From the NCBI GenBank assembly GCA_021158105.1, contig JAGGVH010000034.1, positions 1 through 44,790 on the forward strand: a DNA stretch of 44,790 bases, written 5' to 3'. The position numbers and the translations under genes are program-made. The stretch's first letter is position 1, and every line of letters starts with the position of its first letter. Positions 1-44,790 of the stretch are shown here, one piece after another. The notes under the pieces are model-generated. The model had not been told where the DNA came from, ran no database searches, and saw only the letters and a list, made by a program, of their open reading frames with translations. The stretch comes from Microcaldota archaeon. Lineage in GTDB: Archaea > Micrarchaeota > Micrarchaeia > Anstonellales > JAGGVH01.

Positions 1-1
1 G

Positions 2-2944
2 ACAAAGTATGCAAAGTTTATCAAGGCGTTAAGTGTTATCAGGGAGTATGATCCTGAGCAGATTGACAACCTTTCAAGCCTTTTCGAGGTGAATCATCCA
101 GACGTCTTTTCCCAGGTTACTGATATAAACGATAACCTTTTTTATTCTGATCCAGCAGGCATGGAAACTGTGAAGATGCGCGCGTGGGACTCAGCATCAT
201 TATTATACTTAATAAATACATTATCAAACCCGTCACATCCATTAAACCGGTTGAACAACGACTTGTCAACTGTTTTGTCGTACACCAGTCAACTTCCGTT
301 TGGGTATAAGGTTTTAGGTTTATACGATCCCCTCCTTAACAACCTGTTCAACACTAACCTTATCCAGAACGGAACAGGTCTTTACATGGATTATATATCA
401 TACATGACACAATTGTACAATTCATTGCCGTACTATTTAAGGTACAATGCACTTACAGAATTTAACCTTGAAATACCTAAAGAAATAGGCGGCAAGTTCT
501 CAGATTTGGACTTAGCACAGAGGATGGCAATAACTGCTAACCAGTATGAATTTGATGTTAATGATCCATATTATACCATCCCTCAGATTATCGGGATACC
601 GCAATTACAGGATGACCTTGCACGGATTTACAATACAATGGTGCCATACATGAGTTATCTTGACCCTGTTTGGAGTTATGCTAACCTTAGAAGATATTAT
701 TCTGCACGTGCACAAACCACTATGCCGTATGCAACATATAACCCGTCATCACTGCGCGTGTCGGTTTCAGAAGATGTTATGATGATAGGGTTAAGCGATG
801 CTTACAGGAAGGTTTATGATAGATATTTCCCTATCAGTCTAAAAACAACCAATGCTGAGCTTAAATCATATGCAAGGGCTAAAGGCATAACTGAAAGTGA
901 GATAAAAGCTATGGCAAAAGCGTCAGGTCCTGGCGGGAAGCGTATCAGCGGTGAAGCGGGCAAAACAGAAAATAAAGATTATGAGCTTGGGGAAAGAGAA
1001 GTTTGGCTACAGTCAAAAGAGATTAACACATATTTTCAATTTGAAGCACAGAATTATAGGATTTATGATGTTCCTGTTCGTGATGTCTTTGTCAGTTCAT
1101 TGACCAATATTGTAGAAAATTATGGTGGTGAATTACAAACTAGCAAGATTGAAGATAATAAACTAATAGGAAGGTTAAACATTACTGGTGGCAATGTTGT
1201 TGTGTTCTTCAATGGTATATGGGAGAAGGAGAAAATAGAAGAGGGGGGCGAGGTTTCAGATAAGGAAAAGTATAATGTTGAGGCAAGGGTTTATGTTAAG
1301 TTTAAAGGTGGATGGTATTTAATAACTGACAGGAATTTTTATGATGAGTTTGATAGTATGTTGGAAAAGAACGGGATGTTCGCACGAATGAATGCATCAG
1401 CGGGCAAGCTACGCACTGGGTTAGAATATTTACAAGTTAGACCGTTCTCAAATCCTGAAGATTATAAGACTGGTGCATGGGGTGCATTCATAGGTTATGA
1501 TTTTGGTGATACTAGTGCATTCCTTGCAAAATCAAAAGAAAATGAAAGTGCATTGACAGTAACCCATCAAAAATCAGAAGGCAAATTTATCACTGGTGGG
1601 TTATACTTATTGAATGATAAAGATTTATCATATGCGCAGTCAACAACACCTGGTGAAGCGATGAAAGGTGTTGAGGAGAGGTATGTTGGACTTGTTGATT
1701 ACCTTGTTCTTGATAAGTTTAGAGCGAGTGCGTTTGCAGGTGGAAGGGAAGGACAGGTTGAGATCGGTGGCAGGATAGTTACTCCTGAAGTTGGTGTGGG
1801 GTTTGGGATACGGCATTATGATTATGCAAACGACTGGTTTACAACGTCAACTGGCTGGTCAACTGATACTTGGGTTGGCAGGGCATATTATCAGTATGCA
1901 AAGGAAAAGGGGTTTGGTTTGTTGACTACAAAGGACTTTGGCAATATTGGAGACATGAAAGATGTTAGTTTAGATGTTTATGGTACAAATGCTGATGTTT
2001 ATGGTACACCTCCAGAACTTAAACCCGGAAAATCAGAAGAATTGAGTTCTATACTTAACAGTATTCAGGCATTAAATGACCAGTATCGTGATTTGATTTT
2101 AAAGGGTAATAAAGAAGCTGAGGGGAAATACCAGGATAAGATGCTAGATTATACTAAGCAATTGATTTCATTGTTGGACGACATGGGCATGCGAAATTAT
2201 GTGTTTAATTCTCCTGCGTTCACAGGATTTAGGTTGAGATGGATTGATAAGAATGGTCATGTTAGGATGGTTAAGGTTACTGCCACACGTGCAACAGTGC
2301 AGACTGAAGCAGAAAATGTTGATGAGACATGGTTAAGTGCAGAGTATTACTTAACACCTGGCGGTGTGCCCACAACTGTTTTTATATCTGCACCTGTTGC
2401 TTCAGAGTCTGGAGGTGGTACTGGTTCTGTGCCACGTCCAAAATGGATGACTGGATTACGGTTTGACCTTAAAAAAGCAACATTTTCTATGGTGGGTTAT
2501 CCCACAACAACAGGCGGGTTTGGCCTTGAAGGTGGTGTTGCAAGGCCTACTAAGAAAGGAATGGTGGGAGGACAGGCCAGTGTAGAGCTTGAAAAGGGTA
2601 GACTTCCTGAATACACTTTAAGGGTAACATATGGCCGGAATAATTATGCTTATACATTTGAGCTTGACAAAAACTTAGCAGGAAAGTTTAGTAATCTTGT
2701 TGGTTTAGGTGCAGGTATGTTTAGTCGTAGGTATATCCTTAACGGCAGTGCAGCATATTTATGGTCGCGGACAAGCGGAGGAGCATTTGTTGACGCGTTC
2801 AATTTAGGTTTGTCAGGCGGGTTTAAGTTTCCCGCTTTTGGTCGAGACTGGTCATTGTCGTCCAAAATCAATTTGACTCGACCGATTCGGCCTTTGGGGA
2901 CTAAGGAGTATAGTGTATGGTTGTATTTGTCAACAACGTTTTAG
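2..2944 (+). CDS. Large envelope protein, 5'-truncated, beta-barrel-like C-terminal half
   Basis: The reading frame is open from base 2, so the gene begins before the window; a GTG at 89 is an internal valine, not a convincing start. I do not recognise the family. The first ~450 residues are mixed and rich in Tyr and Asn. From about residue 460 on (numbered from the GTG) the sequence becomes a run of short segments with alternating polar and hydrophobic/aromatic residues, rich in Gly, separated by charged turns, for example WGAFIGYDFG, EIGGRIVTPEVGVGFGIRHY and EYTLRVTYG. The last residues are VWLYLSTTF, so the chain ends in Phe, as bacterial outer-membrane barrels usually do. This suggests a transmembrane or surface beta-barrel, but that is inference from pattern only. 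The signal peptide would lie outside the window. It sits 19 bp before gatD with no evident functional link. Confidence 0.75.
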   Translation, partial: TKYAKFIKALSVIREYDPEQIDNLSSLFEVNHPDVFSQVTDINDNLFYSDPAGMETVKMRAWDSASLLYLINTLSNPSHPLNRLNNDLSTVLSYTSQLPFGYKVLGLYDPLLNNLFNTNLIQNGTGLYMDYISYMTQLYNSLPYYLRYNALTEFNLEIPKEIGGKFSDLDLAQRMAITANQYEFDVNDPYYTIPQIIGIPQLQDDLARIYNTMVPYMSYLDPVWSYANLRRYYSARAQTTMPYATYNPSSLRVSVSEDVMMIGLSDAYRKVYDRYFPISLKTTNAELKSYARAKGITESEIKAMAKASGPGGKRISGEAGKTENKDYELGEREVWLQSKEINTYFQFEAQNYRIYDVPVRDVFVSSLTNIVENYGGELQTSKIEDNKLIGRLNITGGNVVVFFNGIWEKEKIEEGGEVSDKEKYNVEARVYVKFKGGWYLITDRNFYDEFDSMLEKNGMFARMNASAGKLRTGLEYLQVRPFSNPEDYKTGAWGAFIGYDFGDTSAFLAKSKENESALTVTHQKSEGKFITGGLYLLNDKDLSYAQSTTPGEAMKGVEERYVGLVDYLVLDKFRASAFAGGREGQVEIGGRIVTPEVGVGFGIRHYDYANDWFTTSTGWSTDTWVGRAYYQYAKEKGFGLLTTKDFGNIGDMKDVSLDVYGTNADVYGTPPELKPGKSEELSSILNSIQALNDQYRDLILKGNKEAEGKYQDKMLDYTKQLISLLDDMGMRNYVFNSPAFTGFRLRWIDKNGHVRMVKVTATRATVQTEAENVDETWLSAEYYLTPGGVPTTVFISAPVASESGGGTGSVPRPKWMTGLRFDLKKATFSMVGYPTTTGGFGLEGGVARPTKKGMVGGQASVELEKGRLPEYTLRVTYGRNNYAYTFELDKNLAGKFSNLVGLGAGMFSRRYILNGSAAYLWSRTSGGAFVDAFNLGLSGGFKFPAFGRDWSLSSKINLTRPIRPLGTKEYSVWLYLSTTF

Positions 2945-2963
2945 GGTATAATAAGGTGTTGCA

Positions 2964-4325
2964 ATGGAATATTCAAAAGAGGTTGTTGCACTGTTAAAAA
3001 AGAATAAAGTTGATGTGATGCACAACGTGACAGTATTATTGAGAGATGGCAGAAAGTTTAGCGGTGTCATAATGCAGCGGGGTGCAGGCAGTGATGATAT
3101 TCTGGTTGTAAAGCTTGATAACGGGTATAACATCGGACTGAATGTTGAAAACATAACAAAGATTGATGATAACGGTAAAGTTAAAGATAAGAATGTTGGT
3201 AATAAAAAGGACACTAAACATGAGACTAAAGTTGTAAGACATAAGAAGTCATTGGTTCACATAATCGGTGTGGGTGGCACGATAGCTTCAAAAGTTGATT
3301 ATCAGACTGGTGCAGTCTACCCGTTAGTTTCAGAAGATGAATTGTTGTCAGCGTTTCCTGAGCTTTCAGCCATTGCAACCATTAAATCATCGCAGTTGTT
3401 TTCATTGTTTTCTGAAGATATGACTCCTGACATCTGGATTGATATTGCAGAGGAGATTAATCGTACAATAAAAAATGAAAAACCTAACGGTATTGTGGTC
3501 ACGCATGGCACAGATACTATGCATTATACTTCTGCGGCATTATCTTTTATGTTGCAGGGTTTACCCTGCCCAATAATCTTAACAGGTGCACAGAGGAGTT
3601 CAGACCGCGGGTCGTCAGATTCTAAGATTAATCTGTTGTCATCAGTTCTCGCTGCAAAGTATAAGTTTGGGGAAGTTGCGGTGTGCATGCACGCTTCAAT
3701 GAACGACGGCGTTTGCCATGTCCACAGGGGGACACGGGTCAGGAAGATGCACACTTCACGGCGCGATGCGTTCAAAACTGTTAATGGGAGACCGTTGTTA
3801 GAAGTTGACTGGAGAAAAGGTAAAATTATTGAATTGTCAGGAGTGACTAAACCAAAACCGTATGGTAATCTAAAACTTGATACTAAGATTAATAGTAATG
3901 TTGCAATGCAATATTTCTATCCCGGGCTTAGACAGAAAGATATTTCAAGGTTGTCAGAATATGATGGAGTAGTGTTAATGGGAACTGGGCTGGGCCATGT
4001 TTCTACAAACCAGTTCAACAATAAAAAATCAATCTCGCTTATTAAAGAAATTAAAGAATTGATTGATAGCAACATTCCTGTTGTTATGACGTCACAGACA
4101 ATATTTGGAAGGATAAACCTGAATGTGTATTCTTCCGGGAGAATGTTAAAAGAAGCTGGTGTGATAGGCCATCTGTGCGATTTTACACCTGAGACTGCTT
4201 ATGTTAAACTGATGTGGGTGCTTGGCCATACTAATAAGATGGATAAGGTTAAAGAGATGATGGAGACTAACATTGTTGGCGAGATATCAGAAAGGTCTGA
4301 GGTTACTAAGAGGTTGATAATATGA
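2964..4325 (+). CDS. gatD: Glu-tRNA(Gln) amidotransferase subunit D
   Basis: GatD is the amidase half of the archaeal GatDE complex. It releases ammonia from Gln/Asn in the cytoplasm for conversion of Glu-tRNA(Gln) to Gln-tRNA(Gln). At 453 residues it has the family length. A small N-terminal domain (about residues 1-75) precedes an L-asparaginase-like domain with the nucleophile-region motif GVGGTIASK (about 95-103), THGTDTMHYT and GAQRSSDRGSSD. The ATG at 2964 is preceded by AAGGTG about 6 bases upstream. The stop overlaps the gatE start by 4 bases (ATGA), so the two are translationally coupled. Presence of GatDE implies that the organism makes Gln-tRNA by the indirect route, as most archaea do. 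Confidence 0.97.
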   Translation: MEYSKEVVALLKKNKVDVMHNVTVLLRDGRKFSGVIMQRGAGSDDILVVKLDNGYNIGLNVENITKIDDNGKVKDKNVGNKKDTKHETKVVRHKKSLVHIIGVGGTIASKVDYQTGAVYPLVSEDELLSAFPELSAIATIKSSQLFSLFSEDMTPDIWIDIAEEINRTIKNEKPNGIVVTHGTDTMHYTSAALSFMLQGLPCPIILTGAQRSSDRGSSDSKINLLSSVLAAKYKFGEVAVCMHASMNDGVCHVHRGTRVRKMHTSRRDAFKTVNGRPLLEVDWRKGKIIELSGVTKPKPYGNLKLDTKINSNVAMQYFYPGLRQKDISRLSEYDGVVLMGTGLGHVSTNQFNNKKSISLIKEIKELIDSNIPVVMTSQTIFGRINLNVYSSGRMLKEAGVIGHLCDFTPETAYVKLMWVLGHTNKMDKVKEMMETNIVGEISERSEVTKRLII

Positions 4326-6079
4326 CTGATAAGTTCAAATGCGGTCTTGAAATTCATCAGAGGTTGGATACTCACAAACTGTTCTGTTCATGCAGTTCAA
4401 ATGAAAACAGAGATGTTGGCCTGCGCATTCATCGGAGGCAGTATGCTGTCAAAAGTGAACTTGGCGAGACAGACATAGCTGCAAGATATGAAGAAATGAA
4501 GGAGAATGAGTATGTTTATGATATTTATGATAACTGTTGTTTAGTAGAGACTGACGGTGAGCCACCGCATGATGTCAATCCTGAAGCAGTTGAGATAGTG
4601 ATAGGAATTGCCAAGATGTTGCATGCTAAGCCTATTGATGAGGCTTATGTAATGAGAAAAACTGTGATTGACGGTTCTAACACTTCAGGGTTTCAAAGGA
4701 CAATGGTCATAGCAACTGATGGTTATGTGGAGACAAGCAAGGGCAGGGTTAGGATTGAATCAATCTGTTTGGAAGAGGAGAGCGCGGGCATTGTAAAACG
4801 CGACATTGGCAGGGCAGAGTATAGGCTTGACAGGTTGGGCATACCACTGGTGGAGATAACCACTGCACCTGATATCATTGACCCTGATCATGCAGTTGAA
4901 ACCGCTGGGAAGATTGGACGGATGTTGCGCATGACAAAGGTCTTGAGAGGGATAGGAACGATAAGGCAGGACGTTAATGTGTCAATACCCAAAGGTGCAA
5001 GGGTTGAGATTAAAGGGTTTCAGGATATTAGAGAAATGAAAAAAGTTATACTTAATGAGATTGAACGGCAGAAGAGGTATAATGAGATAATCGAAGAATT
5101 GAAAAAAAGGTTTAATGGTAAAATTGAATATCCTTTTGAGGCATATGACATTACCAACATTTTTGAGAATACAAAATCTAAATTGTTTTCTAATGTTAAG
5201 AAAGGATGGAAAGTCATGGCCCTTAAGATGCCAAATTTTGAAGGCATATTTGGCAGTGAATTGTTATCAGGCTACAGGTATGGCACTGAACTGAGTGATT
5301 ATGCCAAGCCTGCTGGTGTTAACGGGATTATCCATTCTGATGAAAATATCGAAAAATATCACCTTGAAGAGGATATCATTGACCAGTTGAACATAACATT
5401 AGATTTTCCTTATGTAATGGTTGTTGCTCCAGAAGATGTATGCTTGAATGCACTCCATAGGGTATATGAAAGGAGTTTATTGTCATCAGTACCTGCTGAG
5501 ACTCGCAAGGTTAGCAGCTTAACAACTCGTTACTTTCGTCCCCTGCCAGGTTCTGCTAGGATGTATCCAGAAACTGACATCCCGCCAGTTAAGATACATA
5601 ATTTGTGGGATAAGGTCAACCCGCCAGAGGATTATGATGACAGGTTGAGTAAACTTGAGAAGATGTTGGGCAAGGAGTTAGCATCAAAGATTGTGGTTCA
5701 CCCAAAATATTATTTGTTTGAAAAGTTTGGCATGAGCGATCCAAAGACTGTAGCATGGGTAATAACAGATTTAACTCGTTCATTGTCAAGGAGCAATGTT
5801 ATTGTTTCAGATGAATTGCTTGAGCAGTTGTTTAAGGCATATTCTGATGGTTTACTGGTGCGTGCAGCATTTGAGGACGTTTTAAAGTATGCAGTGGAAA
5901 ATAATGTTGATGTTAGGACTGCAGTTGAACAGTTGAATATTAAGAGGATAAGGGACAAAGAACTGGAAAAGATTGTCAGGGAATTAAAGAATATTAAAGA
6001 TATCATGAGGAAGTATCGGCTTCAGGTTGACCCTAAGGATGTCCAAGAAATTTTGAAAAATGAAAAAATGAAAAAATAA
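4322..6079 (+). CDS. gatE: Glu-tRNA(Gln) amidotransferase subunit E
   Basis: GatE is the kinase/tRNA-binding subunit of GatDE: it phosphorylates Glu on Glu-tRNA(Gln) and amidates it with ammonia channelled from GatD. It opens with the GatB/GatE signature CGLEIHQRLDTHKLFC and contains the family segment RTMVIATDGYVET and the stretch ending GIGTIRQDVNVSI (about residues 205-220). The C-terminal helical (YqeY-like) tail runs to residue 585, slightly shorter than typical GatE. The start ATG overlaps the gatD stop by 4 bases. The gene ends ten bases before the converging lipoprotein gene. Confidence 0.97.
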   Translation: MTDKFKCGLEIHQRLDTHKLFCSCSSNENRDVGLRIHRRQYAVKSELGETDIAARYEEMKENEYVYDIYDNCCLVETDGEPPHDVNPEAVEIVIGIAKMLHAKPIDEAYVMRKTVIDGSNTSGFQRTMVIATDGYVETSKGRVRIESICLEEESAGIVKRDIGRAEYRLDRLGIPLVEITTAPDIIDPDHAVETAGKIGRMLRMTKVLRGIGTIRQDVNVSIPKGARVEIKGFQDIREMKKVILNEIERQKRYNEIIEELKKRFNGKIEYPFEAYDITNIFENTKSKLFSNVKKGWKVMALKMPNFEGIFGSELLSGYRYGTELSDYAKPAGVNGIIHSDENIEKYHLEEDIIDQLNITLDFPYVMVVAPEDVCLNALHRVYERSLLSSVPAETRKVSSLTTRYFRPLPGSARMYPETDIPPVKIHNLWDKVNPPEDYDDRLSKLEKMLGKELASKIVVHPKYYLFEKFGMSDPKTVAWVITDLTRSLSRSNVIVSDELLEQLFKAYSDGLLVRAAFEDVLKYAVENNVDVRTAVEQLNIKRIRDKELEKIVRELKNIKDIMRKYRLQVDPKDVQEILKNEKMKK

Positions 6080-6088
6080 ATTTTCTAT

Positions 6089-6550
6089 TTATTGTATATA
6101 ATCATTGTAATTGCAGACATTACCTGACGTTTCAAACAGGTCCATTGTAACATATGGCGCAGGCTCACAGTGATAGTTCTCTGAAAACCATCCAGAATTT
6201 GTTGTCTCACCACTGTAATCTTCTTCGGGATATTCATCAACCACCCAGTTACAGTCTTCACCCATTTGTGAGAACAGTTCTAATGCTTCAGGGTCATTAG
6301 AATAATATTTTCCGTTCTTTTTAATCTCAACCATGTTCTGTCCTTTATATTTTGTATATTCATAATCTCCATAAATATATATGATTTCATAGTCATCATA
6401 GCACTTGATAGGCAATCCTAAAGATTTTAATTCCTGGTATGACATCTGGTCCACATTGTCAGGATAGTCATTCTCAGTGTATGTCTCACTGCAACATCCC
6501 ATTATGAATAATAATGGAATTATGCCTGTTAATAAAATCCATTTGTTCAT
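6089..6550 (-). CDS. Predicted lipoprotein, Cys-rich
   Basis: A 153-residue secreted protein with a Lys-containing N-terminus, a hydrophobic segment and a lipobox-like site (LLFIMGC, then a second Cys), so probably an anchored lipoprotein on the outer face of the membrane. I chose the ATG at 6550 because GAGGTGG lies 5-7 bases before it; an in-frame start farther up would put 18 charged/hydrophobic residues ahead of the signal peptide. The mature part is acidic and Tyr-rich, with Cys pairs (LPIKCYD, DCNW, HCEP, VCNY). The same pattern (GLPIKC..., DCNW/CDW, C-terminal VCxY) occurs in the next gene upstream, so the two are paralogues. Function unknown. Confidence 0.8.
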   Translation of the reverse strand: MNKWILLTGIIPLLFIMGCCSETYTENDYPDNVDQMSYQELKSLGLPIKCYDDYEIIYIYGDYEYTKYKGQNMVEIKKNGKYYSNDPEALELFSQMGEDCNWVVDEYPEEDYSGETTNSGWFSENYHCEPAPYVTMDLFETSGNVCNYNDYIQ

Positions 6551-6616
6551 CTTTACCACCTCATTAATATAAAATAAAAAAATAGGGAATAATATTTTAA
6601 ACAAACAAGTAAAATT

Positions 6617-7282
6617 TTAATCCCCTAAACCTAAACTTTCATAACATTCTTGTTTTTCTGTAGGGTCAGTTATTGCTTTGCACGGATCAGTATTCTTAAT
6701 CATTTGGTTCATGATTTCAGTATAATCACAAACAGTGCCCGGCGTGTCAAATTTGTCATCACCAAATGTGTCAATTGCACAATCATACTGTTCACTAAAG
6801 TCTGGTGTTTCAAGGTCTGGTGTCGGCGACATTTCTTCAGCTGGGGTTTGAGAATCTTCATTTATTTTTATAGTGTCAAACATCAGCCAGTCACAGCTTT
6901 CCATACCTGGTGAATCCTTCATTACACCTTGAAGTTTAATGTACATCTTATCATCTTTCATTACCATATAGTATGTTGTGCCTTGTGATGTTATCTCTGC
7001 ATAATATTTGTTACCTTTAATGTATATGTTTGCAGTGCCATTCTCATCCTTGTATGTGCATTTTACAGGCATACCCAATGCTTGTATTGCAGCATACCCC
7101 AAACTGTTGACATCTAGTGTTTCATTGTTGGTTGTTTCATTAGTTCCTGCCTGCGCAGGTTGATTTAGAGTAGTAGTTGTTTGATTTGTTGCGTTTGTTG
7201 AAGATTGTGTTTGTTCTTCCCCTGTGCATCCCATTGTCAACAGGAATATACCAATAATGGCAAGTGTTAAAATCCATTTCAT
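6617..7282 (-). CDS. Predicted lipoprotein, paralogue of the neighbour
   Basis: About 221 residues. The N-terminus MKWILTLAIIGIFLLTMGC is a lipoprotein signal; the ATG at 7282 has GAGGTGG 8 bases upstream, which favours it over the earlier ATG at 7288. A Thr/Asn/Gln-rich linker of about 45 residues (a likely glycosylated spacer) follows the Cys. The folded part shares with the 6089-6550 protein a core 'LGMPVKC', a tyrosine-rich YxxxxxGxKYY region, an internal CDW and a final VCDY. An extra C-terminal segment, DPCKAITDPTEKQECYESLG, adds two Cys. The gene lies 67 bases upstream of its paralogue on the same strand, so probably one transcript. No enzymatic motif is visible; a binding or wall-linked role is a guess. 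Confidence 0.8.
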   Translation of the reverse strand: MKWILTLAIIGIFLLTMGCTGEEQTQSSTNATNQTTTTLNQPAQAGTNETTNNETLDVNSLGYAAIQALGMPVKCTYKDENGTANIYIKGNKYYAEITSQGTTYYMVMKDDKMYIKLQGVMKDSPGMESCDWLMFDTIKINEDSQTPAEEMSPTPDLETPDFSEQYDCAIDTFGDDKFDTPGTVCDYTEIMNQMIKNTDPCKAITDPTEKQECYESLGLGD

Positions 7283-7370
7283 TATCATCCACCTCTTTTT
7301 ATATGATAGTTTCCTTTTTATTTCAATCATAAGATATTAAAACCTTACTAAGACTTTCAATTTTATTATA

Positions 7371-7472
7371 CGCCCCCGCCGGGATTTGAACCCAGATCAC
7401 AGCCTTACTACATTGCACATTTATGTGTAAATCCCGCAGGGCCGCGTTCTATCCAAGTTAAACTACGGGGGC
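7371..7472 (-). tRNA. tRNA-Arg(GCG) with a 28-nt anticodon-loop intron
   Basis: On the minus strand the acceptor strands GCCCCCG/CGGGGGC pair fully, with discriminator G and no encoded CCA. The D stem is GTTT/GAAC, the anticodon stem CGGCC/GGCTG, and the T arm CTGGG-TTCAAAT-CCCGG. The anticodon loop reads CT-GCG-G then intron (complement 7406-7433) then A. The junctions form a canonical 3-4-3 bulge-helix-bulge: central helix CTGC/GTAG, bulges GG^G and TA^A, and an internal hairpin CACAT/ATGTG. Splicing at 37/38 gives anticodon GCG, reading Arg CGC. The first ten bases overlap the end of cbf5, whose TAG stop is tRNA bases 8-10. Confidence 0.93.
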
Positions 7473-8329
7473 AGAATTATTATAATAGGTTTAGATAACA
7501 TACCTTTATTAATTTTTTTAATTTCCTCAGAGCTGACTACTGTCTTATGAATTCCTATCATTCTGCCTGATTCTGTGAATAAGATTATTTCTTTATCCTT
7601 TTCAAAATTCTCAAACTCTTTGACGCCTGGAATGAACAATGGTGAGCCGTGGGCAAGTTGCTCAACAGCATTATTCTTAACTATGATTTTTGGAATATTG
7701 ATAAATTCTTCGATCGGATGGATCATTTTGCACAGTTCACTGTCATCACCCTTGTTTTCAAACAACCAATATGCATCAACCAAATCCTGTAGTTTGACTG
7801 CATACCCTTCATCAATGGATCCTACCTTTATCCTTCTGAGTTCTTCAAGTTGACAGTTTCCAATCATGTATGATATATCCCGAGCAATCGCACGGATATA
7901 AGTTCCTGCTTCAACATCTGCTTGAAATAATACTCTTTTATCTTTTATCTCAATGAGTTTTATGTTATCAATGTTTTTTATCCTTTGCCTTCTCCTGACT
8001 GCTGACATTTTTGGTGGCAGTTGTATTATTCTGCCTGTGAACAGGTTAAACAGTGATATGATCGCATCTTTATTGATTTGCTTGCTGAATTTTAGTATTC
8101 CAACATAACTCTTCTTATCTTTTGTTATGTATGGCAACAATCGTGTTGCCCTGTTCAGTGCCACGGGCAATACACCTGTAACATTAGGATCGAGCGTCCC
8201 GGCATGGCCACTCTTTTTTGTGTGTAAAATCTTTTTGACCCATGATGATACTTCGTGAGATGTCGGTCCTGGTGGCTTGTCAATGATTATGATGCCAGTA
8301 TCAAGAAGAGTTTGAATATCTGTGTTCAT
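7463..8329 (-). CDS. cbf5: Cbf5/TruB-family tRNA/rRNA pseudouridine synthase
   Basis: 288 residues. The N-terminal catalytic part has the dyskerin/Cbf5 motif GIIIIDKPPGPTSHEV and SGHAGTLDPNVTGVLPVAL, containing the catalytic Asp, followed by the LPPKMSAVRRRQR block and the GTYIRAIARD motif. The C-terminal part (from about 205) matches a PUA domain. In archaea Cbf5 works in H/ACA RNPs on rRNA and also makes tRNA Psi55. The ATG at 8329 has a TATA-like box (8351-8358) about 26 bases upstream, so the mRNA is probably leaderless. The stop codon lies inside the tRNA-Arg gene, so RNase P cleavage of a joint transcript would remove the stop. Confidence 0.93.
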   Translation of the reverse strand: MNTDIQTLLDTGIIIIDKPPGPTSHEVSSWVKKILHTKKSGHAGTLDPNVTGVLPVALNRATRLLPYITKDKKSYVGILKFSKQINKDAIISLFNLFTGRIIQLPPKMSAVRRRQRIKNIDNIKLIEIKDKRVLFQADVEAGTYIRAIARDISYMIGNCQLEELRRIKVGSIDEGYAVKLQDLVDAYWLFENKGDDSELCKMIHPIEEFINIPKIIVKNNAVEQLAHGSPLFIPGVKEFENFEKDKEIILFTESGRMIGIHKTVVSSEEIKKINKGMLSKPIIIILPP

Positions 8330-8399
8330 ACTTATATTCTATTAACAACCAATATAAAACTTTTGTGATATTTGTGAGATTGATTTGTTATACCTGTGT

Positions 8400-10388
8400 T
8401 CAGTTATTTTCTAAAAACGGAGCATCGATTATTAATGTTTCATACTCCCCGCCTTCGCCTGCTATGTTTATATTAAGTTTTTTCAGGTCCTTAATCATCT
8501 CTGTTGAGAGTATCTTATTTTCAAAGGGTTTAAGTCCTTCTGCTGACGTATGGATAATTTTAATCTTAAACCCGTTTTTTATTAGCATGTTTAGTTCTTG
8601 CTCTTGATCCATGTACCATAATGGAAGGTAATTTTTTATTCCAATCTTTTCAGTTATTTCTTCAATTCTGTTTCTTTGATAGACTGAAGCGATCGCACCA
8701 GAAGTTATCCCTTGGATTTTATATTCCTCTACAGCTGTTCTTATGGCTTTTTCTAAATCGCACAATTCCTGCTCTTTTTCACCACTTGTCTTTCTAGTGA
8801 TTAGTGGAATGCCTGCTTTTTCTGAAAGGCCAGGTACGTTTCTTATATTTGGAACATGGAACATGAATGACTCTTCATTTTCACTGATGATGGTTATTAG
8901 GCATTTTATTGGGTATCCCCTGTTCTTCATTATCCATAACGCCAGTCCACTGTCCTTTCCTCCACTGAATAGTGCTCCTATTGGTGTGTTAAAATGGCTC
9001 TTGAATGTTTTTAGGTATTGCCCTCTCAAACTAAACCCCTTCTTCTTCATAAGTTTAATTATTAATCTGTTTGCCCCGCTACCGTACTGTGCTGCAAGGC
9101 GGACAGGTTTGACTTTTGGCATACCTTTTGTTTCCATATACTTTAATAATTTTTTAAGCATAGTCTTTTTACCATATGAAACTTTATCATTTGCAGGCGA
9201 GTTTAGTACTTTGTTTACTAATACAGTATCTAAGAATGGTATCCTTGTTTCAATAGTGTGCGCCATTGAAACTGTATCATCCCTGTATAAATCCCGTTCA
9301 TATAACGTTCTTATGCTGCTTAATAATTCCCTGTTCAAGTCATGGCCATAATTCATAGCTTTTAAATGCCTTTCATAACCCGCAAATATGTCATCACTGC
9401 CTGCACCGGTTATTATCATTCTGTGATTGTCATGTGCTGCGCGTTGGCATGATAAGTATATAGGTACAGCGACACTAACCTTTACAGGATCGCATGACTC
9501 AATGTGGTAAATAACTTTTGATAATATCTCTTCAAAATTCTTATCATTAATGATTGTCGGGACAACTCTTATGCCGATCTGGTTGCCGATTTCTAACGCA
9601 CGTTTCACATCTCTACTCTCTGTTGTTCCTGTTACATATCCTGTAACATCTTTGCCCAAATGTTTTAGGACTAATGCGAGCACTGTTGAGTCAATGCCGC
9701 CTGAAAATAAAAGTGCTACTTTTTTAACATTGTCAGTTCTTTTCCTTACAGATTCCATAATCAAGTTGAACAGGTCGCCATCGTTTAACTGACTCGTTTT
9801 TCTTTTGAGTGGATTCCAAGGTGTATAATAATCTTCAAGTTTATTTATTTTTGTGTCATAAACTAAACAGTGTCTGGGGTGTAATTCTATTGGTTCTGTC
9901 TTGTCTTTAGTGTATGGATAACGTAGCACTTTGCCTTCTGACGCGAAAATAAAACCGTCATTTTTTTTATACCATACTGGTCTGACACCTATAGCGTCCC
10001 TCATAACGTAAACTTTATCATCTCTATAATATGCAAATGCATATATACCGTCTATTATATTTCTGATGTTTGTAAAAAATTCTTCTGGGTCAGTATGTTT
10101 TGTGTAATACATATCTAAAAGTTTTAACAGTGTTTCTGCATCGTTTGATGTGTTAAACCCGAACTGTTCATTTATATCTCTCCAATTGTAAACCTCACAG
10201 TTTGCAGTTAATATACCTTCACCTTCAAGAGGTTGCTTAGAATGGCCGACCATTGCATGAAGATAATGGGCAAACTTGCCTTTATCTATCTCAACCTCTT
10301 TGTACTCATCCTTACCTCTGTGGGCAATGATGGTAGTGTTAACAGTTATCCCGTTCTTAACATTGAAGAATCCTATTATCCCGCACAT
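8400..10388 (-). CDS. Fusion: glutamine amidotransferase - asparagine synthetase - diphthamide synthetase (Dph6)
   Basis: 662 residues in three modules. Residues 1 to about 185 are a class II glutaminase starting MCGIIGFF with Cys2 as nucleophile. Residues about 200-430 are an asparagine synthetase domain with the PP-loop SGGIDS at 229-234 and GAGSDDIFAGY. Residues about 468-662 are a second N-type ATP pyrophosphatase, with SGGKDS at 475-480, HVPNI and GEGGEYET at 644-651, the signatures of Dph6 (diphthine-ammonia ligase). Dph6 amidates diphthine on elongation factor 2, and dph2 lies 8 kb away. The fusion could deliver glutamine-derived ammonia to Dph6, which normally uses free ammonium; that is inference. 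A TATA-like box lies at 10437-10447. The frame is continuous, so this is not a sequencing split. Confidence 0.93.
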   Translation of the reverse strand: MCGIIGFFNVKNGITVNTTIIAHRGKDEYKEVEIDKGKFAHYLHAMVGHSKQPLEGEGILTANCEVYNWRDINEQFGFNTSNDAETLLKLLDMYYTKHTDPEEFFTNIRNIIDGIYAFAYYRDDKVYVMRDAIGVRPVWYKKNDGFIFASEGKVLRYPYTKDKTEPIELHPRHCLVYDTKINKLEDYYTPWNPLKRKTSQLNDGDLFNLIMESVRKRTDNVKKVALLFSGGIDSTVLALVLKHLGKDVTGYVTGTTESRDVKRALEIGNQIGIRVVPTIINDKNFEEILSKVIYHIESCDPVKVSVAVPIYLSCQRAAHDNHRMIITGAGSDDIFAGYERHLKAMNYGHDLNRELLSSIRTLYERDLYRDDTVSMAHTIETRIPFLDTVLVNKVLNSPANDKVSYGKKTMLKKLLKYMETKGMPKVKPVRLAAQYGSGANRLIIKLMKKKGFSLRGQYLKTFKSHFNTPIGALFSGGKDSGLALWIMKNRGYPIKCLITIISENEESFMFHVPNIRNVPGLSEKAGIPLITRKTSGEKEQELCDLEKAIRTAVEEYKIQGITSGAIASVYQRNRIEEITEKIGIKNYLPLWYMDQEQELNMLIKNGFKIKIIHTSAEGLKPFENKILSTEMIKDLKKLNINIAGEGGEYETLIIDAPFLENN

Positions 10389-10468
10389 AGAATCACTGAA
10401 TCATTTGAGTTTGAGTTAAGAAAAATTAAGAAGAATACATATAAAACTTTGTTGTTCAACCTTTTCTT

Positions 10469-11551
10469 CTATTCTTTTTCTTTTTTCTTCCCAATAGAAT
10501 CAATCACGTTTAATACTTCTTGTATCGTCTTACCTCTTGACCCGAAACCTGCTTGTTGTAATATATATTTGATCCTATAGATTGTATCTAATAACTTATT
10601 GTTTGCACGTTCCTTCTCATACATAGTTTGGCGGGTTGCGGATAACTCTTGAATTGTCTTTTCTAGTTCTTCCTTTATCCTTTTCATCTCATCTTTCAAC
10701 TGTCTAACCTGTTTTTCTCTTTCTTCCAGTTCTTTTTCAGCATTGTCAATCCTTTCCTCCAACTCTTCCACTTTATCCTTTAATTTCTTGTTCTTTTCAC
10801 TGAGTTGTTTATTTTCTTCAGTGAGTTGTCTCTTAGACTTTAAACCACGCCTGCGTTTTCCGGTTTTTTGCTCAACCAGACTGACCGCAACGTTCGCACC
10901 AACTCGGTCATAGAAGTTTGCAATCGCTATGGCGTCATCATCCCTTTCTTTGGATAGACTTATCACTAAATAACCAACGTTTGGGTTCTTATACTCTTGA
11001 AAATCACTGTACTTTTCATCATTGAATAAGAAATGATTATCGTCCTTAAATGGAGTATATTTGAGAATACAGATTTTCCCTTTTTCCACATGTTTAATGA
11101 TTGTCATATTATCAACAACTATGAATGCAGAACGGATGTTAAGATCTAATACAAAGTTGGACAGAGTATTTATTATTCTATCCTTCTCCTGTTCATCAAA
11201 TATACCTTTCTGTGTTTTTAAATAATGGAGGAGATCTTCGTGATTGGATTTATCATAAGGGGTGATCGTACCTGTTTGATCCACTCCCACAGCAAGAAGA
11301 CGTTTTTGTACTCCTTCATGATAGTTGGCCAAACACGGTATCGGGAGATTGGGATAAAAAGTATAGTAGGGGTCATTAACACCTTTTTCTATTTCTGTCA
11401 ACACTTTCTCTAATGAGAGTTCTTTACTAATTCTACCTATACCACGCTTCACCACATACTTTCTATACAACCTTTCTTTTAACTTCTCCTTTTGTTCAGG
11501 TGTTAATTTCTTATTATTTTCAATCCTACTTTGAGAGATATGCTTCACCAT
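10469..11551 (-). CDS. Unknown protein, possible RNase H-like domain plus long coiled coil
   Basis: 360 residues from the ATG at 11551, which has GGTGAT 4 bases upstream (better placed than the GTG at 11560). The N-terminal 85 residues are basic and helical. Residues 85-215 show three Asp-containing elements in the order seen in RuvC/RNase H folds: LLAVGVDQTG (D91), AFIVVDN (D147) and ERDDDAIAIANF (D204-206). Residues about 240-325 are a heptad-rich coiled coil dominated by Glu and Lys, and the tail is basic. A resemblance to archaeal DUF460-type predicted nucleases is my inference and is not certain; a purely structural protein is the alternative. It is upstream of, and on the same strand as, the Dph6 fusion but with its own RBS. 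Confidence 0.72.
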   Translation of the reverse strand: MVKHISQSRIENNKKLTPEQKEKLKERLYRKYVVKRGIGRISKELSLEKVLTEIEKGVNDPYYTFYPNLPIPCLANYHEGVQKRLLAVGVDQTGTITPYDKSNHEDLLHYLKTQKGIFDEQEKDRIINTLSNFVLDLNIRSAFIVVDNMTIIKHVEKGKICILKYTPFKDDNHFLFNDEKYSDFQEYKNPNVGYLVISLSKERDDDAIAIANFYDRVGANVAVSLVEQKTGKRRRGLKSKRQLTEENKQLSEKNKKLKDKVEELEERIDNAEKELEEREKQVRQLKDEMKRIKEELEKTIQELSATRQTMYEKERANNKLLDTIYRIKYILQQAGFGSRGKTIQEVLNVIDSIGKKKEKE

Positions 11552-11624
11552 TCTAATCACCTTTTTGTTATATATTATGTATAGATATGTTTATAAATGT
11601 TCCCATAAATTTCGAGAAGTAGAA

Positions 11625-12248
11625 TCAAATCTGACCAATGTTTTCATATATGTCTAATAAATGGTCAACTTCTCTGAATGTCTCCATTAGATAATCAGGA
11701 TAAATGTCCCATGACCATGCCCTGCCCCATGTAACTATACCATTTTTTATCCCTGTACTTTTTGATGCTGTGACATCTTCGTTGTCATCTCCTATAAATA
11801 CAAGCGGTTTGCCCATTTCTGTCAACACCATTTCAATGATTGATTTTTTGTCATAAATCATTTCCTGTGAATTGCCATAAACATCTTTGAACAGTTTGGT
11901 TAATCCTAATAATTCTAGGGACTGTTCAACCGTTTTTTTCCACATCTTTGAAACTATTACTAATTTATAACCACGTGATGACCAGTTGTGGACATAATCA
12001 AGCACGTTATGATAGAAAATGTCATCTCCTTTTATGTTGACAATGTGTAGATAATGAACGTTTAACAAGTGAGTGAGTTCTATGTTGAGTAGCGGATCGT
12101 CCATTATGCCAGAGTATTGTTTGAGTGCTTCCTTATGATTAATGTTTGGTTTAGCGTTTATAGTTTCACTTCTTAGTTTGGTAGCTTCGTCTAATGTATT
12201 CTTTTTGACCATGGTACCGTTCCAGTCCAACATTATTATCTTTTCCAT
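11625..12248 (-). CDS. HAD-superfamily hydrolase
   Basis: 207 residues from the ATG at 12248. Motif I is MLDWNGTMV (nucleophile Asp, second Asp replaced by Asn as in several archaeal HADs), motif II is VIVSK, motif III is the Lys around YDKKSII, and motif IV is FIGDDNEDV. The helical cap between motifs I and II is about 80 residues, as in subclass I phosphatases such as phosphoglycolate phosphatase. Substrate cannot be told from the sequence. It lies 74 bp from the next gene on the same strand and 80 bp from tRNA-Ser on the other side. Confidence 0.85.
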   Translation of the reverse strand: MEKIIMLDWNGTMVKKNTLDEATKLRSETINAKPNINHKEALKQYSGIMDDPLLNIELTHLLNVHYLHIVNIKGDDIFYHNVLDYVHNWSSRGYKLVIVSKMWKKTVEQSLELLGLTKLFKDVYGNSQEMIYDKKSIIEMVLTEMGKPLVFIGDDNEDVTASKSTGIKNGIVTWGRAWSWDIYPDYLMETFREVDHLLDIYENIGQI

Positions 12249-12327
12249 TTTTATCATCTTATATTAATACGTATAAAAAATTATCATAACTTAGGTTTTT
12301 ATTCTTTTTGCACCAATTAAATCATGC

Positions 12328-12441
12328 GCCGGCGTGGCGGAACGGTAACGCGCTGGTCTCGAACACAATAGTGTGAGACAACCAGTGTCCGCAAGGGCTT
12401 GCAGGTTCAAAGTGATATACATGAAATTCCTGCCGCCGGCG
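12328..12441 (+). tRNA. tRNA-Ser(CGA) with two 16-nt introns (37/38 and 59/60)
   Basis: The acceptor is GCCGGCG/CGCCGGC with discriminator G. The D stem has 3 bp (GCG/CGC), the anticodon stem is CTGGT/ACCAG, the long variable arm GTCC-GCAA-GGGC marks a class II tRNA, and the T stem is GCAGG/CCTGC. Intron 1 (12364-12379) interrupts the loop after CT-CGA-A, with central helix CTCG/TGAG and cuts AA^C and AC^A. Intron 2 (12412-12427) interrupts the T loop after TTCAAA, with central helix TTCA/TGAA and bulges AA^G and AT^T. Splicing gives a normal TTCAAAT loop. Both are among the shortest BHB introns possible. The anticodon CGA reads UCG. Confidence 0.93.
12412..12427 (+). other. T-loop intron of tRNA-Ser (position 59/60)
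   Basis: Sixteen bases lie between T-loop bases 59 and 60. The flanks form a full 3-4-3 BHB: TTCA (12406-12409) pairs with TGAA (12422-12425), the 5' bulge is AAG (12410-12412), the 3' bulge ATT (12426-12428), and the remaining TG-ATATA-CA is a 2-bp mini-hairpin. Removal restores a canonical T loop. Confidence 0.88.
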
Positions 12442-12506
12442 TATTTAACCGTTTCTAATAGGACAAGTTGGAATAAATGAGTTGGGATATGCCCTCAGCG
12501 GTTTAG

Positions 12507-13031
12507 TTACCATGGTACGTTTTTCCACCCGAATTTGTTAGCTAATATGTTTGCACCACGGTGGACTAGATATGTTAATATTGTGAGCCATATTATGTCA
12601 TATAAATTAATTATTGACAATCCAGCAATCCAAATCAATAATAAAGAAACATACAAAAACAGAAGTTGGTCAATAAAGAACGATGGTGTGCCCCTTGCCA
12701 AGTTCATTCTCCTCTTAATAAAACTGCCAAGACTGTCACCAATCATTGTGCCAAAACCAGATATAATTCCAAGTAAAACATAGTCCAAATTATTCTGATA
12801 AAAATCTATTTCTGTACCCGGCAAGATAAATGCATATAAACATCCGATTAACCATGCTATGCCTACACCTGTAAAAAAACCTTGCCAGGTTTTTCCCTCC
12901 CCCAGTATTCTTTTTCCGTCGATGAATTTATAATTCATATCTATAGGCAGTCCTCCGCCAAAGATTACTGGTAAAGAGTTTGCAAAATACGATGGCAATA
13001 TAAAAAGTATTACTTGTATTATGTGAAGCAT
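12507..13031 (-). CDS. carS: CDP-archaeol synthase
   Basis: 174 residues with about five hydrophobic membrane segments. CarS transfers CMP from CTP to the unsaturated archaeol phosphate precursor in the membrane, a committed step of archaeal phospholipid synthesis. The family signatures are visible: PVIFGGGLPID, the segment GKRILGEGKTWQGF, and GDSLGSFIKRR with the following GTPSFFIDQ. The length agrees with the family. The ubiA gene 9 kb away would supply the preceding step. The gene converges on tRNA-Ser and lies downstream of tRNA-Asp on the same strand. Confidence 0.93.
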   Translation of the reverse strand: MLHIIQVILFILPSYFANSLPVIFGGGLPIDMNYKFIDGKRILGEGKTWQGFFTGVGIAWLIGCLYAFILPGTEIDFYQNNLDYVLLGIISGFGTMIGDSLGSFIKRRMNLARGTPSFFIDQLLFLYVSLLLIWIAGLSIINLYDIIWLTILTYLVHRGANILANKFGWKNVPW

Positions 13032-13065
13032 AATAAGATTGAATAGTAAAAATTTATAAATAAAA

Positions 13066-13170
13066 CGCCCCGGCTGGGAGTCGAACCCAGGTCAAGGGAG
13101 TGACAGTCCCACATGCTAACCATTATGCCCTAAGACATAAAGCTATGTCACAGGTCTACACCATCGGGGC
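13066..13170 (-). tRNA. tRNA-Asp(GTC) with a 33-nt D-loop intron
   Basis: Minus strand. The acceptor is GCCCCGA/CCGGGGC (A7-C66 unpaired) with discriminator G. The anticodon arm is TGGGA-CTGTCAC-TCCCT with one T-T mismatch, anticodon GTC. The T arm is CTGGG-TTCGACT-CCCAG. The D arm is interrupted: after GTGT-AG come 33 extra bases (complement 13123-13155) before TGGTTA-GCAT. Removal gives D loop AGTGGTTA, as in typical archaeal tRNA-Asp. The D-stem strand GTGT can pair with GCAT at the end of the intron, with bulges AG^A and AA^T. The anticodon loop has no intron. Confidence 0.92.
13123..13155 (-). other. D-loop intron of tRNA-Asp
   Basis: The intron folds as CCT, a 2x2 internal loop, then hairpin GACATA-GCTT-TATGTC, then AGG. 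Its last stem strand GCAT is identical to the exonic D-stem 3' strand GCAT (bases 22-25), so the precursor can pair GTGT with the intron instead of with the exon, giving a 4-bp central helix flanked by AGA and AAT bulges. The outer exon helix of a strict BHB is missing, so this is a relaxed bulge-helix-loop form. Confidence 0.82.
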
Positions 13171-13272
13171 GTTGTGAACGTTAGTTAACAACGGCTGATG
13201 TTTTTCACCCAACTCTCAAGCAAGTGAAAATGCCATCGGGGCGTTGTGAACGTTAGTTAACAACGGCTGATG
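13161..13272 (-). repeat. Partial tandem duplication of the tRNA-Asp 5' end and leader
   Basis: A 40-base block is repeated exactly at 13161-13200 and 13233-13272. Read on the minus strand it is 30 bases of leader plus the first ten tRNA bases (GCCCCGATGG). The 32 bases between the copies hold a hairpin TTTTCAC...GTGAAAA, closed by GATG/CATC from the flanking repeats. The block itself contains an imperfect palindrome, GTTGTTAACTAACGTTCACAAC. The TATA-like box at 13297-13304 would start transcription at the outer copy, so the primary transcript should contain both. Confidence 0.9.
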
Positions 13273-13296
13273 CTTAAACTTATTATTTGTAGATAC

Positions 13297-13304
13297 ATTT
13301 AAAT
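13297..13304. promoter_or_regulatory. Shared TATA-like palindrome between tRNA-Asp and tatD
   Basis: ATTTAAAT is a perfect 8-bp palindrome. It lies about 26 bases before the leaderless tatD ATG (13329) on the plus strand and about 26 bases before the first tRNA-Asp leader repeat on the minus strand, so it may serve both directions. Confidence 0.5.
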
Positions 13305-13328
13305 AGGAAACATTTTTAAATGTTACAA

Positions 13329-14060
13329 ATGGACAAAAAAGGTAATACAAAAGTGTTTGATACACATGTTCATCTTGACGTTATTGATGAACATATCCCC
13401 GAGAACGAATTAGTACTTTCTGTTGGGTATAAGGATGATGTTAACAAAATCCTGCCCATGATTGCAGGACAGAAAGGTATCCCTTTTTCGGTTGGCATTG
13501 CTCCACAGGTTGCAATGTATGAGAAGTTTATTGAAAACCATTCTTGGATACAAAATATTATGGAGATTATTAACAACAATAAATGTGCGGCCATTGGAGA
13601 AATAGGATTAGATTATAAGTGGGCTGTCACTGATGACGACAAAAAAAGGCAATTAGAATGGTTGACTGTACAATTGAAGATTGCAGAAGCTCATAACTTG
13701 CCAGTAATTATACATTCAAGAAAGGCTGAAAATGAACTTGTTGATTTACTATCGTCATGGAAGTTAGATTTGGTTTTCCATTCATTCACTGGCAAGGTTA
13801 ATACTGCACAGAAAATTATTGATCATGGTTGGAAGATAGGGGTTACCCCTTTAAGATCAAGAGATAAGAAAAAAGTTATAAGTTTAGGTATAGAAAATTT
13901 AGTGGTTGAGACTGATGCACCATACATTGGAAAAAAGTTTGAGGATATCAATGAATCAATAGAACGGATAAGAGAGGTTACTGGGTTGCCAACAGGAGAT
14001 ATTATAAAAGTTACGTTTGATAATGGAATTAAACTGTTTAAATTGGAAGGGCGACTATGA
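13329..14060 (+). CDS. tatD: TatD-family metal-dependent nuclease/hydrolase
   Basis: 243 residues. Metal-ligand motifs of the TatD amidohydrolase fold are all present: DTHVHLD near the start, GEIGLDYKW, PVIIHSRKA, VFHSFTG and VVETDAPY. TatD proteins are 3'-5' exonucleases or related hydrolases in the cytoplasm. I prefer the ATG at 13329 because it sits about 26 bases after a TATA-like box; an in-frame ATG at 13320 is the alternative. There is no Shine-Dalgarno sequence, in keeping with a leaderless mRNA. The stop overlaps the start of the next gene (ATGATG), so tatD and the two NYN genes form an operon. Confidence 0.9.
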   Translation: MDKKGNTKVFDTHVHLDVIDEHIPENELVLSVGYKDDVNKILPMIAGQKGIPFSVGIAPQVAMYEKFIENHSWIQNIMEIINNNKCAAIGEIGLDYKWAVTDDDKKRQLEWLTVQLKIAEAHNLPVIIHSRKAENELVDLLSSWKLDLVFHSFTGKVNTAQKIIDHGWKIGVTPLRSRDKKKVISLGIENLVVETDAPYIGKKFEDINESIERIREVTGLPTGDIIKVTFDNGIKLFKLEGRL

Positions 14061-14500
14061 TGGACATACTACGATTGTTAGGAATAAAAAAAAGAATAAA
14101 AGGTATTGCGTTCTATGTAAATGGTCCGGACATATTATCACATAAAAAAAGTGTTGATATGCAAAAGACCATTAAACAGCTTAAAAATAAGTATAATGTT
14201 CGGATTGCCAAAGTTTATCTTGACCAGTTTGCATCAGATAAACTCATTGAAGCTGTCAACAATCAGGGTTATGAAGCAGTAATATGTATTAGTGATGTTA
14301 ATGTGGCAATGGCAATAGGTATAATTGAAGATACATACAATGAAAACATTGAAGGCATAGCTTTAATGACAACCAATCAGTTGTTTGTAGATGTGCTTAG
14401 AAAGGTTAAAGAGCATAAGAAGAAAACTATAATTGTCGGTGAGAAGAACATTCAAAAGGAACTTCTGAATGAGGCTGATGATTACATAATGGTGAGATGA
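14057..14500 (+). CDS. NYN/PIN-like protein, catalytic residues lost
   Basis: 147 residues, homologous along its length to the next protein, a NYN-domain (LabA-like) predicted RNase. Positions that carry acidic residues in the neighbour are changed here: IDGPN becomes VNGPD, the KYDVDIPLALDA block becomes ISDVNVAMAIGI, and TRDTDYLPL becomes TTNQLFVDV. A basic N-terminal extension (LGIKKRIKG) is added. It overlaps the tatD stop by 4 bases and its own stop abuts the next ATG, so all three are coupled. A pseudo-nuclease partner or RNA-binding subunit of the active paralogue is my inference. Confidence 0.82.
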   Translation: MMDILRLLGIKKRIKGIAFYVNGPDILSHKKSVDMQKTIKQLKNKYNVRIAKVYLDQFASDKLIEAVNNQGYEAVICISDVNVAMAIGIIEDTYNENIEGIALMTTNQLFVDVLRKVKEHKKKTIIVGEKNIQKELLNEADDYIMVR

Positions 14501-14905
14501 ATGAATGTTGGATTGTTCATTGACGGACCAAACATGTTGAGAAAAGATGTGCATGTTAACATGGATAAGGTTATTGACACCTGTAAACAGTTTGGAAAAT
14601 TAACTGTGAAAAAGATGTATCTTAATAAGCATGCAACTGAAGGATTGATCCATGCAATGAGAAAAGAAGGACTAGACATAATCATAACTAAGTATGATGT
14701 TGACATTCCATTAGCACTTGATGCATCAGAAGCAGTGTTCAGTGATAGGATTGATGTGTTAGTATTGTTAACAAGGGATACTGATTATTTGCCGTTGTTG
14801 ATTGAAGCCAAAAAAAGGGGAATTTTAACAGTAGTGATAGGAATAGGAATGGGATTTTCTGTTGCATTAAAACATACTGCAGATAGAGTTATATTTATAA
14901 AATAA
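14501..14905 (+). CDS. NYN-domain predicted ribonuclease (LabA/PIN-like)
   Basis: 134 residues, a single NYN domain. The acidic cluster of the PIN-like fold is intact: GLFIDGPNM (D8, N11), YDVDIPLALDA, and LLTRDTDYLPLL, followed by GILTVVIGIG. These residues bind the metal in NYN RNases, which act on structured RNA. The start directly follows the stop of the degenerate paralogue with no spacer, arguing for equal expression and perhaps a heterodimer. The lsm gene follows after 37 bases, adding to an RNA-metabolism context. Confidence 0.9.
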   Translation: MNVGLFIDGPNMLRKDVHVNMDKVIDTCKQFGKLTVKKMYLNKHATEGLIHAMRKEGLDIIITKYDVDIPLALDASEAVFSDRIDVLVLLTRDTDYLPLLIEAKKRGILTVVIGIGMGFSVALKHTADRVIFIK

Positions 14906-14942
14906 TGCTCAAAAATATATGATAAAAACAGGGTGATGGTAT

Positions 14943-15176
14943 ATGGGAGAACAAAAAAGACCTTTTGACTTGTTGAATAATTCACTGAATAAGCCAGTGG
15001 TTGTAGGGATGAAAGCAGGCCTCATGATGAGAGGTGTAATGGTAGCGTATGATATTCATATGAATATAATACTAGATAATGCTGAGATTATAGTTAACAA
15101 TGAAGTGCAAAGAAAGCTTGGTGAGACATTAATACGTGGAGATACTGTGATATATATATCACCATCAAAAGTTTAA
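14943..15176 (+). CDS. Sm-like archaeal protein (Lsm)
   Basis: 77 residues, one Sm fold. Sm1 is visible as NSLNKPVVVGMKAGLMMRGVMVAYDIHMNIIL (split here: KPVVVGMKAG, then RGVMVAYDIHMN), and Sm2 as the LIRGDTVIYI strand. Archaeal Lsm proteins form heptamer rings that bind U-rich RNA and take part in tRNA and small RNA processing. The RBS GGGTGATGG lies a few bases before the ATG. The stop is 14 bases before the two-intron tRNA-Ala, so read-through into the tRNA pair is possible. Confidence 0.93.
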   Translation: MGEQKRPFDLLNNSLNKPVVVGMKAGLMMRGVMVAYDIHMNIILDNAEIIVNNEVQRKLGETLIRGDTVIYISPSKV

Positions 15177-15190
15177 AGCTCTTAAGAGAT

Positions 15191-15410
15191 GGGCCCGTGG
15201 CGCAGTGGTAGCGCGCCTGCTTTGCAAGGACTTTCTTTCTTTACGAAAGAAAGAATATTTTTGTAGGTTTATAAACCCAAAAAAGCAGGAGGTCGAGGGT
15301 TCTGTCCTTTTCTTTCTTTGAAAGAAAGAAAACGACACCGAAAAGAAAGAAACGGGTTGTTTTCTGTTCAAAAAAGAAAGAAAGGATGCCTAAAAATCCC
15401 CCCGGGTCCA
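15191..15410 (+). tRNA. tRNA-Ala(TGC) with two introns (57 and 91 nt)
   Basis: The acceptor is GGGCCCG/CGGGTCC with discriminator A. The D arm is GCGC-AGTGGTA-GCGC and the anticodon stem CCTGC/GCAGG with loop TT-TGC-A|A. Intron 1 (15227-15283) is at 37/38, with central helix TTTG/CAAA and cuts CA^A and AA^A. Intron 2 (15303-15393) splits the T loop after TTC, with central helix GGGT/GCCT and cuts TC^T and AA^A, leaving loop TTCAAAT. The T stem GAGGG/CCCCC keeps one A-C mismatch. The gene is 220 bases long; only 72 are exon. Intron 2 is a long Pu/Py hairpin of CTTTCTTT/AAAGAAAG blocks. Confidence 0.92.
15303..15393 (+). other. T-loop intron of tRNA-Ala (position 56/57)
   Basis: 91 bases. The ends pair as GTCCTTTTCTTTCTTT with AAAGAAAGAAAGGAT, and the last bases GCCT-AA imitate the T-stem 3' strand so that G51-T54 (GGGT) can pair with GCCT. 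The same terminus GCCTAA|AAAT is found in the tRNA-Glu T-loop intron 173 bases downstream. Confidence 0.85.
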
Positions 15411-15420
15411 TTCGTCTCAT

Positions 15421-15583
15421 GCTCCGGTCGTCTAGTCCGGTCAAGGATATCAGGCTCTCAGGACTTTCTTTTGGTGTCCTTCGGACATTTGATGAAAGTG
15501 GAAAGGAGTAACCTGGAGACTCGGGTTCCGACCTTTTTTCTTCTGAAGAGAAAAAAGGTTGCCTAAAAATCCCGGCCGGAGCA
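15421..15583 (+). tRNA. tRNA-Glu(CTC) with two introns (50 and 38 nt)
   Basis: The acceptor is GCTCCGG/CCGGAGC with discriminator A. The D stem is GTCT/GGAT, the anticodon stem TCAGG/CCTGG with loop CT-CTC-A|A, and the T stem TCGGG/CCCGG. Intron 1 (15461-15510) is at 37/38: central helix CTCT/GGAG, bulges CA^G and TA^A. Intron 2 (15529-15566) is in the T loop after TTC: central helix GGGT/GCCT, cuts TC^C and AA^A, intron hairpin GACCTTTTTTC paired with GAAAAAAGGTT. The mature length is 75. It starts ten bases after tRNA-Ala, so both likely come from one transcript. It converges with the helicase gene, ending 7 bases from its stop. Confidence 0.93.
15529..15566 (+). other. T-loop intron of tRNA-Glu (position 56/57)
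   Basis: 38 bases, almost entirely a single hairpin, with the same insertion point and the same 3' terminus (GCCTAA before AAAT) as the tRNA-Ala T-loop intron. GCCT can replace the exonic CCC strand in pairing with G51-T54. Confidence 0.85.
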
Positions 15584-15590
15584 TTACTTT

Positions 15591-17393
15591 TTACTTTGTT
15601 TTACGTCTATAAAACTCCTTAAGTAAGAATAAAGGTGCAGATGTTCTTTTTGTTTTTAGAGTCGAGATATATTTGTGGTAACCTGGGTAATTGAATCTCG
15701 AATCCATTAAGACGATTGAACAATAATCATCTGCGTTACGTATTGCACGTCCCGATGACTGCAATACTTTATTGAACGCGGGAAGTATGTAAACATATTC
15801 ATAACCCCTTCCAAACTTATAATCATAAAAATCCAGTAATTTTTGATTAATGATTGATGGTGGGGAGACCGGCAGTCCTGCTATGATAATCCCTTTAAGT
15901 GAATTATTCTTAAAATCTACACCTTCAGCAAAAGATGCACCCTGGACAAAGCATAATAATAAATTCCTTTTCTTCTCAGTATCTTCTAACAGCTTTTTCT
16001 TTTCATTCTTGTCCCATTCTTGCAATTCGACAATGATTTCTCTGTCAGTATCAACATGTTCTATTATCTTATTCATTAGGTCATATGATGGAAAAAAGAT
16101 TGCAACATTGCCAGGGATTACCTGTTCAATCTTTTTAATCCATTCTGCATACTTTATATACATGTTTTCATTTCTTCTACGATAAACAGTTGACACATCT
16201 CCAACTACTACTGTAATTCTGTTATTCTCAGGAAACGGCGAACGATATGATTTTATCATTGGATTTGTTATCCCGAGAATGTCAGCATACATATCTTGAG
16301 GGTACAACGTTGCACTCATTAATACAGATGAACGGACATTATCAAGAACTTCTGTACTGAGCGGTGTAATGTCCAACGGTATCATGTGGATACCGTTTGG
16401 GTTTGCAATACGAACATAATCTTTTAGATCAATCTCCCATGACCTGAAAAATGACGCGATAGAATCAAAAACGTTTGGCATAGGGTCTTTGGTCATGATT
16501 TTAAAATCCTCAGCAGATTCTTCAATGTGTGTTAAGAAGGTATCATAGTTAACATCACCTATAAATTCCTGTGAAAAGATATCATTAATCCAGTTTATTA
16601 TGTCATTTTTTAAGACTTCACTTTCAGTGTCAGTTTTAATTATTTTTAACAGGGCATTAATCTCATTAGTAAGTAGTTTATCTCTGAGCACTTCTTTTGA
16701 AAGTTTTTTTGATAAATGAAGTAGTCCTGGTGTTAGAGAATAACTTCCATAATCCTGGATCCTGTTTGGCAGGTTATGAGCTTCGTCAACAATTATTATA
16801 AAATCGTCAAATGATTTTAATGCTTTTGTTAATACAACTTCCCTTATCCTGGGATTAAAAACATAGGAATAATCTGATATTATTACGTCAGCAGTTTTAA
16901 ACCGTGCCAGTGCGGTGTAGTATGGACATGAGCCGTATACCTTTGAAATGTCTATTGCCTCCTCAACATGATATACATTCCTGGAAAGTGCATCCACTGC
17001 TAACGGGTTAACCTTGCCATATTTACACGTTCCTTGTCGTCTCATTGCATAACAATATGATTCAAATTCCATTCTGTTTATATCAGGGTTTAATGGGCAC
17101 ATATCTTTTTTGTTTATGATGTCAATTACGTTAATATCAATATTGTTATTTTCTTTTATTCTTTTTAATGTTTCAATTGCAATATTATGCTGTGAATGAC
17201 GTGAAGTTAAAAAAAATACTATTCCTTCTCTGTTTTCAAACTGTTTCTCGACTGCGGCCGTCAGGACTGCTGCAGTTTTACCAATACCTGTTGGGGCATA
17301 GGCCATTAATGTCTTATTTTCATTGATGGCTTTTAATGTATCTTCATATAATTGTTTCTGGCCTCCCCTAATATTTTCAAAAGGAAATTTCAT
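15591..17393 (-). CDS. XPD/DinG-like iron-sulfur DNA helicase (superfamily 2)
   Basis: 600 residues. Walker A is APTGIGKT (33-40) and the DEAH box is VDEAHN (202-207). Four Cys between them (C99, C114, C123, C156) have the spacing of an XPD-type 4Fe-4S cluster, and motif VI is QSSGRAIRN near the C-terminus. Such helicases unwind DNA 5'-3' in repair or resolve R-loops and recombination intermediates. The length is in the archaeal XPD range. I see no RBS; the ATG at 17393 has a poly-purine upstream region only. Confidence 0.92.
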   Translation of the reverse strand: MKFPFENIRGGQKQLYEDTLKAINENKTLMAYAPTGIGKTAAVLTAAVEKQFENREGIVFFLTSRHSQHNIAIETLKRIKENNNIDINVIDIINKKDMCPLNPDINRMEFESYCYAMRRQGTCKYGKVNPLAVDALSRNVYHVEEAIDISKVYGSCPYYTALARFKTADVIISDYSYVFNPRIREVVLTKALKSFDDFIIIVDEAHNLPNRIQDYGSYSLTPGLLHLSKKLSKEVLRDKLLTNEINALLKIIKTDTESEVLKNDIINWINDIFSQEFIGDVNYDTFLTHIEESAEDFKIMTKDPMPNVFDSIASFFRSWEIDLKDYVRIANPNGIHMIPLDITPLSTEVLDNVRSSVLMSATLYPQDMYADILGITNPMIKSYRSPFPENNRITVVVGDVSTVYRRRNENMYIKYAEWIKKIEQVIPGNVAIFFPSYDLMNKIIEHVDTDREIIVELQEWDKNEKKKLLEDTEKKRNLLLCFVQGASFAEGVDFKNNSLKGIIIAGLPVSPPSIINQKLLDFYDYKFGRGYEYVYILPAFNKVLQSSGRAIRNADDYCSIVLMDSRFNYPGYHKYISTLKTKRTSAPLFLLKEFYRRKTK

Positions 17394-17467
17394 AAGAATG
17401 TATCTTCATATAAAGTTAAAATGGTTTCTAATAAAAATAAAAAAGAAGAAGTGGGGAGGTGAGAATC

Positions 17468-17701
17468 TTAAAACACATTCTCCACCATGTAAACAACACC
17501 ATTTACGATAATGTATGATTTCTGTTCATCAGTCCTTATTACTGTGGTTTTGTCAGTTTTAATTACAGAATAACCACCATAAACACTATATCTTTTAGAC
17601 ATGGTTCTTGATGTTATTTTAGGGGAATCATCTGCCCCAACCTCTTTAATACCAAGGTCGTCAACACCATATCCTTTTATTTTATTAACATTCTTTACCA
17701 T
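17468..17701 (-). CDS. Small protein of unknown function
   Basis: 77 residues. Retained as a gene because GGTGGTGG lies just before the ATG at 17701 and a TATA-like stretch (TTTATAAATAT) lies upstream. The N-terminus is basic and polar (KIKGYGVDDLGIKEVGADD); the rest alternates Tyr, Val, Thr and Lys/Arg in a beta-strand pattern ending VNGVVYMVENVF. No Cys, signal or known motif. It stands alone between the helicase and dph2. Confidence 0.7.
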   Translation of the reverse strand: MVKNVNKIKGYGVDDLGIKEVGADDSPKITSRTMSKRYSVYGGYSVIKTDKTTVIRTDEQKSYIIVNGVVYMVENVF

Positions 17702-17779
17702 TAACCACCACCTATTATTAATTATAATTAGAAAAGTTTATAAATATATTGTTATAATTAATTGTAGATTATGATAAAA

Positions 17780-18700
17780 TTAAATCAATTCTAAAAGAAG
17801 ATTTATTTCGTTTGTATTCACAACAGGCTTGCCTATGCTTTCCCAATCATCTGCTATACGCGGGCATGCAGTGTTAATATAAGCATCAAAAACATTGAAA
17901 TCTTGTAGAGCTTCAGGGTCGATGGAACGTGACACGAGGATGAATGCCTTTTTATTTTTGCTGAGTAATGTTTCTTTAATCTTTTCAGCCACCTCTGGGG
18001 CAAACTGGCCCGCACGTGTGGAAACTAATATCCCAAATATCTTACCTTCTGACGCCTTTACAATGATACCTTTTCTTCTCTTTATGTATTTCTTGATTTC
18101 ATCACTGACATCTTTAATTTCTTCTGAATACGGATTTGCATTTATTATTGGGATAGATAACGGATCAAGAATTTTATGAAGTGCAAGATAATGAAACTTT
18201 CCACCGCTTATGAATATGACAGCATCAACTTTATTTTCAAGTGATATGACTGCATATGGATCGCAGCCTAATGTTTGGCCTTCATATGCACACTTTGGAC
18301 CTTTAGAAGTAAAAACTTCAACACCCACAGATTCGATCCTTTTTTTAATATCATTAAATTGATGGATATGCTGCACGACAGTCCCTAATGCAACTTTGTC
18401 ATATTTTTTTGCATATTCAACAATACTATCTATGAATCGGTCATTCAAATCTATATGGTATTCAACATACTCCACAGGGATGTTATACCTTTTGAATGTG
18501 GGATGTAACGGAAACTCTGCATGGCCAAAATGAATAATCTTATCTGCACTTATCGCCCGTGCTTCTTCAAACGCAACGTCGCATCCCCCAAACGATTTTG
18601 ATGATGATAAATAGATTTGATGTCCTTCATCTTGATACTTCTGAGCATATTCTAATGCCTTCTGTTTTAACCCTTCTGGAAACTGTAAAAGGATACGCAT
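17780..18700 (-). CDS. dph2: Diphthamide biosynthesis radical enzyme Dph2
   Basis: 306 residues. Archaeal Dph2 is a homodimeric 4Fe-4S enzyme that cleaves SAM to a 3-amino-3-carboxypropyl radical, which is added to a His of elongation factor 2. The three cluster Cys are visible in SFGGCDVAFEE, GPKCAYEGQTLGCD and NTACPRIADD, each at the start of one of the three repeated subdomains. GHAEFPLH and the HIHQF segment are also family-like. The RBS GGGATGATGA precedes the ATG. The Dph6 domain that completes the pathway is in the 8400-10388 fusion. Confidence 0.95.
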   Translation of the reverse strand: MRILLQFPEGLKQKALEYAQKYQDEGHQIYLSSSKSFGGCDVAFEEARAISADKIIHFGHAEFPLHPTFKRYNIPVEYVEYHIDLNDRFIDSIVEYAKKYDKVALGTVVQHIHQFNDIKKRIESVGVEVFTSKGPKCAYEGQTLGCDPYAVISLENKVDAVIFISGGKFHYLALHKILDPLSIPIINANPYSEEIKDVSDEIKKYIKRRKGIIVKASEGKIFGILVSTRAGQFAPEVAEKIKETLLSKNKKAFILVSRSIDPEALQDFNVFDAYINTACPRIADDWESIGKPVVNTNEINLLLELI

Positions 18701-18758
18701 TCATCATCCCTACTCTAAATATTTTCTCAACTGATCTTATTTTTTATGTTCATCAGGA

Positions 18759-21149
18759 TCATTGTATTGTAACACTAACCCCTTTCTCGCTAATCTTATT
18801 GATTTCAATTTCTTTGACATGTCCTGTATGTTTAACTTCTTCTAGTATGTCATCAATCATAATCTCTGCGCCAAGTTCATTCTTGCCAACATTGACAACT
18901 ATCTTCGGGACTTCAGCTTTCATCGAAAGTTTATTTTTGGCCTTCCATTCTCTTATTGCATCTATAATTTCTCTAAGATAGCCAGCCTTTAATACTGCCT
19001 TGGGATTATACCACTCTGCGTATGCTACTGGCCATTCAGAATTGACTATGAATTTATCAGTTTCAGGATAAAAAACCTGATAAATCTCTTCTGAAATGTG
19101 CGGTGTAAACGGAGCCAATAATTTTATAAGGTTCAGAAGAACGTTGAATAGTGTATACTGTGCAGCCCTCTTGGATTTGTCATCATCTCCGTACAACCTA
19201 TACTTAACATATTCAAGATAGTAATCACAGAGTTTATGCCATGTAAATTCATGAATCTTGCGTATGGCATGATGAAATTCATATTTGTCCATGTGTTCTG
19301 TAACTTCTTTTATTAACGTATACATTTCTGATAATATCCATTTGTCAACCTGCCTCATATAATTATTATCTGTGTCATCATAGTCATAATCTTTGATATG
19401 CATCTCAATAAACTTTGCAGTGTTCCATAGTTTTGTTAAATAGCTCTTAGCAAACTTTATATCTTGATAACTGAACGGTCTATCCTTTGCCATTGCACCG
19501 CTCATCGCAGCCCATTGTCTTATTGCATCAGCAGGGTATTCTTTTAATAAATCTGTTGGGTCGATGATGTTTCCTAAGCTCTTGCTCATCTTTTTACCGT
19601 CGGGCGCTAACACGTTGCCGTTCAACAATATTTCTTTAAAAGGCGGTTTTCCTGTTAACTCAGTACACCTCAGAGTGGTATAATATGCCCATGTCCTTAC
19701 AATCTCAACACCCTGCGGCCTGAGCGTAGCAGGATACTTTTTCTCATCAAAATTGTAGGGCCATCCAGCAATAAACAATGGAGTTATTGATGAGTCAACC
19801 CAGCAATCTAAAACATTCATCTCGCCCAGCATCTGTTCACCACAATCAGGACATTTTTTATGTTGTATCCGCGGGTCAACCGGCAACTCATCATAAGACG
19901 CCGGGTGCCATTTATTACATTTTGGACAGTACCAGAAAGGTATGGGAGTGCCAAACGTTCTGTTTCGTGAGATGACCCAGTCCCATTCAACAAACTCTGC
20001 CCAGTTTATTAGGTAAGTTATACCAAATTCTGGATACCATTTCATTTTTTTTGCAGCACTTATAACTTCATCCTTCTTATCTTTGCTTTTTATAAACCAC
20101 TGCTTTGAAAGGATAAGCTCAACAGGATGGCCACACCTGTCATGAACCTTGACAACCTGTTTTAATGTTTCAGTCTTGATATAGTTACCGTCATTCTTTA
20201 TCTTTTCAATGATTGCACTGCGTGCTTCTTTATATTTCATCCCATCAAACTGTCCAGAATTAACCAGCCTACCATACTCATCCATTGCACGAATCACTGG
20301 CAAGTTATGCCTATAAGTCCATACCACATCCTGCTTGTCACCAAACGTGCAAACCATTACAATGCCTGAACCGAATTCTTTGTCAACGTCCTTGTCAGCA
20401 ATAACTTTGACCGTCTTGCCCAATGGTGTTATGACGTCTTTCCCGATCAGGTTTTTATATCTTTCATCATCTGGGTGAACCATTACTGCTACGCACGCAT
20501 GCAAATATTCTGGTCGCGTGGTTGCAATCGTAACATATCCTTCTGGAACGTCAGCTTTAAATTTAATATAATGTAATTGTGTTTCCCTTTCAATGTCATC
20601 AGTTTCAGATTTGGCAATCGCTGACACACAATGAGGACACCAGTAAACTGGATGTTCAGCATTGTACACTTCACCATTTTCATACATCTTTAATAATGAG
20701 TATTGCACTGCCTTGTGATAGTCATCGTTCATTGTTCTGTATTCATAATTCCAATCTGGGGAAAAACCTAATTTGTTCATCTGATTTTTCATGTTTTTTA
20801 TCATATCATCTGTCCATTCTTTGCAAAGTTTAACAAAACGTTCAGGGTCGTCCCTCCCTCTAATCTTATTTTTCTTTTCAACTTTAACTTCAGTAGGAAA
20901 ACCCTGGCAATCCCAACCTTGAGGATAATAAACATTATATCCGTTCATACGTTTATACCTTGCAACAAAATCAAAGTATGAATATGATAATACATGACCC
21001 ATGTGCAATTTTCCCGAAGTAAACGGCGGAGGTGTGTCAATGGAATAAATAGGTTTACTACTATCTTCAATAAATTTATAGACCTGATGCTTGCTCCATT
21101 CTTCCTGCCATTTAGTTTCTATTGAAGTACTATACCTTTTTTCTAACAT
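18759..21149 (-). CDS. valS: Valyl-tRNA synthetase
   Basis: 796 residues, class Ia. The HIGH motif appears as HMGH in PPFTSGKLHMGH, the editing domain (about 190-330) has ATTRPEYLHACVAVMVHP, and KMSKS is KKMSKSLGN. Zn-ribbon Cys pairs (CPKC, CPDC, CPHC) are in place and VxxxDDIERETQLHY is a ValRS-type motif. I place the start at 21149: GGGTGGTTAG lies 4 bases upstream, and a longer in-frame start at 21188 would overlap ubiA. The C-terminal arm is truncated relative to bacterial enzymes, as is usual in archaea. Confidence 0.95.
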   Translation of the reverse strand: MLEKRYSTSIETKWQEEWSKHQVYKFIEDSSKPIYSIDTPPPFTSGKLHMGHVLSYSYFDFVARYKRMNGYNVYYPQGWDCQGFPTEVKVEKKNKIRGRDDPERFVKLCKEWTDDMIKNMKNQMNKLGFSPDWNYEYRTMNDDYHKAVQYSLLKMYENGEVYNAEHPVYWCPHCVSAIAKSETDDIERETQLHYIKFKADVPEGYVTIATTRPEYLHACVAVMVHPDDERYKNLIGKDVITPLGKTVKVIADKDVDKEFGSGIVMVCTFGDKQDVVWTYRHNLPVIRAMDEYGRLVNSGQFDGMKYKEARSAIIEKIKNDGNYIKTETLKQVVKVHDRCGHPVELILSKQWFIKSKDKKDEVISAAKKMKWYPEFGITYLINWAEFVEWDWVISRNRTFGTPIPFWYCPKCNKWHPASYDELPVDPRIQHKKCPDCGEQMLGEMNVLDCWVDSSITPLFIAGWPYNFDEKKYPATLRPQGVEIVRTWAYYTTLRCTELTGKPPFKEILLNGNVLAPDGKKMSKSLGNIIDPTDLLKEYPADAIRQWAAMSGAMAKDRPFSYQDIKFAKSYLTKLWNTAKFIEMHIKDYDYDDTDNNYMRQVDKWILSEMYTLIKEVTEHMDKYEFHHAIRKIHEFTWHKLCDYYLEYVKYRLYGDDDKSKRAAQYTLFNVLLNLIKLLAPFTPHISEEIYQVFYPETDKFIVNSEWPVAYAEWYNPKAVLKAGYLREIIDAIREWKAKNKLSMKAEVPKIVVNVGKNELGAEIMIDDILEEVKHTGHVKEIEINKISEKGVSVTIQ

Positions 21150-21177
21150 TTCTAACCACCCATTACATTTTCCATTT

Positions 21178-22047
21178 TCAAACTCCAAATTTCGTTAACA
21201 GTAATGCTATCAGTCCAACAACTAATGTTATTAAGGTATCGCGCCGTGTCACTGAAAAAAACTTATTTCTGTGTATGACTTTTGCATTTAGGTTGTACAA
21301 TATTATTTTGATTGATAGGTATGCATAGTATGATATTGACAGCAACCATAATATGCCTGATATGTATTCAAAACTTATGAGTGTATAAGAATAAAAACCT
21401 ATTACTAAAAATAATAGAATGATTATCACTGCAATATACAAACTGTTGCCCTTTCCAATGTAAAAAGGCAATGTTTTAGCTTTTCGCATTTTGACGTCGC
21501 CATCATAATCTTCAACAGTTTTTATTATTTCTCTGGCGAGTCCTATCGTGAACGCCATACAAAAAAGGATTATGTTTTCAGGTATTAATGTATCGCTATA
21601 TGCAAGGTTTCCAAAAATGAAAGGGATTGCCATGCTAAATCCGATAAAACTGTTACCTATCAACGGCAGATCTTTAAGTTTCCAATCATATAATACAGAA
21701 AATAATATGAAAAAGCCTGTGATGTTTACAATCCATATATTGTAAAATATACTTATAATAATCGCTGTAAACAGTGAAGCTATTGTTATAGTCAATGCAG
21801 TTTCTTTTGATATCTCCCCAGTTACAAGTGGCCTGTCTTTTTTGTTTAACCTGTCGGTTTCTATGTCAAAATAATCGTTCAGTGCAAACGCGCCGGCCTC
21901 AATCAAAAATGGTATTGCCATAAGACCTATAAGATTAATATCCAACCGAACATTGCTGACAGTGAAAAATACCGATGTTAAAACTGCTAATGATAACATC
22001 AATCCGTGTTCAAACCTGATAAGTTTTAATATGCTATAAAATTTCAT
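21178..22047 (-). CDS. UbiA-family prenyltransferase, probable DGGGP synthase
   Basis: 289 residues with about eight to nine membrane segments. The two Asp-rich prenyl-diphosphate-binding motifs are NDYFDIETDRLNKKDRPL (about 57-74) and TVEDYDGDVKMRKAKTLP. The form of the first motif is that of digeranylgeranylglyceryl phosphate synthase, which adds the second isoprenoid chain in archaeal lipids. CarS in this window performs the next step. AGGTGG precedes the ATG. Neighbours on the same strand: a small membrane protein upstream and valS downstream. Confidence 0.92.
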   Translation of the reverse strand: MKFYSILKLIRFEHGLMLSLAVLTSVFFTVSNVRLDINLIGLMAIPFLIEAGAFALNDYFDIETDRLNKKDRPLVTGEISKETALTITIASLFTAIIISIFYNIWIVNITGFFILFSVLYDWKLKDLPLIGNSFIGFSMAIPFIFGNLAYSDTLIPENIILFCMAFTIGLAREIIKTVEDYDGDVKMRKAKTLPFYIGKGNSLYIAVIIILLFLVIGFYSYTLISFEYISGILWLLSISYYAYLSIKIILYNLNAKVIHRNKFFSVTRRDTLITLVVGLIALLLTKFGV

Positions 22048-22066
22048 TTGTCCACCTTGCTATGAC

Positions 22067-22234
22067 TTACCTTTTACGTTTTATTTTCTTTTTCTTTTTT
22101 ACCTTATCTTCTTTTAATAGCGACGTAAGATAATCGCCCAACCTTTTTATCATGTTAATAATTGACCAGAAAAACTGAACAAAGAATAGTATCAAGAAAA
22201 GAAAATATAAAAAATAACAAATGTCTTGAGACAA
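22067..22234 (-). CDS. Small membrane protein, TTG start
   Basis: A 55-residue ORF between the lipoprotein gene and ubiA. The TTG at 22234 has AGGTGA six bases upstream, overlapping the preceding lipoprotein stop, and an in-frame TAA just before it bars a longer version. The protein has a hydrophobic helix (CYFLYFLFLILFFVQFFW), a short amphipathic stretch and a tail of Lys/Arg (KKKKKIKRKR). Such a design fits a positive-inside single-pass protein. Position and spacing fit a cistron of the lipoprotein-ubiA-valS operon. No homologue recognised. Confidence 0.6.
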   Translation of the reverse strand: MSQDICYFLYFLFLILFFVQFFWSIINMIKRLGDYLTSLLKEDKVKKKKKIKRKR

Positions 22235-22244
22235 TTAAAGTCAC

Positions 22245-22757
22245 CTAATAACTTTCCCGTTTGTGTCCGAACATAACAAACCTTTTGCACATTTCTAAAC
22301 TTTCTTTCCTATACAGGTTTTCTTCACACCATTTTGGATCCTTACCATAGGTCGTTGCAATCACACGGATGCACCTGTCCAAGCTATCGCTTGCATTCAA
22401 CGGGATCTGTTCACATATTGTAATATTTTGTTTTGCAACTGCCATGTTTATTATGCAATAATACGGGTCATAATTCTTTGTTATATAAACATCTTCATAT
22501 TCTTCAGGGCATTCGACAGTTTCTTGTGTTTGGGTTTTATTAGTTTTGTTCATGATGGGTTGTTCAGGTTGTTGGGTTTCGTTTTCAATTATTGGAAGTT
22601 CTGTGGATGTATTTTCACTGGGAGTATAGTTTGTAGTGGTGTTGGTTTCATTACGAAATACCTCTGTGGCTTGTTGTTTAAGAAAATCAGAAATATCAAT
22701 ACATCCCATTAAGATTAAACCGATCCCCAATAACAAAATGATAGGTAACAATTTCAT
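22245..22757 (-). CDS. Predicted lipoprotein with Cys-rich C-terminus
   Basis: 170 residues. The signal MKLLPIILLLGIGLILMGC ends in a lipobox. A Thr/Asn/Glu/Pro-rich linker of about 50 residues follows, then an 80-residue domain with six Cys (YYC, ITIC, DRC, KWC, EMC and ECP) in a helical repeat-like spacing. GAGGTG precedes the ATG. Unlike the 6-7 kb lipoproteins, the folded domain has no LGxPxKC core, so only the general plan is shared. Function unknown. Confidence 0.8.
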   Translation of the reverse strand: MKLLPIILLLGIGLILMGCIDISDFLKQQATEVFRNETNTTTNYTPSENTSTELPIIENETQQPEQPIMNKTNKTQTQETVECPEEYEDVYITKNYDPYYCIINMAVAKQNITICEQIPLNASDSLDRCIRVIATTYGKDPKWCEENLYRKESLEMCKRFVMFGHKRESY

Positions 22758-22850
22758 TTTATCACCTCAACATTATGTGTATAATGTGATTAACAACACT
22801 AAACTTTTAAAAACAATCGGAAGGATTAAATAATGCATTGTCTATGTATA

Positions 22851-22972
22851 AGGGGATGGGTTGATCTGAATATGATTCGTTCATAACCCTTCACCCCCTT
22901 GCTCACTACGTTCGCTGCGGGGGTGACATGTGAAACAAGTTTCACAGCACCTCCTTGTTCGCTTCGCTCACT
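22851..22972 (+). repeat. Leader of tRNA-Leu with repeated acceptor-like minihelices
   Basis: Before tRNA-Leu lie two decoys of its 5' end. Unit 0 (22852-22898) is GGGGATGGGTT...AACCC..CCCC, a closed hairpin. Unit 1 starts GCGGGGGTG (22917-22925, identical to tRNA bases 1-9), contains the hairpin GTGAAAC-AA-GTTTCAC and ends ACCTCC. Each unit is followed by a TTGYTCRCT-type linker (TTGCTCACTACGTTCGCT, then TTGTTCGCTTCGCTCACT). The true tRNA follows the second linker. A TATA-like box at 22825-22834 would start the transcript at unit 0. The same plan precedes tRNA-Cys. Confidence 0.8.
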
Positions 22973-23110
22973 GCGGGGGTGGCGGAGTTTGGTCAAACGC
23001 GCTGGGCTTAGGAGCAATTTTTTACATTATCACGTAAAAACCTGCAATAAACTATAAAATAAGAAACCCAGTGGCTTAGGCCTGCGCCGGTTCAAATCCG
23101 GCCTCCCGCA
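22973..23110 (+). tRNA. tRNA-Leu(TAG) with a 53-nt intron
   Basis: The acceptor is GCGGGGG/CTCCCGC with discriminator A. The D stem is GCG/CGC, the anticodon stem CTGGG/CCCAG, the variable arm GGC-TTAG-GCC (class II), and the T arm GCCGG-TTCAAAT-CCGGC is intact. The intron (23013-23065) is at 37/38, with central helix CTTA/TAAG and bulges GG^A and AA^A; it contains a TTTTTAC...GTAAAAA hairpin. The anticodon is TAG. This is one of three tRNAs here with only one intron. Confidence 0.94.
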
Positions 23111-23293
23111 AACATAATCTGCAACCTAACAAAAAATATTTAGTGGAAAGGTTCACCAAAACAGTGTTAGAAAGAGATAGTTCATTGCATAAAATGTAAT
23201 ATTTAAAAAGGTTTTTATTCTCGTTATAGGAAAACTGAGCAAAAAGTTTATAAATCTTATTTCTTTGGCTATTGACGTTAAAAGGTGGTATTT

Positions 23294-23701
23294 ATGAATA
23301 TATCTACGGCTGTAAAATATGCTCTTAGAAAATATGAGGGAAAACCTATCCGGGAAAAAGAATTAAAAGAAATAAAAAAATATATAGTGTCAAAAACAGG
23401 ACAAGGTAAGTATACTGGATTGTCAACAATCAGAAAATGGGTAAATGAAGCAAAAAAAGAGATAAAACAAAAAAAGAAGATAACAAAAAAGAAAAAAAGT
23501 ATGGCGATTGCTGAAAAAACTAAGGCGATCAAGCAGGAAATTTATAAAGCAAAAATTGTTCCTGAGCAAGACACAGAAGAACGAAAGGTTGTCGCTATGC
23601 AGAATATAAGTTATGAAATGGCGGCCATCAGACAGTTTTTGCAGAGGATAAATAAACAATTAGATTCTGTTGAAGAATTGCTGAGGCAAATTAAAGAATA
23701 A
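23294..23701 (+). CDS. Basic helical protein of unknown function
   Basis: 135 residues from the ATG at 23294 (AAAGGTGGT about 6 bases upstream; TATA-like GTTTATAAATC at 23249-23258). The N-terminal 50 residues (ISTAVKYALRKYEGK..., STIRKWVNEAKKE) look like a small helical domain, followed by a Lys-rich stretch (KQKKKITKKKKS) and a C-terminal amphipathic helix with heptad leucines (IRQFLQRINKQLDSVEELLRQIKE), probably for oligomerisation. A nucleic-acid-binding role fits the charge but is inference. It is followed 23 bases later by the beta-lactamase-fold nuclease gene. Confidence 0.7.
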   Translation: MNISTAVKYALRKYEGKPIREKELKEIKKYIVSKTGQGKYTGLSTIRKWVNEAKKEIKQKKKITKKKKSMAIAEKTKAIKQEIYKAKIVPEQDTEERKVVAMQNISYEMAAIRQFLQRINKQLDSVEELLRQIKE

Positions 23702-23724
23702 AGGTTTGGGTTGGATGAGCTGAT

Positions 23725-24648
23725 ATGCAAACCCTTTTAACACTCCCAATGACATTAGGTTACGGTTATGCTTATTCTGAAGAAGGAGTGATAGGACTTG
23801 AATCAGGCTATGGAGATTATTTGTTCATATCACATGCACATTCTGATCACATAAGACCAATCAAAAAACGAAAATTATTATCATCAGAATTTACTGCAAA
23901 ATTAGTATACAACATAAAACCTGCCAAGAAACTTAAAAATATTGAATATCACAATGCTGGGCATATTCCGGGATCTTTGCAGATAAGTATAGATACAGAT
24001 GGCGGCAAAATAGTGTATACTGGCGACATTAAACTGTCGTCACGCGGTAGCATAAAAGGTGCAGATGTTGTAGAATGTGATTACCTTATAATTGAAAGCA
24101 CATACGCTCGTATGGTTCACCCCTCATATGATGATGTTGTCCACAATTTTAAAAAATTTATGAAGAAAAAGGGAACAAAAATTATTGGTGCATATCCTGT
24201 GGGCAAGGCACAGGAAATAATAATGTTGTTAAACGAACAGGGAACAACTCCTATTGTTACAGAGAAAATACATGAGGTTAACAAACTATGCAGTAAAAAG
24301 ATTGATTATGTTGTTGCAGGGACTGATTATGCTAACGAGATAATAAGAGATGACTTTGTTGCAATATTGCCACCATCAAAGATAAACAGGGAATTAGCAG
24401 TTAATATGTCAGTAGCGTTCAATAAAAAGATTTACACGGTTGGGATAACTGCACAGCCGTGGGCAGTGTATAAATATGATAAAGTATTTCCAATAAGCGA
24501 CCATGCTGACAAGAATGAATTGATAGAGTATGTTGAACGTGCCAATCCTAAGATGATATTGACAACACATGGCGACGACATCTACTTTGCTAACCTTTTG
24601 AGAAAAAAAGGGTATAATGCAATAACATATTCAAAACTTAAAAGATAA
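23725..24648 (+). CDS. Metallo-beta-lactamase-fold nuclease (Ysh1/exonuclease type)
   Basis: 307 residues. Metal ligands are in HAHSDH (37-42), NAGHIPGS and YTGD, with later SDHAD (about 258) and TTHGDD, typical of predicted exonucleases of the beta-lactamase fold related to CPSF/Ysh1 and to ligase-associated DNA exonucleases. The beta-CASP insert is short. RNA versus DNA substrate cannot be decided here, though the neighbours are not DNA ligase. The ATG at 23725 follows the previous gene closely (GGATGAGCT upstream). Confidence 0.9.
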   Translation: MQTLLTLPMTLGYGYAYSEEGVIGLESGYGDYLFISHAHSDHIRPIKKRKLLSSEFTAKLVYNIKPAKKLKNIEYHNAGHIPGSLQISIDTDGGKIVYTGDIKLSSRGSIKGADVVECDYLIIESTYARMVHPSYDDVVHNFKKFMKKKGTKIIGAYPVGKAQEIIMLLNEQGTTPIVTEKIHEVNKLCSKKIDYVVAGTDYANEIIRDDFVAILPPSKINRELAVNMSVAFNKKIYTVGITAQPWAVYKYDKVFPISDHADKNELIEYVERANPKMILTTHGDDIYFANLLRKKGYNAITYSKLKR

Positions 24649-24652
24649 ATAT

Positions 24653-24943
24653 TCATTCCATACTCTTTTCCCATTTCTTTTTTAATATTAAATAAGTTTG
24701 TTCGGGCATTGCAATCTTAATTTTGTGTTCATCACCCAACACATCAAACGCATCCAATGTAACCAGCACTCTCCCAAGAGAAAGGCCACCACTTGAGTTT
24801 ATATCTTTTATATAATTAAACCCGCCCTTAATACTGAACTTGTCAGTAGTTATCGAGAAACCGTCATCATATATTATTATATCACCAAGCTCATTAAAAC
24901 CTTCATCCAATATTTTTGCATGGTCAATTTCTTTGCCAAACAT
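24653..24943 (-). CDS. Conserved-looking small protein, unknown
   Basis: 96 residues, acidic. GGGGTGGTT precedes the ATG by a few bases. The pattern of alternating hydrophobic strands around DDGFSITTDKFSIKGGFNYI and the Cys-free C-terminal helix (EQTYLILKKKWEKSME) suggests a compact beta-rich fold. It lies 50 bases upstream of the IMPase gene's end and converges with the nuclease gene. I do not recognise the family. Confidence 0.72.
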   Translation of the reverse strand: MFGKEIDHAKILDEGFNELGDIIIYDDGFSITTDKFSIKGGFNYIKDINSSGGLSLGRVLVTLDAFDVLGDEHKIKIAMPEQTYLILKKKWEKSME

Positions 24944-24993
24944 TTAACCACCCCGAATTTTATTTTTAAAGTCAAGTATTTTTATACTAAAAA

Positions 24994-25773
24994 TCAAACA
25001 TTTTTTAAAAGTTCAGTCAACCTCGGGTGCAGTTCGGGTGATGTTGCTAAGAGATCAGGGTGACTAAACAATGAAAAAGAATCACCTTTAAAATCTGTTA
25101 CGATACCACCTGATTCCTTAACAAGTAATATCCCTGAAGCAACGTCCCATGGACGCGATTTTATGACCATAAACCCTTGGATCATGCCCGATGCAACCAA
25201 GGCGAGTTCTAACGCTCCTGCACCAAACTTTCTAAAGTCTCTAGACAAAGGTTTAATAGTTTCATACATTTTCACAACACGTTCTATTTCTGTATTATCA
25301 TGGCAATAACCAAATATTGATTTCTCCATGGGCAGATGTTTAACTTTTAATCTAACCCTGCTGTCGCCAACTTTTACCCATGCACCTTTACCTTTTTCAG
25401 CATAGTATGTTTCGCCGGTCATAGGAACATGGACCACGCCCATTACTGGTTCGTTATCCTTGACAAGAGCTATTGATATATTAAAGAAAGGGTTATGGAT
25501 TGAAAAATTAGTTGTGCCGTCTATTGGGTCAACTATCCAGTTATATTCCTTTTTTTCAACAAACCCTTGCTCCTCACCAAGAAAACCATAATCAGGATAT
25601 CTCGTTGTAAGCTTGTTTTTTATTATTGTTTCAATTTCTCTATCTGTTTCTGTTACAATCTCGCGGGGAGATTTGAAATTAATGTTGTGTGTATTGTAAA
25701 AATTCTGTTTTGCACGTTTCCCTGACTCCTCTGCAAGTGATACAACATCTGAAAGTATATTTGTCAGGTTCAT
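24994..25773 (-). CDS. Inositol monophosphatase / fructose-1,6-bisphosphatase family
   Basis: 259 residues. Metal-binding motifs of the lithium-sensitive phosphatase family are complete: FLGEEQG (Glu), VDPIDGTTNF (Asp, Asp, Thr) and RPWDVASGILLVKESGG. Archaeal members often act on both inositol-1-phosphate and fructose-1,6-bisphosphate, serving solute/lipid head group synthesis or gluconeogenesis; the sequence does not separate these. It lies 13 bp downstream of the CBS-HPF-like gene on the same strand, so probably co-transcribed. Confidence 0.93.
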   Translation of the reverse strand: MNLTNILSDVVSLAEESGKRAKQNFYNTHNINFKSPREIVTETDREIETIIKNKLTTRYPDYGFLGEEQGFVEKKEYNWIVDPIDGTTNFSIHNPFFNISIALVKDNEPVMGVVHVPMTGETYYAEKGKGAWVKVGDSRVRLKVKHLPMEKSIFGYCHDNTEIERVVKMYETIKPLSRDFRKFGAGALELALVASGMIQGFMVIKSRPWDVASGILLVKESGGIVTDFKGDSFSLFSHPDLLATSPELHPRLTELLKNV

Positions 25774-25786
25774 GATATCACTTTAA

Positions 25787-26926
25787 TTACTTTTTCTTAG
25801 CTTTTTTGTTGCCACTTTGTTTTTTTCTCTGTCTTTTTTTCTTTTTTATTATTTTATATTTGTTGTCAGGTTTCAGCCGTAGTATTGCTGTTCTTAATGA
25901 TTCTAATGTTTTAAACACCGCTTCTGTCAAATCCCATGCAAAATCGCTCACCACTATTGACTTCTTAGGAAACATTACACGGGCGTGAACTGTATACCTA
26001 TAGCCATGTTTTGTTATGTGTAACGAAAGATTTTGGATTGAGAACCGTTTGTTTAGTTTGTTATAATATTTTGATGCCATATCAAATATATCTTGATAAT
26101 AATTCTTATCAAACCCTGTAAGGCCGGAGATGTTAATCTTTTGAACTTCTCTTGATATAAGATAAGTGTTCAATAAATCTCTTAGTGTGATGATGCCGAT
26201 AGGTTTCCGCCTCTCAACGATTATCAATGATGCCAACTTTTTTTTATACATGTATAATGCTGCTTCTTTGAGCGATGAAGATGCAGTTATTGTTTCAACA
26301 TTTACATTAACCATTGGTTCGATTGATAACGTCCTGAAAGAATATTTTTGAGATGATATCATTGGATGCCTTTCCTTGGGCGACTTAGCAAATTCTAAGA
26401 TGTCTTTTATTGAAATAATCCCTTTTAAGAATCCTTTATCATCTACAACGACCATGCGGCGTAGTCCTTTCAGTTTCATACTGGTTATTGTCTGTGCAAT
26501 CGTTGAATTAATATGAACACTTATAACGGGTGACGACATTACCTCTGCAACCTTTTTAGATGGAATGAGGTTCATATCAACCAAACTTTTGATGAGAGCA
26601 TGAAGTGAAATCATACCGATTACTTTATTGTTCTCGTCAATCACTGGGAGAGCTTTAAACCTGCACCCTGCAAACTTTTTGACTACGTCATCTAAACTCT
26701 CACCAACCATCAAACGTGGGGCACGTTCGGCAATCGTTCCAGTCTTAGTTTTTGTAAAGTCTATGTTAGAATGTTGACGGATTGTTCTTGCATCTATCAC
26801 GCCATAATATTTCTTACCATGCAAAACCACAATCGGATAATCAGTCTTGTCTATCATGTTCAATATTGAACTGACTTTCTCTCGATTTGAAACAGTTATC
26901 GGCTCTATAGTATCAAAACCTTCCAT
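25787..26926 (-). CDS. Four CBS domains fused to a ribosome-hibernation (HPF)-like domain
   Basis: 379 residues from the ATG at 26926 (AGGTGAT 6 bases upstream; a longer start at 26941 has none). Four CBS repeats occupy about residues 5-258, two Bateman modules with typical endings such as KALPVIDENNKVIGMIS, RRMVVVDDKGFLKGIIS and IIVERRKPIGIITLRD. Residues about 265-350 have HPF/RaiA-like organisation: a helix with YYNKLNKRF, then strands LSLHITKHGYRYTVHARVMF and a helix DLTEAVFKTLESL. A Lys-rich tail follows. CBS modules bind adenine nucleotides, so a nucleotide-sensing ribosome-binding protein is a reasonable inference. Confidence 0.85.
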   Translation of the reverse strand: MEGFDTIEPITVSNREKVSSILNMIDKTDYPIVVLHGKKYYGVIDARTIRQHSNIDFTKTKTGTIAERAPRLMVGESLDDVVKKFAGCRFKALPVIDENNKVIGMISLHALIKSLVDMNLIPSKKVAEVMSSPVISVHINSTIAQTITSMKLKGLRRMVVVDDKGFLKGIISIKDILEFAKSPKERHPMISSQKYSFRTLSIEPMVNVNVETITASSSLKEAALYMYKKKLASLIIVERRKPIGIITLRDLLNTYLISREVQKINISGLTGFDKNYYQDIFDMASKYYNKLNKRFSIQNLSLHITKHGYRYTVHARVMFPKKSIVVSDFAWDLTEAVFKTLESLRTAILRLKPDNKYKIIKKKKRQRKKQSGNKKAKKK

Positions 26927-27015
26927 ACTTATCACCTGCAATAATGTTTAAAAAGAACATGACTAAATTAGTTAAGTATTATTTATAAATGTTCGTTTAC
27001 TATATATAAAATCAC

Positions 27016-27163
27016 TGTGGGGGTCTGGATGAAATCTGACGATTTCATAACCCTCCGCTCAGATTAACATCTTCGCGGGGGTGGCAGATGAATTGAACGA
27101 CAATTCGTTCAAATGTCTGCCAGTTGCTTGTGCAACTAAACCCCCTTGTTCGCTACGCTCACT
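27016..27163 (+). repeat. Leader of tRNA-Cys with repeated acceptor-like minihelices
   Basis: Unit 0 (27016-27057) is GTGGGGGTCTGG, hairpin ATGAAATC-TGAC-GATTTCAT, then ACCCTC. Unit 1 starts GCGGGGGTGGCAGAT (27075-27089), identical to tRNA-Cys bases 1-15, then TTGAACGA/TCGTTCAA, TCTGCC (pairing with GGCAGA), a second hairpin AGTTGC-TTGT-GCAACT, and ACCCCC. The linker TTGTTCGCTACGCTCACT follows, then the true tRNA. Upstream TATA-like boxes are at 26982-26990 and 27001-27010. Confidence 0.82.
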
Positions 27164-27370
27164 GCGGGGGTGGCAGATCGGCTATGCGGCTGGCTGCAGT
27201 CAGTCAATAGCTGATGATAAGCTCTGGGTTAAGATGTATAATATAAACAGAAACCAGCATAGGGGGGTTCAATGAATCCCTTTCTTTGGACTTTCTTTCG
27301 GTGTCCTTCGGACATCCTAAAGAACCTCCACTAAGAAAGGAAGGGGTTTGGACAACTCCCTCCCCCCGCT
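27164..27370 (+). tRNA. tRNA-Cys(GCA) with two introns (53 and 83 nt)
   Basis: The acceptor is GCGGGGG/CCCCCGC with discriminator T, as is typical of tRNA-Cys. The D stem is GCA/TGC, the anticodon stem GCTGG/CCAGC with loop CT-GCA-G|A, and the T stem GGGGG/CCCTC. Intron 1 (27200-27252) is at 37/38; its central helix is CTG/CAG (the fourth pair is C-A). Intron 2 (27273-27355) is in the T loop after TTCAA: central helix GTTC/GGAC, bulges AA^T and AA^C, intron helix GAATCCC/GGGGTTT. Removal leaves loop TTCAACT and a 71-base tRNA. A T-rich stretch after 27371 may terminate transcription. Confidence 0.9.
27273..27355 (+). other. T-loop intron of tRNA-Cys (position 58/59)
   Basis: 83 bases. Bases 27288-27315 match 15461-15488 of the tRNA-Glu anticodon-loop intron with one mismatch over 28 bases (shared TGTCC-TTC-GGACA hairpin flanked by GGACTTTCTTT). 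The BHB is complete for the central 4 bp and both 3-base bulges. Confidence 0.83.
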
Positions 27371-27389
27371 TGTTATTTTTAGTATTTTG

Positions 27390-28322
27390 TTAACGTGGTT
27401 GCCAGTCAACCTTTTTCAAAAGGTTTATTATCTCTTCTAATGCGCTGTCTGCTTTATCTTTATCAATAGTAAACCCGGCCGCGCGCGGGTGGCCACCACC
27501 TCCATAATACTTTGCAACCTTTGACAAGTCGACAGGTTCAAACGTTTCCCTGTAAAGATAGTTATATGATATACTAAACTTCACCTTGCCACCATCACTC
27601 TTCAGGAAAACACCAATCTTTTCGTTGTCGTACAATGTATGCGCAACAAATTTTATGCCTGCATCAACGTCTATCCCTCTCATATCAACCACATAGAACA
27701 AGTTCTCATAAACTTTAATTTTTTCCCTGACAACCTTAAGATAATGCTTTAAGTTTTCCAAGACTTTGTTCACTTTACTTTTTACTATCTTATCATTTAA
27801 TATATCGTCAATAGTAAGTTTTCTCAAAAGATTAATAACATGCAGTCTATACTTTATACTTTCCTCCTCATCTTCATCGAGTGACAACGTAAATCCTAAA
27901 AGCACATAACCTTCTGGGTTTAGGATGTCATTCTTAGAATATCTTGCAGTGTCAATCTTGTCGCACCATTCTACAAGGTCTTCATACCTAAAAAGTTCAG
28001 GGTATCTAAGGTGGAGCGTGTTATATATTACTCTTGCAGCACTCGGTGCGATCTCATGAAACCCTTTGCCCTTATTAGACTTGTGATGGTCAAACCATAA
28101 CCCGCACCGGTCATCATAAGGGAGGTCAGTTATTATTGTTTCATTGTCAATCTTAATGTTTTTGTTATCCCCGCGTATCTCATCAGGTGAATGGAATTCA
28201 ATTTCAAGATTAGGATTGATTGTTGTGAGTAAAACTGCACTCACAATCCCGTCAAAGTCATCATGAGTAATCAATTTTTTAAATCGTTTAATGTCCATTT
28301 CCAAAACATTCACCCTAATCAT
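27390..28322 (-). CDS. DHH/DHHA1 phosphoesterase
   Basis: 310 residues. DHH motifs are THDDFDG (about 20-26), ITDLPYDD and the eponymous WFDHHKSN; DHHA1 ends in YYGGGGHPRAAGF. Such enzymes are nanoRNases, pAp/cyclic-dinucleotide phosphodiesterases or RecJ-like nucleases; with no extra domains this one is closest in plan to the oligo-/dinucleotide phosphodiesterases. Its start overlaps the stop of the preceding unknown gene (ATGA), so it is translated with it. The gene ends 20 bases after tRNA-Cys (convergent). Confidence 0.92.
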   Translation of the reverse strand: MIRVNVLEMDIKRFKKLITHDDFDGIVSAVLLTTINPNLEIEFHSPDEIRGDNKNIKIDNETIITDLPYDDRCGLWFDHHKSNKGKGFHEIAPSAARVIYNTLHLRYPELFRYEDLVEWCDKIDTARYSKNDILNPEGYVLLGFTLSLDEDEEESIKYRLHVINLLRKLTIDDILNDKIVKSKVNKVLENLKHYLKVVREKIKVYENLFYVVDMRGIDVDAGIKFVAHTLYDNEKIGVFLKSDGGKVKFSISYNYLYRETFEPVDLSKVAKYYGGGGHPRAAGFTIDKDKADSALEEIINLLKKVDWQPR

Positions 28323-28903
28323 TCTAAGTAAACCTTTTCTGTTATGTTTAATTCCCTGATGGTACTGTCAACATTATCAGGACTGACCTTTCTTATGTTT
28401 AATTTATTTTTAGAATGCGTGACAAGGTAATAAGTATCATCATCTGATAAAATGCACATCGCCTTATCATTATTTAATCCCATAACATATTCGCCGATTT
28501 TAGCATCTTCAGAATATTTAATTCGTTTTAGTGAGAATGAGTAATCAAACGTTGCAACTCTCCATGCAAACTCAAACATATTACTTTTACTGTTTAACAG
28601 GACATCTCTGCCTGTATTATTAGTCAACATGTTAACAATGACATAATGCAGCAATTCCTCACTGAATTGATCTGCCACAGTTCTAAGCAATTCGATCGCT
28701 TCGGTTCTATCCCTAAAGTCAACATCTTTCTCGTTAACATTAACAACTGATTCAATGATCACGTCAATTTCAGGGTCAAACTTTGGCCTGACAATATAGC
28801 CCAACCTAAAATATTCTTTTATGACTTTGTCAATGGCAGTAGGGTCATTAGGCAAACGCCTCCAGAAACTTAATGCTCTTTTCAGTCTGACAATTTCTAT
28901 CAT
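28319..28903 (-). CDS. Unknown protein coupled to a DHH phosphoesterase
   Basis: 194 residues, unrecognised. The N-terminal 60 residues are basic/helical (RLKRALSFWRRLPND), the middle helical region contains EAIELLRTVADQFSEELLHYVIVNML, and the C-terminus is beta-rich (YYLVTHSKNKLNIRKVS). No Cys pairs, signal or membrane helix, so cytoplasmic. It overlaps by 4 bases both the gene before and the gene after, making a tight three-gene operon. Confidence 0.8.
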   Translation of the reverse strand: MIEIVRLKRALSFWRRLPNDPTAIDKVIKEYFRLGYIVRPKFDPEIDVIIESVVNVNEKDVDFRDRTEAIELLRTVADQFSEELLHYVIVNMLTNNTGRDVLLNSKSNMFEFAWRVATFDYSFSLKRIKYSEDAKIGEYVMGLNNDKAMCILSDDDTYYLVTHSKNKLNIRKVSPDNVDSTIRELNITEKVYLE

Positions 28904-29814
28904 TCAGTTTCACCTTTAAATATGTGTTTATACTTTGGAAGGTTTGATAACAGCTCAAACAACCTTGAGAAGTCATAACCGTTCTTTTTTCCAAATTCTA
29001 TAAACTGTTCAACGTCTGGAAAATTATTTTTAGGTTCGGTTATTATGAAAAATATGAACTGTAAAAGTTCTTTATGTTTGAACACACAAAGTTTAGGATA
29101 GACTGAACTGTCATTAGTGCGTTTGACAATCTCATCTTCTAACATGTCACTGGATGATGACACAAACGCCTCAACAAACTTGTCCATGCCAACCAATGAT
29201 GCAAAAAATGCTGCTGCTACTTCTTCTGTCAACCAGTTCACTTTAATGTTACTTTTCCCAGTACGATACTTAAAAGATTGTGTTAAGAATTTGCGTGTCC
29301 CAAAATCTAAACCGTAAGGTATAGTGGTAGGATCTTTCCAACTACACTTTGATAGTAAGTCATAAAGAATAAACAATGAAAAATCGTTATTAATATTAGA
29401 TTTGTGGACGTAGACCTTTGTACGGACAACTTTTATGCCATTCTTGTCGTCGATAAATGATGCATCAAAATCATCAAAAAAATCATTATCTGGCGCCCCG
29501 GGCAATACAACTATGGTCGTCTGGTTGACAGGTTGGACAGTGAGAAGTGCAGGATAGATGTGATTAATCATTTTTAATCCTTTAATCAATGAACTTCTTA
29601 CACTTTCTATGATGTTTTTGACCTTGGCTTCAGGATATATTTTGCTGAGTTCTTTAGAACTTGTTATGTCATAATTCAATTCACACGAAAAAGTAACTAT
29701 GAAGGGCACCCTCTCATCACTTTCATCATTAACTGAGAACTCACGGCGAAAACTTTTTGATGGTGTTATGTTTTTATGTGCCACCTTTAAAGGTAAACCA
29801 GCGTTTGCGTCCAT
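28900..29814 (-). CDS. Unknown protein, first gene of the DHH operon
   Basis: 304 residues, unrecognised. Acidic clusters (NDFFDDFDASFIDDKNG) are at the centre, and a segment WLTEEVAAAFFASLVG resembles the active-site helix region of zinc peptidases but lacks HExxH. No signal peptide. The stop overlaps the start of the next gene by 4 bases, so the three proteins are likely made in similar amounts and may act together. A TATA-like stretch (TATATATA) lies about 25 bases before the ATG, fitting leaderless initiation. Confidence 0.8.
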   Translation of the reverse strand: MDANAGLPLKVAHKNITPSKSFRREFSVNDESDERVPFIVTFSCELNYDITSSKELSKIYPEAKVKNIIESVRSSLIKGLKMINHIYPALLTVQPVNQTTIVVLPGAPDNDFFDDFDASFIDDKNGIKVVRTKVYVHKSNINNDFSLFILYDLLSKCSWKDPTTIPYGLDFGTRKFLTQSFKYRTGKSNIKVNWLTEEVAAAFFASLVGMDKFVEAFVSSSSDMLEDEIVKRTNDSSVYPKLCVFKHKELLQFIFFIITEPKNNFPDVEQFIEFGKKNGYDFSRLFELLSNLPKYKHIFKGETE

Positions 29815-29870
29815 GATTAAACTATAAAAAAGTATATATATAAACCTTATCTGTTCATTTCAAATCATTA

Positions 29871-30167
29871 TCATATTTTGTAAATGTGGACAATTGGAAT
29901 ATCACCAATAAATTTCACATTATCCTTTGAAACAAAACCTTTTGAAATCAAAAATGAAACTGCTTCATTGCCTATGGCGTTAACTGACGAGAAATCGTGT
30001 GCAAGAAGTTCAGTGATCGTGCCAATCTCAGCACGTTCACCGTTATAAAATTCTTGATGCTTAACCAAGTCAATATGGTATATGCCATTATCAAATATCT
30101 TACCAATGAGGTCCTCATCACACAATGCAATGATCCGTCCCTTTGGATGGTTATGAACCTTCAACAT
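29871..30167 (-). CDS. DUF424-family archaeal protein
   Basis: 98 residues from the ATG at 30167, the start most compatible with family length; AAGGTGAT lies about 10 bases upstream, and ATGs at 30173 and 30176 are alternatives. The family signatures are IIALCDEDLIGKIF, the EFYNGERAE block and NAIGNEAVSFLISKGFV. DUF424 is a small, widely conserved archaeal family without an assigned role. The upstream secreted-protein gene ends within its RBS region. Confidence 0.85.
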   Translation of the reverse strand: MLKVHNHPKGRIIALCDEDLIGKIFDNGIYHIDLVKHQEFYNGERAEIGTITELLAHDFSSVNAIGNEAVSFLISKGFVSKDNVKFIGDIPIVHIYKI

Positions 30168-30177
30168 GATCATCATA

Positions 30178-30714
30178 TCACCTTCTAAACACACCAAGAA
30201 CAATGCTCAAGACCATTATACCTATTGCAGGAAGGCAACACATGTTTGAGTCATGTGCATTATTTTTTTTAGTATTAAGAAAATCATACAATACTACATC
30301 ACAGTTGCATTTAGCCATATCCTGGTTACAGTTTAATATTACAATCTTACCATCGTATTCATACTTATAACCCACCTGTCCGTCTGAGGTGCATTCATCG
30401 TATGACATCCCATTTAATTTTTTTCCAGTGCATTCTATACCTTGTGATGACATAAAACTGTCTGCAATACTTTTGAAAAATGGAACATCAGACCACATGA
30501 CTATCCCTTGAAAACAGTCATCATTGGATGTGAATGTATATCCATTTATTTCCATTCCAGAAATGTTTTGTTTAAATGGCTCCTTGTGAACAACATAATT
30601 TTTTGGGATAATGTTGTCATTAATGTCATTGTTGACGTGTCCTGGCGGGAGGACTGCACTATTCAGTGCTATAAACAATGCTACTATTATCAATATTGCT
30701 AAATTTGAACGCAT
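30178..30714 (-). CDS. Secreted protein with C-terminal membrane anchor
   Basis: 178 residues. The N-terminal signal is MRSNLAILIIVALFIALNSA, then a hydrophilic domain with Cys (DDC, IEC, DEC, NC, KCNCDV) and Trp/Phe, and a C-terminal hydrophobic segment (CCLPAIGIMVLSIVLGVFRR) ending in Arg, consistent with an anchor. GAGGTGAAAG precedes the ATG. It sits between a DNA glycosylase and DUF424 on the same strand; no functional link. Function unknown; an envelope role is inferred only from topology. Confidence 0.8.
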   Translation of the reverse strand: MRSNLAILIIVALFIALNSAVLPPGHVNNDINDNIIPKNYVVHKEPFKQNISGMEINGYTFTSNDDCFQGIVMWSDVPFFKSIADSFMSSQGIECTGKKLNGMSYDECTSDGQVGYKYEYDGKIVILNCNQDMAKCNCDVVLYDFLNTKKNNAHDSNMCCLPAIGIMVLSIVLGVFRR

Positions 30715-30718
30715 ACTT

Positions 30719-31432
30719 TCACCTCTTCCCGTTCATCTTGCACAGGTTGTAAAGTGGACATTGCTCGCACATCGGACGTTTTTTGCAATGCTCCTTTGCA
30801 TGTGCAACAATCAGTGCATGAAACTCATTAAACACTTTAACCTTATCATCATCGCTTAATGTTTTAAAACTTTTGTGCACAATTCCCTGTGCACTGTCAT
30901 AAGTCAATTTCCCAAAACCTAACCTCTCAAACATCCGGAGAGTGTAAGCATCAACAACAAACACTGGACGTTTGAATGCATACAACAAAATCGAATCTGC
31001 AGTTTCAGGACCAACACCTTTTAAGGACAATAATTTTTTGCGTAATGAAAGTGTTGGAATGTTAAAATTAGTGCTATTAAACCATTCTGCAATAGTTTTC
31101 AGTCTGACTGTTTTTTGGTTATAATACCCTGCCGAACGGATTAATGTTGCCAGGCTAGTAAAATCCATTTCTATAATCTTTTCAGGAACTGCAACTCTTT
31201 TTGTGTACAGATTAATCAATGCTTTCTCAACATTTTTCCATGCAGTGTTCTGTGTCAGTATCGCTCCGATTATGATTTCAAACATTTGGCCTCGGGTTTT
31301 AGGATATGAATAATCATTAGGGTGGTATCCCAAATTATCAAACCCTTTTTTTCCTTTCATTGAGACGAGCGGCCACCAACCCTGGTAACCATAATGTTCT
31401 AAGAGTTTAGTGTAAACAAGATCCATTCTCAT
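30719..31432 (-). CDS. HhH-GPD DNA glycosylase, endonuclease III-like with iron-sulfur loop
   Basis: 237 residues from the ATG at 31432 (leaderless, 26 bases after a TATA-like box; a longer start at 31456 lies on that box). The HhH motif is LLSLKGVGPETADSILLYA and the catalytic Asp is in VFVVDAYTLRMF. The 4Fe-4S Cys are CKKRPMCEQCPLYNLC at the end. The Lys of true endonuclease III (GVGRKTA) is replaced by Glu, as in MagIII-like alkyl-base glycosylases, so this one is probably monofunctional. A standard Nth is at 35193. Confidence 0.9.
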   Translation of the reverse strand: MRMDLVYTKLLEHYGYQGWWPLVSMKGKKGFDNLGYHPNDYSYPKTRGQMFEIIIGAILTQNTAWKNVEKALINLYTKRVAVPEKIIEMDFTSLATLIRSAGYYNQKTVRLKTIAEWFNSTNFNIPTLSLRKKLLSLKGVGPETADSILLYAFKRPVFVVDAYTLRMFERLGFGKLTYDSAQGIVHKSFKTLSDDDKVKVFNEFHALIVAHAKEHCKKRPMCEQCPLYNLCKMNGKR

Positions 31433-31455
31433 GTTTATAACTCTAAAGGATAACA

Positions 31456-31464
31456 TTAAAAATC
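31456..31464. promoter_or_regulatory. Shared TATA-like box, glycosylase / RecJ-like genes
   Basis: ATTAAAAAT lies about 26 bases upstream of the plus-strand ATG at 31488 and, on the other strand, about 26 bases from the ATG at 31432. No RBS is seen for either, which fits leaderless divergent transcription. Confidence 0.45.
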
Positions 31465-31487
31465 CTGCTGAGGGTTAATTAAACATT

Positions 31488-32801
31488 ATGGAAACGAGCA
31501 TGAACATCGAAGGAATAATCATTGATAAGAACAAAAAAGTATACACTATAACAAACGGCAAAGAAACGTTTACTGTGTATTCAGAGAATAATTTGGACAT
31601 TGGACAGTGTGGACAATTCACATTGACTATGGGACCACACGGATACAAATGTCAGGATTTTGTCCAGCGTGATGAAGTGTATGATAAAGTTTACAAAAAG
31701 GTTTACGATTCACTAGAATACAACAGAAAAGAATGGCTCATTAAAGATGACGTTACTGAATGTATAAAACGCAAAGGTGTTGACGTAATCAAACACATAA
31801 TAACATCACATAAACTGGGACGGAAGATCATGGTAAGGTTTCACAATGACGCTGACGGTATTGTAGGCGGGTTGGCAATGAAGATGTTATTAGGCAAAAT
31901 ATTAAACTTTCAGAACCGCGGGGCGATATATACTCCTATGTTTGCAATAAATGACATTTCACTGTTGCACAACACATTTAAACCCATGGTCATTCTGATA
32001 GATTTCGGGTCAGCAGACGAGAACAAAGAAGGATTAACATTATTAAAATCGGCAGGGATCGAAACCATAATCATTGATCATCATCCTTATGACGAAAAAC
32101 CTGAAGTCGATTATTACATCTCCCCATGGGAATGCGGCGGTGATTCGCAATACCCTGCAGGATATATCACATGTGAACTTGTTATGGAGTTTACTGACAA
32201 TGACATGATCCCTAAACTAAGAACTATATCACTTGCAGGTGACAAATCTAATCTTATTCATTTGTCAGATGATGACAAAAATAAAGCAATCATATTAGAT
32301 TATCTGGCAGTATATTCACGTTTTCCTAATACGTTATCATTTTATGAGAGTGTTTTAACTGATGAAAACATACTACGCTCTATAGGAATGATGACTGATG
32401 AGAAAATCGGAGCGATCAAGAAAACTGCTAAGCATTATGTTAAGGAAAAAAAGTTTGACGGTTTAACACTTGTGCTTTTGCATCTTGATAAGTTAGTGAA
32501 AAGACAGGAGTTTCCGTCAAAATCTAAGGCAGCAGGGGCAGTGTTTGAGATGTATGATGACTCTGTTATACTTATAGGTTATGGGAAAAAACTTATAACA
32601 TTAAGAATCAGCCACAATGCTCAAAAGATTATTACCGCCAGGGAAATCATTAAAGAGATGAAAAGGTTATATCCCGAGGGTGTAATTTCTGGTGGGGGCC
32701 ACGATGGTGCTGCAAGCATGAGGTGCGATCCGGTTTTTACTGATATAATTGTAGATGAGGTCGTTAAACTGATTGAGATGAAGGTTGATGGAAACAATTA
32801 A
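31488..32801 (+). CDS. DHH-family nuclease, RecJ/GAN-like, with N-terminal OB-like domain
   Basis: 437 residues. An N-terminal beta-rich domain (about 1-65) precedes the DHH core: RFHNDADGIVGGLAM, VILIDFGSADE and IIIDHHPYDE, ending with VISGGGHDGAASM. The arrangement resembles archaeal RecJ-like proteins, including the GINS-associated nuclease (GAN) that partners with the replicative helicase complex, but a non-GAN RecJ paralogue is possible. The start at 31488 is leaderless relative to a TATA-like box; an ATG at 31500 is an alternative. The stop overlaps the next gene's start region. Confidence 0.9.
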   Translation: METSMNIEGIIIDKNKKVYTITNGKETFTVYSENNLDIGQCGQFTLTMGPHGYKCQDFVQRDEVYDKVYKKVYDSLEYNRKEWLIKDDVTECIKRKGVDVIKHIITSHKLGRKIMVRFHNDADGIVGGLAMKMLLGKILNFQNRGAIYTPMFAINDISLLHNTFKPMVILIDFGSADENKEGLTLLKSAGIETIIIDHHPYDEKPEVDYYISPWECGGDSQYPAGYITCELVMEFTDNDMIPKLRTISLAGDKSNLIHLSDDDKNKAIILDYLAVYSRFPNTLSFYESVLTDENILRSIGMMTDEKIGAIKKTAKHYVKEKKFDGLTLVLLHLDKLVKRQEFPSKSKAAGAVFEMYDDSVILIGYGKKLITLRISHNAQKIITAREIIKEMKRLYPEGVISGGGHDGAASMRCDPVFTDIIVDEVVKLIEMKVDGNN

Positions 32802-33276
32802 GTTTGTTTGCGACGTCATGCTGAAAAACTTGACCAGATGGCTTAGGATGTTTAATGTTAATGCATTATATCCGCCAAGCGAAAGTGATGAAGATGTTGT
32901 ATCATTTGCAGTTCAACACAGTGCAGTCGTTCTGACAAAGGATAAAGAGTTGTGTAAACGACGTGCGGTCATTGGCAAGTGTTATATTATCAAATCAGAA
33001 AATTTAGACGATATGTTAAAAGAGGTTTTTGAAAAATTTTTGCTTCCAGCTCCTAAAACGTTCACACCAAAACTATGTCCGTTGTGTAACGGAGAATTAT
33101 ACAGGATAGGCATTGATGAAATTGAATCAAACAAAAATAAGATACCACCGAAAGTTATTAAAAATTCTGAACGTTTCTGGAGATGTGGCAGTTGTGGGCA
33201 AGTTTTTTGGGAAGGCACGCACTGGAATGAGATAAATAATAGGTTAGAAAGATTAAAAAAGAAAATTAAAAACTAA
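32788..33276 (+). CDS. Mut7-C (PIN-like) RNase domain with zinc ribbon
   Basis: 162 residues. The N-terminus FVCDVMLKNLTRWLRM is the Mut7-C/DUF82 signature with the Asp of the PIN-like fold; SESDEDVV and VLTKDKEL supply further acidic residues. The C-terminal half has two Cys pairs (CPLCNG and CGSCG) forming a zinc ribbon. These proteins are predicted RNases. The ATG at 32788 lies inside the end of the RecJ-like gene (14-base overlap). Confidence 0.92.
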   Translation: METIKFVCDVMLKNLTRWLRMFNVNALYPPSESDEDVVSFAVQHSAVVLTKDKELCKRRAVIGKCYIIKSENLDDMLKEVFEKFLLPAPKTFTPKLCPLCNGELYRIGIDEIESNKNKIPPKVIKNSERFWRCGSCGQVFWEGTHWNEINNRLERLKKKIKN

Positions 33277-33344
33277 AATAAATCCTGATTTTATTAATCA
33301 ACCAAGGTTATATATTTATATAACTTTCGTTTATTAACAATCAT

Positions 33345-33992
33345 ATGGACAAATTGCCATTAGAAACAAAACTAAGAAAGAGAATTCATAGGGATACTGC
33401 TATCCTTCAAGATATTGTTATGGATGAGATTTATTCATCAGTTGACTTAGCATTTCATGGTGGAACATGCATCTGGAGAGTCTACAAAGGGAATAGGTTT
33501 TCTGAAGACCTTGACTTTTACATGAAAAGATGGCATCCTGAAAATGTAAAAAAAGCTCTCAAACGATTAGAATCATTTGGAATTAAATTGACAAAATTTA
33601 AAACTACTGTAAATACGATATTTTCATCATTAAAAAAAGATAATGTATCTGTTAAAGTTGAGATTTCAAAGCCTCATTGGTCTTTTAGGAGTGAACTGAA
33701 AGAATATGAAAGAATAAACGGTTCATATCTCCCAATTTATGTGCTACCTCCTGAAGATTTGTTCAAAGAAAAAGTAGAAACTTACCTTCACAGGAGATTA
33801 ATAAGAGACATATATGATGTTTATCATCTTTATTCAATATGCAACCATGAAAAAATAAAAAAATACGGTAGAATACTTATCAATAATCTGCCAGAACCTG
33901 TTGATGAAAGTGTTCTAAAAACATTAATAATCACAGGGAGAGCACCATCATTTAATGAAATAAAATCAAAACTTGAAAGGTGGTTTTTGTGA
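33345..33992 (+). CDS. AbiEii-like nucleotidyltransferase toxin
   Basis: 215 residues. DNA polymerase-beta-like motif: FHGGTCIWRVYKGNRFSEDLDFY (GG near 45, SEDLDF with paired Asp), and the C-terminal KEKVETYLHRRLIRDIYDVYH typical of AbiEii. In abortive infection and type IV toxin-antitoxin systems AbiEii is an NTP transferase that blocks growth, in some cases by modifying tRNA. A TATA-like ATATATTTATATAAC precedes by 26 bases, so it is leaderless. The usual order is antitoxin then toxin; here the toxin is first. Confidence 0.9.
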   Translation: MDKLPLETKLRKRIHRDTAILQDIVMDEIYSSVDLAFHGGTCIWRVYKGNRFSEDLDFYMKRWHPENVKKALKRLESFGIKLTKFKTTVNTIFSSLKKDNVSVKVEISKPHWSFRSELKEYERINGSYLPIYVLPPEDLFKEKVETYLHRRLIRDIYDVYHLYSICNHEKIKKYGRILINNLPEPVDESVLKTLIITGRAPSFNEIKSKLERWFL

Positions 33993-34507
33993 AATATTCG
34001 CTTTCAATGTTTAAGTCAAAAAAGTATCCAGTTTTTTCTATGAGAGATGTTGTAAGGATAGGAATCCCAAAAACATATGCCAAATTATTAATACATAATC
34101 ATATAAAAAAAGGTGACCTTTACAGAATAAAAAAAGGATGGTATACTTTTCATGATGATCCTATGTTGGTTGTATTTGCTTTCATGCCAGCATATCTTGG
34201 CCTTGAAACTGCATTAAGCATTTACAAAATATGGGATCAAGAAACTATCCCTGTAATCATAACAACAAGAAAAGTAAGAACAGGCATAAGAAAAATCATG
34301 GGGACAAATGTATTAATCCGCAGGATATCACCAAAAGAGTTTACAGACTATTCTTATATAAATTATTATGGTTTTTGGATACCTGTGTCAACACTTGAAA
34401 AAACATACAAAGATTTTATACATTTTAAGGAAAAGATTGATTCAAACACCCTAAGAAAATTAAAACAGAAAATTAAAAAGGATAAGCTTAAACTTGCCCA
34501 AGAATGA
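33989..34507 (+). CDS. AbiEi-like antitoxin with winged helix
   Basis: 172 residues. The GTG at 33989 overlaps the toxin stop (GTGA) and has GAAAGGTGG 5 bases upstream, so expression is coupled. The N-terminal region (VFSMRDVVRIGIPKTYAKLLIHN...GDLYRIKKGWYTF) is the winged-helix segment of AbiEi/Rv2827c-type antitoxins, and the remainder (YLGLETALSIYKIW, ISTTRK-like) is the AbiEi_3/4-type domain. Likely an autorepressor. The 3' end overlaps fibrillarin's stop by 20 bases on the opposite strand. Confidence 0.85.
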   Translation: MKYSLSMFKSKKYPVFSMRDVVRIGIPKTYAKLLIHNHIKKGDLYRIKKGWYTFHDDPMLVVFAFMPAYLGLETALSIYKIWDQETIPVIITTRKVRTGIRKIMGTNVLIRRISPKEFTDYSYINYYGFWIPVSTLEKTYKDFIHFKEKIDSNTLRKLKQKIKKDKLKLAQE

Positions 34508-35141
34508 ACATGTGATGTTTATCATAGGGATCAAGCTCGAGCGTTTGAATAATTCTTGTATCCTTTGAAAGCTGTTTCAGGACTTCTTTATAAACATCTC
34601 TTGGTTTTCTGGTCACGTCAATGCTTTGTGACTTTACACAAAACATATAATATCCATGCGGTTTAAGATGACGTTTAATGTTTTTCAATAAGATGTTAAC
34701 TTGGTTTCTCTGCGAAATGTCCTGGTATACAACGTCAACCTTTGGAATGTCATACCTCTCAGGATGGTTGGCATCTTCGATTATCGGTGCGATGTTGCCC
34801 CTATCTTCAGCAAGATGAATCAGTGGGGGCATGCAAGACGGTGCAACTTCAACAGCTATTATCAGACCATCTAAACCTACTATGTCAGAAACATGTGAAA
34901 TTGTAGTGCCTGTTGATGCTCCCAGATACAAGACTATGCTGCCAGGTGTTATTGGTAATTGTTTTAGTCCTTTGGCAATCGCACCTGCAAGTTTACTTCT
35001 AAACAGGTCCCATATTCTGTATTCCTCCCTGCCTATTCTTATGATCTTCTCATCATAAACTTTCTTTCCAGGAACTAGGTTTTTGGTTGCCAGTTTGCCA
35101 TTAATCCTGTAAACATTTTTGAATATTTCTTTGAGTTTCAT
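34488..35141 (-). CDS. flpA: Fibrillarin-like rRNA/tRNA 2'-O-methyltransferase
   Basis: 217 residues. The SAM-binding Rossmann fold is VLYLGASTGTTISHVSD, with VYQDISQRNQ and the KSQSIDVTRKPRDVY segment with catalytic Lys and Asp. FlpA is the methyltransferase of archaeal C/D box sRNPs. In many archaea nop5 is next to flpA, but no nop5 is here. The 3' end overlaps the antitoxin gene by 20 bases. Confidence 0.96.
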   Translation of the reverse strand: MKLKEIFKNVYRINGKLATKNLVPGKKVYDEKIIRIGREEYRIWDLFRSKLAGAIAKGLKQLPITPGSIVLYLGASTGTTISHVSDIVGLDGLIIAVEVAPSCMPPLIHLAEDRGNIAPIIEDANHPERYDIPKVDVVYQDISQRNQVNILLKNIKRHLKPHGYYMFCVKSQSIDVTRKPRDVYKEVLKQLSKDTRIIQTLELDPYDKHHMFILGQV

Positions 35142-35192
35142 AATAATACTTATCCAACGTAGGTTTAAAAAAGTATTTAAGATTTAAAACAT

Positions 35193-35846
35193 ATGATAAC
35201 CAACAAAAACATTGGAAATGTATTGGAAAAGGTTAAGTTTGCAATACATAACAATACAACTGAAGTTGAAAAGCTTGATACTCCTTTCAAGATTTTGATA
35301 GGGACTGTGTTGAGTGCCAGGACTAAAGATGAAACAACGGGCAAGACGGTCGATCGACTCTTTTCAAAAGTGGACAGCCCTAAAAAACTTAGTAACATGA
35401 AAGTTGAGCAGGTTGAAAAACTGATTTATCCAGTAGGTTTTTACAAAACTAAAGCAAAGAATATTGTGAAACTTTCAAAAATATTAGTAAAAGAATACAA
35501 TTCAGAGGTCCCAGACACTATAACAGAATTGGTTAAGTTGCCGGGTGTGGGTAGGAAAACAGCCAACCTTGTGCTCTCATTAGCATTTGATAAGGATGCA
35601 ATATGTGTTGATACTCATGTTCACAGGATAACAAACAGGTGGGGGTATGTTAACACAAAAACGCCTTATGAAACTGAAATGGTCCTTAGAAAAAAACTTC
35701 CAAGGAAGTATTGGAAAGTGATAAACAGTTTGCTAGTCAGGTTTGGGCAGAACATTTGCAGGCCAGTCCGTCCAAAATGTTCAGAATGTCCATTAAAAAA
35801 TGTTTGTGAATATTATAAAAAGCGATGGAAACTAAAACAAGGGTAA
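35193..35846 (+). CDS. nth: Endonuclease III
   Basis: 217 residues. HhH motif LVKLPGVGRKTANLVLSLAF with the catalytic Lys, catalytic Asp in ICVDTHVHRITNRWG, and 4Fe-4S ligands ICRPVRPKCSECPLKNVC. It is a bifunctional glycosylase/AP lyase for oxidised pyrimidines. The ATG at 35193 follows a TATA-like TATTTAAGATTTAAAAC and has no RBS. The end overlaps the acyltransferase gene by 22 bases. Confidence 0.95.
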   Translation: MITNKNIGNVLEKVKFAIHNNTTEVEKLDTPFKILIGTVLSARTKDETTGKTVDRLFSKVDSPKKLSNMKVEQVEKLIYPVGFYKTKAKNIVKLSKILVKEYNSEVPDTITELVKLPGVGRKTANLVLSLAFDKDAICVDTHVHRITNRWGYVNTKTPYETEMVLRKKLPRKYWKVINSLLVRFGQNICRPVRPKCSECPLKNVCEYYKKRWKLKQG

Positions 35847-36739
35847 CATGGATTGATATAATAAAAACCATTGCAATCATTTTAATTGTAGGTTTTCATT
35901 TTGCTTATGAAATTGAAAAAAATCAGTCAATACGATGGATTGGATTTATAGGAGTTTCTCTTTTTTTTATTGCGAGTGGGTTTATGTTATCTTTCAAATA
36001 CCCAGAAATTATATCATTTAATATTAAATGGCTTAAAAAGAGAATCATAAGAATTATTTCAGTGTATTACCCAGCATTAATCATGATTGTGATGTTGTTT
36101 GGGACTCAAACATATTATAAGGGTTTTACTGACTTAATATCCCATTTTCTATTCTTAAATTTCTTATCACATGATACTGCATACTCAATAATAAGTCCCG
36201 CATGGTTTTTTATTCCTTTAATAGGACTTTACTTTTTGTTTCCTTACCTTAACAGATTAATGAAGAATAATTTATTTTTTATTTTAATAATGGGAATAAC
36301 AATTTTGAACCGATTGGTTGAGAATGTATGGGCATCATTCTCACCATTTTTTTTCATAGCAGAGTTTTGTTTTGGAATAGGACTTGCTCAAAAAAAAGAT
36401 TATTTTATATTATTAACTTCATTGTTTGTTAGTGTTGTCAATCCAATAATGGTGATCCCGTATATTTTGTTCTTTATTTTATCTTATATTAAACTAAATA
36501 ACAAATGGTTAAAATTATTGTTTTATACTATTGGTGGTAACACATTTCTAATATTCCTATTTCATGAAAGTGTGATTAAAGTGATATTAAATGAATGGTC
36601 AATATGTCATTTTGGAATATTGCTTTCTTTAATAATCTTATCTGTTTCAATTGGGATTACAATGTTTGTATCAAAATTAATCTTACAAATTTTCATACCC
36701 TTAAATAAGGTTTCCGCTACAACGGAAGAAAATGGCTAA
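35825..36739 (+). CDS. Acyltransferase-3 family membrane protein
   Basis: 304 residues with about nine to ten membrane helices. The N-terminus WIDIIKTIAIILIVGFHFAYE has the conserved His of the OafA/WecH family (membrane O-acyltransferases for sugars and lipids), followed by RWIGFIGVSLFFIASGF. It overlaps nth by 22 bases. Its last codons (LNKVSATTEENG-stop) lie inside the first of two 56-bp direct repeats bracketing the ATPase gene, so the present C-terminus may be part of an insertion boundary. Base composition is more AT-rich than nth. Confidence 0.87.
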   Translation: METKTRVTWIDIIKTIAIILIVGFHFAYEIEKNQSIRWIGFIGVSLFFIASGFMLSFKYPEIISFNIKWLKKRIIRIISVYYPALIMIVMLFGTQTYYKGFTDLISHFLFLNFLSHDTAYSIISPAWFFIPLIGLYFLFPYLNRLMKNNLFFILIMGITILNRLVENVWASFSPFFFIAEFCFGIGLAQKKDYFILLTSLFVSVVNPIMVIPYILFFILSYIKLNNKWLKLLFYTIGGNTFLIFLFHESVIKVILNEWSICHFGILLSLIILSVSIGITMFVSKLILQIFIPLNKVSATTEENG

Positions 36740-36760
36740 ATATTTCCGTTCAAACGGAAA
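36705..36760 (+). repeat. 56-bp direct repeat, copy 1 (ATPase 1 cassette)
   Basis: Bases 36705-36760 match 38068-38123 with one difference (a/c at the 13th base). It contains the acyltransferase stop and two small palindromes: TTCCG...CGGAA and TTTCCGT-TCAA-ACGGAAA. Copy 1 covers the last codons of the ATPase gene (its stop is at 36750). Confidence 0.95.
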
Positions 36761-38042
36761 CGGCAAACAGCGGAAGAGGAATGTTATTATTACTTATAGT
36801 AGCGTTCATAGTGAGAGTATAAATTTTTAATTTTTTATCTTTTCTTTCATTTTTATTTCCACCAACCTCAAAACCAATATCACCTATTATAAAATCTGCA
36901 ATGTGAGAATAAAAAATGTCTTTTTCATATTTTGATAACACTAAGAATACTGCATCTTCTCTTGCATTACCAACCATATCAGAATATCTACCCAAAGATT
37001 TAGACAACATTATCCGAATTGAAGGAGAATAAAAAAACCATTTTAATGGTCTTTTAAACCTTCTTTTTCTACCAGAATACTGTACACTTTTAATAAGCAT
37101 TGCCTTTTCAAACATACCCAACAGTTTTACAACAGTTTCTTTTGATATGCCAATCGTTTGTGATATCGTTTCGATCTTAACACCATCAGAAGGTATTGTT
37201 GAAATAAAATAAATCATCTGCTCCGCCTTTGTTAAAATAGGTGATTCAACATTGGCAAACTTAGATAAATCTTCATAAACAATCCTTTTTATCATACGTT
37301 TGATCGATTCCTCATATTCGTTTTCATTGGACAATTCTAATGAGAAAGGCAAATCATTTTTAATGTATTCATTAAACAGGGCAAACATATCATAATTTTT
37401 GAACATGGACATAACTTGTATGTATTCCTTTTCTAAAGAATGCCATTTTAAAATTTTTTTATGAATTCTTGAAGATAGAGAATCAGGAATATTTATATCA
37501 TATTTTATACTAAGAAATTCTCTAAAACTTAATGGATATACAGGTAAGTCTTTAGCACGCCTTGTCAGTTCAGATTCTTCTAAACCCAATGATGATGAAG
37601 ATGTTGCAATTATTATAAGGTTAGGCCGAGTATCTATCAACATTTTCAATTTTAAATCCCATTTGTCAATATAAGTAATCTCATCCAAAAGAAGAATGTA
37701 CGGTCTATCAAAACCTATCTTTTTTTTGTTTATATAATCAATGCCTTGAATAATATCAATTATATCCATCTTGTTTATGAACATGTCATCCCCTGAAAGA
37801 TAAGTTCGATTAGTTTTATATTTATCATATATTTGATAAAGAAGGGTTGTTTTGCCTGTCCCGCGTAATCCATGAATCAAAACAATCCTATGCCCTTTTT
37901 TCTTTTTTGCATTTTCAATATCATCTATAAGATTTGATAAATAAAACCTGCTTTTTTTTATCTGTTTGAGTTTAATATTGACTAAGATAGGTAATTCGGA
38001 TTGTTTTGTTATTAAATAATCCACAACTTTTTCAGAGTGCAT
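36750..38042 (-). CDS. AAA ATPase of the AAA_14/DUF4143 type (cassette 1)
   Basis: 430 residues. Walker A is HGLRGTGKTTLL and Walker B LLLDEITYIDKW (acidic pair, Trp), followed by the sensor-like IIATSSSS and a winged-helix segment (TISQTIGISKETVVKLLGMFEKAMLI). The C-terminus carries DFIIGDIGFEVGG, the DUF4143 nuclease-like region with the acidic/Glu residues only partly kept. I chose the ATG at 38042, 26 bases after a TATA box; an earlier ATG at 38060 would precede the likely transcription start. The gene fits exactly between two 56-bp repeats, as if a cassette. Archaeal ATPases of this group are often numerous and sporadic. Confidence 0.88.
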   Translation of the reverse strand: MHSEKVVDYLITKQSELPILVNIKLKQIKKSRFYLSNLIDDIENAKKKKGHRIVLIHGLRGTGKTTLLYQIYDKYKTNRTYLSGDDMFINKMDIIDIIQGIDYINKKKIGFDRPYILLLDEITYIDKWDLKLKMLIDTRPNLIIIATSSSSLGLEESELTRRAKDLPVYPLSFREFLSIKYDINIPDSLSSRIHKKILKWHSLEKEYIQVMSMFKNYDMFALFNEYIKNDLPFSLELSNENEYEESIKRMIKRIVYEDLSKFANVESPILTKAEQMIYFISTIPSDGVKIETISQTIGISKETVVKLLGMFEKAMLIKSVQYSGRKRRFKRPLKWFFYSPSIRIMLSKSLGRYSDMVGNAREDAVFLVLSKYEKDIFYSHIADFIIGDIGFEVGGNKNERKDKKLKIYTLTMNATISNNNIPLPLFAVSV

Positions 38043-38067
38043 ATTATATATATTATCCAAAGGCTTT

Positions 38068-38123
38068 ATAAGGTTTCCGCTCCAACGGAAGAAAATGGCT
38101 AAATATTTCCGTTCAAACGGAAA
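38068..38123 (+). repeat. 56-bp direct repeat, copy 2 (ATPase 1 cassette)
   Basis: Second copy, immediately upstream of the TATA box (38063-38070) of ATPase 1 and five bases from the stop of the deaminase gene. In this position the palindromes TTCCG-N6-CGGAA and TTTCCGT-TCAA-ACGGAAA would act as promoter-proximal operators. Confidence 0.95.
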
Positions 38124-38128
38124 TCATA

Positions 38129-38611
38129 TTAATATGTGCCAGAACGTTTAAGTCTTTTCCATCTCTTTAATTGCTCAACACACTTATCTCTTAATACTCC
38201 ACCAGTGATTTTAATCTTTGACTTTCCCATCAGTTTCATCTTTTTGTTTGAAATTTGCAATTCATTAAACCCAATCCTTTTAGCGTCTGAGATTGATGCG
38301 CCGTAAACTATTCTTTTTATACCTGCCCAGTGGATAGCTGAGAAACACATCGGACATGGTTCAGTAGTTGAGTATATTGTGCAACCTTTAAGTTTGATTG
38401 AACCAAGCTTTTTGTTTGCTTTTCGGATTGCAACGATCTCTCCATGTGCAGTTATATCTGTGCGTTTCCATACTTCATTGTGTCCTTGTGCTATTATTTT
38501 GCCTGTAGGATCTACTATTACTGCACCGAACGGTGTTTGGCCCTGTTGAATACCTTTCTCACAAATTTTGATTGCTTCCATCATAAATTTTTCGTCATCT
38601 TTCTTTGTCAT
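38129..38611 (-). CDS. Cytidine/guanine deaminase family (zinc)
   Basis: 160 residues from the ATG at 38611, leaderless after the TATA-like box at 38630-38641. Zinc-binding motifs are TAHGEIVAI and STTEPCPMCFSAI; GVLRDKC at the end resembles guanine deaminase (GuaD) and TadA relatives. Substrate (guanine, cytosine or tRNA adenosine) is not decided by the sequence, though the GxxRDKCVEQL tail favours GuaD-like. Divergent from the sugar epimerase. Confidence 0.9.
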   Translation of the reverse strand: MTKKDDEKFMMEAIKICEKGIQQGQTPFGAVIVDPTGKIIAQGHNEVWKRTDITAHGEIVAIRKANKKLGSIKLKGCTIYSTTEPCPMCFSAIHWAGIKRIVYGASISDAKRIGFNELQISNKKMKLMGKSKIKITGGVLRDKCVEQLKRWKRLKRSGTY

Positions 38612-38629
38612 GAATAGTACAAAGAAGAG

Positions 38630-38641
38630 ATATTTTTTAAA
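38630..38641. promoter_or_regulatory. Shared TATA-like box, deaminase / epimerase
   Basis: ATTTTTTAAATG lies about 26 bases upstream of the plus-strand ATG at 38664 and, read on the minus strand as CATTTAAAAAAT, about 25 bases before the ATG at 38611. Neither gene has an RBS, so both appear leaderless. Confidence 0.5.
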
Positions 38642-38663
38642 TGTTAAGTTTGATACAATTAAC

Positions 38664-39596
38664 ATGAACATAATAGTGACAGGCGGTGCAGGATTCATTG
38701 GCAGCCATGTAGTTGATAAGTTAATTGAACATCGTCATAATGTTATGGTCATTGATAACTTATCATTTGGGAAAATGGAAAATATTAATCCCTCTGCAGA
38801 ATTTGTTAAAAAGTCTATACTTGATGATTTGTCACAGGAATTCAACTCGTTCAATCCTGATATAATCATCCACCACGCCGCACAGGTTAGCCTTCGTGAA
38901 TCAATACAAAATCCTATGAATGATGCAGATATAAACATCCTTGGAACGATTAATTTGTTAGAATACTGTAAAAAGTTTGATGTCAAAAAATTTATTTATG
39001 TGTCATCCGTGGCTGTATACGGTGAACCTGAAAAGATCCCAATTGATGAAAACCACCCCACTAAACCCACTGCACCGTATGGTACATCAAAACTGTCAGC
39101 GGAAAAATATGTTGAGATGTATGATAGAATGTATGGAGTGCAACATGTAATATTTAGATATAGTAATATATACGGTCCAAGACAGAATGAAAAGGGCGAG
39201 GCAGGGGTGATTACAATATTTATTAATAATCTGTTGAATGGTAAAGAATGTAAGATTTTTGGTTCTGGTGAGCAGACTAGAGATTTTGTGTATGTTGAAG
39301 ATATTGCGAACGCTAACCTCCTTGCATTAAACAAAGGTAAAGGGATATATGTATTAGGGACGGGTACAGAAATCAGTGTTAATGAATTGTACAACAAAAT
39401 AAAAAGTATGTTGTATAATAAAACAGGAAAAGATTATCCCAAACCCATTTATACCGAATGTGTGGTAGGGGACGTAATGAGATTTGCTGTAGATAGTCAT
39501 AAAGCAAAAGAAGAATTAGGCTGGCAGCCACAAATGGAGTTTGATGAAGGGTTGGATAAGACGATTGAATGGTTTAAGAAAAAGGTGGTAGAATGA
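38664..39596 (+). CDS. NAD-dependent sugar epimerase (UDP-glucose 4-epimerase type)
   Basis: 310 residues. The Rossmann motif TGGAGFIGSHV is at residues 6-16 from the ATG at 38664. The catalytic triad is present as SSVAVYG and YGTSKLSAEKY (Tyr-x3-Lys), and HHAAQVSLRESIQNP is typical of GalE-like short-chain dehydrogenases. Likely makes a UDP-hexose or UDP-HexNAc isomer for surface glycans. It overlaps the glycosyltransferase gene by 4 bases (ATGA). Confidence 0.93.
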   Translation: MNIIVTGGAGFIGSHVVDKLIEHRHNVMVIDNLSFGKMENINPSAEFVKKSILDDLSQEFNSFNPDIIIHHAAQVSLRESIQNPMNDADINILGTINLLEYCKKFDVKKFIYVSSVAVYGEPEKIPIDENHPTKPTAPYGTSKLSAEKYVEMYDRMYGVQHVIFRYSNIYGPRQNEKGEAGVITIFINNLLNGKECKIFGSGEQTRDFVYVEDIANANLLALNKGKGIYVLGTGTEISVNELYNKIKSMLYNKTGKDYPKPIYTECVVGDVMRFAVDSHKAKEELGWQPQMEFDEGLDKTIEWFKKKVVE

Positions 39597-40552
39597 ACAT
39601 TATATTATTGATTGAATTTTTTATTTCATTCTTTGTGACACTTTTGTTCACACCAATCTTGATAAAGAAGTTAAAAGATAGGGGGATAGTAGGCAGGGAT
39701 ATGCATAAACCTGACAGGCCACTTATTCCAGATACTGGCGGGCTTGCTGTAATATTTGGTGTATTGGTTGCAGTGTTGTTTGTCATCGCGTACAATACAT
39801 TTTTTGATGATGGGTTAAATACTATACATTTAATGGTTGGATTGTTAACAATATTAATCTTAGAAATTATTGGGTTCTATGATGACCTTTTTAACATCCC
39901 CCAGTCTATCAAAGCAGTTCTTCCTATGATCGCAGCAATACCCCTCATGGCAATCGCTGCAGGTACGACAACTATGAGTTTTCCAGTGATAGGTGCAGTT
40001 GACTTTGGAATATTTTATGTTCTTGTTTTGATACCATTAGGCATAACTGTTGCTTCAAATTTAACAAACATGTTAGCAGGGTTTAACGGGTCAGAAGTTG
40101 GCATGGGAATCATAATATTTATAACTATGAGTTTAATATTTCTTTCTCATGGTAGTACTGAACCATTAATCATATCCTTAGCTATGTTAGGTGCATTGGC
40201 AGCTTTTATGATGTATAACTGGTATCCTGCTAAGATATTCCCGGGCGACGCCACAACATTCCTGATAGGAGGAACGCTTGCAACTGTTGTCATACTCGGG
40301 AATGCTGAAGCTGCAGGCGCATTGTTAACAATACCTTATGTGATTGACTTTTTTATAAAGGCTAAAAATGGGTTTCCAAAATCATTTGCAATATTTGAGA
40401 ATGGTAAATTATATCCTCCAAAAGAAAGGATACGCGGGCTTGGTGATTTACTTTTAAAAACATTTAATGGCTTGAAAGAAGTTCATTTAACCTTAATACT
40501 TATAGGTATTGAAACAATCGTTGCAATGGTTGTGTTAATATTGTATTTATAA
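39593..40552 (+). CDS. Polyprenyl-phosphate GlcNAc-1-P transferase-like enzyme (Alg7/AglH type)
   Basis: 319 residues with about ten membrane segments. MraY/WecA/Alg7 family motifs are GFYDDLFNIP, NLTNMLAGFNG and NWYPAKIFPGDATT. It loads a HexNAc-1-phosphate on dolichyl/polyprenyl phosphate, the first step of N-glycan or related lipid-linked sugar synthesis; the coupled epimerase probably supplies the nucleotide sugar. The last 16 codons (IGIETIVAMVVLILYL) are repeated as non-coding remnants at 41580-41636 and 43258-43309. Confidence 0.92.
   Translation: MNIILLIEFFISFFVTLLFTPILIKKLKDRGIVGRDMHKPDRPLIPDTGGLAVIFGVLVAVLFVIAYNTFFDDGLNTIHLMVGLLTILILEIIGFYDDLFNIPQSIKAVLPMIAAIPLMAIAAGTTTMSFPVIGAVDFGIFYVLVLIPLGITVASNLTNMLAGFNGSEVGMGIIIFITMSLIFLSHGSTEPLIISLAMLGALAAFMMYNWYPAKIFPGDATTFLIGGTLATVVILGNAEAAGALLTIPYVIDFFIKAKNGFPKSFAIFENGKLYPPKERIRGLGDLLLKTFNGLKEVHLTLILIGIETIVAMVVLILYL
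40450..40552 (+). repeat. 3' end of the GlcNAc-1-P transferase gene (repeat copy 0)
   Basis: This stretch is the functional 3' end of the glycosyltransferase gene. It aligns to 43209-43309 (about 100 bases, several mismatches) and its last ~50 bases to 41580-41636. The other copies still translate to the same final peptide but have no upstream gene. Confidence 0.88.
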
Positions 40553-40553
40553 A

Positions 40554-40571
40554 CGTTCATTATAATGAACG
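40554..40571. promoter_or_regulatory. 18-bp perfect palindrome upstream of the MNT-HEPN pair
   Basis: CGTTCATTATAATGAACG reads the same on both strands. It starts two bases after the glycosyltransferase stop and just before the TATA-like TTTTATATA (40576-40584); a further half-site TTGAACG follows at 40585-40591. A likely operator for the winged-helix antitoxin. Confidence 0.75.
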
Positions 40572-40606
40572 ATAGTTTTATATATTGAACGGTCGTTTAA
40601 AAAATT

Positions 40607-41152
40607 ATGTTATCTATATTTGATAAAAATGCGGGATTTAAGATATTAAAATATTTTTTGCTACATCCCTCTAAAGAAATACATCTAAAAGAAATTGCAA
40701 GGAAAACAAAAACTAGTCCAGGAAGTGTAAAAACATACTGTGATAAATTCAAAAAGAAAAAAATCATTACATCTGAAAAAAAAGGTAATTTGAGGATCAT
40801 AAAGCTAAATAATGACAATCCTTTGGTAAAACAACTAAAAAAAACTTTAATTCTAAGCATGCTTTTTGATAAAGGAATTGAAAAAATATCAAAAAATGAA
40901 ATCTCATTGGTTGTATATGGAAGTTGTGCGTCAGGAGAGTTTGATGAAAGGAGTGACTTAGACATATTAATCATTGGTTCTAAAAAAAATGTTAATTATA
41001 AAGAGTTGTCAAGGATTGAGAAAGAATTAGGGGTTGAAATACAATTAACAGTAATTCCTTATTATGAATGGGAAAAAAGAAAAAAACAAGGAGATGGGTT
41101 TGTGTTTGAAATATTAAAAAATTATATTTTAATTAAAGGTGCAAAATTATGA
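40607..41152 (+). CDS. MNT-type minimal nucleotidyltransferase with N-terminal HTH (antitoxin)
   Basis: 181 residues. An N-terminal winged helix (about 8-65, HLKEIARKTKTSPGSVKTYC) precedes a pol-beta-like NTase with VVYGSCASGEFDERSDLDIL, the GSx10DxD pattern. MNT domains partner with HEPN toxins and can inactivate them by AMPylation. The HTH probably binds the palindrome upstream. Start is leaderless, 27 bases after the TATA-like box. The stop overlaps the HEPN start (ATGA). Confidence 0.9.
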   Translation: MLSIFDKNAGFKILKYFLLHPSKEIHLKEIARKTKTSPGSVKTYCDKFKKKKIITSEKKGNLRIIKLNNDNPLVKQLKKTLILSMLFDKGIEKISKNEISLVVYGSCASGEFDERSDLDILIIGSKKNVNYKELSRIEKELGVEIQLTVIPYYEWEKRKKQGDGFVFEILKNYILIKGAKL

Positions 41153-41580
41153 ATTTTGAAGAATGTGTCAGAAAAAACTTAATCAAAAAAAATTCAAGTG
41201 CAAAAGTAAGAGTTGATAAATCGTTGATGACATCTGAAAGATTTTTAATTGCATCTCAGAAGAACTATGAGATTAAACAGCTTGAAATGACACTAATCGC
41301 CGCCTATAATTCAATATTTCATTCTGCTAGAGCATTACTTTTTTCAAAGGGATATGTAGAAAGAAGCCACTATTGTTTATTTATTGCTTTGAAAGAAATG
41401 TATAAAGATGATCATAAAATGTCAGAAATATTGCCCAGAATTGACAAAATAAGAGTGTCACGACATAACACACAATATTCTGGAGAAATTGTATTAGAAA
41501 AAGAGGCTGAATTTGTGATTGAAACTGCAGAAGATTTCCTAACGCTTGTGAAAAACATCCTTAAAAAATCCAAACATTGA
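41149..41580 (+). CDS. HEPN-domain RNase toxin
   Basis: 143 residues, an all-helical HEPN domain. The Rx4-6H-like motif near the C-terminal helix is KIRVSRHNTQY (residues about 103-113). HEPN proteins in HEPN-MNT pairs are metal-independent RNases that act as growth inhibitors. Coupled to the MNT gene by a 4-base overlap. The stop is followed at once by a repeated fragment of the glycosyltransferase 3' end. Confidence 0.9.
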   Translation: MNFEECVRKNLIKKNSSAKVRVDKSLMTSERFLIASQKNYEIKQLEMTLIAAYNSIFHSARALLFSKGYVERSHYCLFIALKEMYKDDHKMSEILPRIDKIRVSRHNTQYSGEIVLEKEAEFVIETAEDFLTLVKNILKKSKH

Positions 41581-41712
41581 TACTAATAGGTATTGAAACA
41601 ATCGTTGCAATGGTTGTGTTGATCCTTTACCTGTAAATGATAGTAACTATTTCTAAAAAATTTAAAATTATAATAAACATATTCACCAAGTGAATAATTC
41701 AGTAAATGAATA
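41580..41712 (+). repeat. Remnant of the glycosyltransferase 3' end plus palindromes (copy 1)
   Basis: The first 57 bases encode the same C-terminal peptide IGIETIVAMVVLILYL-stop as the intact gene. The following 76 bases match 43310-43385 with a few changes. They end with two palindromes, ATTCAC-CAA-GTGAAT (41681-41695) and ATTCA-GTAAA-TGAAT (41697-41711). The rest up to 41788 shows no gene; it holds a short imperfect repeat AGTAAGTTGCTTACT. Confidence 0.9.
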
Positions 41713-41788
41713 AAAACAAAACAAGATTTACTAACCCTTTGAGTAAGTTGCTTACTCCCACAATAAGCAAAAGATAATTTGCCAAAAT

Positions 41789-41819
41789 GTATCGGTCAAA
41801 TTTTATATTTTTGACCGAT
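41789..41819 (+). repeat. 31-bp direct repeat with inverted arms, copy 1 (ATPase 2 cassette)
   Basis: Identical to 43151-43181. It contains a 29-base inverted repeat with 10-base arms ATCGGTCAAA/TTTGACCGAT around TTTTATATT. This copy sits five bases after the end of the ATPase 2 gene. Confidence 0.95.
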
Positions 41820-41823
41820 GAAC

Positions 41824-43119
41824 TTAAAAATTTAATAACCACTTCCATATGGGCACTACTTTAATTTTATACTCATCAACCTTAAAGCTGTCCTCTTGGT
41901 TATATGTGACAATTAAACCTTCTTTTATGTTCAACCCTTTCATTGCTGTTTTTAACCCATTGACTTCCCTATTGCGATTTTCATCAGTCAACTCCCAAGT
42001 CACCTGAATCGCAACTTTATTTCTTCCTAAAGAATCATACAATATAAAATCACATTCATTACTATTCTGTGCATAAAAAATGCTTTTTAAACCATATCTT
42101 CTCAAGAGTTCAATAAAAACGATGTTTTCTAAGAAATGTCCTTTGTTTTCCTGAATGTTGAAACCTGCTACTGAACTCAATCCTGGGTCTACCACATATA
42201 TTTTCACTTTTGAGCGTATTTGTTTCTTCACAGAAAAATCAAACTTTTGAAGAGGGTAAAACAGGTCTGCAATCTTCAAATACCCAATATATCTATTAAC
42301 TGAATCTTCTGAAAGGTTGAGAATGCCCGCCAATCTCCTTTGCGAAATCTGTGTAGCTATGTTTGACAAAAGAAGATAAGATAGATCCTCAACTTCCTTG
42401 CTTTTCTTTAATGAATACTTCAAAACTATGTCTTTATACAATATTGTTGATAAATAATTTTGCAGAATCGCTTTTTCCTTAGTCAATACATATTTTGGAA
42501 AACCACCATAATAAATGTATTTATTAAGATATCTAATAATATTTATTTTGTTTTTTAATAATTCTTTGTATGAGTGAATCTCTAATCCATTGAAACCCAA
42601 ATATTCCTTAAATGAAAGAGGGAACACTGTCATATGAAGAAATCTTCCTGATAATGCAGTAATGTCATCTTCAGCAATCACCTTTAACCCTGAACTTGTA
42701 ACAATCTGTTTTATTTTGGTGGTCTCAGCAATGTATCTTACCACACTTTGCCAGCCTTTAATATTATCAATCTCGTCCCATATAATATATTTTGGACCTT
42801 TGGGATTTATCCTCACTCTGTAGAGTTCTATAACCTTTAGTAGGTCATCCCTGTTCAGGCTTTTTATTCCGGGGTCCTCAGCATTAACAAACAAAAAATC
42901 TTCAGGAACTGCTTTCTTGTTTTTTATCAAATGCTCTGCAAACAGGTAAGTTAACGCAGATTTACCACTTCGCCTAACACCTGTAATAATTACTATGTTT
43001 TCTGATTTGAGTAGTTTATTCATCCTTTCAGTATACAGGTTACGAGGCAAATATTTTTGATTAAATTCACCCCAAAGATTTCTTTTACTTAATATATTCA
43101 AAATAAAATCCTCTTGCAT
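41824..43119 (-). CDS. AAA ATPase with DUF4143/PD-(D/E)xK-like C-terminus (cassette 2)
   Basis: 431 residues from the ATG at 43119, 26 bases after a TATA-like box; ATGs at 43134 and 43161 are alternatives. Walker A is ITGVRRSGKSAL, Walker B YIIWDEIDNIKGW, then a sensor TSSGLK, FPLSFKEYL, and a winged helix (RRLAGILNLSEDSVNRYI). The C-terminus ECDFILYDSLGRNKVAIQV has the E-x-D...Q-V layout of the DUF4143 nuclease-like region (Lys replaced by Gln). Bracketed by the 31-bp repeats. Related to, but distinct from, the ATPase at 36750. Confidence 0.9.
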   Translation of the reverse strand: MQEDFILNILSKRNLWGEFNQKYLPRNLYTERMNKLLKSENIVIITGVRRSGKSALTYLFAEHLIKNKKAVPEDFLFVNAEDPGIKSLNRDDLLKVIELYRVRINPKGPKYIIWDEIDNIKGWQSVVRYIAETTKIKQIVTSSGLKVIAEDDITALSGRFLHMTVFPLSFKEYLGFNGLEIHSYKELLKNKINIIRYLNKYIYYGGFPKYVLTKEKAILQNYLSTILYKDIVLKYSLKKSKEVEDLSYLLLSNIATQISQRRLAGILNLSEDSVNRYIGYLKIADLFYPLQKFDFSVKKQIRSKVKIYVVDPGLSSVAGFNIQENKGHFLENIVFIELLRRYGLKSIFYAQNSNECDFILYDSLGRNKVAIQVTWELTDENRNREVNGLKTAMKGLNIKEGLIVTYNQEDSFKVDEYKIKVVPIWKWLLNF

Positions 43120-43150
43120 AGAATAATTGTACATCAAAAAGTATAAAAGT

Positions 43151-43181
43151 GTATCGGTCAAATTTTATATTTTTGACCGAT
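43151..43181 (+). repeat. 31-bp direct repeat with inverted arms, copy 2 (ATPase 2 cassette)
   Basis: The second copy lies immediately upstream of the TATA-like TTTTATAC (43142-43149, minus strand) of ATPase 2, so its 10-base inverted arms are placed as a promoter operator. Confidence 0.95.
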
Positions 43182-43208
43182 AGAGTATTAAATAATCCGT
43201 TAAGAAAA

Positions 43209-43385
43209 ACTTCTAAAAATATTTAATGGCTTGAGAAAAGTTCATTTAACCTTTATTAATAGGTATTGAAACAATTGTTGCAATGGTTGTGTTGGCCCTT
43301 TACCTGTAAATACTGGCAACTATTTCTAAAAAATTTAAAATCATAACAAATATATTCACCAAGTGAATAATTCAGTAAATGAATA
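43209..43385 (+). repeat. Remnant of the glycosyltransferase 3' end plus palindromes (copy 2)
   Basis: Contains a longer version of the glycosyltransferase 3' end (43209-43309, last residue block IGIETIVAMVVLALYL-stop), then the same downstream segment as copy 1, ending with ATTCAC-CAA-GTGAAT (43354-43368) and ATTCA-GTAAA-TGAAT (43370-43384). These palindromes lie just before the TATA-like box of ATPase 3. Confidence 0.92.
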
Positions 43386-43417
43386 GTTTTTTAAAGATTG
43401 GTATGTTTAATCTAATT

Positions 43418-44790
43418 ATGAAATTTATAGATAGAACAAGTGAATTAAAATTACTTAAAAAAGCAAAAGAATTGTCAAATAAAAAACTATACAGTATTGT
43501 GATATATGGATTGAGAAGAGTAGGGAAAACACGTTTGGTACTTGAATTCACAGAACCTAATGATATCTATTTTTTTGTCAACAAGGATAAAACTTCTAAT
43601 TCATTATTAGAAGAATATGAAAACCAGTTGAAAATTAAAGGTATTATAACAAAACTAGAAAAATTAAATAATTGGAATGATTTTTTCTCAATTATTTTTG
43701 AAAGGTTTAATGGGACGGTTGTCTTTGATGAATTCCAAAATTTTTCCTCAGTGGCACCAGAGGTATACGGTATATTACAAGAAAAAATAGATACTTATGA
43801 ACATAAAAAAGGATTACTTTTAATTTTTTTAGGGTCATTGATAGGTGTGATAAAGAAAACATTTGAAGACAATAAACTACCTCTATACGGCCGGGTTAAA
43901 AGAAAATTATTTTTAAAACCATTATCATTTAAACATTCCATCCAATTTTACGACTTATTAAAAATATCTGCTTTTGATGACTGGATAAGATTATACTCTG
44001 TGTTTGGTGGTTTTCCAAAGTATTATGTAGCAATTGAAGATGAGCAATTAATCGGCAAAGATTTTTACATAATCATGGACGAATTCTTTTTTGAAGAGAA
44101 TGCATTGTTTGAAAATGAGGTCCACTCAATATTGTCATTAGAATTTGGAAAGAGAACAGGGATATATTATGATATTTTAAGTGCTATCGCCAATGGAAAC
44201 ACATCACCGTCTAAAATATCAGGATATGTAAATAGGAAAGTAACTTCTATTACAAGACATCTAAATGAATTAATCAACAGATATAATATTATAGAGAAAG
44301 AACAACCATTCTTTGGGGGGCGAGCAATATTAAAGATTTCACATCCTTTAATGAAATTTTGGTTTACTTATTTTTATAAAAATTTATCATTGTATTTAAA
44401 ACATGACAAATTATTCATAAGAGATGTAAAAAAAGATCTTGAAAGATATGTAGGTAAAGGTTTTGAAGATGTTTGTAGGGAATACCTATATGAAAAAGGA
44501 TATATTGTTGGCAGACAATGGGGTAAATTTAAAGGAGAAAAAGGAAAAAATACATATGAGATAGACATTGTTGCAGTAAAAGATAAAATTATAAAATTTG
44601 GTGAATGTAAATGGAGTGACAATGTTGATGGCAACATAATTATAAATCAATTGAAAAAAAAGGTAGCATATATACAATCATCAAAATTATCTGATTACAA
44701 AATCAAATATATTCTTTTTGCAAAATCCTTTAAAATAAGACCTAAAAATGTAGAATGTGTCGATTTAAAGCAAATGGAGAATTTCTTTAA
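43418..44790 (+). CDS. Archaeal ATPase (PF01637/DUF234 type), 3'-truncated by window end
   Basis: Open from the ATG at 43418 to the last base (457 codons and two bases), so its end is outside the window. Walker A is YGLRRVGKTRLV and Walker B VVFDEFQNF; the arginine/sensor region LFLGSLIGVI and the wHTH SPSKISGYVNRKVTSITRHL follow. The C-terminal DUF234 region has the PD-(D/E)xK-like EIDIVAVKDKIIKFGECKW (Asp, then Glu-x-Lys). A TATA-like TTTTTTAAAG at 43387-43396 puts the transcription start at the ATG. This is a STAND-related archaeal family with many lineage-specific copies. An antisense ORF at 44374-44637 is a shadow. Confidence 0.92.
   Translation, partial: MKFIDRTSELKLLKKAKELSNKKLYSIVIYGLRRVGKTRLVLEFTEPNDIYFFVNKDKTSNSLLEEYENQLKIKGIITKLEKLNNWNDFFSIIFERFNGTVVFDEFQNFSSVAPEVYGILQEKIDTYEHKKGLLLIFLGSLIGVIKKTFEDNKLPLYGRVKRKLFLKPLSFKHSIQFYDLLKISAFDDWIRLYSVFGGFPKYYVAIEDEQLIGKDFYIIMDEFFFEENALFENEVHSILSLEFGKRTGIYYDILSAIANGNTSPSKISGYVNRKVTSITRHLNELINRYNIIEKEQPFFGGRAILKISHPLMKFWFTYFYKNLSLYLKHDKLFIRDVKKDLERYVGKGFEDVCREYLYEKGYIVGRQWGKFKGEKGKNTYEIDIVAVKDKIIKFGECKWSDNVDGNIIINQLKKKVAYIQSSKLSDYKIKYILFAKSFKIRPKNVECVDLKQMENFF

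Follow-up and report, generated by a model that had tools for sequence, protein, structure and literature searches.

In the lambda immunity region, cI is flanked by OL and OR, and in the pdif/Xer modules of Acinetobacter plasmids, sites of about 28 bp with inverted arms flank single genes and have a consensus that is common to all modules. Here we describe archaeal and bacterial genes with a comparable layout, in which an ATPase of the PDC-S01 type lies between two copies of a sequence that appears to be its own. PDC-S01, which carries the Pfam domains AAA_14 and DUF4143, presumably corresponds to COG1373. According to the part of the PDC-S01 paper used here (NAR 2026, PMC12988326), it is an ATPase fused to a PD-(D/E)XK domain, ranks fourth in frequency among the defences of prokaryotes and is reported among the most abundant candidate defence families of bacteria and archaea, with validation pending for most such candidates.

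The window, that is, the whole stretch of 44,790 nucleotides that was analysed, is the complete contig 11 of the genome (962 kb, 50 contigs) of an archaeon that probably belongs to the Micrarchaeota. Sequence comparison around the ATPase 2 gene (41824-43119, minus strand) identified a 29-bp palindrome, ATCGGTCAAA-N9-TTTGACCGAT, in two copies at 41791-41819 and 43153-43181. Exact identity of the copies covers 32 bp on the minus strand, 41788-41819 for the candidate downstream operator and 43150-43181 for the candidate upstream operator, and over a longer stretch 35 of 36 bp match. The identical repeats that the earlier note had placed around ATPase 2 are thus present, as two copies in direct orientation, but their length is 32 bp and not the 31 bp given there. 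With up to three mismatches allowed, these remained the only two sites in the window against a chance expectation of 0.00, which excludes a chance palindrome, and they are also the only exact copies in the whole genome. CRISPR-like or REP-like spread was rejected on the same grounds, as the site is not spread in the genome. The repeat folds strongly as a single strand (z = -6.8).

The two copies are positioned closely with respect to the gene. The downstream copy begins 4 bases beyond the stop codon (41824) and lies between ATPase 2 and a convergent HEPN gene (41149-41580). The upstream copy stops 1 base short of a TATA-like box read from the sequence at 43141-43148 (GTATAAAA; TTTTATAC on the minus strand), in agreement with the earlier claim that one copy sits just before the TATA box, and this box is about 25 bp upstream of a conserved ATG at 43119. 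While the longest open reading frame spans 41824-43161 on the minus strand, its residue M15 is the first conserved methionine and is nearly invariant among 66 relatives, so translation probably starts at 43119. Together these positions are compatible with a leaderless archaeal gene whose putative operator abuts the core promoter, and a gene-specific dyad at the core promoter is the hallmark of an autoregulated gene with a private operator.

ATPase 2 contains AAA_14 and DUF4143 domains (Pfam) and matches the PADLOC profile PDC-S01 over residues 28-444 of 445 (E = 5e-100). ATPase 1 matches the same profile (E = 3e-29) and ATPase 3 matches PDC-S27, which makes these proteins candidate defence ATPases of the PDC-S01/S27 type. 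An AF2 model of ATPase 2 (pLDDT 93.7) contains a helix-turn-helix-plus-wing (wHTH) segment at about residues 254-323; in the PDB it comes closest to Orc1/Cdc6 bound to origin DNA and to STAND ATPases, all at TM < 0.45, and TnsC is among the structural neighbours. In the nuclease-like part, ATPase 2 has Q-V-T in place of the expected (D/E)-x-K. ATPase 2 lacks the canonical PD-(D/E)XK lysine, which only 2 of 66 relatives have, and K320, E345 and D371 are invariant. Additionally, three bracketed ATPases of the same genome lack DUF4143 altogether and end in an MCM_C-like winged helix, which indicates that the plan goes with the ATPase and winged-helix part and not with the nuclease part.

A sister cassette is found at ATPase 1 (36750-38060, minus strand; AAA_14/DUF4143). 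Its candidate upstream operator is a double dyad at 38068-38123 (minus strand) with centres about 32 bp apart, and the candidate downstream copy at 36705-36760 (minus strand) overlaps the ATPase 1 stop codon. An acyltransferase ORF (35825-36739) terminates within this downstream repeat, as if the cassette had given it its last codons. Both cassettes stand tail-to-tail with a neighbour gene. ATPase 3 (43418-44790, plus strand; ATPase_2/DUF234) runs to the contig end and is preceded by a palindrome, TATTCACCAAGTGAATA, at 43353-43369 (plus strand). A second copy of this palindrome at 41680-41696 belongs to a duplicated stretch B (41573-41712, plus strand), made up of the tail of a Glycos_transf_4 gene and the ATPase 3 palindrome.

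The 3' tail of the Glycos_transf_4 gene (39593-40552) occurs twice more downstream, within 40450-43385 of the window: the original tail A lies at 40450-40553, followed by B and by a copy C at 43209-43385. Tails A and B are separated by a nucleotidyltransferase/HEPN pair, and B and C by ATPase 2; this layout is one of repeated insertion at the 3' end of the Glycos_transf_4 gene. In genome G009 (contig 4), the gene is followed at a distance of about 3 kb by a 58-aa remnant of the tail, and in the same-genus genome G001, which was examined for an empty site of the ATPase 2 cassette, the genes that follow the locus differ from those in the window. A perfect palindrome, CGTTCATTATAATGAACG, at 40554-40571, just upstream of the nucleotidyltransferase gene (40607-41152), is possibly the operator of the toxin-antitoxin-like nucleotidyltransferase/HEPN pair.

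The earlier note had proposed a genome-wide search for ATPase genes flanked by identical inverted repeats. Profile searches gave 25 matches to DUF4143 and 41 to AAA_14 in the archaeon's genome, and these regions were compared along with 60 ATPase regions from order-level relatives and with members from other phyla; the taxonomic breadth of the relatives is biased toward the subfamily of the alignment used as the scan query. In the stricter flank test, 35 of 102 ATPases reached a score of at least 20 versus 4 of 434 other ORFs of the same loci, and mismatched flank pairs seldom reached 15. A second test used a cut-off of 15, which 1% of mismatched pairs pass (99% quantile of the null, 14). A downstream match to the gene's own upstream flank recurred in 36 of 96 ATPases of the archaeon's order and in 13 of 86 from other phyla, counts that include non-operators (gene-tail duplications in L153, a neighbour's promoter at L080 6446-7756), so that the true number of operators is somewhat lower. 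The matches were in direct orientation in 35 of the 36 cases in the order (47 of 49 overall) and fell mostly between -48 and +22 relative to the stop codon. About 60% of the order's ATPases have no detectable downstream copy, and the downstream copy is therefore not essential. With only two genomic copies of the ATPase 2 site, and with the excess over control ORFs, the repeats are not the common intergenic element unrelated to ATPase genes that the earlier note had named as the refuting outcome.

The ATPase at L080 6446-7756 was rejected as an operator example. It lies between an HTH gene and its promoter (L080:6355-8406, G000 contig 20; L184:3943-4013; L280), with about 69 bp of that promoter duplicated on both sides of it. 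The repeat is thus the neighbour gene's promoter, and G009 and G001 have this promoter and the HTH gene with no ATPase there. At two loci of G008 (L160:1500-2700 and L188:4000-5350), ATPase genes adjoin DNA that repeats about every 105 bp.

The paired sites differ from one cassette to the next. For 14 repeats from the archaeon's own genome, scores within a cassette were 29-68, while the mean between cassettes was 7.0, compared with 6.7 for shuffled repeats. Cross-similarity at the level of shuffled sequence agrees with the view that the repeat of ATPase 2 is unrelated to that of ATPase 1. One genome of this lineage holds more than 12 mutually dissimilar candidate ATPase switches. The proposal that each ATPase owns a private site is thereby upheld by the many cassettes in the genome and their orthogonal sequences, as well as by the co-variation of operator and protein described below.

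Many members from both Micrarchaeota and Bacteroidota carry paired or arrayed dyads as their upstream element. Among strong upstream direct repeats, the spacing was 32 or 33 bp in 22 of 25 cases in Micrarchaeota and in 32 of 34 cases from other phyla, chiefly Bacteroidota, a period of roughly three helical turns. Equally strong upstream repeats were found at only 2-3% of control ORFs, and most of the controls with a 32-33-bp spacing have a 5' region in common with an ATPase. ATPase 2 itself has a single, widely spaced dyad, unlike the common 32-33-bp pair, and the members on Acinetobacter plasmids have no clear dyad array, so the plan is not universal. A relative is found on 175 Acinetobacter plasmid records; on plasmids such as L314, L316, L317 and L319 a PDC-S01-like ATPase lies beside DUF4236, WYL and DUF1819 genes, and we take the WYL/DUF1819 neighbourhood to be BREX-like.

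The array is also positioned at the promoter. Outside Micrarchaeota, its end adjoins the Bacteroidota -7 box TAnnTTTG in 24 of 49 cases, where shuffles give 3%; among archaeal cases it adjoins a TATA-like box in 23 of 34, where shuffles give 30%. Furthermore, the more alike two proteins are, the more alike are their operators, even at less than 50% protein identity (Mantel p = 0.002), and the correlation holds between Micrarchaeota and other phyla (p = 0.012), with phylogeny and base composition as partial confounders; it lends indirect support to the predicted binding of the dyad and repression by the protein. In a block-wise analysis, operator similarity was matched most closely by a protein block that adjoins Walker B and not by the wHTH, so the wHTH is a candidate DNA-reading domain.

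We favour, with a probability of about 0.55, the reading that the ATPase represses its own gene via a private operator and that the downstream copy is a second operator acting by looping or bracketing. The cassette would consist of a DNA-binding AAA/STAND-type ATPase together with its private operator, placed at the promoter and again behind the stop codon. The ATPase, probably by means of its winged helix, would bind the dyad beside the TATA box and, once bound, would block or gate its own transcription. The downstream copy would serve as a second cognate operator, in concerted evolution with the first; protein on both ends would most likely enclose the gene in a loop of about 1.4 kb, and this loop may tighten or switch autorepression, in the manner of CI at lambda OL and OR. 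Private sequences would prevent cross-regulation among the paralogues of one genome and newly arriving cassettes. The anatomy gives good support to predicted autorepression through the upstream copy, and looping or bracketing would be the best fit for the role of the second copy. Direct orientation in 35 of 36 cases is needless for looping, however, and points to a mechanism of duplication. Other points that weigh against this reading are the many members with no downstream copy, the single dyad of ATPase 2, the position of the co-varying protein block and the Acinetobacter members with no clear array.

The relationship between the two copies was followed in six homologous pairs of cassettes from different genomes that retain copies at both gene ends. 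With boundaries set by hand, the copies within a genome were 88-98% identical in pairs 1, 2 and 4, compared with 71-84% for homologous copies; pair 6 was identical throughout and pairs 3 and 5 were mixed. Homogenisation in L088/L139 also takes in the spacer that separates the dyads, which indicates that DNA is copied between the ends or re-duplicated, and both processes are compatible with a functional second operator. Two cassettes with 93% DNA identity occur in genomes of different families between unrelated flanks, where similarity extends from the first base of the 5' repeat to about 18 bp past the 3' repeat. Similarly, in L077/L144, L206/L219 and L213/L227 the upstream array and gene were transferred as one, and blocks shared among Acinetobacter plasmids run from about -110 to the stop codon. 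At the level of sequence, these comparisons demonstrate that genes and their predicted operators travel jointly between distant genomes. No short TSD was seen by eye at L080/L139, and the long duplications B and C surround the ATPase 2 cassette.

Such joint transfer would also be expected if the two copies were recombination sites, so that the cassette exits as a one-copy circle and re-enters by crossover, through host homologous recombination or some other enzyme, as a one-gene mobile unit. Consistent with this are the direct repeats, the homogenisation of copies within genomes (inter-dyad spacer included), the limits of the 93%-identical cassettes at or near the repeats and, in other pairs, transfer blocks of a similar kind that reach from about -110 to the stop codon. 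Several of these blocks, however, entirely lack a downstream copy, the at most 5 candidates scored per genome included no empty site that carries one private copy, and the ATPase 2 site occurs only twice in its genome. The cassette contains no recombinase, and there was no sign of a dedicated recombinase for the ATPase cassettes. Excision driven by the nuclease is less likely, as most members lack the canonical catalytic lysine and three of the bracketed ATPases are without a nuclease domain. Excision and integration at the DNA level are possible in light of the direct repeats, concerted evolution and horizontally moving units, but as an account of the two copies we consider recombination unlikely.

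We are more doubtful still that the downstream copy is a functionless relic of a decayed operator-gene-operator-gene tandem duplication. The direct orientation fits such an origin, and tandem ATPase arrays do exist: at L153 (G008 contig 26, 7864-12043), ATPases in tandem are 89-95% identical over about 220-250 bp of their 3' ends and strongly diverged over the remainder, which suggests exchange of C-terminal ends. Additionally, the downstream operator of a Bacteroidales ATPase (L204:5253-5439) runs on for about 125 bp into what is a decayed 5' coding region of that ATPase, and this predicted operator is a remnant of tandem duplication. In Micrarchaeota, by contrast, the repeat usually does not reach the coding start, lies close against the stop codon and is often >90% identical between the ends, and copies at both ends have been kept in homologues from different families.

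It is quite improbable that the downstream copy acts as an insulator or terminator, with bound protein or an RNA hairpin halting read-through into the neighbour. The position at the stop codon, the tail-to-tail arrangement of both window cassettes and the strong fold of the repeat would suit this role, yet the orientation of the next gene is not predictive in Micrarchaeota (convergent/co-directional, 19/14 with a copy and 25/30 without), and the upstream copy, being before the TATA box, is probably not transcribed, which makes a shared RNA role unlikely. We give little credence to the idea that the cassettes are one-gene replicons or integrative units, in which an Orc1/Cdc6-like ATPase would use the dyads as operator, origin-like and integration site at once, and a circle of about 1.3 kb with operator and gene would form, then replicate or spread and integrate again, with two homogenised copies in direct orientation as the outcome. 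A nuclease or transposase element whose terminal sites are cut by the PD-(D/E)XK-like domain in the manner of TnsA/TnsC is barely credible: an AAA ATPase, a PD-(D/E)XK fold, flanking sites, the TnsC neighbour and the three invariant residues favour it, but the ends are direct and not inverted, the element has not multiplied in the genome, the canonical lysine is missing and some bracketed members have no nuclease domain.

Comparison of sequences thus establishes paired sites, privacy, recurrence in the family, promoter position, phasing, co-variation, concerted evolution and joint transfer; about one in three members of the order have predicted operators on both sides of the gene, and several show concerted evolution. 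For PDC-S01, a private phased operator, often doubled, offers a direct handle, since it predicts the DNA bound by each ATPase and its silencing. Private operators also bear on how many ATPase copies coexist in a 1-Mb genome, and the cassettes provide many natural protein/site pairs for the study of DNA recognition by this class of ATPase.

Among known systems, pdif/Xer modules resemble these cassettes in having sites with inverted arms around a single gene, but the sites of the ATPase cassettes have no shared consensus and are unrelated (cross-similarity at the shuffled level). REPtrons and IS200-IS605 likewise flank a gene with palindromes, whereas the ATPase cassette has no Y1 transposase and no copies spread in the genome, and its dyads lie at promoters. 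Transposons of the DDE/HUH/TnsABC type differ in their inverted terminal repeats, the copies in the order being direct in all but one of 36 cases, and in their intact transposase or nuclease catalytic residues, which ATPase 2 does not have. ATPase 2 gives a full-length match to the PDC-S01 profile and belongs to the same family as ATPase 1; the part of the PDC-S01 paper used here (PMC12988326) makes no mention of private operators, 32-33-bp phasing or bracketing, and a search of the open-licence literature for the operator plan of these ATPases found nothing relevant. Orc1/Cdc6 (PDB 2qby) is the top structural neighbour and combines an AAA domain with a winged helix on specific repeats, but at TM 0.31-0.35, and ATPase 2 adds DUF4143 and private sites at both gene ends. 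Compared with lambda, the ATPase cassettes have an AAA ATPase in place of CI, near-identical direct copies, no lytic genes and looping that is predicted. The likeness is that a regulator gene lies between two sets of its own dyads, 1-2 kb apart, with private specificity like that of immunity groups, and in 36 of 96 members of the order two predicted cognate operator sets bracket the gene in this lambda-like fashion.
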